Shown piece after piece: positions 1 to 42,392 of a DNA stretch of 42,392 nucleotides (the first letter of the stretch is position 1; each line of letters begins with the position of its first letter). The notes beneath the pieces were generated by a model, which was not told the DNA's origin, did not search any database, and was given only the letters and a program-made list of their open reading frames with translations. A program made the translations under genes and the position numbers. The stretch comes from Acidobacteriaceae bacterium (GTDB taxonomy: Bacteria; Acidobacteriota; Terriglobia; Terriglobales; Acidobacteriaceae): contig JASHQQ010000404.1 in assembly GCA_030039035.1 (NCBI GenBank), forward strand, positions 1-42,392, written 5' to 3'.

Positions 1-30
1 ACGCTTCGGGCAGGTCGGAGAATCCCCTCC

Positions 31-363
31 CTACACCGTCTGCAATTCCCAGCCGTTCGCTTTGACCTGGATTTGCTGCCGGGACGAAATACCGACGTAG
101 GAAGCGGCGGAAAGACGGCGCTGCGCCACTTCACGCACCCGGTCCTCGAACAGAACGGTCAGGCAATCGCGAATCGCGTCCTTTATGTTGGCTTCCGCCT
201 CTTCCCGGGATTCGCCTTCCGACACGCAGCCGGGCATCTACAGACATTCGGCGACAAATCCGCCTTCATCGCGATCTTCACGAAAGACAACGGTGAATTT
301 CAGATCGGAGGCGGGGTTCCGCGCAGTTCGAGCCGGCCTTCTCGGCTTGTTTTTCGTCCTCAT
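31..363 (-). pseudogene. hicB: HicB-type antitoxin, interrupted by an amber codon
   Basis: The minus-strand frame reads KFTVVFREDRDEGGFVAECL, then TAG (238-240), then MPGCVSEGESREEAEANIK and onward to the stop at 31. This is the usual HicB-family fold signature (xVAExxxxPGCxSxGxTxEEAxxNIxEAI), and the family continues straight through the point where TAG sits. A single G-to-T or C-to-T change in a Glu or Gln codon would explain it. The nearest upstream ATG in frame is at 361-363. The stop is followed at once by ATG, so reinitiation on the 68-residue C-terminal piece is conceivable. No HicA toxin gene lies between this gene and the Fe-S gene upstream; the other side is only 30 bases from the window edge. 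HicB proteins neutralise the HicA mRNase and repress their own promoter; here the gene is either dead or an orphan remnant. Confidence 0.7.
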
Positions 364-393
364 TGCCTCCCCAATCGTTGGCGGCGCGGCAAA

Positions 394-765
394 TTACACG
401 CTGAACGACGACCCGCAGCCGCAGGTGCTCTTCACCTGGGGGTTCTCGAACTTGAAGCCGGCGGCTTCGAGGGTTTCCACGTAATCCACCGTGCAGCCCT
501 GCAGGTACATGAGCGAAGTGGCGTCGATAAAGACCTTCAAGTCGTCGAAACTGAAGACTTTATCCATCATGCCGGCCTGGTTCTCGAAGGCCATGGAGTA
601 CTGGAAGCCGGAGCAGCCGCCGCCCACAACTCCGATGCGCAGACCGGCCGGCAGCGGATCCTGGGTGGCCATGATCTCGCGCACCTTGGCGATCGCCTGC
701 GGCGTCAGTTGCAGGGGTGTTTTCTTTTGCGTTTCCTCGGGTAGTGCAACGGCGGTGGTGGCCAT
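394..765 (-). CDS. erpA: Fe-S cluster carrier of the ErpA/IscA (HesB) family
   Basis: The 123-residue product is an A-type carrier that receives Fe-S clusters from the assembly machinery and hands them to apo-enzymes in the cytoplasm. The three conserved cysteines are visible: C51 in GGGCSGFQY and C115/C117 in the C-terminal STCGCGSSF. The length fits the family (about 110-125). I place the start at the ATG at 763-765 because GGAG lies five bases before it; a longer frame reaches 828 but adds residues the family lacks. The gene stands alone, with no isc or suf genes nearby. ErpA versus IscA cannot be separated from sequence alone. Confidence 0.92.
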   Translation of the reverse strand: MATTAVALPEETQKKTPLQLTPQAIAKVREIMATQDPLPAGLRIGVVGGGCSGFQYSMAFENQAGMMDKVFSFDDLKVFIDATSLMYLQGCTVDYVETLEAAGFKFENPQVKSTCGCGSSFSV

Positions 766-1138
766 GGAGTCTCCAATCGTGAGAGCTTGTCTCTCCCTTA
801 ACTTTATCGCCTCGGCGAATGGCGGCACAAGACCCTGCCAAGGTTATCTCCCATTGGATGCTGCCTGGAATGGGCCGGTCGCAGGTTCTGGAACCGCGAT
901 AACCGCCGGCCGGGGCGCAAAACCGGACATGGAGATGCTCCGAAGGGGGCGACTCCGTGTCGAAAGGCAGGTAAAACCCGGTTTCGGAATCTGGAAACAT
1001 GGTGTGACATTTATCACGACGAACGTCCTCGGCCGGGGCTATGATGTTCATCCGTACGGCCCCTCTACCCACGAGACCGCGTTTCCTTCCCCACGGACCC
1101 GCCGGTATCCGGGACCAGATGTTTTCCGGAGGTGGAGT
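766..1138. other. Divergent intergenic region, 373 bases
   Basis: This stretch separates the Fe-S carrier (minus) from the small membrane protein (plus) and should carry both promoters. I see no convincing gene in it. The one recognisable element is the CRP/FNR-like palindrome at 1003-1018. Confidence 0.5.
1003..1018. promoter_or_regulatory. CRP/FNR-family palindrome candidate
   Basis: The site reads TGTGA, six bases (CATTTA), then TCACG, one mismatch from the classical CRP half-site pair TGTGA-N6-TCACA. It lies 121 bases before the small two-TM gene at 1139 and about 240 bases before the Fe-S carrier gene on the other strand. A CRP-like regulator is not visible in the window, so the assignment rests on the motif alone. 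Confidence 0.4.
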
Positions 1139-1414
1139 ATGCAAGGATTTGTTCCCATCATGTGGTCGGTCTGGGCGGCACTGGTGCTTTTGGTGCTCGC
1201 TCTCAAGATTTACAGCGGCCGGCTTTCCCGCGACGAGGACGATCAGATCATCCTGGACGACTCATTCGATCATGTGAAGTCCCAGCAGGCGGCGATTCTA
1301 GCCAGGGTTCACAAAATCGAGCCGGTCACGCGGGTTGCCCTGTGGGTGGCGGCGGCGATGACGGTTGTGGTCATCGCTTACTACGCCATCGACATGTATC
1401 GCCAGTTCCAGTAG
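1139..1414 (+). CDS. Small membrane protein with two TM helices
   Basis: The 91-residue product has a hydrophobic N-terminal helix (about residues 5-23, PIMWSVWAALVLLVLAL), a charged middle with a run of acidic residues (RDEDDQIILDDSFDHV), and a second helix near the C terminus (about 68-84, VALWVAAAMTVVVIAYYAI). The start is the ATG at 1139, with GGAGG seven bases before it; the open frame extends upstream but without a start signal. I do not recognise a named family. Two helices joined by an acidic stretch would put the loop on one face of the membrane; no function can be claimed. Confidence 0.7.
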   Translation: MQGFVPIMWSVWAALVLLVLALKIYSGRLSRDEDDQIILDDSFDHVKSQQAAILARVHKIEPVTRVALWVAAAMTVVVIAYYAIDMYRQFQ

Positions 1415-1603
1415 GAACGCCGCATTGTGGCCATCCAGGTCGCCGGACGGCGGCAGAGGTGAAGGCGCCGCCGCTACAGTTCCTGTTTCCCGTTTTGAAG
1501 CCGTCCCGGGCCGCGCGATTCGATTGAGGAGCGCTCCACCATTCCGCGTTGGCCTTGGCCGACGCGGAATGCATGGGCACCAACCCCCTTCGACCTCCCT
1601 GTC

Positions 1604-2830
1604 CTACTCCACTTCCTGGCGGGCGCGGTAACCGTCGCGCGCTATCACATCGTATTTCAGCGGCTTGTGCTTCTCGTCCTGCATGCGCAGCGGGTGTCCT
1701 TCGTCGTCGACCAGTTCCACGCGCAGCTTGCGGTAGGTGCCGTCCTGCCTGGCGTTGGAGGGGTGGTACAGCAGCTCGTATTTTGACCGGATGGAAGTAT
1801 TGATGGCCTGAAAATCGTCGGGGATCTCGGCCTGGAAACGCGGCTCGAACCACATTCCGCCGGTCAGCCGGGCGAAGGTCTGCATCTGGTTGTCGGCCTG
1901 GGCGTAGTCGATGTCGCGCAACTGCTGGCGAAATCCGGGGCCGCCTTCGCTCACGGCGCGCAGATATCCGCCGGTGGAGATCGAGAAAATCGTCACGTTA
2001 CGCGTGGCTTTCACCTTCTGCAGGATCTTGTCCAGCGTGATCTTCGAGAATGTATCGCGGCCCGATGCGATGAGGACGACATACTTTTCGCCCTCGATGC
2101 GGTCCAGCCGGTCCAGTCCCTCATATAGGGCGTCGAAGAGGTTGCGCTCGTTGAACATAGGGATCCGCATGTCGTAGATCGCATGGAGAAGCTGCTGCTT
2201 GTCCTGGGTGAAGTCGGAAACGATCTGCGTGTGCATGTCGAAGGTCATCAGCGCGACATAGTCCTGCGGCCGCAATTGCTGGGCAAAATCCCACGCCGCC
2301 TGGCGCATGTCCTGGATGAAAAACCAGTTGGTCGAGGCGAACTCGCAGATGATCAGAGCCGTGATGGGAGCTTCGACGCGCTTGAACCCGGTGATCTTCT
2401 GCTCCACGCCGTCTTCGAAGAGACGAAAGTTCGCGGGCTTGAGGCCGGGAACGAAGGTGTGCGTTTTTTCGAGCAGAACACCGACGTCTACGGTGACTTC
2501 CGGCACGTCGACCTTCAGCGAATAGTTGGGCGCGCCTTCGGGCTGTTTGAATTTGGGCTCGGCGGGCGCCGGCGGAGGCGTATCGTCGGGCTGATCTTTC
2601 TTCTTGGGCAGGGCAATCGACCCGTTATCGCCCCCCGGACCGCCCGCGTCGGGAGCAGTCTGGTCCTGTGGCGGCTGAGTCTGTTGCGGCTGGGTCTGCG
2701 GCGGCTGCTGTGCCGGAGCCGGATCCTGGGCCCACGCCATCGGCGCCATAGGAAGGATAGCAAGCGATGCGAACAACAACGCCGGCAAAGCTCGGCGAAA
2801 AGGGAGGGTAGGCAAGCGCATCATGGACAT
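1604..2830 (-). CDS. Secreted VWFA-related protein (TIGR03436 type)
   Basis: The 408-residue product starts with a signal peptide (MSMMRLPTLPF through AWAQ, cleavage near residue 35), then a Pro/Gln-rich linker (QQPPQTQPQQTQPPQ), then a von Willebrand A-like fold from about residue 105 to 340. The family opening motif is present as VDVGVLLEKTHTFVPGLKPANFRLFEDG. The metal-site loop that is normally DxSxS reads CEFASTN here, so the first Asp is Glu and the serines are partly replaced; metal binding is doubtful. The start at 2830 is chosen because AGAGG lies five bases upstream and the signal peptide begins there. The gene is divergent from the S55 peptidase. Such proteins are abundant in Acidobacteriota and of unknown role. 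Confidence 0.85.
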   Translation of the reverse strand: MSMMRLPTLPFRRALPALLFASLAILPMAPMAWAQDPAPAQQPPQTQPQQTQPPQDQTAPDAGGPGGDNGSIALPKKKDQPDDTPPPAPAEPKFKQPEGAPNYSLKVDVPEVTVDVGVLLEKTHTFVPGLKPANFRLFEDGVEQKITGFKRVEAPITALIICEFASTNWFFIQDMRQAAWDFAQQLRPQDYVALMTFDMHTQIVSDFTQDKQQLLHAIYDMRIPMFNERNLFDALYEGLDRLDRIEGEKYVVLIASGRDTFSKITLDKILQKVKATRNVTIFSISTGGYLRAVSEGGPGFRQQLRDIDYAQADNQMQTFARLTGGMWFEPRFQAEIPDDFQAINTSIRSKYELLYHPSNARQDGTYRKLRVELVDDEGHPLRMQDEKHKPLKYDVIARDGYRARQEVE

Positions 2831-2950
2831 GGCGACCTCTGTGCTCTTCAGCATACGGGATGATCCGGCGGCGGTACAGGGGAGGGAGACTCCGCAGCGA
2901 TGCGGAGGGTACAGGCTTGTGCCCGTACATTCTCCGCACGAAAAGAGTTC

Positions 2951-2988
2951 GGGGCTTCAGCCCCTGAGGAAAGCCGACCCACGGCTTT
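2951..2988. repeat. Tandem pair of short hairpins between divergent genes
   Basis: Two perfect hairpins sit side by side: GGGGCT-tc-AGCCCC at 2951-2964, and AAAGCCG-accca-CGGCTTT at 2970-2988. Neither is followed by a T run, and both lie upstream of both flanking genes, so they are not terminators. They look like a small REP-type intergenic element. They fall between the starts of the VWFA gene and the S55 peptidase gene. Confidence 0.6.
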
Positions 2989-3025
2989 CGGGCTCTCGCG
3001 CAGCCGGTTGTACTCTTGTATAGAC

Positions 3026-4966
3026 GTGAAACCATGGCTGAAGGGAATCCCGAACTGGCTGGCAGCCGCGACCTTGGCGCTGCCGGCTCTGACATCTGCG
3101 CAAACCGCTCCGGCCGCGGCAGTTCCGCCTCCCTCAACCGGCGGAATCTATCCCCTCGGCGAGGTCCATGCCGGACTGAAAGCGACCGCGTGGACGGTTT
3201 TTCAGGGGACAAAGCCGGAAGCGATGGACGTGGAGATCCTGGGCGTGCTGCATGGCGCGCGCGGGCCCGGTCATGACCTGATTCTCGCCCAGTTGCACGG
3301 TTCGAAGCCTGAATACACCGGCGTGGTGGCGGGCATGAGCGGCAGCCCGGTGTACGTCGGCGACAAACTCCTCGGCTCCATCTCCTACCGCATCGGGCAA
3401 TTCAGCAAGGACCCCATCGCCGGCATTACGCCGATCGAGCAGATGATGGAAGTGAAGGATTTGCCGATCCAGGGGCCAGAGATCGGAGAACACAGATCAG
3501 GGACTGAAGAACCAAGGACCGCGGGATCGGGGAACAGGGAACAGGGAACAGGGGCGGATGGGCTCAGGACCACGGGCTCGGCGGAGGAAGAACTCTCAAG
3601 CGAATCGCAGTTTCATGCCATCGAAACGCCGCTGCTGATGAGCGGCTTCCGGCCGGAGGCCATCCGGCTGTGGCAGCAGAAGATGGCGGGCACGGGACTG
3701 GATATGGTTGCGGCGGGAGGCGGTTCGGGCGATGCCGGCCGCTCGGGCCAGGATCAGAAGCGCCGTCCCGTCGCGCAGTTGCCGGGCGAGACTGCGGGAA
3801 AAACGTCGACGGCTTTCCCGCTGGAGCCGGGATCGGCGGTGAGTGCGGAACTGGTGCGGGGCGACCTGGAAATCGCCGCCACGTGCACGGTGACCTACAT
3901 CGACCCGAAGCAGTTGCTGGCTTGCGGTCATCCGCTGCTGCAGGCGGGGCCGGTCTCATTGCCCATGACGACGGCAGAGGTCGTGGCCACGCTGGCGTCG
4001 CCGCTCAACGCCTTCAAGATCATCAACACCGGCAAGGTGGTGGGCGCCTTCAACGAAGACCGCGACGCGGCCATTCGCGGTGTGCTGGGCGCGCAGGCCA
4101 ACATGATCCCGTTGCACATCCACCTGCATGGTGCGGGTCACTCGCGCGAACTGAACGTCGAGGTGCTCGATCTGCCGCAGCTTACCGCGCAGGCGGTGAT
4201 GGTCTCGCTGTACGAAGTTCTGCTGGAAACCAACGACAGCACCTTCGAGACCAGCTATCACCTGACCGGAAAGATCGAATTCGAGGATTACCCGGCGTCC
4301 CCGGTCAATGTCTGGGCGCCGGCCAGCGACCAGTTGCCGGCGCAACTGCTCGCGGCCATGAGTACGGCCGAGCAGTTCCTGAAGCTCTACTCCAACGGCG
4401 CCCGGCAGGGAGCGGTCAAATCGATCGGGCTCGATGTGGAAGCCATTCCGAAGAGGGTGCAGATCGAGCTGGAGACGGCGCGGCTGGTGACGAACGATGT
4501 GGTTCATGCCGGCGACACGGTGGTGGTCGAGGCGACGGTCCGCGGCTGGCAGCAGGCGGAGCGCAATGTGCGCATTCCCGTAGCTCTGCCCGCGCGGCTG
4601 AGTTCGGGCAGTGTGCGCCTGCTGGTCTCCGATTCGAGCACGCTGGACCGGACGCTCGATCAGCCGCGCCTGGCCAGCCACAGCCCCGACATGAATACAC
4701 TTCTGGCGCAGATGCGGGATCAACATGCGGCCGACCGCATCTACGTCAGCCTGCTGGTGCCCGAAGCGCAGGCCAACCTGAGCGGACAGACACTCAGCGG
4801 CGTGCCGCTCTCCGTGGCCAACGCGCTGGAGCCGCTGCGCACGGCGCAGGACATGAGCCTGAACGGGGAGTCGGCCGAGCTTGCGGCCGAAGCGCCGGCG
4901 GGCGGCGTCTTGAGCGGCTATCAGATCCTCGATCTGCACATCGAACCGGGTGGCGGGTTAAACTAG
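3026..4966 (+). CDS. Secreted SpoIVB/S55-type serine peptidase
   Basis: The 646-residue product has a signal peptide (VKPWLKGIPNWLAAATLALP, cut near ALTSAQ) and an S55 domain. GMSGSPVY (residues 103-110) matches the SpoIVB serine motif, and ACGHPLL further on plus DRDAAIRGVLG are shared with acidobacterial S55 proteins. The C-terminal 250 residues form a beta-rich region of unknown role. I use the GTG at 3026 because the signal peptide begins there; there is no good Shine-Dalgarno, and the frame is open from 2900. A 33-40-residue hydrophilic stretch (about 152-190) is encoded by a heptamer DNA repeat that has been absorbed in frame. The gene is divergent from a VWFA gene. Substrate is unknown. 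Confidence 0.8.
   Translation: MKPWLKGIPNWLAAATLALPALTSAQTAPAAAVPPPSTGGIYPLGEVHAGLKATAWTVFQGTKPEAMDVEILGVLHGARGPGHDLILAQLHGSKPEYTGVVAGMSGSPVYVGDKLLGSISYRIGQFSKDPIAGITPIEQMMEVKDLPIQGPEIGEHRSGTEEPRTAGSGNREQGTGADGLRTTGSAEEELSSESQFHAIETPLLMSGFRPEAIRLWQQKMAGTGLDMVAAGGGSGDAGRSGQDQKRRPVAQLPGETAGKTSTAFPLEPGSAVSAELVRGDLEIAATCTVTYIDPKQLLACGHPLLQAGPVSLPMTTAEVVATLASPLNAFKIINTGKVVGAFNEDRDAAIRGVLGAQANMIPLHIHLHGAGHSRELNVEVLDLPQLTAQAVMVSLYEVLLETNDSTFETSYHLTGKIEFEDYPASPVNVWAPASDQLPAQLLAAMSTAEQFLKLYSNGARQGAVKSIGLDVEAIPKRVQIELETARLVTNDVVHAGDTVVVEATVRGWQQAERNVRIPVALPARLSSGSVRLLVSDSSTLDRTLDQPRLASHSPDMNTLLAQMRDQHAADRIYVSLLVPEAQANLSGQTLSGVPLSVANALEPLRTAQDMSLNGESAELAAEAPAGGVLSGYQILDLHIEPGGGLN
3480..3577 (+). repeat. 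Heptamer tandem tract inside the S55 peptidase ORF
   Basis: From 3480 the DNA can be read as about 14 consecutive 7-base units of the form AGGGAAC (for example AGATCGG, AGAACAC, AGATCAG, GGACTGA, AGAACCA, then GGGAACA three times at 3530-3550). The open frame is kept, so it encodes a linker rich in Gly, Glu, Thr and Arg. Similar GGGACTGA/GGGATCA tracts lie elsewhere in the window only after stop codons. Confidence 0.75.
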
Positions 4967-5059
4967 GCTGGCAAACAATTTTCTTTCCGCAATCCACGGC
5001 CGGCGCCCATCGAACCTTGCCGGCATTGCCCAACCTGAAGCGAGGACGCCGGAAAAGTC

Positions 5060-6067
5060 ATGCCCCCCATTCAAGGACTTGCAGCCCATGCGGCGGGAGC
5101 CGAATTGTTGCCTTTTCGCTACGACCCCGGAGAACTGGGTCCCTCCGGGGTTGAAATCGCGATCACCCATTGCGGCATCTGTCACAGCGACATTCACCTT
5201 ATCTCGAATGACTGGGGCATCAGCCAGTTTCCGTTCATTCCCGGTCACGAAGTAGTTGGGACCGTGGCGGCCGTGGGCTCCGGCGTGCGCTCGCTCCAGC
5301 CGGGCCAGCGGGTGGGCCTGGGCTGGCAGGCCAATTCCTGCGGCGAGTGCGAGTGGTGCCTGCAGGGCCTCGAGAATCTTTGCGCCTTGTCGGAGCCGAC
5401 CTGTGTGCATCGCCACGGCGGCTACGCGGATCGCGTGCGCGCCCATGCGCGCTTTGTGATTCCCATTCCGGAAACGCTGGAGAGCGAGAATGCCGCGCCG
5501 CTGCTGTGCGGAGGCATTACCGTTTACAGCCCGCTGCGCCATCACGGGATCAATCCTTCGTCGCGGGTCGGCGTGGTGGGAATCGGCGGGCTGGGCCACC
5601 TGGCGGTTCAATTCGCGCGCGTCTTCGGCGCCGAGGTCACAGCTTTTTCGACCTCTGTGGCCAAGGAAGAAGAAGCGCGGGCGCTGGGCGCGCACCGCTT
5701 CGTCAACACACGCGAATCGAAAGCGATGAAGGAAGTTGCAGGGACGCTGGACTTCATCGTCAGCACGATCAATGCCGATCAGGACTGGGGAGTCTATATC
5801 CAGGCGCTTCGGCCCACGGGAACGCTCTGCTTCGTGGGCGTTCCGCCTTCGCCGGTGGCGCTTCAGGCCTTCCCGCTTATCGCCGGCATGCGCTCGGTCA
5901 CCGGCAATCCCATCGGCAGCCCCTGGCGCCTGAAAGAGATGCTGGACGTGGCGGCGCGCCACGGCGTCAAGGCCCACATCGAGCGCTTTCCGATGACCAG
6001 GGCAAACGAGGCCATCGAGAAAGTAAAGAAGAACAAGGTCCGCTATCGCGCGGTGCTGGCGAACTGA
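5060..6067 (+). CDS. Zinc-dependent alcohol dehydrogenase (CAD/YahK-like MDR)
   Basis: The 335-residue product is a medium-chain dehydrogenase that interconverts alcohols and aldehydes with NAD(P). The catalytic zinc ligands are C41 (GICHSD), H63-E64 (GHEVVG) and a Cys near 169 (LLCGGIT). The structural zinc loop is complete: C94, C97, C100 and C108. The Rossmann motif is VVGIGGLGHLAVQFA. These features place it with the cinnamyl-alcohol-dehydrogenase/YahK group, normally NADP-dependent. The start ATG at 5060 is preceded by GGAAAAG; the family N terminus fits. It follows the S55 gene at 93 bases and converges with a receiver gene. The exact substrate cannot be read from sequence. Confidence 0.9.
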   Translation: MPPIQGLAAHAAGAELLPFRYDPGELGPSGVEIAITHCGICHSDIHLISNDWGISQFPFIPGHEVVGTVAAVGSGVRSLQPGQRVGLGWQANSCGECEWCLQGLENLCALSEPTCVHRHGGYADRVRAHARFVIPIPETLESENAAPLLCGGITVYSPLRHHGINPSSRVGVVGIGGLGHLAVQFARVFGAEVTAFSTSVAKEEEARALGAHRFVNTRESKAMKEVAGTLDFIVSTINADQDWGVYIQALRPTGTLCFVGVPPSPVALQAFPLIAGMRSVTGNPIGSPWRLKEMLDVAARHGVKAHIERFPMTRANEAIEKVKKNKVRYRAVLAN

Positions 6068-6090
6068 CGCACAGCCGCTTTTGAAAATCT

Positions 6091-6603
6091 TCAGTCTTGT
6101 GCGGTCGAGTGTGCGGTCTCAAGGTGCGGCCGCGCGGCGGCGGGCTGCTTGCGTTGGCTCAGGCTTTCGGCGACGTGCTGAAGCAGCTCCGTTGGATGCA
6201 CGGGCTTGGTCAAGAACAGGAAGTGATGTCCGGAGGCGTTGGCCGCCGCGAGCAGGCGCGCCGAGGAAGGCTGGCCGGAGGAGAGGATCACCTTGCAGTC
6301 GGGAAAGATGCGGCGGATCGTGATCGCCAGTTCGATCCCGTTCATTCCCGGCAGAACCACGTCGGAGATGAGCAATTCGGGGGGCATGGTGAGCGCGGTT
6401 TCCAGAGCCGCTTCTCCGTCGTAGACTGAGATGGCAGCATATCCGCTATGCTTGAGGATATCGGCCAACGAATCGGCGATCACGTACTCGTCATCGACAA
6501 CAAGCACGACGGGACGGTAGGGTTCGACTGTCGCCTGGATGGCAGCTTCGGGTATTTCCTTTAGGGGGACCGTGGGAAAAGCGGTGCTTTTTTTCTGGCT
6601 CAT
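6091..6603 (-). CDS. Stand-alone response-regulator receiver protein
   Basis: The 170-residue product has a 30-residue N-terminal extension, one REC domain (about 31-155) and a short basic, Ala-rich tail with no output domain. The acidic pocket is D37/D38, the phospho-acceptor is D81 (LLISDVVLPGMNG), S109 is the switch residue and K133 the conserved lysine (LTKP). It should accept a phosphoryl group from a histidine kinase and act by protein contact or in a phosphorelay. No kinase is adjacent. The gene converges on the alcohol dehydrogenase with 23 bases between stops. Confidence 0.88.
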   Translation of the reverse strand: MSQKKSTAFPTVPLKEIPEAAIQATVEPYRPVVLVVDDEYVIADSLADILKHSGYAAISVYDGEAALETALTMPPELLISDVVLPGMNGIELAITIRRIFPDCKVILSSGQPSSARLLAAANASGHHFLFLTKPVHPTELLQHVAESLSQRKQPAAARPHLETAHSTAQD

Positions 6604-6681
6604 CTGAGCTTCTCAACCTCTGACGGCAACCGTATCAGGGTTTTCACGGTACGGGTAAACTCTTTTTTATGAGGTGCTTGT

Positions 6682-6780
6682 ATGCCTTCATTGGACGATG
6701 CAGTCTTTTCCACAAGAGAGCACCCCGTTTTGGCGAGCAAGTTGCGAGAAACCCTGCAAGTTAGTAGGCTCTGGAGTTGA
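6682..6780 (+). CDS. Possible 32-residue small ORF
   Basis: The frame ATG (6682) to TGA (6780) encodes MPSLDDAVFSTREHPVL and onward, ending in RLWS. It has a GAGG seven bases before the ATG, which is why I list it, but it is short, has no recognised family, and lies in a regulatory-looking region. It could be a leader peptide, a free small protein or chance. Confidence 0.25.
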   Translation: MPSLDDAVFSTREHPVLASKLRETLQVSRLWS

Positions 6781-6824
6781 GAATAGTTTTACGAAAGCAA
6801 AATTTACGGCAAATATAGCTTTAC

Positions 6825-6851
6825 GTCAGCTTAGGAATACGTTAAGCTGAC
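6825..6851. promoter_or_regulatory. 9-bp perfect dyad, operator candidate
   Basis: GTCAGCTTA (6825-6833) and TAAGCTGAC (6843-6851) are exact inverted copies with nine bases between. No T run follows. It lies 36 bases before the chosen start of the next gene, a normal place for a dimeric repressor or activator. Four TACG motifs (6790, 6805, 6822, 6838) are spaced 15-17 bases apart across the same stretch. Confidence 0.45.
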
Positions 6852-6887
6852 TGTGCTGGATGGGCCCCCATAATGCTGGAGGGCTGT

Positions 6888-7217
6888 ATGACCGGAAAGG
6901 CAAGACCGCCGAGGAGACAAGGGATGGCGACCAATTCGGACACTCAGAATCCTCATTCACGATTTCAGTCGATTCTGCAAAATGACGTTCCCAAGGGACG
7001 CGACGGGAAGCACAAGCACATTGTGACTCAGTTGCTCGCTGACATTGCCTTGCTCGAGAAAGGCTCGGCGCTCAAGGTTCCTCTCGAAGCCTTGCCCGAC
7101 AGCAAGGAGAACATCCGTTCCGCTCTCAATCGCGCCACGCGCCTGCGCGGCCTGAATGTGGCCACTTCGAGCGACGCCGAGTTTCTGTATATATGGAAGA
7201 TCGAGCCGGAGTCTTGA
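6888..7217 (+). CDS. Small hydrophilic protein of unknown function
   Basis: The 109-residue product has a basic, flexible N terminus (MTGKARPPRRQGMATNSD) and a folded-looking C-terminal half that alternates helices and ends in a strand (AEFLYIWKIEPES). The part from KHKHIVTQLLADIALLEKG to NIRSALNRATRLRGLNV resembles a small helical DNA- or RNA-binding unit, but I cannot name the family. Two starts have good ribosome sites: 6888 (GGAGGG four bases before) and 6924 (GAGGAG seven before); 6873 lacks one. It overlaps the Hsp15-type gene by 25 bases, suggesting co-translation. Confidence 0.7.
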   Translation: MTGKARPPRRQGMATNSDTQNPHSRFQSILQNDVPKGRDGKHKHIVTQLLADIALLEKGSALKVPLEALPDSKENIRSALNRATRLRGLNVATSSDAEFLYIWKIEPES

Positions 7218-7636
7218 GCACGAACCGCCGCGCCGAGGAGAGCCTCGCCCCAACTTTGAGCGGAGTCCGCGTGGATAAATGGCTGTGGGCTGCGCGTTTT
7301 TTCAGGACGCGTGCGCTGGCTGCGAAGGCGTGCGACCTGGGCCGCATTCAATCGAATGGAAAGGAAGCCAAGCCGGCGCGCGAGGTGCGCGTGGGGGACA
7401 TGCTGCTCGTGCGCAACGAAGGCGGCGAGTTCGGGATCGAAGTGCTCGGCCTGAGCGAGATGCGCGGGCCTGCGGCCATCGCGCAGAAACTCTATCGCGA
7501 AACCGAGGCGAGCAAAGAAGCGCGCGCCAAAGCTGCGGCAGAGCGCAAGGCGATGCAGGAGTATGCGCCGCTGCCGGCGCGGCGGCCCTCGAAACGCGAC
7601 CGGCGAAGGATCATCCAGTTTCGCGGCGGGCGGTAA
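7193..7636 (+). CDS. hslR: S4-domain RNA-binding protein, Hsp15 type
   Basis: The 147-residue product carries an S4 RNA-binding domain starting at VRVDKWLWAARFFRTRALAAK (about residues 25-46), the hallmark of Hsp15, and a basic C-terminal tail rich in Arg and Lys. Hsp15 binds the 50S subunit with a stuck nascent chain and helps recycle it after heat stress. The ATG at 7193 overlaps the upstream gene; a TTG at 7214 that overlaps its stop is an alternative start and would leave the S4 domain whole. The length is close to the family's usual 130. Confidence 0.85.
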   Translation: MEDRAGVLSTNRRAEESLAPTLSGVRVDKWLWAARFFRTRALAAKACDLGRIQSNGKEAKPAREVRVGDMLLVRNEGGEFGIEVLGLSEMRGPAAIAQKLYRETEASKEARAKAAAERKAMQEYAPLPARRPSKRDRRRIIQFRGGR

Positions 7637-7654
7637 CGGCGGGCAATCTGAACC

Positions 7655-7900
7655 TCAACGTTCTGGTTTGATCTTCTCAAACTCGCAGCTCATGATTCCG
7701 TTGATTCGCACCGTTTCCTTGTGAAGATGCCTGAGTGCCCCAGCCTGGCTGACCCAGGGCTTTTCATCGCCATGGGACGCGCCGGCCAGTTTCTCTTCGA
7801 CAGCTTTGGTCACAAAAGCGCGCAGGGCGATGCCGCGCTGCGCGGCGAACGACTTGGCTCGGCGAAAGATGGAGTCGGGGATTTCCAGCGTGGTCTTCAC
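7655..7900 (-). CDS. Orphan ribbon-helix-helix antitoxin-like protein
   Basis: The 81-residue product begins MKTTLEIPDSIFRRAKSFAA, the typical strand plus helix of VapB/CopG-type antitoxins that bind operator DNA as dimers, followed by a helix (FVTKAVEEKLAG) and a toxin-binding type tail. No toxin gene follows: the next gene downstream is on the opposite strand 18 bases away, and upstream lies a VWFA gene. It is therefore either an orphan antitoxin or a free regulator. Confidence 0.75.
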   Translation of the reverse strand: MKTTLEIPDSIFRRAKSFAAQRGIALRAFVTKAVEEKLAGASHGDEKPWVSQAGALRHLHKETVRINGIMSCEFEKIKPER

Positions 7901-7971
7901 CGGTCAGCGTCCCGTGGCTATGGGAACGGGGTCAACCGCCCCGGCTGATTTCTGTCTCTTTCGCCGCTGCC

Positions 7972-9108
7972 TCAGCGATCGCCGGCTGAAGCTGTTTCCG
8001 CATCCACCCAATAGCCGTGGCGCGCGCTCACGCGCAGATCGGGATGGTCTTTCAGTCGCAGTTCGATCGAATGGAATCCCGCATGGGGTGACTGCGGCTG
8101 AAAGCTCAGGCCGTATCGATTCGGCATGTGATTGGAGATGGCGACCAGAACGCGCACCAGGCTGCGGCTGTTTTCGAATCCGAAGTACTCGCCGCCGGTG
8201 AGCCGCGCCACCGTCTCCGGCACATTGCGCTGCAGACTCTCGGCGGCCGCGATGGCCGCAAGCTTGGCAAGCCGCAGCGGAGGCGCCAGCAGGCCCAGGC
8301 AGTCGACGTCCTGCATGGCGCGATTGTCTGAGACCTCGTGGGCATCGGCATCGGGATCTCTGGCGAAGCAACCGTGGACCGGACCGGGAACGTCGTCATA
8401 AACCATGCGCCGGGCCTCGTGCGCGGTATGGGATTTGAGCGAAGAGAACGCAACCGAATAAATGGCGGTGTTGGTGTCTCCGATGGCGCGAAGAGCTTCG
8501 CCGATCTTCGTCTGGCTGCCCTGGTCGAGCGTCTCCGAAACAAGAAGGATGGTGCGGCGATAGGCAGGCATGGACCGGAGCTGATCCACTGCGAACGCGA
8601 GCGCGTCGAGACTCGCTGCTCCGCGGTCACCCCGGGTCAGGCCCCCGATCGCCGCACCCGCGGCATCCATGTCGGACGTAAAGTCCAGCACGAGGTGAGG
8701 CGCGCTGTCGAAAGCCACGACCGCAACCTGATGGGGAACTCCCCCCACGATGGCTGCAAGCAAGGGGCTCAGATCGCGATACTCATCCAGCTTGCGCGCG
8801 CCGGCGCCTCCGGTTTCGACAGCCACTACCAGCGCCACCGGCTCGCCGCCGATGTTTTCATCGAGGGTGAGCTTTTGCTCGATGCCGTCGTCGGTAGCGC
8901 GAAAGTCATCGGCCTTGAGCGTGTAGACGAGCTTGCCTGCGCCGTCGCGAACCAGCGCCGGCACAAGAACCACCGTGGATTGCGAACGCAAGGCGGGCGG
9001 CGCGGGAGCCTGTTCCGCGGAGCCTTGCGGCGGGGCGCCGGGACCGGGGGGAAGCTGCGCGATGGCGGCCGAACAGGCAAGCAGCGCGAAGGCGAGGACT
9101 CGCTTCAT
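7972..9108 (-). CDS. Secreted VWFA-related protein, second copy
   Basis: The 378-residue product has a signal peptide (MKRVLAFALLACSAAIAQ), a Pro/Ala linker and a VWFA-like domain. The family opening reads STVVLVPALVRDGAGKLVYTLKADDFRATDDG. The MIDAS loop is AVETGGAG instead of DxSxS, so it is again altered with Asp to Glu, as in the copy at 1604-2830. A cysteine pair lies in an insertion (PVHGCFARDPD and MQDVDCLG). The start at 9108 is fixed by AGGAGC six bases upstream. The two copies are only distantly alike, so they are not a recent duplication. Function unknown. Confidence 0.85.
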   Translation of the reverse strand: MKRVLAFALLACSAAIAQLPPGPGAPPQGSAEQAPAPPALRSQSTVVLVPALVRDGAGKLVYTLKADDFRATDDGIEQKLTLDENIGGEPVALVVAVETGGAGARKLDEYRDLSPLLAAIVGGVPHQVAVVAFDSAPHLVLDFTSDMDAAGAAIGGLTRGDRGAASLDALAFAVDQLRSMPAYRRTILLVSETLDQGSQTKIGEALRAIGDTNTAIYSVAFSSLKSHTAHEARRMVYDDVPGPVHGCFARDPDADAHEVSDNRAMQDVDCLGLLAPPLRLAKLAAIAAAESLQRNVPETVARLTGGEYFGFENSRSLVRVLVAISNHMPNRYGLSFQPQSPHAGFHSIELRLKDHPDLRVSARHGYWVDAETASAGDR

Positions 9109-9163
9109 CGGCAAGCTCCTGTCCGGATCAGTGTAGCCGGAGTTGGCACGCGGTTTCTTCGAT

Positions 9164-9196
9164 CCCACCCTTCCCGCATAAAACGCGGGAAGGATG
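9164..9196. repeat. CCCACCCTTCCCGC palindrome, copy 1
   Basis: CCCACCCTTCCCGC (9164-9177) faces GCGGGAAGGATG (9185-9196) across a seven-base loop. It lies between the divergent VWFA and propeller genes. Three related copies lie at 15384, 15759 and 16478. Confidence 0.65.
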
Positions 9197-9244
9197 CGGC
9201 GCCCACGATAGCGGAATGCGAAGCCCGGACCGAGTCAACTCTAG

Positions 9245-9250
9245 TAGACT
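9245..9250 (+). promoter_or_regulatory. -10-like TAGACT, leaderless arrangement
   Basis: TAGACT ends ten bases before the ATG at 9261, and no Shine-Dalgarno lies between. If this is the -10 box, transcription would begin about at the start codon. Confidence 0.35.
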
Positions 9251-9260
9251 CAACGGCAGC

Positions 9261-11585
9261 ATGTTTGTTTCGATCCGTTCGAAGCGCCGCTTCCCTTCCC
9301 TGAAGAATCTGCTCGCGCTCGCGATGGCGTTTGCGGCCGTTGCCGGCCTTCCCTCGTGCCTCGCCCAGGAGACGAAGCTCTGGACGCAGTCGCGCCTGGA
9401 AGAGTTCGAAAAGGGCACGCCGCAGGGTGTGACGCTCACCAGCGACGGCTATCTGCGCCAGGGGCCGTCGCTGAAGGAGATCCTCACCACGCCGTCGACG
9501 TTTGTATGGTCGATCGCCGTGGATGCGAACGGCACGGCCTATCTGGGGACAGGCTCGCCGGGAGCGGTTCTCCGCGTGGGAAAAGACGGCAAGCCATTCA
9601 CGCTCTTCGAAACGAAGGACCTGAGCGTGCAGGCGGTGAAGCTGGGACCGGATGGCGCGCTCTACGCGGCGACCGTGCCCAGCGGCAAGGTGTACAGGCT
9701 GAGGACGGACACAGCGACGAAGCAGGATGAGTCGAGCGCCACAGTGGTCTTCGACGCGAGCGAGGCTGGCAATGGTGCGCCGGGCGCCGCCGGTGAAAAG
9801 ACTGCCGAAAGCAAACCGGACGACGCCAGGCCGGGCGCGACTTCGCACTATGTCTGGGATATGGTTTTCGACGGCACCGGTCGGCTGTACATCGCCACCG
9901 GAGGGCCGGGTGCGGTGTATCGCGTCGATCCCGCGAGGTCCGGCGCGGCGCCCGAGGAGTTCTTCAGGAGCGACGAAGCGCATATTCGTTCGCTGGCGTG
10001 GGATGCGAAAGGCAACCTGATTGCCGGCACGGATGGCACGGGCCTGGTCTACCGCATCGGCCCGCAGGGCAAGGGGTATGTGCTGTTCGAATCCCCGCGA
10101 CGCGAAGTGACCGCCGTTGCCGTGGGTGCGAACGGGACCATTTACGCCGCGGCCGTCGGCGACAAGGGGCACAATCCGCTGCCGCCGCTGCCCGTGCAGG
10201 GAGCGGGTGCGGTGACCATCACCGTAGTGCAGCCGGGTTCTCTGCAGGCAGCCAACCAGAGCACTTCCATTCCCGAAGGATCGGAGATCTACGCGCTGAA
10301 GGAGGGAGAAGCGCCGCGCAAGATCTGGGCCGGCAAGGACGAGATTGTGTACGCTCTTTCCACGCAAGGCGATGGCGTGCTGGCGCTCACCGGCAATCGC
10401 GGGCGAATTTTCAGGATCGGCGACGATACGAGCTTCGCCGACGTGGCGCATCTGGACGCGCAGCAGGGTTTGTGCATGACGAGCGCGCCAAACGCCGGCG
10501 CGGGCAGCGACGTCTACATCGGCGCCGGCAACACGGGCAAACTGGTGCTGCTGGGTGCGGCGGAAACGCACGAATACGCGAGCGACGTGCTCGATGCCGG
10601 CGCCATGGCGCGTTTCGGGCGAATCGAAGTCGAGCCGGGATCGTCGGGATATGAGCTGATGACCCGCACCGGCAACATCGAGCAGCCGGTGCGGGGCTGG
10701 AGCGACTGGGAGCCGGTGAAGGATGGCTCGGTGGCTTCGCCGGCGGGACGCTTCCTGCAATGGAAGGCCGTTCTTCACGCCGGAGGCATGCTGGGCGGCG
10801 TGGGGGTGAATTATCTGCCCGTCAATTCGGCGCCGGTGGTGGACGATCTCGTGGTCGTCCCCGGCGCGCGGCTCAATCCGCAGGCGCAGGCGGTGAGCCA
10901 GGCGCCGACGGTCAATATTGCCTTCCCCTCGTCGAGCCAGGGCGCCTCCGTCACGTTCGATACGGGTTCTTCCAGCCAGCCGCTCGCGGCGGTGAAGGAC
11001 CGCACCGCCGTCACCGTGCGCTGGGCCGCGCACGACGACGACGGCGACGACCTGATCTACTCCCTTTATCTGCGCGGCGACGGCGAAACCGTGTGGCGGC
11101 CGCTGAAGGACCAGATCACCGACAAGGCGTACTCCTTCGACGCCACGCTGATTCCCGACGGCGGCTATCAGATCAAGGTCGTCGCCTCCGACGCGCCCTC
11201 GCATACGCCCGGAGAAGCGCTCACTGGAGACAAGATCAGCGATCGCTTCGAAGTCGACACCACGCCGCCGGTGGTCTCGAACCTGACAGCGACCGAAGAA
11301 CATGCCGCTTGCAGACAGCCTCCCTGCCGGCAAAAGTTTCGCGTCGCCTTCGACGCCGAGGATGCAACTTCGCCGGTGGCGCACGCGGAGTACTCATTCG
11401 ACGCCGGCCCGTGGCAGTTCGTCGATCCGGTAGGGCGAATCTCGGATGCGCGGCACGAGCACTACGAATTCGAGGCGACCGCCGCGCCCGAGGCAGGAAC
11501 CGGCGAGCACCTGATTACCGTGCGCGCCTACGACCGGCATGACAACGTGGGCGTGGCCAAGACGGTGATTGGCGCGGCCAAATAG
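9261..11585 (+). CDS. Secreted beta-propeller protein with C-terminal Ig/Fn3-like domains
   Basis: The 774-residue product has a signal peptide (NLLALAMAFAAVAG then LPSCLAQ; the Cys hints at a lipoprotein but the box is not canonical). Repeated blades of the form VWSIAVDANGTAYLGTGSPGAV, KLGPDGALYAATVPSGKV, VFDGTGRLYIATGGPGAVYRV and AWDAKGNLIAGTDGTGLVYRI mark a propeller from about residue 55 to 420. Behind it come beta-sandwich regions with an acidic stretch HDDDGDDLIYSLYL and DTTPPVVSNLTA, typical of Ig-like or cadherin-like modules that may bind calcium. The next gene, a permease, starts two bases after this stop, so the two are probably co-transcribed and co-regulated. Binding partner unknown. 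Confidence 0.8.
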   Translation: MFVSIRSKRRFPSLKNLLALAMAFAAVAGLPSCLAQETKLWTQSRLEEFEKGTPQGVTLTSDGYLRQGPSLKEILTTPSTFVWSIAVDANGTAYLGTGSPGAVLRVGKDGKPFTLFETKDLSVQAVKLGPDGALYAATVPSGKVYRLRTDTATKQDESSATVVFDASEAGNGAPGAAGEKTAESKPDDARPGATSHYVWDMVFDGTGRLYIATGGPGAVYRVDPARSGAAPEEFFRSDEAHIRSLAWDAKGNLIAGTDGTGLVYRIGPQGKGYVLFESPRREVTAVAVGANGTIYAAAVGDKGHNPLPPLPVQGAGAVTITVVQPGSLQAANQSTSIPEGSEIYALKEGEAPRKIWAGKDEIVYALSTQGDGVLALTGNRGRIFRIGDDTSFADVAHLDAQQGLCMTSAPNAGAGSDVYIGAGNTGKLVLLGAAETHEYASDVLDAGAMARFGRIEVEPGSSGYELMTRTGNIEQPVRGWSDWEPVKDGSVASPAGRFLQWKAVLHAGGMLGGVGVNYLPVNSAPVVDDLVVVPGARLNPQAQAVSQAPTVNIAFPSSSQGASVTFDTGSSSQPLAAVKDRTAVTVRWAAHDDDGDDLIYSLYLRGDGETVWRPLKDQITDKAYSFDATLIPDGGYQIKVVASDAPSHTPGEALTGDKISDRFEVDTTPPVVSNLTATEEHAACRQPPCRQKFRVAFDAEDATSPVAHAEYSFDAGPWQFVDPVGRISDARHEHYEFEATAAPEAGTGEHLITVRAYDRHDNVGVAKTVIGAAK

Positions 11586-11587
11586 CA

Positions 11588-12838
11588 ATGCGATTCGAGC
11601 TCTTTCTCGCGGCGCGTTACCTGAAAGCCAAACGGCGGCAGGCCGTGGTGGGCGTGGTGACGGCGATCTCCATCACCGGCGTGGCCGCGGGCGTGGCCGC
11701 GTTGATCATCGCTCTGGCCATCACCAACGGCATGCGGCGCGATCTGCAGGATCGCCTGATCGGCTCCACGGCGCACGTGCAGTTGATGCAGGTCGACCAG
11801 AAAGGCATTCGCAACTGGCGGCCGATGATCGAACGGTTACGGCATGTTCCGCATGTTACGGGAATCGCCGGCGAGCTCGACGAGCAGGTGCTGGTGGCGC
11901 GCGGCGCGCGCGACGGCGGGGCGCTGATCGAAGGGGTCTTGCCCGATGAAGAAAAGACCGTAAGCGACCTGCTGTCGTCGGCTTCTCCGGCGGCCGTTCA
12001 GGCGATCGAGCCGCAGCCGGCGGGGACTTCCGCTGCGGGCGGCGTCATTGCGCCGATCGTTCTCGGCCGGGATCTGGCGGAAACCATTGGCGCATCAGTC
12101 GGCGATTCGGTGCTCGTGGTCAGTCCGCAGGGCGAGCTTACGCCCTTCGGCATGGTCCCCAAGTACGTTCGTTTTCGCCTCGCGGGGGTCCTGCACACAG
12201 GCTTTTATCAATATGACTCGGCATGGGGCTACATCCGCCTGGCCGACGCGCAGAAGCTCTTCGACGAACCGGACCTGCTTTCGGTGATCAGCTTCAAGGT
12301 CGACAATCTGAACCGCGCGCCCCAGATCGCGCAATCGATCGAGCAGGCCGCCGGCAAGGGATTCATGACGACGAACTGGACCGAGCAGAACCGCGAGCTG
12401 TTTCGCGCGTTGAGGGAAGAACAGGTGGTTACGTTCATCGTCATCGCGCTGATCGTGATCGTGGCCGCGCTGAACATCCTGATCGCGCTGACCATGATGG
12501 TGATGGAGAAGACGCGCGACATCGCCGTGATGATGAGCTTCGGCGTGGCTCCGGGACAGGTGCGGCGCGCCTTCATGCTGGAAGGATTGCTCATCGGTGT
12601 CGTCGGGACAGCCGTAGGCCTCGTGCTGGGTTACGTTGCCTCGTGGGCCGGCGGGCACTATCACTTCATCCATCTTTCTCCCGATGTCTACTCGATCGAT
12701 ACGCTGCCCTTCGCGGCGCGCCCGCTGGATGGAGTCATCGTGTCGGCTGTGTCGATCGGCATCTCGCTGCTGGCGACGATCTATCCTTCGTCCGCCGCGG
12801 CGCGGGTGCTGCCGGCCGAAGCGCTGCGGTATGAGTAG
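11588..12838 (+). CDS. LolC/E-type ABC permease (lipoprotein release)
   Basis: The 416-residue product has the LolC/LolE plan: N-terminal ARYLKAKRRQ and a first TM helix (about 20-45), a periplasmic MacB-like domain (about 46-280), and three C-terminal TM helices in an FtsX domain (about 281-305, 330-355, 380-402) with the motif MEKTRDIAVMMSFG. LolCDE extracts outer-membrane lipoproteins from the inner membrane. The ATPase (LolD) is not adjacent: upstream is the propeller two bases away, downstream an AlkD-type gene. The ATPase must be encoded elsewhere if this permease works in the usual way. Confidence 0.87.
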   Translation: MRFELFLAARYLKAKRRQAVVGVVTAISITGVAAGVAALIIALAITNGMRRDLQDRLIGSTAHVQLMQVDQKGIRNWRPMIERLRHVPHVTGIAGELDEQVLVARGARDGGALIEGVLPDEEKTVSDLLSSASPAAVQAIEPQPAGTSAAGGVIAPIVLGRDLAETIGASVGDSVLVVSPQGELTPFGMVPKYVRFRLAGVLHTGFYQYDSAWGYIRLADAQKLFDEPDLLSVISFKVDNLNRAPQIAQSIEQAAGKGFMTTNWTEQNRELFRALREEQVVTFIVIALIVIVAALNILIALTMMVMEKTRDIAVMMSFGVAPGQVRRAFMLEGLLIGVVGTAVGLVLGYVASWAGGHYHFIHLSPDVYSIDTLPFAARPLDGVIVSAVSIGISLLATIYPSSAAARVLPAEALRYE

Positions 12839-12892
12839 GGATCAGGGGCAGTGTTCGCATGAAGACTGCTTCGTTGCGATGCGTCGATCCCG

Positions 12893-12898
12893 TAGAAT
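12893..12898 (+). promoter_or_regulatory. -10-like TAGAAT, leaderless arrangement
   Basis: TAGAAT ends nine bases before the GTG at 12908, with no Shine-Dalgarno between, which fits a leaderless transcript. Confidence 0.35.
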
Positions 12899-12907
12899 GC
12901 TGGCACC

Positions 12908-13660
12908 GTGACAGTGGAAGAGATTCTGGACCGGCTGCGCAAGGCCGGCAGCGCGGCAAATGTGGCGGGGATGGCGCGCTTCGGGATCCGTCCCGCGCTG
13001 GCCTATGGCGTGGATACGCCCGCGCTGCGAGCGTTGGCCCGCGAGATTCGGCGAAACCAGGCAGCCGCGGAGGCGCTCTGGGCCTGCGGCATTCACGACG
13101 CCCGCATTCTGGCCACTCTGGTCGCCGATCCGGATCGGCTCACCGAATCGCTGGTGGAAGCGTGGGCGAGGGACTTCGATTCGTGGTCCGTCTGCGATTC
13201 CGCCTGCGTGCACCTGCTGTGGAAGACGCCCTTTGCGTGGCGGAAGGTTCGCGCGTGGGCGCATGCGGAGCCGGAGTACACGCGTCGCGCGGCGTTTGCT
13301 TTGCTGGCAGCTCTTGCCGTTCATGACAAGACGGCGCCCGACAGCCGGTTTCGCGCGGCATTCCGGCTCATCCGTAAAGCTGCGAGCGACGAACGCAACT
13401 TCGTGAAGAAAGCCGTCAACTGGGCGCTGCGGCAGATCGGCAAGCGCAACGGGGCGCTCCGCGAAGACGCCATGAAATTGGCCGAGGAGCTCCGCGCGTC
13501 GAAGTCGAGGTCGGCACGATGGATCGGCTCCGACGCGCTGCGCGAGCTGCGCCGCCGCGCGGCTTCCCCGATCCGGAATCGCGGCACCGCCGCTGCGTCG
13601 CTCGCCGTGCGCGATTCGCGGTCGAAGCGCCGCAAGCCCGCGCCACGCTCCCGCGGATGA
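12908..13660 (+). CDS. alkD: AlkD-family DNA alkylation repair protein
   Basis: The 250-residue product is built of HEAT-like helical repeats and removes positively charged alkyl adducts (such as N3-methyladenine and N7-methylguanine) from DNA without base flipping. Family marks are the N-terminal MARFGIRPALAYGV, the segment ARDFDSWSVCDSACVHLL with the conserved Trp and Asp, and DERNFVKKAVNWALRQIGKRN near residue 165-185. The last 40 residues are a basic, disordered tail (RSKRRKPAPRSRG). The start is GTG. It converges with the VOC gene, 17 bases between stops. Confidence 0.9.
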   Translation: MTVEEILDRLRKAGSAANVAGMARFGIRPALAYGVDTPALRALAREIRRNQAAAEALWACGIHDARILATLVADPDRLTESLVEAWARDFDSWSVCDSACVHLLWKTPFAWRKVRAWAHAEPEYTRRAAFALLAALAVHDKTAPDSRFRAAFRLIRKAASDERNFVKKAVNWALRQIGKRNGALREDAMKLAEELRASKSRSARWIGSDALRELRRRAASPIRNRGTAAASLAVRDSRSKRRKPAPRSRG

Positions 13661-13677
13661 GCATCGTGCGCGATCGT

Positions 13678-14097
13678 CTACCGCGGCGTTTGCGGTCCCT
13701 GGGCAAGAACCATCCACGAGGTCCCGAACCGGTCGCGGAACTGCGCGAAGCGAGGGGCGAAGAAGGTTTCGGCCATGGGCATGTAGATCTCGCCGCCTTC
13801 GCTCAGCAGCTTGTAGGTCCGCTCCGCTTCTTCGATGGTCGGCAACGTGAGCGAAAGATAGACGCTGCGCATGGGCTGAAAGCGCTCGGGCGGAACGTCG
13901 GAGGCGAGGACCTCCACGCCGCCAAGTTCGAGGCGCGCATGGAGGATCGCGTCTTTCCATTCGGGCGGGGCGTTGCCGGGACCCGGCGCCTGGCCATGCG
14001 TCATCATCAGGGTGATCTTGCCGCCGAGGTGCTTCTCGTAGAATTCGAAGGCCTGCTTGCAGTTTCCGCCGAAGTTCAGGTAGGTATGCAGTATCAT
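13678..14097 (-). CDS. VOC-family protein (PhnB/glyoxalase-like)
   Basis: The 139-residue product is one vicinal-oxygen-chelate domain of the PhnB-like group: it opens MILHTYLNFGGNCKQAFEFYEKHLGGKI and has the central segment WKDAILHARLELGGVEVLASD and the closing FAPRFAQFRDRFGTSWMVLAQG. Proteins of this group use the betaalphabetabetabeta fold for small-molecule binding or metal-dependent chemistry; the substrate here is unknown. AGGGG lies a little before the ATG at 14097. The gene is monocistronic. Confidence 0.87.
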   Translation of the reverse strand: MILHTYLNFGGNCKQAFEFYEKHLGGKITLMMTHGQAPGPGNAPPEWKDAILHARLELGGVEVLASDVPPERFQPMRSVYLSLTLPTIEEAERTYKLLSEGGEIYMPMAETFFAPRFAQFRDRFGTSWMVLAQGPQTPR

Positions 14098-14303
14098 CGG
14101 TTTCGTTTCCCCTGGTCAGAGACGGGTCGCCGGACCGCGACCGAAGTCCCATTTTACGGCGACGGCACAACGCGTTGGCGACGCGGGTCGCGAGCATCGG
14201 GGCGCCTCCGGAACGGATCGGCGGATAGGGCGGACTCGCCACGTCGGCCGGGTCTGCGGCACAATGGCCTGAGCGCAGGACAACATGGAATGAGGAGCAA
14301 CGA

Positions 14304-14576
14304 ATGCCCAAGTACGTGATCGAGCGGGAGATTCCGGGAGCAGGAAAGCTCTCGCAGCAGGAGTTGAAGGCCATTTCGCAAAAGTCATGCGGAGTGTTGC
14401 GCGGGATGGGACCCGAGATCCAGTGGGTCGAGAGCTACGTGACTGACGACAAGGTCTACTGCGTGTACATTGCCCCTGACGAGGCCGCCGTGCGCCGCCA
14501 CGCAGAAGAGGGCGGATTTCCTGCCAATCGAATCTCCCAGGTGCGGACGACGATCGATCCGACAACGAGCGAATGA
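14304..14576 (+). CDS. DUF4242 (SCO4226-like) small protein
   Basis: The 90-residue product MPKYVIEREIPGAGKLSQQE through SCGVLRGMGPEIQWVESYV and YCVYIAPDEAAVRRHAEEGGFPANRIS is a full-length DUF4242 protein. One family member, SCO4226 of Streptomyces, is described as nickel-binding; whether this copy binds metal is inference. The ATG at 14304 has AGGAG six bases before it. It ends 55 bases before the VapB-type gene and is probably a separate unit. Confidence 0.9.
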   Translation: MPKYVIEREIPGAGKLSQQELKAISQKSCGVLRGMGPEIQWVESYVTDDKVYCVYIAPDEAAVRRHAEEGGFPANRISQVRTTIDPTTSE

Positions 14577-14602
14577 GGCTGGCAAGCTCCGGGCGATGGC
14601 GA

Positions 14603-14623
14603 TGTGACACATTTTGTGCCACA
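14603..14623. promoter_or_regulatory. Imperfect palindrome, vapBC operator candidate
   Basis: TGTGACACA (14603-14611), three bases TTT, then TGTGCCACA (14615-14623): nine-base arms with one mismatch. It ends eight bases before the antitoxin ATG. Autoregulated toxin-antitoxin operons usually carry such an operator for the antitoxin dimer. A -10-like CACAAT overlaps its right edge. Confidence 0.5.
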
Positions 14624-14631
14624 ATTGACTC

Positions 14632-14874
14632 ATGCCGAGCGTGAATCTGCGTGAATTGCGGAATACCCGCCAACTGAAGGCCTGGCTCAGGGCCGGGCAG
14701 ACCGTCGAGCTGCGCGAGCGCAATCGCGTGCTGGGGCGGATTGTGCCGGATCCAATGCAACTGAAACGTCCGGCCCAGTTGCCGGATTGGGAGGCAAGGA
14801 GGAAAAAGATCTTCGGAGACCGGATGATCCCGATCGTTGAAGACCTGATCGAAGAGAGGAACAGCCGCTATTGA
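14632..14874 (+). CDS. vapB: VapB/Phd-type antitoxin
   Basis: The 80-residue product MPSVNLRELRNTRQLKAWLR resembles the Phd/YefM start in which a strand plus helix bind DNA, followed by a middle segment (VELRERNRVLGRIVPDP, typical of antitoxins beside PIN toxins) and a C-terminal helix (IPIVEDLIEERNSRY) that would wrap the toxin. It overlaps the PIN gene by four bases (the TTG start covers the TGA stop), so the pair is translationally coupled. No Shine-Dalgarno is visible. Confidence 0.85.
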   Translation: MPSVNLRELRNTRQLKAWLRAGQTVELRERNRVLGRIVPDPMQLKRPAQLPDWEARRKKIFGDRMIPIVEDLIEERNSRY

Positions 14875-15299
14875 AGATCTGCGCGGACTCAAGCTTTATC
14901 GCTTCGAAATATGTTCCGGGCGTACATTCGGCCGAGGCGGATCGCCGAATGGCGGCTCTTCCGCTGGTTTGGATCACGGCGTTCATCCGTGCCGAGCTTG
15001 CCCACGCAGTCCACTATCAATGCTTCAGGGGCCGGATGACGGCAGCGGAAGCGGTCCTCGCCTGGCAAGGATTCGAGGAAGACTGCGTCGCCGGCATCTG
15101 GATTCCGGCGGATCTGCCCGGGAGAATCTGGGACACAACAGTCGATCTTGCCCGCCGATTCGGCCCAACTCTCGGAGTGCGGACCCTCGATTCCCTGCAT
15201 GTAGCCTGCGCGCTGGAACTCGGGGCTGAGCAATTCTGGACCTTCGACGAGCGCCAGGCGCGGCTGGCGCAGGCAGCGGGGTTCGATGCTGCCGGCTGA
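14871..15299 (+). CDS. vapC: VapC-type PIN-domain toxin
   Basis: The 142-residue product is a PIN ribonuclease: acidic residues D6 (CADSSF), E42 (RAELAH), D107 (TLDSLHVACA) and D126 (TFDER) form the Mg-binding centre that cuts RNA. The full set is intact, so the toxin should be active when free of its antitoxin. The start is TTG, overlapping the antitoxin stop. Typical VapC length is 130-145. Confidence 0.9.
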   Translation: MKICADSSFIASKYVPGVHSAEADRRMAALPLVWITAFIRAELAHAVHYQCFRGRMTAAEAVLAWQGFEEDCVAGIWIPADLPGRIWDTTVDLARRFGPTLGVRTLDSLHVACALELGAEQFWTFDERQARLAQAAGFDAAG

Positions 15300-15383
15300 C
15301 CAACAAGCCGCCGGGCTGCATGATCGACGGCTCTCCTGCCCGCTGATCCACAAGCCAGGCCCATGACAACATGAATTCGTTTA

Positions 15384-15425
15384 CCCCACCCTTGCGGCAA
15401 AAACAAAGGCGCCGCAAGGATGGGG
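15384..15425. repeat. CCCACCCTTCCCGC-type palindrome, copy 2
   Basis: CCCCACCCTTGCGGC (15384-15398) faces GCCGCAAGGATGGGG (15411-15425) across twelve bases, with one mismatch in 15 pairs. It lies downstream of the PIN toxin gene and is followed by CACCC. Confidence 0.7.
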
Positions 15426-15483
15426 CACCCAAACCGTAAAAATACAAACGGTCAGTTCCCTGGGAATCAACGGTGCATCGAGC

Positions 15484-15681
15484 TTATCGCGGCGTGATAA
15501 TGCCGCCGAGAGCGTGCCGCCGTGGCAGCACGATGCCGCGATGATCCACCTCCGGCCTGGCTTGAGGACTGGAATCCGGCAAGCTTGGCCGCTCGGCCAG
15601 CGCGCCGCCGCAGGCCGGACACCAGTCGGCTCTGGTTTCAGGCGCAAGAACCGCATGGCAGTGGGTGCAGATGCGCTCCAT
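15484..15681 (-). CDS. Zinc-ribbon mini-protein
   Basis: The 65-residue product has two CxxC knuckles, ICTHC near the N terminus (MERICTHCHAVLAPETRADW) and CPAC about 17 residues later, which together make a four-cysteine zinc ribbon. The rest is Pro/Arg-rich and ends HALGGIITPR. I use the ATG at 15681 because the conserved-looking ribbon begins there; the frame is open to 15774 but that part is less protein-like. No Shine-Dalgarno is seen. Ribbons of this kind bind nucleic acid or protein; no family is named. Confidence 0.5.
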   Translation of the reverse strand: MERICTHCHAVLAPETRADWCPACGGALAERPSLPDSSPQARPEVDHRGIVLPRRHALGGIITPR

Positions 15682-15758
15682 ATCACAAAGATAAACGCCG
15701 CTGGCGTGTCGGGGACTCACCCACTCGTCAGATGGCGACTCGCCCCGCGTTCGGCGAT

Positions 15759-15793
15759 CCCGTCCTTCCCGCAAAGAACGCGGGAAGGACGGG
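15759..15793. repeat. CCCACCCTTCCCGC-type palindrome, copy 3
   Basis: CCCGTCCTTCCCGC (15759-15772) and GCGGGAAGGACGGG (15780-15793) are perfect inverted 14-mers around a seven-base loop; CACCC follows, as in copy 2. This is the most regular copy. Confidence 0.75.
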
Positions 15794-15862
15794 CACCCCT
15801 GATGGTGGATCGCTATGATTGGGCGATCCGCCTGGTTATGTCGGAATCCGCTGCCGGCCCGC

Positions 15863-16390
15863 TCACGCCGCCGACCGCAACTGCCTTGCGATGCCTGCGG
15901 CCCAGGCGCGGATTACCTCCCGGTCGCGGACGTCCATCACGCATTTTGGCTGCTGGCGGAAAGCGGGCAAATGACGCAGGAGGCTGAAGGGGAATCGCAT
16001 GGTTTGAATGTCGAGCCGGCCGCCGAAGATCTGGAGTTCCTCCGGCTTGAGCCACGAGTGCCTGGCCAACTGCTTCTCCGCCTGCTGGCGCGCCGCGTTA
16101 AAGTCTTTCTCTTCAGTACTCAATGGGCCGAGGACGAAGAACCACGGCCGCAAAGTCGAGAGCACGTGGCGGTTTCGGGACAGAAAATGATGAAAATCGC
16201 CGGGCAGCCGTCCCATGTAGAGCGCTGCGCCGAGGATGACCGCGCGATACTCCCCCACCAGCAACGGGTCTTGCACATGCGCCACTCTGACCGGCAATCC
16301 GGCTTCGCGCAGGGCGTTTCCGACGGCTTCGGCGACCTCCGCGGTCGAACCGTGGCGGGTGACATGGGCGACGAGGACGGGTTGCGGCAT
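15863..16390 (-). CDS. Flavodoxin-domain protein, HemG-like
   Basis: The 175-residue product begins MPQPVLVAHVTRHGSTAEVA, the phosphate-binding loop of long-chain flavodoxin-type proteins (T/S-rich loop after the first strand), and continues with AVILGAALYMGRLPGDF and PWFFVLGPLSTEEKDF. This matches the menaquinone-dependent protoporphyrinogen oxidase (HemG) family, which passes electrons from protoporphyrinogen IX through FMN to quinone. No other haem genes are nearby, so the substrate is uncertain. The start at 16390 is fixed by GGAGG six bases upstream; a frame open to 16429 is less likely. Confidence 0.8.
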   Translation of the reverse strand: MPQPVLVAHVTRHGSTAEVAEAVGNALREAGLPVRVAHVQDPLLVGEYRAVILGAALYMGRLPGDFHHFLSRNRHVLSTLRPWFFVLGPLSTEEKDFNAARQQAEKQLARHSWLKPEELQIFGGRLDIQTMRFPFSLLRHLPAFRQQPKCVMDVRDREVIRAWAAGIARQLRSAA

Positions 16391-16477
16391 GGCGTACCTC
16401 CGTGCCGCTATTCTGCAGAACCGAAGCAACGTCGGAAGTGAGCGCCATCACAGCCGCTCGATCACGACCGGGGTTCC

Positions 16478-16561
16478 CCCACCCTTCTCCGCACGCCGCG
16501 GCAGGCGGAAAAGGCGGGATCTGCAATTGGCAAGATCGCGGAAGCGAGCGGAAAGGGTGGG
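16478..16561. repeat. CCCACCCTTCCCGC-type palindrome, copy 4 (open loop)
   Basis: CCCACCCTTCTCCGC (16478-16492) matches the inverse of GCGGAAAGGGTGGG (16548-16561) but for one inserted base, across 55 bases. It lies between the flavodoxin and HAD genes. It may be a longer, partly decayed member of the family. Confidence 0.5.
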
Positions 16562-16615
16562 ACCGGGAATCCTGACCTATTCCCGCCGCGCCATCAAGGA
16601 TTTACACACTCCCGG

Positions 16616-16621
16616 TACACT
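16616..16621 (+). promoter_or_regulatory. -10-like TACACT, leaderless arrangement
   Basis: TACACT ends six bases before the ATG at 16628, leaving no room for a Shine-Dalgarno leader. Confidence 0.35.
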
Positions 16622-16627
16622 GGAATC

Positions 16628-17506
16628 ATGCACCCTCCCGTCCGGCTGGTCGCGGTCGACATGGACGGCACCCTCCTGCCCACCTTCGGGCAGGTGGTGA
16701 GCCGCCGGAATGCGGCAGCGCTGCGAGCCGTTCAAGAGGCCGGAATCGCCCTGACCGTCGCAACCGGAAGGCGCGCGGCCTACACGGCTCCCCTGCTTGA
16801 AGGCGTGGGATTGCGAGCGGAAACGCCCCTGATCACGTCGAATGGTGCAGTGACCCGAACGCTGGCGGGCGAGGCGATCGACCGCTGCCACCTCGATGCC
16901 CGGGTGGCGCGCGGTCTTTGCGGCGTGCTGCGGCCTTTCGGAGCGGTGGTATTCACTTTCGACCGGCCGGGCAAGGGCGAGCTGGTTTTGGAAAACCTGG
17001 AGCAGGCCCACGAACGAATTGCCTTATGGGTAGAAACGAACCGCAACGCCATCGAAGTGGTTGAGCCGCTGGAGCGGGCGCTGGAAGACGGCGACGATCC
17101 CATTCAGGGCATGGTGGCCGGCGGCATGGACAAGATGAAACAGGCCGAGCGTGCGCTGAAAGCGAGCCCGTGGAAGGTCGCCTGCGAATGCGTGCGCACC
17201 GAGTACCCTGCGCGGGACCTCTCGATCGTGGACCTGTTGCCTCCGGGGGTCTCGAAGGGTTGGGCGCTGGAGCGGCTGGCCGCGCGGCTGGGCGTGGATC
17301 GCCGGGAGACGATGGCCATCGGCGATAATTGGAACGACCTGCGCATGCTGGAGTGGGCCGGGCAGCCCGTCGTGATGAGCAACGCCGCGGACGAGTTGCG
17401 CGCCATGGCGAAACTGCGCGGATGGAAGCAGGCTCCCCTGAACGACCATGACGGGGTCGCCGTGGTGCTGGAAGCGATGCTGGCGAAGCAGTCGGTGAAG
17501 GCGTGA
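16628..17506 (+). CDS. Cof-type HAD hydrolase
   Basis: The 292-residue product is a C2-capped haloacid-dehalogenase-type phosphatase: motif I VAVDMDGTLL (D11 nucleophile, D13), motif II ATGR (about 45), a cap domain in the middle, and motif IV GDNWNDLRML (about 233). Cof proteins dephosphorylate sugar phosphates, FMN or other small phosphates; the exact substrate is unknown. Its TGA overlaps the ATG of the transglycosylase gene (TGATG), so the pair is likely one operon. Confidence 0.9.
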   Translation: MHPPVRLVAVDMDGTLLPTFGQVVSRRNAAALRAVQEAGIALTVATGRRAAYTAPLLEGVGLRAETPLITSNGAVTRTLAGEAIDRCHLDARVARGLCGVLRPFGAVVFTFDRPGKGELVLENLEQAHERIALWVETNRNAIEVVEPLERALEDGDDPIQGMVAGGMDKMKQAERALKASPWKVACECVRTEYPARDLSIVDLLPPGVSKGWALERLAARLGVDRRETMAIGDNWNDLRMLEWAGQPVVMSNAADELRAMAKLRGWKQAPLNDHDGVAVVLEAMLAKQSVKA

Positions 17507-18312
17507 TGGACCGGGTTCGAATGCGAAATTGGGGATCCATTGCCGGAGCGTTTCTTGTGAGCGCGGCCTTTCTTGCGCCGGCGCACGCGGCCGAGCGCGT
17601 CACGCTGCGCAACGGCTTCGCGATCCAGTGCAGCCATCATGCCGAAGTCGACGGACACGTTCGGCTCTTCGATGGGGCCGGAGAAGAGAATTACATCGAG
17701 CTCCAGCCGGAGGAGATTGTGTCGTTTGAGACTGTCCCCGATCCGCCGCCGGCAGCCGCCGGGACAGTCCCTTCCGGACCGGCTGCGCAGTCCAGGCCTG
17801 CCGCAGCGGCAACCGATGCGCGGCTCTCGGCGCAGGATCTGCGCCAGATGCTCGGCAAGGCCGGCCGCGAGCACAACCTCGATGTCGACCTGCTGGCCAG
17901 CGTGGTGAAGGCCGAAAGCGGCGGCAATGCGCGCGCGGTGAGCCGCGCCGGGGCGCGGGGGCTGATGCAATTGATGCCCGCCACGGCGGCGGAGCTGGGC
18001 GTGAAGGACAGCTTCGCGCCCGAGCAGAATGTGAGTGGCGGCTCGGCGTATCTCGACGCGCTGCTCAACGGCTACCACAACAATCTTGCCCTGGCGCTGG
18101 CCGCCTACAATGCCGGACCCGCGACCGTGGCGAAGTATCGCGGCATTCCGCCGTATGCGGAGACGCGGGCATATGTGGCCCGCGTGATCCACGAGTTCAA
18201 CCGCCGCGTGCGCGCGCGCCGGGAGATCGCTGCAGCGAAGAGGACAGTCCCGTTCGAACGCGGTCCCCGGACGATTGCCTCCGCCGCGCCTGTCCCGATT
18301 GCGTCGCGATAA
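17506..18312 (+). CDS. Secreted lytic transglycosylase (SLT domain)
   Basis: The 268-residue product has a signal peptide (SIAGAFLVSAAFLAPAHAA) and a short N-terminal domain, then a Pro/Ala linker and an SLT fold from about residue 115 to 245. The catalytic Glu is E137 in VVKAESGGN; GLMQLMPATA, LALAAYNAGPATV and GIPPYAETRAYVARV complete the signature. It cleaves the MurNAc-GlcNAc bond of peptidoglycan with formation of the 1,6-anhydro end. The ATG at 17506 overlaps the stop of the HAD gene; GTG at 17503 is also possible. Confidence 0.92.
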   Translation: MDRVRMRNWGSIAGAFLVSAAFLAPAHAAERVTLRNGFAIQCSHHAEVDGHVRLFDGAGEENYIELQPEEIVSFETVPDPPPAAAGTVPSGPAAQSRPAAAATDARLSAQDLRQMLGKAGREHNLDVDLLASVVKAESGGNARAVSRAGARGLMQLMPATAAELGVKDSFAPEQNVSGGSAYLDALLNGYHNNLALALAAYNAGPATVAKYRGIPPYAETRAYVARVIHEFNRRVRARREIAAAKRTVPFERGPRTIASAAPVPIASR

Positions 18313-18373
18313 GGACTCCAGCCTCGCCCAAAGATAGAATCAATCCATATCACGCGCTTCGATCGGAGACCGT

Positions 18374-19516
18374 TTGAAGAGGAACCACTGGATCCTGGGG
18401 CTGATCGTCCTGGCGGCGCTGGCGGCGCTGTTCGTCTGGGCGCGCCACCGCATTCACTTCGATTTCGGCGTCTTTCGCGCGCAGGTGGCGCGGGCCGACT
18501 GGAGCACGATCGGCATTGCCACCGGCTGCATCTACCTCGCCTACGTCTTTCGCTCCGCGCGCTGGGCGTTGCTGCTCCGGCATATCAAAAAGGTCGGGAT
18601 CTTTTCGCTGATCGGCACACAGGTCATGGGATTCACGGCGGTGGCGCTGATCGGCCGCGTGGCCGATCCGGTGAGGCCATATCTGGTCGCCAGAAAGACG
18701 GGCCTGCCGCTCGGCAATCAACTCGCCGTTTACATCGTCGAGCGGCTCTTCGACGCCGGATCGATGGGCCTGATCTTTTCGATCGCCATGATCTGGATTC
18801 CGTCGGCCGATGTGTTGCGGGCCATGGCCCACTCCGGCTTGATGGCCAGACTGGCGGTTCACCACCAGGGATGGGCCTTGTTCACGGTGCGCTTCGGCGG
18901 GTTGGTGCTCACCCTGCTGGGAGCCTTGTTCCTCTTCTCCATCCGCCTGGCCGGAGGCGCGGTCGCCGCGTTCTTCGAGCGAGTGGTGGGACTGGTATCG
19001 AAGAAGCTGGGGCACGCGCTCGGCGACAAGGTGCGGGCGTTCCATTCCGGGCTCGACATCATGCGGTCCTTTGCCGACTTCGCCGTGGCCGTCTCGCTCT
19101 CGCTCAGCATGTGGGTGCTGATTGCCTTCACCTACTTCGAGGTGTGCAAGGCCTTTGTCGCCAGCCCGCAACTGGTCGCTATCTCGGCGCCCAAGTGCGT
19201 GTTGCTGATGGTCGCCAGCGGGGGAGCCAGCGTCCTTCAGCTTCCCTTGATCGGCTGGTTTTCGCAGATCGGGCTGGTGGCCGTAGCCGTCGCGGCAGTG
19301 CTGGGTGCGCCGCCGGAGGCGGCGACGGCCTGCGCGGCGATGTTGCTGGTGGTCACCTTTCTGGCCATCGTGCCGGTGGGCCTGATCTGGGCGCGGTTCG
19401 AGCACGTGAGCCTGCGCAAGGTGACCGCCGAGAGCGAGGAAGCCGAAGAAGAGCTCGAAGTTGGCCATCCCGCCGGCGCCGAACCTCGGGGCGAAAACCA
19501 GGCTATGACCGAGTAG
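18374..19516 (+). CDS. LPG-synthase-TM/UPF0104 membrane protein
   Basis: The 380-residue product has about eight TM helices and the family marks FRSARWALLLRHI, GRVADPVRPYLVARK (residues 90-115) and VERLFDAGSM. It matches the flippase-like half of MprF without the synthase domain, a group that moves or senses lipids or glycan carriers at the inner membrane. The start is TTG at 18374 with GGAG five bases upstream. A -10-like TAGAAT at 18335 would give a leadered transcript. The C terminus is acidic (SEEAEEELEV). Role unassigned. Confidence 0.85.
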   Translation: MKRNHWILGLIVLAALAALFVWARHRIHFDFGVFRAQVARADWSTIGIATGCIYLAYVFRSARWALLLRHIKKVGIFSLIGTQVMGFTAVALIGRVADPVRPYLVARKTGLPLGNQLAVYIVERLFDAGSMGLIFSIAMIWIPSADVLRAMAHSGLMARLAVHHQGWALFTVRFGGLVLTLLGALFLFSIRLAGGAVAAFFERVVGLVSKKLGHALGDKVRAFHSGLDIMRSFADFAVAVSLSLSMWVLIAFTYFEVCKAFVASPQLVAISAPKCVLLMVASGGASVLQLPLIGWFSQIGLVAVAVAAVLGAPPEAATACAAMLLVVTFLAIVPVGLIWARFEHVSLRKVTAESEEAEEELEVGHPAGAEPRGENQAMTE

Positions 19517-19535
19517 GCTCGTTCCTCCCGCTCCG

Positions 19536-19552
19536 GGCGGCATAAAGCCGCC
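19536..19552. terminator. Hairpin between convergent genes
   Basis: GGCGGC-ataaa-GCCGCC, a perfect six-pair stem between the ends of the LPG-synthase-like and DUF502 genes. It has no T run, so intrinsic termination is doubtful. Confidence 0.3.
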
Positions 19553-19610
19553 GCGGCGACGCGCCGCACGGACCGGGCGCCCCGCGGTGCGGATACAAAC
19601 TGTCGCCGAC

Positions 19611-20336
19611 CTAGCGAAGAGTCCTTCCTCCCGCGGGGAAAAGCTGCGATTGTTCCGGCGGCAGCGATCGATCGTCGCCAACCGGCGGAATTCCCGATGG
19701 ATGGAAGTGAACCGTCTCCGGACCGACGGCGCCACCGGTGAGCAACATGCTCATGGCCTGCTCCATGGTCATTTCGGTTTCGGTCACCAGGCCCATGGGA
19801 AGGATTTGCAGAATGGCCGAGGTGGGATTGATGGCGTTGGGCAGCAGCACGGCGGCGAGCGGTTCGCCGGTGGCGGTGTCGGCGAATGTGCGGGTGAGAA
19901 AGCCGATGCACTTGTGGCCGGGAATGGGAAAGTCGACGAGCACCACGCGCTGGCTGGTTTCCCGTTTCCCGGTCATGCTGTCGAGCAGTTGGCGCACGGC
20001 CCCGTAGACCTTGGCCACCAGCGGCAGCCGGTCGAGCGCGGATTCGAACCACTCGAAGGCCTTTCGGCCCACAACCTCGGACGTGATGCGGCCCACGACG
20101 TAAAGCAGCACCAGCGTGAGCAGAATGCCGAGGAGAAACTGAACCCACGGCCGGTTGACGGCGGTTTCGGGAAAAAGCGCTCCCATCAGCCAGAGCACCG
20201 GTTGTCCGGCTTTGGCCAGAATGCCCAGAACGAAGCTGAAAATGAGATAGGTAACGAATAACGGTGCAATGGTGACGATGCCGGCCAGGATGTTGCGTTG
20301 CAGGCTGCGCAGCGTATGGGCGAGGGACGGGTTCAA
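19611..20336 (-). CDS. DUF502 membrane protein
   Basis: The 241-residue product has two TM helices (about 13-40 and 65-90: AGIVTIAPLFVTYLIFSFVL and FLLGILLTLVLLYVVGRI) followed by a soluble domain with the family marks DRLPLVAKVYGAVRQLLD, VVLVDFPIPGHKCIGFLT and VLLPNAINPTSAILQILP. This is full-length DUF502; its role is not known. I choose the TTG start at 20334-20336 because AGGAG lies six bases before it and the family begins there; an ATG frame reaches 20426 but adds residues with no family match. Confidence 0.85.
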   Translation of the reverse strand: MNPSLAHTLRSLQRNILAGIVTIAPLFVTYLIFSFVLGILAKAGQPVLWLMGALFPETAVNRPWVQFLLGILLTLVLLYVVGRITSEVVGRKAFEWFESALDRLPLVAKVYGAVRQLLDSMTGKRETSQRVVLVDFPIPGHKCIGFLTRTFADTATGEPLAAVLLPNAINPTSAILQILPMGLVTETEMTMEQAMSMLLTGGAVGPETVHFHPSGIPPVGDDRSLPPEQSQLFPAGGRTLR

Positions 20337-20550
20337 GCAAAACTCCTGGGATGAGAATACGCGAATGGGGACGAAGAATCGGGGCGGAAGCAGCCCCATG
20401 GAGGGGGCGGTGGTGAACGGACTCAAAAACCGCTACACTCGAAACAAGCTCTAAAGCCGGGACCGGCGAGGATACATGAACTCAAAAGGGCAATACCGGC
20501 AAAAGGGCCGGAATAATAAATCCCTATATAGTGTAGGTGGAAGGTCGCAG

Positions 20551-21258
20551 ATGGGCGAGCCGGAAGCCATTGACGACAAGATCGAGTTGAGCGAGGGCGA
20601 GCCGCATCCCGCCGAAATGCTCGCGAGCTTGCTCAAGGGCGAAAGCGGCGCGGCCCGGTGGCCGATTGGCTCTGCGCAGGCGACAGGGGAGGAAACCGCG
20701 GCGACGCAGCCTGCGCCTTCGGCGCCGCCGCCGGCGCGGATGGAAACTCCCCGAATCGAGGAAGTACCGCCCGCGGCGCGCGCCCTGGCCGCCCAACACG
20801 CCGACGAAACCGCGCAGGAACTCTCCGGCCTGCTGCGCACCATCCGGGCATTCCGTTCGGCCCTGCCCCTCGTTCAGCGTTTGTTGCCCCTTCTGGACGG
20901 CAACGTGGTCGCCGCAATCACCAACGTGCTGGCACCACGACCGCAGGCTGCGCCGGCCCAGAAGCCGGTCGACATGGCTCCCATGGAAAGCAGTCTGGCC
21001 GAGCTGAAAGCGCAGCATCAGGAACTGCGCAACCGGGTGCAGGAACAGGGCACATCGATGCAGCGCATCACCGATCAGATGGAGCGCGTGCGCGAGCTGA
21101 CGGACCGCAACAGCGACGAGCTCGAGGAACTGGTCGAGGAGCTCAAGGCTGCCGGGAAGAAGATGAACATTGTGGCCTTTCTCGCGTTCGCGCTGCTGGC
21201 GGCATCGATTGCGCTGAATGTTGTCCTCTACCTCCAGTTCCATCACCTGATGCCGTAG
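20551..21258 (+). CDS. Tail-anchored coiled-coil protein
   Basis: The 235-residue product has an acidic N terminus, a Pro/Ala linker, a helix around LLRTIRAFRSALPLVQRLLPLL, a long heptad coiled coil (about 125-205, LAELKAQHQELRNRVQEQGT and VRELTDRNSDELEELVEEL) and one C-terminal TM helix (VAFLAFALLAASIALNVVLY), so it is tail-anchored with most of its mass in the cytoplasm. GGAAGG lies five bases before the ATG at 20551; an ATG at 20476 with GAGG is an alternative, but that first stretch is unusually AT-rich. A -10-like TACACT lies at 20434. I do not recognise the family. It lies before the GvpL/F gene. Confidence 0.75.
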   Translation: MGEPEAIDDKIELSEGEPHPAEMLASLLKGESGAARWPIGSAQATGEETAATQPAPSAPPPARMETPRIEEVPPAARALAAQHADETAQELSGLLRTIRAFRSALPLVQRLLPLLDGNVVAAITNVLAPRPQAAPAQKPVDMAPMESSLAELKAQHQELRNRVQEQGTSMQRITDQMERVRELTDRNSDELEELVEELKAAGKKMNIVAFLAFALLAASIALNVVLYLQFHHLMP

Positions 21259-21270
21259 CTCCCGGTTTTG

Positions 21271-21291
21271 ATGGGAACGCCCCGTCTTTTT
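21271..21291 (+). terminator. Weak intrinsic terminator candidate
   Basis: A five-pair stem ATGGG/CCCGT around AACGC is followed by CTTTTT, just after the tail-anchored gene. Short stem, so low certainty. Confidence 0.35.
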
Positions 21292-21374
21292 CATATCGTC
21301 AAATACTTTGTTTTTGTTACAAATACAATCTGGCGTTTCCCCGATCACTTTTTCCGGGATCGTGATGTGAGTCA

Positions 21375-21404
21375 TTGCCAGCCGTATTTTCGCAGGGCTA
21401 GTAT
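21375..21404 (+). promoter_or_regulatory. Sigma-70-like promoter candidate for GvpL/F gene
   Basis: TTGCCA (21375-21380) and TAGTAT (21399-21404) are 18 bases apart, close to the -35/-10 pair. Transcription would start near 21411, giving a leader of about 120 bases before the ATG at 21532. Confidence 0.4.
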
Positions 21405-21407
21405 TCC

Positions 21408-21458
21408 GCATAGTTCAACCGGGTAAAGCCACTCACCCGGCTCTCAAATCCGCTATGC
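21408..21458 (+). ncRNA. Structured leader candidate upstream of GvpL/F
   Basis: An outer stem GCATAG (21408-21413) pairs with CTATGC (21453-21458), enclosing an inner stem CCGGGT (21419-21424) and ACCCGG (21435-21440) with a ten-base loop AAAGCCACTC. The joining strands are TTCAA and CTCTCAAATCCG. Two nested stems in 51 bases right after a promoter candidate look like a folded regulatory leader. I could not match it to a named riboswitch class. Confidence 0.35.
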
Positions 21459-21531
21459 AGTTGTTCCCAAGTTCACAGAGCTTTACCAACGAAGCGGCGC
21501 TTACCGGCGCGCGCAGATGGAGCGTCTCGCC

Positions 21532-22326
21532 ATGGCATGGTATGCCTACTGCATCGGTGAAAAACAGGCTTTTCCGGAACTGGCCCGACATCGCAAACCC
21601 GTTCCGATGGAATCAGTCGTCGGAGTCAGCGGCAATCAGGTTTTTCTTTACCCGGCAAGCGATTTGGCCATTATCGTAAGCGAACACAATCCCCACGAAG
21701 CATTGAGCCAGAAGGCCGGCGTGGATCACGCGAGGGTGATTGCCGACTGCTTTCAGCACTCCACCGTTCTTCCCTTCCGGTTCGGAACCATCTTCAACGA
21801 CGACGAGAGCCTGCGGAAGTCGATCCGCTCCAATCAGCGGCAGTTCCTGTGCAATATCGACAAGCTGCGCGGCAAGACCGAAATGCACCTCAAGATCCTG
21901 GTCGACGACTGTTGCGGCAGGGAGCTGGAGCGCCATTGGCCGGCCGAGGGCGTGGGCCGCGAGTACCTGTCGAACCTGCGCGAAAATGCGGCGCGGCAGC
22001 GCGAGCGGCAAACACGCGCGCGCGCGGTGGCCTTCCAGATGCACCGGCTGTTCCTGCCCCTGGACGAGGAAGTAAGCTGCCGGCTGACCGAGAGCGGAAA
22101 GATGGCGCTCGACATCGCGCACCTGATCGATCGCAAATACGTGGAACGGTATCAGAACAAGTTCGCCACCACCAGCGCGATGATGAAAGACTGCGCGCTG
22201 CAGCTCTCCGGGCCGTGGCCTCCCTATCACTTCGTGCACCGGCTCACGCGGGGAACGCATCCGCATCCGGCGGCGGCGCAGGCGCCGGCCGTGCGCGTCC
22301 CGGAGGCGGTGGGGGCGATGGCGTAG
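21532..22326 (+). CDS. Orphan GvpL/GvpF-family protein
   Basis: The 264-residue product opens MAWYAYCIGEKQAF and has the GvpL/F marks HSTVLPFRFGTIFNDDESLR (about residues 80-100), FLCNIDKLRGKTEMHLKI, and the C-terminal LQLSGPWPPYHFVH. In gas-vesicle makers these proteins help assemble the vesicle shell. No gvpA or other gvp gene is in the window. The start at 21532 is preceded by GGAGCG; the ATG at 21517 has no ribosome site. The last 20 residues are Ala/Pro-rich. The gene follows a possible structured leader and ends in a heptamer tract. Confidence 0.88.
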   Translation: MAWYAYCIGEKQAFPELARHRKPVPMESVVGVSGNQVFLYPASDLAIIVSEHNPHEALSQKAGVDHARVIADCFQHSTVLPFRFGTIFNDDESLRKSIRSNQRQFLCNIDKLRGKTEMHLKILVDDCCGRELERHWPAEGVGREYLSNLRENAARQRERQTRARAVAFQMHRLFLPLDEEVSCRLTESGKMALDIAHLIDRKYVERYQNKFATTSAMMKDCALQLSGPWPPYHFVHRLTRGTHPHPAAAQAPAVRVPEAVGAMA

Positions 22327-22333
22327 AGAAACA

Positions 22334-22364
22334 GGGATCAGAGATCAGGGGTCAGAAATCAGGG
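22334..22364 (+). repeat. Heptamer tandem tract after the GvpL/F stop
   Basis: Four 7-base units in a row, GGGATCA, GAGATCA, GGGGTCA, GAAATCA, and a trailing GGG, begin seven bases after the stop codon. Confidence 0.75.
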
Positions 22365-22410
22365 TTTGGATTCCCCACTCCCTTGCGCCGCACCAGGTTG
22401 TTCAAGAAAG

Positions 22411-22436
22411 CCCGGCCAAGCGGCCGGGTTTTCTTT
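22411..22436 (+). terminator. Intrinsic terminator after GvpL/F
   Basis: CCCGGCC-AAGC-GGCCGGG, a perfect seven-pair GC stem with a four-base loop, runs into TTTTCTTTT. It lies 85 bases after the GvpL/F stop and should end that transcript; the A-rich left side could also end transcripts from the other strand. Confidence 0.85.
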
Positions 22437-22627
22437 TGCGCGTAGGAAACGCCAGCGGTTTCAATGCGGACCAGGACAACTTCATCTCCTGAATCGCGCA
22501 TCGAACGCGTTTTGGGCCTGCACATTTTCAATGTCTCCGGCAAAACGGGAGCACTTCGTTCCCGGGGGACGCGTCCTCCAGGCCGGCGCGCACGCCATCC
22601 CACGATTCAGATCCATTGCAGAGGCAA

Positions 22628-24199
22628 ATGGCGGATTCCGAGGCATCTCCGGCGGGCAAAGCAGCCAATCCCTGGATCATTGCCGTCTCCGTCATGCTGG
22701 CGACGTTCATGGAGGTGCTCGACACGGCCATCGTGGTCGTGGCCCTGCCCTATATTGCCGGCTCGATGTCCTCGTCAACCAGCGAAGCGACCTGGGTTCT
22801 GACCAGCTATCTGATAGCCAATGCCGTCATTCTTCCCGCCAGCAACTGGTTCGCATTGCGATTCGGACGGAAGCGCTTTCTCATCACGTGCATCGTCATT
22901 TTCACCATCGCGTCGTTCTGTTGCGGCGCGGCGCCGTCCTTATCGTTGCTCCTTCTGGCGCGCATCGTCCAGGGCGCCGGAGGCGGCGCCTTGCAGCCCT
23001 TGTCGCAGGCCATACTGCTGGAAAGCTTCGAGCCGCGAAAACGCGGCATGGCGATGGCCGTCTTCGGATTCGGAGTGGTGGTCGCGCCCATCCTCGGGCC
23101 AACGCTCGGCGGCTGGCTGACCGATACGTTCAGTTGGCGCTACGCGTTCTACATCAATATTCCCATCGGAATCCTCGCCGCTTTCATGGTCGGGCGTTTC
23201 GTCGAGGATCCGCCCTACGTGCGCGATACCAGGGCCGCCGCATTCGATAATCTCGGCTTCGGGCTTCTCGCCGTGTGGACGGGCTGCCTGCAGGTGATCC
23301 TCGACAAAGGCCAGGAAGTGGACTGGTTCGGGGCCACGTGGGTGCGCTTCGCATTTACCGGTTTCGCGGTTGCGTTTGTTCTTTTCATCCTGCATTGCCT
23401 GAAGGCGAAAGCGCCGCTGGTCGACCTCAAGGTTCTTCGCGACCGGAACTTCGCCGTAGGATGCCTGTTGATGGTCCTCTTCGGATTGTGCGTATATTCC
23501 ACCATCACCGTGCTGCCGCTCTTTTACCAGGAGCTTTTGGGCTACACCGCGTTCACCGCCGGCATTGTGGTCTTTCCCCGCGGCATCGGCGCCATCGTGG
23601 CCATGCCGGTGATCGGCTATCTCGGGGCAAAGCTCGACGTTCGCTACCTTCTGACCTTCGGATTCCTCGTCTTCGGGATCGTGTCTCTCATCTTTGGCGA
23701 CGTGAATCTGCAAATCAGCCCGTCGACGCTGCTATGGCCGATTGTGATCACCGGCTTCGCCCTGAGCTTTGTCTTCGTCCCCATCACCACCCAGTCCTAC
23801 GACACCCTGCGCAACGAGCAGATCGGCAACGCAAGCGGCGTCTTCAATCTGGTGCGGAACGTCGGCGGCTCGGTGGGAATCTCGCTGGCCCAGACGGAGC
23901 TGACGCGCCGTTCGGCCGTGCACCAGAACGAAATTACCAATTACGTTGCCCGGACCCAGGTGCACTTCCAGCAGGAGATTTCGGCTTTGACGGGGTTTCT
24001 CGGCCGTCAGGTCCATCCTGCAAATGCCCTGCGCGGCGCGGCCTCGACCCTCTACCAGAGCCTCGGTCAACAGGCGCTCCTGTGGGCGTTTGTCGACGTC
24101 TTTCGCTGGACGGCGGTGCTGTGTTTTGTCTGCATGGCGCTGGTATGGCTCTTCCGCAAGGCGACGCATGTGAAGGGGAAGGCCGCCGCGGCGCACTGA
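22628..24199 (+). CDS. DHA2-family MFS multidrug exporter (EmrB/QacA type)
   Basis: The 523-residue product has 14 predicted TM helices. The early segment MLATFMEVLDTAIVVVALPYIAGSM carries motif D1 of the 14-helix drug:H+ antiporters; RFGRKRFL follows helix 2; motif C is GFGVVVAPILGPTLGG. It pumps hydrophobic compounds across the inner membrane, often with an HlyD-type adaptor and outer channel; neither is adjacent. The ATG at 22628 has GAGG three bases before it; a TTG at 22616 is the alternative. An intrinsic terminator upstream insulates it from GvpL/F. Confidence 0.9.
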   Translation: MADSEASPAGKAANPWIIAVSVMLATFMEVLDTAIVVVALPYIAGSMSSSTSEATWVLTSYLIANAVILPASNWFALRFGRKRFLITCIVIFTIASFCCGAAPSLSLLLLARIVQGAGGGALQPLSQAILLESFEPRKRGMAMAVFGFGVVVAPILGPTLGGWLTDTFSWRYAFYINIPIGILAAFMVGRFVEDPPYVRDTRAAAFDNLGFGLLAVWTGCLQVILDKGQEVDWFGATWVRFAFTGFAVAFVLFILHCLKAKAPLVDLKVLRDRNFAVGCLLMVLFGLCVYSTITVLPLFYQELLGYTAFTAGIVVFPRGIGAIVAMPVIGYLGAKLDVRYLLTFGFLVFGIVSLIFGDVNLQISPSTLLWPIVITGFALSFVFVPITTQSYDTLRNEQIGNASGVFNLVRNVGGSVGISLAQTELTRRSAVHQNEITNYVARTQVHFQQEISALTGFLGRQVHPANALRGAASTLYQSLGQQALLWAFVDVFRWTAVLCFVCMALVWLFRKATHVKGKAAAAH

Positions 24200-24212
24200 G
24201 CGAAGAGCCGCC

Positions 24213-24839
24213 TTATGGCGCGCGGCGCGTGAGCACGTAGGACTTGCGCCGGTCACTGGAGGCGTGGTCGATCTGCTTCCAGAAGCCGACGAAATAATCG
24301 ACCGCTGAAATCGTCGAAATCACAACCGTGAAATAGACGCCGGCGATCGCGATCCAGCGAACCGGAACCACCAGCGGCCCGAAGATCCAGTTGTCCCACC
24401 CGTGGGCCAGGATCGCCGAGACCACAGCGACGATCTGGACGACGGTTTTGAGCTTGCCCAGGTCGCTGGCCTGGATGGTGAAACCCTCGGAAGACGCGAT
24501 GGAGCGCAGGCCGGAGATGAGGAATTCGCGGCTGATGATGACGACGGCAATCCAGACCTTCACCACGTCGGGGTTGTAGGCCACCAGGGCCACGATGGCA
24601 GCCGTGACCATCACTTTGTCGGCCAGCGGGTCGAGGAGCATGCCGATGGTAGTGATCTGGCCGCGCTTGCGCGCCAGATAGCCGTCCACGCCATCGGTGA
24701 TCGAAGCCAGGATGAACAGGACCGAGGCGGAAATCTCCTGCGCGCCGCCGGACTTCCACGAAAAGTGCGGCGACAGAATCCATAAGAGCAACGGGATCAT
24801 GGCGATCCGGCTCATCGTGATGGAGTTGGGCAGATTCAC
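24213..24839 (-). CDS. pgsA: Phosphatidylglycerophosphate synthase
   Basis: The 208-residue membrane enzyme joins CDP-diacylglycerol and glycerol-3-phosphate to give phosphatidylglycerophosphate. The CDP-alcohol phosphotransferase motif DG(x)2AR(x)8G(x)3D(x)3D is complete in DGVDGYLARKRGQITTIG and MLLDPLADK. I use the GTG at 24837-24839: it gives VNLPNSITMSRIAMIPLLL, the usual N terminus, and TATAAT sits 26 bases upstream on the same strand. An ATG at 24869 overlaps that TATAAT and has no ribosome site, so it is unlikely to be the start. Confidence 0.9.
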   Translation of the reverse strand: MNLPNSITMSRIAMIPLLLWILSPHFSWKSGGAQEISASVLFILASITDGVDGYLARKRGQITTIGMLLDPLADKVMVTAAIVALVAYNPDVVKVWIAVVIISREFLISGLRSIASSEGFTIQASDLGKLKTVVQIVAVVSAILAHGWDNWIFGPLVVPVRWIAIAGVYFTVVISTISAVDYFVGFWKQIDHASSDRRKSYVLTRRAP

Positions 24840-24867
24840 AGCACTCTTCGGCCACCCGCCTGCAGCC

Positions 24868-24873
24868 ATTATA
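24868..24873 (-). promoter_or_regulatory. -10 box TATAAT of pgsA
   Basis: A perfect TATAAT on the minus strand, 28 bases before the GTG start of pgsA. No clear -35 at the expected distance. It overlaps the alternative ATG, which argues for the GTG start. Confidence 0.5.
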
Positions 24874-24896
24874 GGAGCGTTCCATTTCCAGAACGG

Positions 24897-24917
24897 GCGC
24901 CAAGGGCGTCTTGGCGC
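24897..24917. other. 8-bp perfect hairpin in divergent region
   Basis: GCGCCAAG and CTTGGCGC enclose GGCGT. It lies between pgsA (minus) and the exordium-like gene (plus). It could be a regulator site; no T run follows. Confidence 0.35.
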
Positions 24918-25151
24918 GGGATTTCGCCATCCGCCGCGGATTCGCGCACGCAGGTGCTTTGGATACCGGTGTTTGCGTGCGGCGCCCGGCATCCGCTGCG
25001 CAGGACCGTCACAATGTTTCTTCCCATCGCCGGGCGCAATGTGACATCCTTCCCAAGCGCTCCGGAGAATCCGCAGTCAGGCTGGCTCGACCGTGCCGGG
25101 ATATGCCAGCGGATGAATCCTCAACCGGAAGCGCTTTCGGGAGGTCAAACC

Positions 25152-26285
25152 ATGCCGATTCGCCCAACGACAATTTCGGTAGCCGCACTTGTGCCGGCGG
25201 CTATCCTGGCTGCAGCCCTCGGTTCCGGCGCTGTCCGTGCGCAACAAGCCGAAGAGACGGTGGTCCGCAACCACATTACAGTGACCCAGGCCGACATCGA
25301 CGCTGCAGCCGCCGTCCGGTATTCGAGTTTCCATGTGATGGCCGCCGGAGTTCCCGGCGCAAAGGAGAAAGCGCGGTCACTGAACGAAGAAAGCGCCCGC
25401 CGCGCCGCGGAGTTCGGAGGACGGGAGGCCGATTCTGAAACAACCGGTCGGAAGACCATACCTTCGCCGACGGGAACCCATTTCTACCCGGCCGACGTGA
25501 GCAAAGGCGAACCAAAGGCTCCTCTCGTGACCTCGGCTGTCAATCACGCGGTATACATTAACCTGCCCGCCAAAACAACGGTCGCGCAGGAGTGGGGCAA
25601 TCCCGAAGGCTTTCTGAAGGATCTGTTCAGCAGCACATTCATTCACCTTTCCGACCAATACACCGGCTCGACCACGGATAACTACACCGTGGGACAGAAC
25701 GCAATGGCCACGTATGCGGAATATACGATGAACGGGAATAATCCTGTGATCTATGAGCACGAGCTATGGGCGATAGTTCATGGCGTAATCGCCTCGAATC
25801 CGAAAGAATATGGCACGGGCCTGGGGCATATCTATCACCTGTTTCTTCCCAATGGCACCGACACGTGCTTCGACGAAACTGCCGAGTGTTATTCACCCGA
25901 CAACTTCGACGATTGGGTCTTCTGCGCCTATCACGACGAGGTGCAGTTCAAGGACATCGGCACGGTATTGTTCACGGTGCAGCCTTATCAAAACGTGGAC
26001 GGCTGCGCCGTGCACCAGCCCAGTCCCAACGGCAAGCTGGTCGACTCGACCGATTCCGTGCTGGGGCACGAGACGTTCGAGACCATCACCGATTGGGACC
26101 CACCGAATGGATACACGAACCAGACCTCGCTCGATTTGCAATTCTTCGAAATCGCCGACGAGTGCCAGCCGTTGACGGATGACAATGGAGACTTTCTGGT
26201 GCCGACCTTCAAGATCAGCGGGAAGGAGTATGCGGTGCAGTTGATGTACTCGAACTTTTACCACGCCTGCGCCGCACAGCCATAG
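25152..26285 (+). CDS. Secreted exordium/metalloprotease-like protein
   Basis: The 377-residue product has a signal peptide (TISVAALVPAAILAAALGSG, cut near RAQQ). The later half follows the plan of phosphate-induced/exordium-type proteins: AVYINL strand, LGHIYHLFLPNGTDTC, DDWVFCAYHDEV, TVQPYQNVDGCAV, then LGHETFETITDWDPPNGYTN and FFEIADECQP. The HExxE and the following EIxDxC are family marks and could bind metal, though no standard HExxH is present. The start at 25152 has GGAGG seven bases upstream. In plants the family is secreted; the role here is unknown. It precedes the Tat-type hydrolase by 32 bases. Confidence 0.65.
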   Translation: MPIRPTTISVAALVPAAILAAALGSGAVRAQQAEETVVRNHITVTQADIDAAAAVRYSSFHVMAAGVPGAKEKARSLNEESARRAAEFGGREADSETTGRKTIPSPTGTHFYPADVSKGEPKAPLVTSAVNHAVYINLPAKTTVAQEWGNPEGFLKDLFSSTFIHLSDQYTGSTTDNYTVGQNAMATYAEYTMNGNNPVIYEHELWAIVHGVIASNPKEYGTGLGHIYHLFLPNGTDTCFDETAECYSPDNFDDWVFCAYHDEVQFKDIGTVLFTVQPYQNVDGCAVHQPSPNGKLVDSTDSVLGHETFETITDWDPPNGYTNQTSLDLQFFEIADECQPLTDDNGDFLVPTFKISGKEYAVQLMYSNFYHACAAQP

Positions 26286-26301
26286 GCTTTCGTCGCGATG
26301 A

Positions 26302-26307
26302 TAGACT
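26302..26307 (+). promoter_or_regulatory. -10-like TAGACT, leaderless arrangement
   Basis: TAGACT ends ten bases before the ATG at 26318, with no Shine-Dalgarno in between. Confidence 0.35.
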
Positions 26308-26317
26308 TTGCGTCATC

Positions 26318-28054
26318 ATGTCCATCGATTGCCTGAGCCGCCGGCTCTTTCTTGCCCGCGGCGCCCGCGCAGCCCTGGCTGCGCGCTTTGTCTGGTCGCC
26401 GGCAATGCGCGCGGCAATGCCGCTGCCTCTCGCGGCAAGCCCGGCCGAGGAGAGCCTCGACGGCTATATCGCAGCCTATATGACCGCGATGAACGCGCCG
26501 GGAATGACGCTCGGCATGACCGATGCAACAACAACCGTGCGCACCGCGGGATACGGGTTTGCCGACGTGGACCTGCGCATCCCGGTCAATGACAGCCATC
26601 TCTTCCAGATCGGCTCGATCACCAAGTCGTTTGTGGCTCTGGTCCTGTTGCAGCTCCACGAGGAGGGCAAACTCGATCTGGAAAAACCGGTTCTGGATTA
26701 CCTGCCCGGCCTGCCGATCGTGACGGAATTCGGGCCCATCACGACGCACCATCTGCTCACACACACCTCGGGATTGCCCGACTACGGAGAAGTGTTTTTG
26801 AGCGATCCTTCGGCGCGGCTGGTGCAGGGATTCAAGCCCGGCGAACACTTCCACTACTGCAATGCCGGGTTTTCCATTCTCGGCCTGCTGGCGGCCAGGC
26901 TCGATGGCCGGCCATGGCGCGAATGCGCACAGGCACGCATTCTCTCGCCTCTGGAAATGACCGCGACCATGCCGGTGCTCTCGACCGAAGGGCGCGTCCG
27001 CAGCGCCGTCGGATACGAAGCCTTCCGGGACGACCTGGTGTATCCGCGGCAAGGCAAACTGGCCCCCGCGCCCAACCTGGTGATGGACACGACCGACGGC
27101 TGCATCGCCTCGACGCCGGGCGACATGGCGCGCTATCTTCGCATGTTGCTGAATCATGGGCAGGGGCCGCACGGGCGCATTGTAAGCGAAGAGAGCTTTG
27201 CGCGGATGGCCACGCCCTGCATCAAGGCAGCCGATTTCAGCGATACGGCGAGCTACGGTTATGGCATCGCCGTGGACACGCTCGACGGACACAAGATCCT
27301 GCGCCACACCGGCGGCATGGTGGCGTTTGCCTCGTCGATCCACGTGGATCTCGACGGCGGCGTGGCGGCCTTCGCATCCATCAACGCCATGCAAGGCTAC
27401 CGGCCGACGGCGGTGACGGAGTTTGCGGTGCGTCTGCTGCGGGCCGGACGCGAATCGAAGCCACTGCCGCCGGCGCCGGCAGTCGCCGATCCGCTCGAAG
27501 TGGAGAATGCTTCCGATTACGCCGGAACATTCGCGTCGGGCACAGAAGCCGGATTGACGTTTGGTGCGGAGAGCAAGCGGCTGTTCGTGCTCGACAACGG
27601 GAAGCGAGTCCCGTTGCAGCACGCCGGCGGAGACAACTTTATCTCCACCGCCGAAGGCGTCCTTGCGCAGCACACGTTCGTCTTTGGCCGCGCCAGGCCC
27701 GAAGACTCGAAGGCATCGGCGCCTGGGCCCGTAGTCGAGGTCAGCTACGGTTCTGACTGGCATGTGAACGCCAGATACCAGGGTCCGCAACACTTCGCCG
27801 TGCCGCAGGAGTATTCCGCATTCGCCGGCCGCTACCGCAGCGACAGCGCATGGGGCGGCGATGCGCGGGTCTTCGTTCTGAAAGGCCGGCTGGTGGTGGA
27901 AGGCGAACCGCTCGAGCCGATCGGCGGCGCGCTGTTTCGCTGGGGCGGAGAGTCCTGGTCTCCGGAAACTGTGGAGTTCTGTCATGTATTTGAGGGCAAG
28001 GCACGCATGATGAAGTTTGCAGGCATGGATTTCTGGCGAGTCGAAGTGGGGTAG
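26318..28054 (+). CDS. Tat-exported class-C beta-lactamase-like hydrolase
   Basis: The 578-residue product starts with a twin-arginine motif (LSRRLFLARGA) and signal sequence. The beta-lactamase/PBP4-like domain (about 45-385) has S100-x-x-K103 (GSITKSF), the YxN triad as HYCNAG, and HTGG as the HxG element (RHTGGMVAF). The C-terminal 190 residues form a beta-rich domain of the kind found behind many serine hydrolases of this family. Such proteins can be esterases, peptidases or amidases; substrate is unknown. The gene converges with gdhA. Confidence 0.88.
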   Translation: MSIDCLSRRLFLARGARAALAARFVWSPAMRAAMPLPLAASPAEESLDGYIAAYMTAMNAPGMTLGMTDATTTVRTAGYGFADVDLRIPVNDSHLFQIGSITKSFVALVLLQLHEEGKLDLEKPVLDYLPGLPIVTEFGPITTHHLLTHTSGLPDYGEVFLSDPSARLVQGFKPGEHFHYCNAGFSILGLLAARLDGRPWRECAQARILSPLEMTATMPVLSTEGRVRSAVGYEAFRDDLVYPRQGKLAPAPNLVMDTTDGCIASTPGDMARYLRMLLNHGQGPHGRIVSEESFARMATPCIKAADFSDTASYGYGIAVDTLDGHKILRHTGGMVAFASSIHVDLDGGVAAFASINAMQGYRPTAVTEFAVRLLRAGRESKPLPPAPAVADPLEVENASDYAGTFASGTEAGLTFGAESKRLFVLDNGKRVPLQHAGGDNFISTAEGVLAQHTFVFGRARPEDSKASAPGPVVEVSYGSDWHVNARYQGPQHFAVPQEYSAFAGRYRSDSAWGGDARVFVLKGRLVVEGEPLEPIGGALFRWGGESWSPETVEFCHVFEGKARMMKFAGMDFWRVEVG

Positions 28055-28095
28055 AGAGTTCCGGCCCTGTCGAGGCGTGGGAAGAAAAAAACGCA

Positions 28096-28150
28096 GACCC
28101 CTCGACCTCGTCCGTCCGCCGCAGCGGGCGACTCAGCTCAGGATGACAAC
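28096..28150. repeat. Possible dispersed CTCAGGATGACA-type element
   Basis: The sequence ACCCCTCGACCTCG, a GC-rich middle, and CTCAGCTCAGGATGACA between the convergent ends of the hydrolase and gdhA genes resemble an intergenic repeat I associate with GC-rich genomes. Only one copy is present, so this is recognition by eye. Confidence 0.3.
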
Positions 28151-28183
28151 GCTGTTCGCCCAACCGGCTCCAGATTCAGGAGG

Positions 28184-29449
28184 CTACGCGTAGATGCCGC
28201 GCTGCTTGATGGTGAAGGCCACGCGATCGATGGCCAGCATGTAGGCGGCGATGCGGTTGTTCACGTTATGGGCCTCGGCGTAGCGCACCACGTCGTCGAA
28301 GCTGTCGCGCAAAATGGTCTCGAGCTGCTCGTTGACAATGGCTTCTTTCCAGAAGTAACCCTGGCGGTCCTGCACCCACTCGAAATAACTTGCCGTCACG
28401 CCGCCGGCATTGGCCAGAATATCGGGGACGATGAAGATGCGCTTGTCGGCGAGGATTTCGTCGGCGACCGCGGTGGTGGGGCCATTGGCGCCCTCCACCA
28501 CGATGCGCGCCTGGATGCGTTCGGCGTTGCGGCTGGTGATCACGTTCTCCGTGGCCGCGGGAATGAGGATGTCGCATTCGGCGACCATCAGCTCGTCGCT
28601 GGGTGTGGCCTCGGCGCCGCGGAATCCGAGAACGGTGCCGTTGCGGTACTTGTATTCGATCAACTGGTGGATGTCGATGCCGTTGGGGTTGGCGAGGCCG
28701 CCGTCGTATTCGGCAATGCCGACGATCTTGTAGCCGTGCTCCATCATGAGGCGCGCGGCGTTGGACCCCACGTTGCCGAAGCCCTGGATGACGACGCGGC
28801 AGCCCTCGACGGGCAGCTTGAGATAGCGCAGGCTCTCGTCGCAAACCACCATCACGCCGCGGCCCGTGGCCTCAATGCGGCCGCGCGAGCCACCGATATT
28901 GAGCGGCTTGCCGGTGACCACGCTGGTGACGGTCTGGCGCATGTGCATGGAGTAGGTGTCCATCATCCACGCCATGGTCTGCTCGTTGGTGTTCACGTCG
29001 GGAGCGGGGACATCCTTCTCGGGACCGAGAAACTCGATCATCTCCGCGGTGTAGCGACGGGTCATGCGCTCCAGCTCGCCGCGGCTCATCTTTTTCGGAT
29101 CGCAGATCACGCCGCCTTTGGCGCCGCCGAAGGGAATGTTGACCACCGCGCACTTCCAGGTCATCCAGCTTGCCAGGGCGCGCACTTCGTCGAGCGTGAC
29201 TTCGGGCGAATAGCGAATGCCGCCCTTTGCCGGGCCGCGCGCGATGGAGTGTTGCACGCGGAAACCGGTGAACATCTCGATCCGGCCGTCATCCATAGTG
29301 ACGGGAAAATGCACGATAATTTCGCGCGAGGGGGAACGAAGAACCTTCCAGAGACCTTCATCCAGATTCAGCTTGCGTGCCGCAAAATCGAATCGCGCAG
29401 CCTGGGCTTCCCAGGGATTGATCTCCTGCTCGAGGCTTACAGTTGCCAT
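28184..29449 (-). CDS. gdhA: Glu/Leu/Phe/Val dehydrogenase (glutamate dehydrogenase type)
   Basis: The 421-residue product is the hexameric glutamate dehydrogenase type: it interconverts glutamate with 2-oxoglutarate and ammonia using NAD(P). Seen are the substrate segment [17 protein letters not shown], the catalytic Lys K111 in [19 protein letters not shown], and the Rossmann part [17 protein letters not shown]. The start is ATG at 29449 with GGGAGA four bases upstream; a longer frame upstream is not needed. The gene stands between two serine hydrolases of opposite strand. Length 421 fits the small hexameric class. Confidence 0.93.
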
Positions 29450-29853
29450 ATAATCTCCCAAGTCTTCAGCGCTGCCGTCCCCGGCAAGCGGGCAGCAAAC
29501 CTGTCCGGAAAGAAACCTGCCCGGAAGGAATAGACGCGCCAGTGCTTCCACCGGTTACCCGGATCGTTTGGCCGCCGGATCGCCCAACTCCGGTGCGGCC
29601 GGACGTTTGAGCTCCCGGCGCCGGCCGGACGGGCCCAAACCCCAGTGAGTCTAGGCCTCTCATATCGGCATAGTCAAGCCGGCGAACAGGCCCGGCCGCG
29701 CCACGGGTAACGGATTGGTGAACGTGTTTTTCGGCCTGGAAGCGCGCATTCCCCCCGGGCGGCTCATCCGGTTGCCCTTTGGGAAGTTGTCAAAAACCGC
29801 GTGCTTCATGGAGACTGATTCCACCTTGCTGTCCGTAATTCAGGAGTCGTGGA
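29450..29853. other. Divergent intergenic region, 404 bases
   Basis: This region separates gdhA (minus) and a beta-lactamase-like gene (plus). I see no coding sequence with protein character, and no clear promoter or hairpin beyond the ribosome sites at both ends. Confidence 0.5.
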
Positions 29854-31851
29854 ATGCACCGACTGCTGTTTTCGATCCTGGCCGCGGGACTTCTGCCGGT
29901 TTCCGCCGGCGGCGCGCAGGCGCCGCAAAAGACATCTCAACTGCCGACGGCAACGCCTGCCGCGCAACCTGCCGAAGCGAAGGCTGTGCCCGGCGTTCCG
30001 CCGCAGGCGCACCCCCTGGAGCCGGCCGATCTCCAAGCCTTCTTCGATGGGGTCTTTCCGCTGCAGCTCGAACGCAGCGATGTCGCCGGCGCGTCCGTTC
30101 TGGTGATGCAGAACGGCAACGTGCTGTTCAGGAAAGGCTACGGGTTTGCCGATCTGACAGCGAAGAAAGCGGTCGATCCCGACTCGACCGTCTTCCGGCT
30201 GGCGTCGATTTCCAAGCTTTTCACATGGGTTTCGGTGATGCAGCTCGAGGAGCAGGGCAAACTCGATCTCGATACCGACGTGAACCGTTATCTCGACTTC
30301 CGGATCCAGCCGGCTTTCAACAAGCCCGTCACGCTGCGCAACCTGATGACGCATACGGGCGGCTTTGAAGAGGTCCTCGATGACATCATTGTGCTCGACC
30401 CCAAAAAGCAGCCGACGCTGCGCGACGACCTGATCGACAACCAGCCCAGGCGCCTGTTTCCGCCCGGCGTTATTCCCGCCTATTCAAATTACGGCGTGGG
30501 CGTGGCGAGCTATATCGTTCAGCGCATCAGCGGCGAGCCTTTCGAACAGTATGTGCAGGATCACATCTTCACGCCGCTGGGCATGACGCATTCGTCGTTT
30601 TACCAGCCGATCCAGAAGTCGCTTGCCGGCTTCGTCTCCGAGGGATATCGCTCCAGCACGCTCAAGCCGGCGGTGGGATTCGAGATGCTGAATCCGGTGG
30701 GTGCGGGAGGATTGTCGTCGACAGCCGCGGACATGGGGCGCTTTGGGCAGGCGCTGCTGAACGGCGGCGAGCTCGACGGCAAGCGCATCCTCAGGCCGGA
30801 GACGCTCGCTCTGATGTGGACGCCGCAGTTCCGCGCCAGCGACCAGTTGCCGCCGATCTGCATGGGCTTTTACCAGGACTGGCGCAACGGGCTGCGCTGG
30901 ATCGGCCACGAAGGCGATCTGATCGCGTTCCACAGCCTGTTCTTTGTCGAGCCGACGCAAAAGATCGTGCTCTTTGTCTCGTATAACTCAGCGGGCGGCG
31001 GAAGCCAGCCGCGGCCGGAGATCATCGACTTCTTCTCCGACCGCAACTTTCCCGGCGCGCCCAGGGTCGAGTTCCTGAAGACTCCCGCGAACCAACTCAA
31101 GGCGATCGACGGCACGTATCAAACCACTCGCCGCGCCGACTCGACCAAACTGCGGCTGATGAACGTCTTCGACCAGGCGCGCGCAAGAGTGGACAAGGAC
31201 GGTGTGCTGCACCTGGGCGAAGTCAAGGATCTGCGTGGACACCCCATCCAGTGGAAGCCGATCGGAAAAGATCTCTGGCAAAACGAAGACGGACAGCAGA
31301 GAGTGTTCGGCATCCGCGACGACGGCGGCCGCGTTGTGCGCATCGCCTTCGATTTTCCCGGCATCCAGTTGGAGCGCGTGCCCTGGTACGAAGACAGCCG
31401 GTTCGTGGGTTGGACCGCGGGATCGAGCCTGGGCATTCTCGCGCTCGTGGTGCTCGCCACGCTGATTCGCCTGGGACGGCGCATCTTTTTGCGCCGCCGT
31501 CCCAGGCTGGAGCTGCAGCCGGGAACGATCCGGCTCACGCTGGGCCCGCGCATCGCCGCATTTTGCTGGGTGATTCTCCTCGGTACGATCCTGATCTTCT
31601 TCGTATCCCAGGGCGACGATCTGATGCCGCCCACGCCGGCCTGGTTCAAGTGGTTCGTGCTGATGAACTGGGCTGCGGGGATCGCGATCTTTTTCAGTAT
31701 TTTTGCGGTCGCGGCCGGAATCCGCATCTGGTGGCGCGAGGAAACCCGCCGCATCACAAAGATCAAATTCTCGCTGGCGGGCTTGTCGTGCCTGGTTCTG
31801 TGCTGGTTTTCGATCGTGTGGAGAGTGATCGGCCCGGCGCACCGGATCTAG
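29854..31851 (+). CDS. Beta-lactamase-like hydrolase with C-terminal TM domain
   Basis: The 665-residue product has a signal peptide (MHRLLFSILAAGLLPVSAGG), a beta-lactamase-like domain (about 55-420) with S118-x-x-K121 (ASISKLF), YSN (PAYSNYG) and the HxG element as GHEGD, and then a linker and three to four TM helices (about 520-660). The plan, a periplasmic hydrolase domain tethered by C-terminal helices, is shared by a group of D-alanyl-D-alanine carboxypeptidase/esterase-like proteins. AGGAG lies seven bases before the ATG. It is not a close paralogue of the hydrolase at 26318. Confidence 0.87.
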   Translation: MHRLLFSILAAGLLPVSAGGAQAPQKTSQLPTATPAAQPAEAKAVPGVPPQAHPLEPADLQAFFDGVFPLQLERSDVAGASVLVMQNGNVLFRKGYGFADLTAKKAVDPDSTVFRLASISKLFTWVSVMQLEEQGKLDLDTDVNRYLDFRIQPAFNKPVTLRNLMTHTGGFEEVLDDIIVLDPKKQPTLRDDLIDNQPRRLFPPGVIPAYSNYGVGVASYIVQRISGEPFEQYVQDHIFTPLGMTHSSFYQPIQKSLAGFVSEGYRSSTLKPAVGFEMLNPVGAGGLSSTAADMGRFGQALLNGGELDGKRILRPETLALMWTPQFRASDQLPPICMGFYQDWRNGLRWIGHEGDLIAFHSLFFVEPTQKIVLFVSYNSAGGGSQPRPEIIDFFSDRNFPGAPRVEFLKTPANQLKAIDGTYQTTRRADSTKLRLMNVFDQARARVDKDGVLHLGEVKDLRGHPIQWKPIGKDLWQNEDGQQRVFGIRDDGGRVVRIAFDFPGIQLERVPWYEDSRFVGWTAGSSLGILALVVLATLIRLGRRIFLRRRPRLELQPGTIRLTLGPRIAAFCWVILLGTILIFFVSQGDDLMPPTPAWFKWFVLMNWAAGIAIFFSIFAVAAGIRIWWREETRRITKIKFSLAGLSCLVLCWFSIVWRVIGPAHRI

Positions 31852-31911
31852 GTGCGGTTTCGCAGCAAACATTCCTCGTGCGTCTCCAGGGCGAGCTGCG
31901 CGAATCCGCTA

Positions 31912-32448
31912 CTACTTCATCGGCGAGAAATCCGTGGGCAGCATGTAGGTCGAGTCGATGCTGTCGACAAGCTTGTCGGCCTGCTCGGATTTCAGGATTT
32001 CGGCGAAGTCCGGGTCGGCGCGCATCGCCTCCCAGTTCTTCTTCGCGTCTTCGCGGCTGGAATGGGCCAGGATGTAAATGAATGTATTGTCCGACGCGGG
32101 CGCGTCCTGGGGCACCCAGAAACCGACCGGCGTCAGATCATGCCGGGCGAAGAGCGGCGTGATCTTGTCGCGAAAACGCGCCGCCAGCGCCGGCACCTTG
32201 CCCGGGACCGTGTGATACACGCGAAGTTCGAAGACACGGTTGCTGTCGGCTCTCACTTCCGGGCTGCGCATCGTGAGCGACGTGATGGCCGATCCGGCCA
32301 GGAACGAGACGAGCGCGGTGCCGATCAGACGAATCGGAGTTCGTTGGCAGTTCAAGAGATTCCGGAATCTGGCGATCATGGTTCGCACGGGTCGCGGGAC
32401 GCATCCGGCCAACAGGCAGCAAGTGACTTCCTGCCGATCGTTGCGCAT
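31912..32448 (-). CDS. NIPSNAP-family protein with N-terminal anchor
   Basis: The 178-residue product has a TM or signal helix (LIGTALVSFLAGSAITSL) and then a NIPSNAP domain (about 70-175): VFELRVYHTVPGKVPALAAR and FIYILAHSSREDAKKNWEAM. The family folds as a ferredoxin-like dimer; its bacterial role is unsettled. The ATG at 32448 has GGAGGACGAGG upstream; an ATG at 32379 gives a shorter product. The gene is tail to tail with the hydrolase and ends 60 bases from it. Confidence 0.87.
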   Translation of the reverse strand: MRNDRQEVTCCLLAGCVPRPVRTMIARFRNLLNCQRTPIRLIGTALVSFLAGSAITSLTMRSPEVRADSNRVFELRVYHTVPGKVPALAARFRDKITPLFARHDLTPVGFWVPQDAPASDNTFIYILAHSSREDAKKNWEAMRADPDFAEILKSEQADKLVDSIDSTYMLPTDFSPMK

Positions 32449-32527
32449 TCCGCGGCCTCGTCCTCCTTTTCGATGGGCTCATCCTGTGACGCATTGCCGA
32501 GAAGCGTCCAGGAATCTCTCCGAAGAA

Positions 32528-35227
32528 CTACTCATACCGCAGCGCCACCAGCGGATCGACGCGTGTCGCCCGCCAGGCAGGAAGGTAGCAGGCTGCCAGC
32601 GCGATGACGGTCAGAACAGCCGTCACGGCGACGAAGGTCAAAGGATCCGCCGGCCGCACGCCGTAGAGCACTCCGCTCATCAGACGCGAAACCACGAGCG
32701 AAGCAGCCAGCCCGGTCGCGGCGCCGGCCAGAGCCAGCCTGATTCCCTGGCCCAGCACCATGCGCAGGATCTCTCCTCTCGTCGCGCCGAGAGCGAGGCG
32801 AATGCCGATCTCGAGCGAGCGCTCGTTGACAAGGAAGGAGATGACTCCGTACACGCCCAGGCCGGCCAGGAGCAGCGCGGTGACGGCGAAGGCGGCGACC
32901 AGTTCGAGGGAGAATCGCCGGCCCGCGAGCGAGGCGGAGAGCACATCGTCGAGCGTCTGCGCCGCGAATACCGGTAGTTGCGGATCGACCGCCTGCACCT
33001 GCTCGCGCACGTCGGCGCATATGGCGGCGGGGTCCAGTTGGCCGCGCAGAAAGATGGCCAGGTCTTTTGCCTTGCGCTGGAAGACGCTCAGATAGATCTG
33101 CGAAATGCCCGGCTCCGCGATTGATTCCGTGCGCGCGTTGGCCACCACGCCGATCACGGTAATCCATGAGGGTTTGGCCGGGTTCAGATTGAAGCGCATG
33201 CCGACGGGATCCTCGCCGGGCCACCAGGCTCGCGCCATGGCCTCGTTGACTATGGCGACAGGAGGCGTCGTTTCGAGATCCTGGTCGCTGAAATTGCGGC
33301 CGCGCAACAGCGACAACCCCAGAATGTGGAAGTAATCCGGCGAGACAATCGAGACGTCGATGAGCGGAGCCTGGGTTGCAGGAGTGTCCCGGCCTTCGCG
33401 GATGAACGGACGCGGATTCAGATCGCTCCGGCCATGGCCGAGGGGCAGCGCCGCGAGATCGCCGACCGCGGATTCCTCGACCCCCGGCAGCTTTTGCACA
33501 CGGGACAGCACGGCCCGCAGCAGCGTTGCTTCCTGGGTCGCCGTTCCGTAGATGTCGGTCCTGGGGTCATTGGGAATGGGAAGCCAGGTTTGAACCGACA
33601 TCACATGGCGGGGATTGAAGCCCAACTGCACCTGGTAAAGGCGCCAGAAACTGCGCAACAGAAGGCCCGCGGCGATCGACAGCACCAGCGACAGCGCAAA
33701 TTCGGTGGCCACCAGCGCGCCGCGGGTCCGCGTCCGTACCATCGATCCCTTCGAGCCTCGTCCCTCCTGGCGGAGCGCATGGTTCACATCCAGCCGGCTC
33801 GCCTGCCAGGCGGGAGCGAGACCGAAGATCACGCCTGCGGCGAGGGTCACGGCGGCGGCGAAGATCAGGACACTCCAGTTCAGCGAGATTTCGTTGATGT
33901 GCGGCAGGCTTTCGGGAATGAGATGCAGCAGCATTCCGCGGGCGGCGAAAAGGATTCCCAGGCCGCCGAGGCCGCCCAGCAGACATAGCAGCAGATTCTC
34001 CGTCAGCAACTGGCGCACGAGCCGTGTTCTGGCCGCGCCCAGCGCCTGGCGAATGGCAATCTCGCGCCCCCTTGCGCTGGCGCGCGCGAGCAGAAGATTC
34101 GCGACATTCACGCAGCCGATGAGAAGCACCAGCCCGACTGCGCCCAGCAGCAGCGACAGCGACTGGCGAACACCGCCGACCACGCTTTCCTGAAGCGGAA
34201 TCAGGCGCACCGTCCACCGTAACTGGGCGGGATAATTCGCCGGATACTGCCGCTGCAGCGCTGCCACCAGCGCGTCAAGGCGGCTTTGCGCGGCGGCAAC
34301 CGACAAGCCGGGACTCAGCCGGGCATTGATGTCCGGCCCAAGCCGCGTGCCGCGCATCGGAGGCGGAGCGGGATCGGCGGAGAAATTGCTCGCCGCCCAG
34401 AGTTCGGTGCTTCGCTGCTCGGGGGTTCGGCCGGGATCGCGAAAACCGGCGTGCATGACGCCGATGACCCGGTACAAGTCGTTATCGAGGCGCAGATTCC
34501 GGCCGAGAATATGAGGATTGCTCGCGAAGGCCCGCTTCCACAGCCCGTCGCTGATCAGAACATCCAGCGTGAATCCGGGCGTCTTGTCGTTGGGGTCGAA
34601 GCTGCGGCCCAGTTGCGGCTTCGCTCCCAGCATGGCCATGTAGTTCGGCGTGACGGCGAGAAACAGGATTCGCTCCGGCTGAGAGGAGCCGGTGAGGTTC
34701 ACCGAGCCGCCGCCGATGAGCGAGACATATTGGAAGATTCCGGAACGCTCGAGGTCGTGCCACTCCGGTATGGACACGCCGACGTCGCGCGCGCCGATGC
34801 CGGGCAGGTCATCCTCGATCCGCACGAGCTGCTCGGGATGCGGATAAGGCAGCGGATGCAGCAGCGTGGCATCGACCACGCTGAATATGGCCGTCGTCGC
34901 TCCAATGCCCAGCGCCATGGTGAGGATCACAATGGCGGCGAAGCCCGGCGACCTGGCGATCAGACGCAGCGCATGGCGCAGGTCCTGCAGCACGGTTTCA
35001 ATCCACGGCATTCCCTGCTCGGCGTGATACTGCTCGCGGACCGTCTCCGTCGCGCCGAATTTCAGCACGGCATGGCGGCGGGCTTCGGCGGGCGCCATGC
35101 CGGAGCGAAGGTTCTCCTCGGTCTGCAGGGCGAGGTGCTCCTCAACCTCTTCGCGCAGCCGCCGGTCGCCGGACGGCCCAACGACGAGGTTCCGGATACG
35201 CGCGAAGAACCGTTTGAGGAATCTCAT
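32528..35227 (-). CDS. ADOP-type orphan permease (duplicated MacB/FtsX)
   Basis: The 899-residue product is the acidobacterial duplicated orphan permease type. An N-terminal helical part (DRRLREEVEEHLALQTEENL) is followed by ALRLIARSPGFAAIVILTMA with LGIGATTAIFSVVDATLL, two MacB-like periplasmic domains and two FtsX permease halves, the second ending in VDPLVALRYE. About eight TM helices are seen. There is no ATPase gene next to it, as is usual for the family, and its transported substrate is unknown. The start at 35227 (MRFLKRFFARIRN) is the family start; the frame stays open to 35446. It is divergent from trpE. Confidence 0.93.
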   Translation of the reverse strand: MRFLKRFFARIRNLVVGPSGDRRLREEVEEHLALQTEENLRSGMAPAEARRHAVLKFGATETVREQYHAEQGMPWIETVLQDLRHALRLIARSPGFAAIVILTMALGIGATTAIFSVVDATLLHPLPYPHPEQLVRIEDDLPGIGARDVGVSIPEWHDLERSGIFQYVSLIGGGSVNLTGSSQPERILFLAVTPNYMAMLGAKPQLGRSFDPNDKTPGFTLDVLISDGLWKRAFASNPHILGRNLRLDNDLYRVIGVMHAGFRDPGRTPEQRSTELWAASNFSADPAPPPMRGTRLGPDINARLSPGLSVAAAQSRLDALVAALQRQYPANYPAQLRWTVRLIPLQESVVGGVRQSLSLLLGAVGLVLLIGCVNVANLLLARASARGREIAIRQALGAARTRLVRQLLTENLLLCLLGGLGGLGILFAARGMLLHLIPESLPHINEISLNWSVLIFAAAVTLAAGVIFGLAPAWQASRLDVNHALRQEGRGSKGSMVRTRTRGALVATEFALSLVLSIAAGLLLRSFWRLYQVQLGFNPRHVMSVQTWLPIPNDPRTDIYGTATQEATLLRAVLSRVQKLPGVEESAVGDLAALPLGHGRSDLNPRPFIREGRDTPATQAPLIDVSIVSPDYFHILGLSLLRGRNFSDQDLETTPPVAIVNEAMARAWWPGEDPVGMRFNLNPAKPSWITVIGVVANARTESIAEPGISQIYLSVFQRKAKDLAIFLRGQLDPAAICADVREQVQAVDPQLPVFAAQTLDDVLSASLAGRRFSLELVAAFAVTALLLAGLGVYGVISFLVNERSLEIGIRLALGATRGEILRMVLGQGIRLALAGAATGLAASLVVSRLMSGVLYGVRPADPLTFVAVTAVLTVIALAACYLPAWRATRVDPLVALRYE

Positions 35228-35441
35228 GGCAGATTGTCCGCTTTCGCCGGCAGCAACGGGACCAGGCTCACAACCCGGATTCCATTGGGTCCGCGCTCCT
35301 TTGGCTTTCCAACAGGGATCATCCCACACTTCCTTTGGGAAAACAACAGGAAAGTGATCAACTGCGGTTTTTCGATCAACGGCTGCCAATCCGGAATTTC
35401 GTTCGCCGTGCACGGGCCAGGGCTTGAGCCACAGTGGCGGG

Positions 35442-35447
35442 TACACT
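35442..35447 (+). promoter_or_regulatory. -10-like TACACT, leaderless arrangement
   Basis: TACACT ends seven bases before the ATG of trpE at 35455, with no Shine-Dalgarno between. Confidence 0.35.
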
Positions 35448-35454
35448 GGGTTTC

Positions 35455-37014
35455 ATGAAGACCGCTGCCGATCTCATCCAGCCCAGGCGCAGGGAATTCC
35501 TCGCCCTCGCCAGGGAACACACGCTCGTTCCCGTGTGCCGCACGCTGGTTGCCGACCTGGAGACGCCGGTATCGGCGTTTTTGCGCGCGGCGTGGGCGGA
35601 GCCGGAGTGCTGTCTGCTCGAGTCAGTGGAAGGCGGCGAGCAGGTGGGCCGCTACACGTTCATCGGGGTCTCGCCCTACAAGCGCATCGTGGCGCGGGGG
35701 CGCGAGATCGAGATCAGCGAAGGCCGGGCCGGCGCGGCGGGCAGGCGGACATCGCGCATGGAAGGCGATGTTTTCGCCGTGCTGCGCGATGCGCTGGGCG
35801 GGCACAGGCCGGCGCGGCTGAAAGGGCTGCCTCCATTTACCGCGGGTGCGGTCGGCTATTTCGCCTACGATGCCGTGCGGCAAATCGAGCGGCTGCCGGC
35901 GACGGCGGCCGACGAGCTGAAGATCCCCGACGCGTGCCTGTTGTTCTTCGACGAGGTGCTGGCCTTCGACCACGTGCGCAAGGAAATCTGGCTGGTGGTG
36001 ACGGCCGACGTGACGCGGGAGCGGCCCAATGACGCATACGACAAGGCGGTGAGACGGCTCGCGAAGCTGGAGCGGCGGCTGGAGCAGCCGCTGCCGAAGA
36101 TGAGATCGCCGCGCGCGCAAGGCAGGCTGAAGATCGTGCACCGCACGCGCAAGCGCGACTACCTTCGCGCCGTGGAGCGCACCAGGGAATACATCGCCGC
36201 GGGCGATGCTTTCCAGGTGGTGATTTCGCAACGCTTCGACGTGAAGCCGGGCGCGGATGCCTTCCAGGTCTATCGCGCCCTGCGCACCGTGAATCCCAGC
36301 CCGTACATGTACTTCCTGCGCATGGCGCCGGATTCGGCGCTCGGCGCGCCTGCCCGCGCGCCAGGGACGCAGCGGGCGGCAGGGACGATTGAACTGGCGG
36401 GCTCGTCACCCGAGCTGCTGGTGCGGGTAAACCGGAGTCGTGTGGAGTATCGGCCCATCGCCGGCACGCGGCCGCGCGGCGCAACCGAGAAAGAGGACCA
36501 GGCGCTTGCCGACGAGATGGCGAACGACGAAAAGGAGCGCGCCGAACACGTGATGCTGGTCGACCTGGGCCGCAACGACGTGGGCCGCGTGAGCGAATAC
36601 GGCTCGGTGAAGGTCGACCGGCTGATGTTCGTGGAGCGTTACTCGCACGTGATGCACCTGGTCAGCAGCATCGAGGGCCGGCTGCGGCCGGATCTGACGG
36701 CAGTCGACGCGCTGCGTGCCTGCTTCCCTGCCGGCACGCTCTCCGGCGCGCCGAAGGTCCGCGCAATGGAGATCATCGAGGAGCTGGAGCCGGCGTGCCG
36801 GGGCACCTACGGCGGCGCGGTGCTCTACGCCGATTTCTCCGGCAATCTGGATTCGTGCATCGCCATCCGATCGCTGCTTGTCACCCGTGGCGCGGGATAC
36901 ATCCAGGCCGGCGCGGGGATTGTCGCGGATTCCGTGCCGGAGCTCGAATACCGGGAGTCGATGAACAAGGCGCAGGCGGTGATCCGGGCCATCGAACGCG
37001 CGCGCGGCGCGTGA
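35455..37014 (+). CDS. trpE: Anthranilate synthase component I
   Basis: The 519-residue enzyme makes anthranilate from chorismate with glutamine-derived ammonia, the first step of tryptophan synthesis. LLESVEGGEQVGRYTFIG (about 58-75) carries the Trp-feedback Ser, and the chorismate-binding domain has PIAGTRPRGAT, LVDLGRNDVGRV, HLVSSIEG and the closing FPAGTLSGAPKVRAM. An insertion of about 15 residues (PARAPGTQRAAGTI) precedes the conserved GSSPELLVRV. The glutaminase gene trpG and other trp genes are not adjacent, so the pathway is scattered or the partner is elsewhere. The 3' end runs into a repeat region. Confidence 0.95.
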   Translation: MKTAADLIQPRRREFLALAREHTLVPVCRTLVADLETPVSAFLRAAWAEPECCLLESVEGGEQVGRYTFIGVSPYKRIVARGREIEISEGRAGAAGRRTSRMEGDVFAVLRDALGGHRPARLKGLPPFTAGAVGYFAYDAVRQIERLPATAADELKIPDACLLFFDEVLAFDHVRKEIWLVVTADVTRERPNDAYDKAVRRLAKLERRLEQPLPKMRSPRAQGRLKIVHRTRKRDYLRAVERTREYIAAGDAFQVVISQRFDVKPGADAFQVYRALRTVNPSPYMYFLRMAPDSALGAPARAPGTQRAAGTIELAGSSPELLVRVNRSRVEYRPIAGTRPRGATEKEDQALADEMANDEKERAEHVMLVDLGRNDVGRVSEYGSVKVDRLMFVERYSHVMHLVSSIEGRLRPDLTAVDALRACFPAGTLSGAPKVRAMEIIEELEPACRGTYGGAVLYADFSGNLDSCIAIRSLLVTRGAGYIQAGAGIVADSVPELEYRESMNKAQAVIRAIERARGA

Positions 37015-37017
37015 CGA

Positions 37018-37042
37018 GGGACTGAGGAACTCGGGACTGAGG
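37018..37042 (+). repeat. GGGACTGAGG direct repeat after trpE stop
   Basis: Two copies of GGGACTGAGG, at 37018 and 37033, start four bases after the stop codon. They belong to the same class as the tracts at 3480, 22334 and 37450. Confidence 0.6.
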
Positions 37043-37252
37043 AATTCATTGTAACGACGAACGATGGACCAAAGAACGGGTCGCAAAAAGCAAATGAGTC
37101 TCTCGACTAATCGTTCTCGCTCCCTGCTCCTGAGCTTGCCCATTGTTCCCTGAGTCCCCGGAACTGGCTGCATAAATGCTCCAGGCCGGCAAAGGAACCG
37201 TCTCGCAGGGGCTCAAGCCCGCGGATTTTGCGACCATTTGCGGCACGACTAA

Positions 37253-37405
37253 ACAGCTTGCTGAAAAAGTCCTGGAGGCGGTGTCTTGTAACAGGGCCCG
37301 GCTTTCAGCCGGGCCGTAAACATCGCAGGATCAGATCCGGCTTTAGCCTCTGCTGCGCTCCGGTCCCGGAGTTCTCCGGTGTTTCGGCTTTTTTCAGCAA
37401 GCTGT
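37253..37405. mobile_element. MITE-like 153-bp palindromic element
   Basis: ACAGCTTGCTGAAAAA (37253-37268) is repeated in exact inverse at the right end (37390-37405), giving 16-bp terminal inverted repeats. A strong inner hairpin GGCCCGGCT-ttc-AGCCGGGCC lies at 37295-37315. No transposase or other ORF is inside. Flanks carry only AA on both sides, so a target duplication is not proven. Confidence 0.6.
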
Positions 37406-37449
37406 AAAGCCGTGCCCTTTCAAAACCGGATCTACGCAACCGCTTCAGG

Positions 37450-37481
37450 CCCTTGGTCCCTCAGTCCCTTAGTCCCTTAGC
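37450..37481 (+). repeat. CCCTTAGT octamer tandem tract
   Basis: Four 8-base units in a row: CCCTTGGT, CCCTCAGT, CCCTTAGT, CCCTTAGC. The tract ends six bases from the stop of the receiver gene on the minus strand, so it again sits right after a stop. Read on that strand it is a GGGACTAA-type tract. Confidence 0.75.
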
Positions 37482-37487
37482 CCTGCT

Positions 37488-37916
37488 TCACGACGCCGCG
37501 GCCAGTTCCTCCACCACCACCGGCGCGAGACGCTGCGAGCCCTTGCGCGGACCGCGCTTGCGCGTGCACATCGTCTTGATGCGCTCGAGCAGCTCCTGCG
37601 ACGTGCACTGCTTCCTGGCCAGCAGGGCGTCGGCCGCGTGCAGCTCGCCGCCCATTCTCTGCGGGTCGCACAGCAGGATCATGGGTATGTGCGGAGCCAT
37701 CCTCTTGAGCTTGTCGACGAGCTGACCGCCGGTCATCTGCGGCATCACATGGTCGGCCAGCACGAGATCGACCTGGTTTTCTCCGAAGAGACCGATGGCC
37801 TCCTGGCCGCTGGCGGCCGAGATCACCTTGTACCCTTTGGTCACAAGCATGAACCGGAGTACGGAAAGATCTTGTTCGTTGTCGTCGACGCAGAGAATGA
37901 TCTTCTTGGGGCGCAT
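37488..37916 (-). CDS. Stand-alone receiver protein with atypical switch residues
   Basis: The 142-residue product is a single REC domain with a basic C-terminal tail (KRGPRKGSQRLAP). D11/D12 and D55 (LVLADHVMPQMTG) are kept, but the switch Ser/Thr is C83 (LLCDP) and the conserved Lys-Pro is only K102 in LARKQC. Phosphorylation is possible but the signalling switch may differ. The ATG at 37916 is used; a GTG at 37931 is directly behind AAGGA. No kinase is near. Confidence 0.82.
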   Translation of the reverse strand: MRPKKIILCVDDNEQDLSVLRFMLVTKGYKVISAASGQEAIGLFGENQVDLVLADHVMPQMTGGQLVDKLKRMAPHIPMILLCDPQRMGGELHAADALLARKQCTSQELLERIKTMCTRKRGPRKGSQRLAPVVVEELAAAS

Positions 37917-38319
37917 TTTACGTGTATCCACTCCTTGATTGGCGTTGCTCCGTCAGCGAGGCCCCCGAGGCCGGTTGAGGCACAGCCACGCCTGCCTGCG
38001 AGCCTCATGCCTGCCCGACCCCCCGGCTGCCACGCGTGGGTACGCGCGACGAAATCACGGACCGGGATTCCGGCATTCGATGCCGCACAAGCCTGGTCTT
38101 CGCTCACAGTCACGCTGTGTTGAAAGTTGAGTTCAGACCGGCATGGCTACCGGTTGAATTGCTGCAATGAATGGGAACATTACGACGAACGGCGGTTGAG
38201 GGAAAGATGGAAGAGCAGGCGAAAGCGGCTTTGTAAACAGCCCTGAAACAGAGGCAGATCGGCTAGCGATAACACGAGCCGTCACTTGGCATGATGAAAG
38301 CCTGTTGAAAGCATGTGCA
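37917..38319. other. Intergenic region, 403 bases
   Basis: Upstream of the receiver gene and downstream of phzF. I see no convincing gene; short open frames here lack ribosome sites and protein character. No strong hairpin stands out. Confidence 0.45.
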
Positions 38320-39267
38320 TCAGGGCAGGAAAAGCAGCCCGCTTGCCACAGATACTGTGCTGCCCGCCACGCGCACATCGGCAACCGTCGCCGCCTGCCT
38401 CCGCGCGGAAAGAAAAAGGTCGCTGGGACGGCCCATCTCCACGCCCTGGCGCAGGTGAATACGCTCGCCGGAAGCGACGATGTTGCGCGCCACCAGATAG
38501 CTGATCGCAGGCCCGGCCGCGGAGCCGGTCGCCGGATCTTCGCCGCCGTAAAACTGCATCCTCGCCCTCCATTCCCGCGGAGGGCAGACCTTTGGACTGG
38601 CGATTGGCGCCAGAACGTAAAACCACCTCGCGCCTCGCTCGCGCAGCCACGGCGTTGACCGATCGTGATTCACCCTGAGGCGTTCCAGCGATTCGACCGA
38701 GTGTAGCACGACAATCGCAAATGCGTTGCCTGTGGAAACGACCTGGGGTGTGAATGCGGGATCGAGATCGTCCGCGGCCAGGCCGATGAGTTGCGCGACC
38801 TCGGCGCGATCGAGCTCCGCGCCAAACTCCGGATCGCGCTGCGTCATCTCGCCGAAGAGCGAGGCCACGCCGGCTGCGGCCTCGCCCGGCGCAGGCCCGA
38901 AGCGCACCGGCACCCGCCCGATGTTGAGGGCGAGCGCGACCGTTTCGTCCTGAACGGTTTCGGGCGCCTGCAGCTTGAGTACGCCGGCCGTTCCCAGGGT
39001 GGGATGTCCGGCGAAGGGCAGTTCTTCCTGCGTGGTGAAGATGCGCACGCGCACGCCCTCGGCGATCTCGGTTTCCACGGGCCGGCGCCGGATGAACGTG
39101 GTCTCCGACAGGTTGAACTCGCGCGCGATCGCCTGCATCCGCTCTGTGTCCAGCCCGACAGTGTCGAAGACGACCGCGAGCGGATTGCCTGCCAGCGGCG
39201 TTGCGGTAAAGACGTCGACGATGAAGTATTCGAGTTCGACGCCGGCGGACGTTCTCAATCCGGACAT
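38320..39267 (-). CDS. PhzF-family isomerase-like protein
   Basis: The 315-residue product has the two-lobed diaminopimelate-epimerase-like fold of PhzF: VDVFTATPLAGNPLAVVFD at the start, the catalytic Glu E55 in FNLSETTFI, TTQEELPFAGHPTLGTA, and GGEDPATGSAAGPAISYL near the C terminus. PhzF itself isomerises a phenazine precursor; most relatives have unknown substrates, and no phenazine genes are near. The ATG at 39267 gives the usual N terminus; TAATAA lies four bases upstream, so the leader would be very short. Confidence 0.9.
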   Translation of the reverse strand: MSGLRTSAGVELEYFIVDVFTATPLAGNPLAVVFDTVGLDTERMQAIAREFNLSETTFIRRRPVETEIAEGVRVRIFTTQEELPFAGHPTLGTAGVLKLQAPETVQDETVALALNIGRVPVRFGPAPGEAAAGVASLFGEMTQRDPEFGAELDRAEVAQLIGLAADDLDPAFTPQVVSTGNAFAIVVLHSVESLERLRVNHDRSTPWLRERGARWFYVLAPIASPKVCPPREWRARMQFYGGEDPATGSAAGPAISYLVARNIVASGERIHLRQGVEMGRPSDLFLSARRQAATVADVRVAGSTVSVASGLLFLP

Positions 39268-39380
39268 GGGCTTATTATTGGGCAGGAATCCGGAATGCCG
39301 AACCGCAAATGCCGGCATTCGTCACATTGTCCCGGCATCCCGCCTCGAAGTCATTTCCATCGCAAGAGCGCCGCGCGGGC

Positions 39381-39890
39381 CTATCCGTGAAATGGTCCTT
39401 CATCGGCCGAGGGCCCGTAGACCGACGGAACAGGCACATCGTTGAGCCGCAGGTAGACGCCCAGTTGCGCGCGATGATGAATCAGGTGGTTGAGCAACAC
39501 AGCGCGCAGAGCCATGTAACGGGGCCCGTTGAATAACACATTCTCCCCTGCAACCATCTTCCACCTTTCCGCCCACTGCGCGTCGCTGGTTGCTGCCATG
39601 GCGGCGCGCGTCTCGGTGACAACCCTGTCGAACAGATCGACGACGTGCTTGCGGGATTCCGCGAGTGGATGAAAGGCCCCGGGGTGTTTGGCAAGGTCCA
39701 GCGCCGCGGTCTTCAAGGCCGCGCTGCCCAGGCCCGGAATCCCGGCTACGTGCCCGGCAAGCTGGCCCAGCGTCATCGATTTCTCGTGCGGTTTCCATGC
39801 CAGCTTGTCTTCGGGAATGCGCTCGAGACAGCGACGCGTGCACGCCATCTCGCGGTCGAACTCGGGCAACAGCATCTCACTGATCGTCAT
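39381..39890 (-). CDS. DinB-family protein
   Basis: The 169-residue product is a four-helix bundle of the DinB/YfiT type. Metal-binding histidines are H47 (LAGHVAG) and the pair in LLNHLIHHRAQLGVYLR near residue 135, where YfiT-like thiol-dependent enzymes hold zinc or nickel. Family members conjugate or transfer thiols such as bacillithiol; the thiol here is unknown. GGAGG lies five bases before the ATG at 39890. Confidence 0.9.
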   Translation of the reverse strand: MTISEMLLPEFDREMACTRRCLERIPEDKLAWKPHEKSMTLGQLAGHVAGIPGLGSAALKTAALDLAKHPGAFHPLAESRKHVVDLFDRVVTETRAAMAATSDAQWAERWKMVAGENVLFNGPRYMALRAVLLNHLIHHRAQLGVYLRLNDVPVPSVYGPSADEGPFHG

Positions 39891-40004
39891 CCGTTCCTCC
39901 CGGCTCCGATTCGAAAATGCTTCTTGTGAAAACGATCCTCCCCTCGTCAAAACGGGAGAACTGCAGGCGTCGATTTAGACTCAGGTTGGGGACGAACCGG
40001 TCCG

Positions 40005-41228
40005 ATGCCGTCCATCGCCTATCTCGAGTGTTCGCGCTGCCACGCGCGCATTTCGGCCGAGACGCCGCAAACCGTTTGCCCGAAATGCCCCGAGCCGCCG
40101 GCGGGATCGCTCTTCGTCCGCTACGACCTTGCGCGTCTCCACGGTACACGCCCGGGCGAAGTTGTCGCAAAGGACACCACCGGGCCATGGTCCGGGATGT
40201 GGCGCTATCGCGCCGTGCTGCCCGGCGTGGATCCGGTCACGCTGGGCGAGGGTTGGACGCCGATGCTGCGCAGCCGCCGATATGCCGGCGCCTGGGTGAA
40301 AGAAGAAGGCGCGAATCCGACCGGGACCTTCAAAGCGCGCGGACTGGCGCTGGCCGTGACCATGGCGAGGCACTATGGCCTGCGCAAGCTCGCCGTGCCT
40401 TCGGCAGGCAACGCGGCGGGCGCGCTGGCGGCCTATGCGGCGGCAGCCGGCATCGAGGCGCACATCTTCATGCCCGTCGACGTGCCCTTCGCCAACTACG
40501 TCGAGGCCGTGGCATACGGCGCGAACGTGGTGCTCGTCGACGGGCTCATCTCCGATTGCGCGCGGCTGGTGCAGGAGCGGAAGGAAAGAGAAGGCTGGTT
40601 CGACATCTCGTCGCTCAAGGAGCCGTTCCGCGTGGAAGGCAAAAAGACGATGGGATATGAGCTGGTGGAGCAATTGGGGTGGGAGTACCCGGACGCGGTC
40701 TTCTATCCCACCGGCGGCGGCGTCGGGTTGATCGGCATGTGGAAGGCCTTTGAAGAGCTGGAGGAGCTTGGCTGGGTTGCGCCGGGCAAGCGTCCCTTCA
40801 AGCGTCCCAGGATGATCACCGTGCAGGCCGCAGGCTGCGCGCCGGTGGTGCGCGCCTTCGACGACGGGGCCCCGGTGAGCCAGATGTGGCCGAACGGCGA
40901 AACCTTCGCCGCGGGGCTGCGCGTTCCCAAACCCTATGGCGACCGGCTGATTCTCGACATCGTGCGCGCCTCCGGTGGACTGGCGCTTGCGGTGAGCGAC
41001 GGGGAAATTCTCGCTTCGATTCTCGACTGGGCAAGGAACGAAGGCATCTTTCTGTCGCCGGAAGGCGCCAGCACCACCGCGGCGTACGGCAAACTGCTGG
41101 CGAACGGGTATTTGAAACCGACGGACCGCGTGGTTCTGTTCAATACCGGCGCAGGGCTGAAGTACACTGACATGACCGCTGAAGCGATGGGCTTGAGGCG
41201 CCCGGCTCCGGTAAAAAAGGCAGCATAA
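40005..41228 (+). CDS. thrC: Threonine synthase
   Basis: The 407-residue PLP enzyme turns O-phosphohomoserine into threonine. Lys K110 in NPTGTFKARG holds the PLP. A zinc-knuckle-like N terminus with C9, C12, C25 and C28 (CSRC, then CPKC) is typical of the larger threonine synthases. PSAGNAAGALAAYAA binds the phosphate, and YPTGGGVGLIGMWKAF lies in the second lobe. A -10-like TAGACT lies at 39976. No other thr genes are adjacent; a DAACS symporter follows 20 bases after the stop and may be co-transcribed. Confidence 0.93.
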   Translation: MPSIAYLECSRCHARISAETPQTVCPKCPEPPAGSLFVRYDLARLHGTRPGEVVAKDTTGPWSGMWRYRAVLPGVDPVTLGEGWTPMLRSRRYAGAWVKEEGANPTGTFKARGLALAVTMARHYGLRKLAVPSAGNAAGALAAYAAAAGIEAHIFMPVDVPFANYVEAVAYGANVVLVDGLISDCARLVQERKEREGWFDISSLKEPFRVEGKKTMGYELVEQLGWEYPDAVFYPTGGGVGLIGMWKAFEELEELGWVAPGKRPFKRPRMITVQAAGCAPVVRAFDDGAPVSQMWPNGETFAAGLRVPKPYGDRLILDIVRASGGLALAVSDGEILASILDWARNEGIFLSPEGASTTAAYGKLLANGYLKPTDRVVLFNTGAGLKYTDMTAEAMGLRRPAPVKKAA

Positions 41229-41247
41229 CTTGCAGTACCCAAATCCT

Positions 41248-42392
41248 ATGCCCACCGAGCTCGCCACAACACCGCGGACCCATAGCACCTTCGTCCGCAT
41301 GGCCGCCCTGAGCGGGGTTGTGCTCTTTGCATTGGGCGCGGCCGCGGAGCTCTTGCATTCCGCCGCGGCCGGCATGGCCCTGCGCTGGGCCGCGATTGCG
41401 CTGTTTTCGGCGATCGCTGTCCGCAGGCCTTCGCTCATGTTGTGGACCCTGCTGGCCATGGTCGCAGGCGTGGAGATCGGCCTCGACGCGCCGCGCTTCG
41501 CCGCAGGGTTGCGCCTGCCCGGCGACCTGTTTCTGCGCCTGGTGCGCATGATTGTGGCGCCGCTGGTCTTCGCTACCATCGCCACGGGCATTGCCGGCCA
41601 CGGCCAGTTGCGCGCCGTGGGCCGCCTGGCGATCAAGGCGCTGATCTACTTCGAGGTCGTCACCACGCTGGGCCTGATCCTCGGAACCGTCGCCATGAAT
41701 CTGTCCGGCGCGGGCTGGGGCGTTCAGGTTCCTCCGGAGATGGAGTCGACCCCGGCGACGGCCGCTCCCGTGCACACGTGGCAGCAGACGGTGCTCGAGC
41801 TCGTTCCGGAAAACATCGCGCAAGCTGTCGCGCAAAACCAGATCCTGCAGGTCGCTATCTTTTCGGTTCTGTTCGGCTGCGCGCTCGCTGTTCTCGCCGA
41901 GTCGAAACGCGCGCCGCTGGTCTCAGTGTTGCAGTCCCTCACCGACGTGATGTTCCAGTTGACGCGCTTCATCATGTATCTCGCTCCGATTGCCGCCGGC
42001 GGAGCGATCGCGTACACGGTTGGCCGAACCGGGCTGGCAACGCTGCTTCCGCTGGTGCGGCTCGTCGTCACCTACTACGTCGCGCTGGCGGTGTTTTCCG
42101 CATTCGTTCTCGCACCGATCCTGATTCTGTTCCGCGTACCTTTCGGCAGATTCCTGGCGGCCGTGGGCGAGCCGACGGCGATCGGCTTTGCCACGACCAC
42201 GTCGGAGGCCGCATTGCCGCTGGCCATGGAGCGGATGGAAGAGTTCGGCGTGCCGCGCTGGATCGTCTCGTTCGTCATTCCCACCGGCTACAGCTTCAAC
42301 ATGACGGGCTCGAGCGTGTACCTGTCGATGGCCGCGGTCTTCGTGGCGCAGGCGGCGGGACTGCATCTCACGCTGGGCCGGCAGATCGCCAT
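41248..42392 (+). CDS. DAACS dicarboxylate/amino-acid:cation symporter, 5' part
   Basis: The frame ATG at 41248 stays open to the window edge (at least 381 residues), so it is truncated here by the window and not by mutation. It follows the GltP/DctA plan: LFLRLVRMIVAPLVFATIAT, the HP1 Ser/Thr loop GFATTTSEAALPLAM, and the TM7 segment IPTGYSFNMTGSSVYLSMAA. That segment normally reads NxDGT; here the Asp is Thr (NMTGS). TM8 and the HP2 loop lie past the edge. Amino acid or C4-dicarboxylate uptake with Na+ or H+ is the family function; the altered site makes the coupling ion uncertain. It lies 19 bases after thrC. Confidence 0.88.
   Translation, partial: MPTELATTPRTHSTFVRMAALSGVVLFALGAAAELLHSAAAGMALRWAAIALFSAIAVRRPSLMLWTLLAMVAGVEIGLDAPRFAAGLRLPGDLFLRLVRMIVAPLVFATIATGIAGHGQLRAVGRLAIKALIYFEVVTTLGLILGTVAMNLSGAGWGVQVPPEMESTPATAAPVHTWQQTVLELVPENIAQAVAQNQILQVAIFSVLFGCALAVLAESKRAPLVSVLQSLTDVMFQLTRFIMYLAPIAAGGAIAYTVGRTGLATLLPLVRLVVTYYVALAVFSAFVLAPILILFRVPFGRFLAAVGEPTAIGFATTTSEAALPLAMERMEEFGVPRWIVSFVIPTGYSFNMTGSSVYLSMAAVFVAQAAGLHLTLGRQIA

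Follow-up and report, generated by a model that had tools for sequence, protein, structure and literature searches.

The orphan gvpL/F gene of this Acidobacteriaceae bacterium is preceded by a promoter that sequence comparison indicates is strongly conserved across the family, and by a predicted leader in which comparison of relatives points to selection for two separate hairpins, one near the 5′ end and one directly before the Shine-Dalgarno sequence (SD). In our judgement there is about an even chance that the dedicated promoter and the two-hairpin leader of about 120 nt act together to tune the lifetime and translation of the orphan gvpL/F mRNA. These features lie within a stretch of 42,392 nt, here called the window, in which an earlier note had drawn two nested stems immediately after a candidate promoter. 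Half of that nested structure, the inner stem, holds when relatives are compared, and the other half, the outer stem, does not; the hairpin that these comparisons support best, the one before the SD, had been missed in the first reading. The features are as follows:

21375..21404, + strand: promoter, with −35 box TTGCCA (21375-21380), an 18-nt spacer with conserved CGT and G, and −10 box TAGTAT (21399-21404)
21408-21413 and 21453-21458, + strand: outer stem GCATAG/CTATGC, not supported as an RNA helix
21412, + strand: predicted transcription start A, 8 nt after the −10 box
21419..21440, + strand: 5′-proximal hairpin CCGGGT-AAAGCCACTC-ACCCGG, arms 21419-21424 and 21435-21440, 7 nt from the predicted 5′ end
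21455..21467, + strand: conserved linker motif ATGCAGTTGTTCC
21494..21514, + strand: pre-SD hairpin GCGGCGCT-TACC-GGCGC-(G)-CGC, directly before the SD
21519..21522, + strand: Shine-Dalgarno GGAG, read from the sequence and invariant in the 22 sequences of alignment A1
21532..22326, + strand: gvpL/F gene, with the start taken as ATG 21532 (ATG 21517 is also in frame)

The product of the gene matches PF06386 over the full length of the profile (positions 1-245 of 245; 174.3 bits against a curated cut-off of 23.6, E 5.7e-51). It is the only copy in its own 5.9-Mb assembly, and a search for GvpA-type proteins (PF00741) found no match in that genome, the assembly being 85.8% complete. The description of the gene as an orphan thus stands for this assembly, and with no GvpA-type match in its own genome the gene does not appear as a member of a gas vesicle gene cluster. 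A GvpL/F homologue is present in 289 of 300 sampled Acidobacteriaceae genomes and a GvpA-type protein in 23 of 100, so most GvpL/F genes of the family are unlikely to serve gas vesicles; the near-universal orphan GvpL/F of Acidobacteriaceae probably has a role other than gas vesicles. No homologue occurs in the 14 genomes of the one other sampled family of the order, and the named relatives are Acidobacteriaceae. Our literature search found no paper on the leader of gvpL/F or on the orphan gene in Acidobacteriaceae; PMC11445434 concerns gas vesicle assembly.

A terminator-like stem followed by a T-run (21270-21286) lies just 3′ of the upstream gene, and gvpL/F is therefore probably its own transcription unit. 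The upstream gene (20476-21258) yields only sub-threshold Pfam matches, to a condensation domain and a coiled-coil family, and by eye has a hydrophobic C-terminal segment. Elsewhere in the family, two gvpL/F loci with leaders (L052 and L079) come from a single assembly, JASHRF01, and two leader matches also occur in genome G310; either case may reflect a duplicated locus or a mixed bin.

Of all parts of the region, sequence comparison finds the promoter to be the most deeply conserved. The TTGCCA-18-TAGTAT candidate proposed earlier agrees with the consensus at 9 of 12 positions and is the one promoter-like site between 21200 and 21700, where shuffles average 0.4. A search of its own genome that tolerated up to 3 mismatches found it once. 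A looser exact pattern is found in 6 of 100 family genomes, with one match each and all six just 5′ of a gvpL/F homologue, while the same pattern read backwards, as a control, gave 1 match. The general pattern (a TTGC-type box 18-19 nt before TA..AT) is present in 107 of 119 further loci, mostly from other genera, 11 being without it and 1 cut off. Besides the boxes, whose TTGC and TA..AT positions were forced by selection of the sequences, the spacer CGT and G are conserved in 136 non-redundant promoters. These spacer bases (CGT at 21383-21385 and G at 21395-21396) may constitute an operator for some regulator. The base 8 nt 3′ of the −10 box is a purine in 130 of the 136 non-redundant leaders, as against 38 one base before and 84 one base after, and we therefore predict a start at A21412, within the 5′ arm of the outer stem.

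Conservation of this depth raises the possibility that selection acts mainly on DNA, preserving promoter and operator and giving little weight to the leader hairpins. The folding of the leader as a whole is consistent with such a view: for the stretch 21375-21531, 74 of 200 shuffles fold as well as the native sequence (z −0.26), whole leaders across 81 relatives have a mean z of −0.15, and a separate whole-leader fold gives z −0.25. Constraint on DNA gives no account, however, of hairpin arms that covary while their sequence turns over, and we regard this explanation as quite unlikely.

The comparison of hairpin arms draws on upstream DNA from 110 loci, 109 of which provide at least 150 nt (L085 is too short). 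L071 has no recognisable promoter start; merging identical stretches left 85, and 81 remained after length and N filters. Groups A, B, C and D were set by hand, and alignment A1 comprises 22 sequences, without L094 and L041, which had earlier been in group A. A covariance model built from 22 relatives and searched against 84 loci returned 65 matches, giving a 65-sequence alignment that was thinned to 62 rows. The tree-aware null is our own imitation of R-scape and not R-scape itself. Because a model-made alignment leans towards its own structure, we used an alignment-free arm-swap test, in which the fit of a leader's two arms to each other is compared with that of arms exchanged between leaders; the tested sets (50, 49, 69 and 57 of 73 non-redundant leaders) are those in which the anchors were found.

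Taken by itself, the 51-nt element described earlier does fold into the drawn structure (−14.2 kcal/mol), better than all but 4 of 200 shuffles (z −2.65), and both of its stems are perfect 6-nt inverted repeats at the positions listed above; it is in relatives that the outer one fails. The covariation that had been proposed as a check on both stems is accordingly divided, the inner stem passing and the outer failing in the rank and arm-swap tests. Two pairs of the inner hairpin come first and second among the 7503 column pairs of the structure-fitted alignment (tree-aware p about 1e-4 or less), and in the arm-swap test 0 of 1000 permutations are as good (z −4.0, n = 49). Its loop AAAGCCACTC, with 5 purines among 10 bases, is not the purine-rich loop of the original description. 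Pairs of the outer stem show no covariation (p 0.20-0.70 per pair; tree-aware null, model-made alignment), one pair is unpaired in up to 28 of 64 rows, and 107 of 1000 permutations are as good (z −1.2, n = 50). The stem also straddles the predicted start, 4 of the 6 bases of its 5′ arm lying upstream of A21412, so that most of this arm should be absent from the RNA. We reject GCATAG/CTATGC as a helix on these grounds.

For the pre-SD hairpin the arm-swap test gives z −6.2, with 0 of 1000 permutations as good (n = 69). It is paired in 95.4% of the cells of the model-made alignment, and two of its pairs rank 5 and 17 of 7503 (structure-wise E 0.10 and 0.24). Plain MAFFT alignments of the window's relatives, scanned pair-blind for covariation, gave nothing convincing; the two hairpins of these relatives become visible only with model-aligned arms or by alignment-free comparison. 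A few clades seem to be without one of the two.

Local structure was also scanned in 36-nt segments over 136 non-redundant leaders (53 near relatives and 83 others, divided by locus number up to L098, so that some loci of other genera sit in the near group). The clearest minima fall at +1, with a mean z of −0.74 in near relatives and −0.95 in the others, and in the segment ending at the SD, with −1.67 and −0.81, respectively. Values elsewhere are shallower, down to about −0.6, and belong mostly to segments that overlap these two minima; the pre-SD segment of 18 other genes in the stretch, which served as control, gives +0.19. Over the first 45 nt, in an overlapping set, 31 leaders from more distant genomes have a mean z of −1.9, compared with −0.56 for the other 63. 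The first hairpin would lie close to the 5′ end of the mRNA, 7 nt from a predicted +1 at which the 136 leaders have a structure minimum. Of 36 genomes of the same genus, 34 have a leader of the window's own type; none of 24 genomes from outside the family has one. Among cultured relatives, Occallatibacter savannae AB23 (locus L074) is one that has the leader.

What could a leader of this kind do? As the earlier note had supposed, it matches no known riboswitch class, Rfam having no family for the window or for 20 related loci. A metabolite-binding riboswitch of a new class might be suggested by a conserved, covarying 5′ leader that is tied to one gene and finds no match in Rfam, yet the structures are simple hairpins with no complex conserved core, and the one gene they precede belongs to no known pathway. 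Nor is an expression platform seen: the leader contains no terminator-like site, and the accessibility of the SD does not differ from that in shuffled leaders (0.33 versus 0.29, higher in 50 of 94). Since accessibility equals that of shuffles, no on/off switch is visible, and sequestration or opening of the SD was rejected for the same reason. We see no sign of a ligand-binding riboswitch and nothing in support of one, and a new riboswitch class is very improbable. The broader suggestion of an undescribed cis-regulatory RNA survives in part, borne out by the promoter, the inner hairpin and the lack of an Rfam match, and not by the outer stem that was drawn for it.

The distance between the 51-nt element and ATG 21532 is 73 nt, close to the 70 or so bases first estimated. 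The linker motif ATGCAGTTGTTCC occurs within 4 substitutions in 67 of 136 leaders, compared with 6.7 expected in shuffles. It is explained neither by pairing with a supported partner nor by a conserved ORF. One fold suggested that the linker's AUGCAGU pairs with ACUGCAU of the coding region; this was discarded, as a leader's own partner does no better than a swapped one (z +0.8). Discarded as well were a linker helix AAGTTC/GAGCTT, which shows no covariation (arm-swap z +1.2, 900 of 1000, n = 57), and an alternative pairing GGTAAAGC/GCTTTACC, which by inspection is gone from most relatives. Control of gvpL/F by translation of an upstream ORF from ATG 21455 would draw on the start codon that stands at the motif in 50 of the 67 motif-bearing leaders (43 ATG, 7 GTG). 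Such ORFs, however, vary in length from 1 codon to 74 and more and occupy all three frames relative to gvpL/F (36, 8 and 6), and no SD is seen before ATG 21455 in the window. With neither length nor frame conserved, this ORF was rejected, and we hold control by its translation to be extremely improbable.

Leaders from other genera often carry a longer version of the 5′ hairpin, GGUNCAG ... CGNGCCAG, both sides of which have a bulged A. Twenty-six such sequences, aligned with plain MAFFT (alignment A3), contain 44 double-change pairing cells, where shuffles have 18.0 and slid controls no more than 13, and structure pairs take the first three places among 780 column pairs (structure-wise E 0.007 to 0.023); this covariation is valid for the chosen set, because the 26 were hand-picked from 43 motif-like sequences among 84 non-redundant leaders. 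A model of the bulged form finds 37 places in 150 family genomes, adjacency to gvpL/F being judged by comparing positions with those of homologue genes. The best 14 of the 37 (E up to 3.5e-5) all precede gvpL/F, 13 of these 14 having been used in model building; the remaining 23 have weak E-values (2e-4 to 0.05), with 3 before gvpL/F and 20 elsewhere. The model has no match in the window or in its own genome, and the window's genus is without the bulged motif. Equating the window's simpler hairpin with this element rests on position, promoter and gene, not on sequence.

These observations bear on the more interesting rival, a protein-binding role, according to which the hairpins would be sites for an RNA-binding protein, possibly GvpL/F, that represses or stabilises its own mRNA. 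Two observations favour such a site, namely that unpaired bases and closing pairs stay fixed in the 5′ hairpin of other genera (GGUNCAG, CGNGCCAG and the bulged A's) and that the strongest model matches lie before gvpL/F; the lack of the bulged motif in the window's genus, where the model misses the window's own genome, speaks against it, and we know of no RNA-binding role of GvpL/F. We consider this reading unlikely. Its extension to a family-wide undescribed cis RNA, composed of the bulged 5′ hairpin and the pre-SD hairpin and bound by a dedicated protein, perhaps GvpL/F, is distinctly improbable; if true, a former gas-vesicle assembly protein would now be RNA-linked and self-regulated in bacteria mostly without gas vesicles.

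Our preferred reading remains that of a leader tuning mRNA lifetime and translation. RppH and RNase E require a single-stranded 5′ end, and mRNA is therefore stabilised by secondary structure there (PMC3997798); structure beside the SD can shape ribosome standby binding (PMC3936740). On this reading, a dedicated sigma-70-type promoter would drive the orphan gvpL/F as its own unit, and the mRNA, beginning at about A21412, would carry its two hairpins separately, at 21419-21440 and 21494-21514. The 5′ hairpin would hinder 5′-end-dependent decay of the RppH and RNase E type, the pre-SD hairpin would set ribosome access or standby binding, and the leader would thereby tune for how long and how efficiently the gvpL/F mRNA is translated. 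Effects of the 5′ hairpin on mRNA lifetime and of the pre-SD hairpin on ribosome access appear to be the most likely roles of the two structures. By the measure of known stabilising stems, seven unpaired 5′ bases exceed the optimum, which counts against the 5′ hairpin as a stabiliser. Also unfavourable to the preferred reading are the shuffle-like folding of whole leaders, the shuffle-like accessibility of the SD, the unconvincing outcome of the pair-blind scan and the few clades that seem short of one hairpin. The dedicated promoter and the conserved two-hairpin leader imply that expression of the orphan gvpL/F is under selection, and the start site, the two hairpins and the one linker motif offer a concrete handle on when and why it is made.

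Several known systems resemble this leader. With the 5′-terminal stabilising stem-loops of Escherichia coli ompA and papA it has in common a long leader, an SD region set apart from the first hairpin, and the predicted closeness of that hairpin to the 5′ end; unlike them, the window has a predicted seven unpaired bases first, the hairpin of other genera is bulged and has fixed bases, and stabilisation is putative. The hairpin directly 5′ of the SD in a long leader recalls structured ribosome standby sites, a likeness that here derives from position and covariation only. Finally, a conserved, covarying leader of one gene family with no Rfam match is similar to the candidate RNA motifs of comparative genomics. 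It differs from them in its small size, in having been found, within the genomes sampled, in a single bacterial family, and in consisting of simple hairpins in place of a complex, aptamer-like fold.
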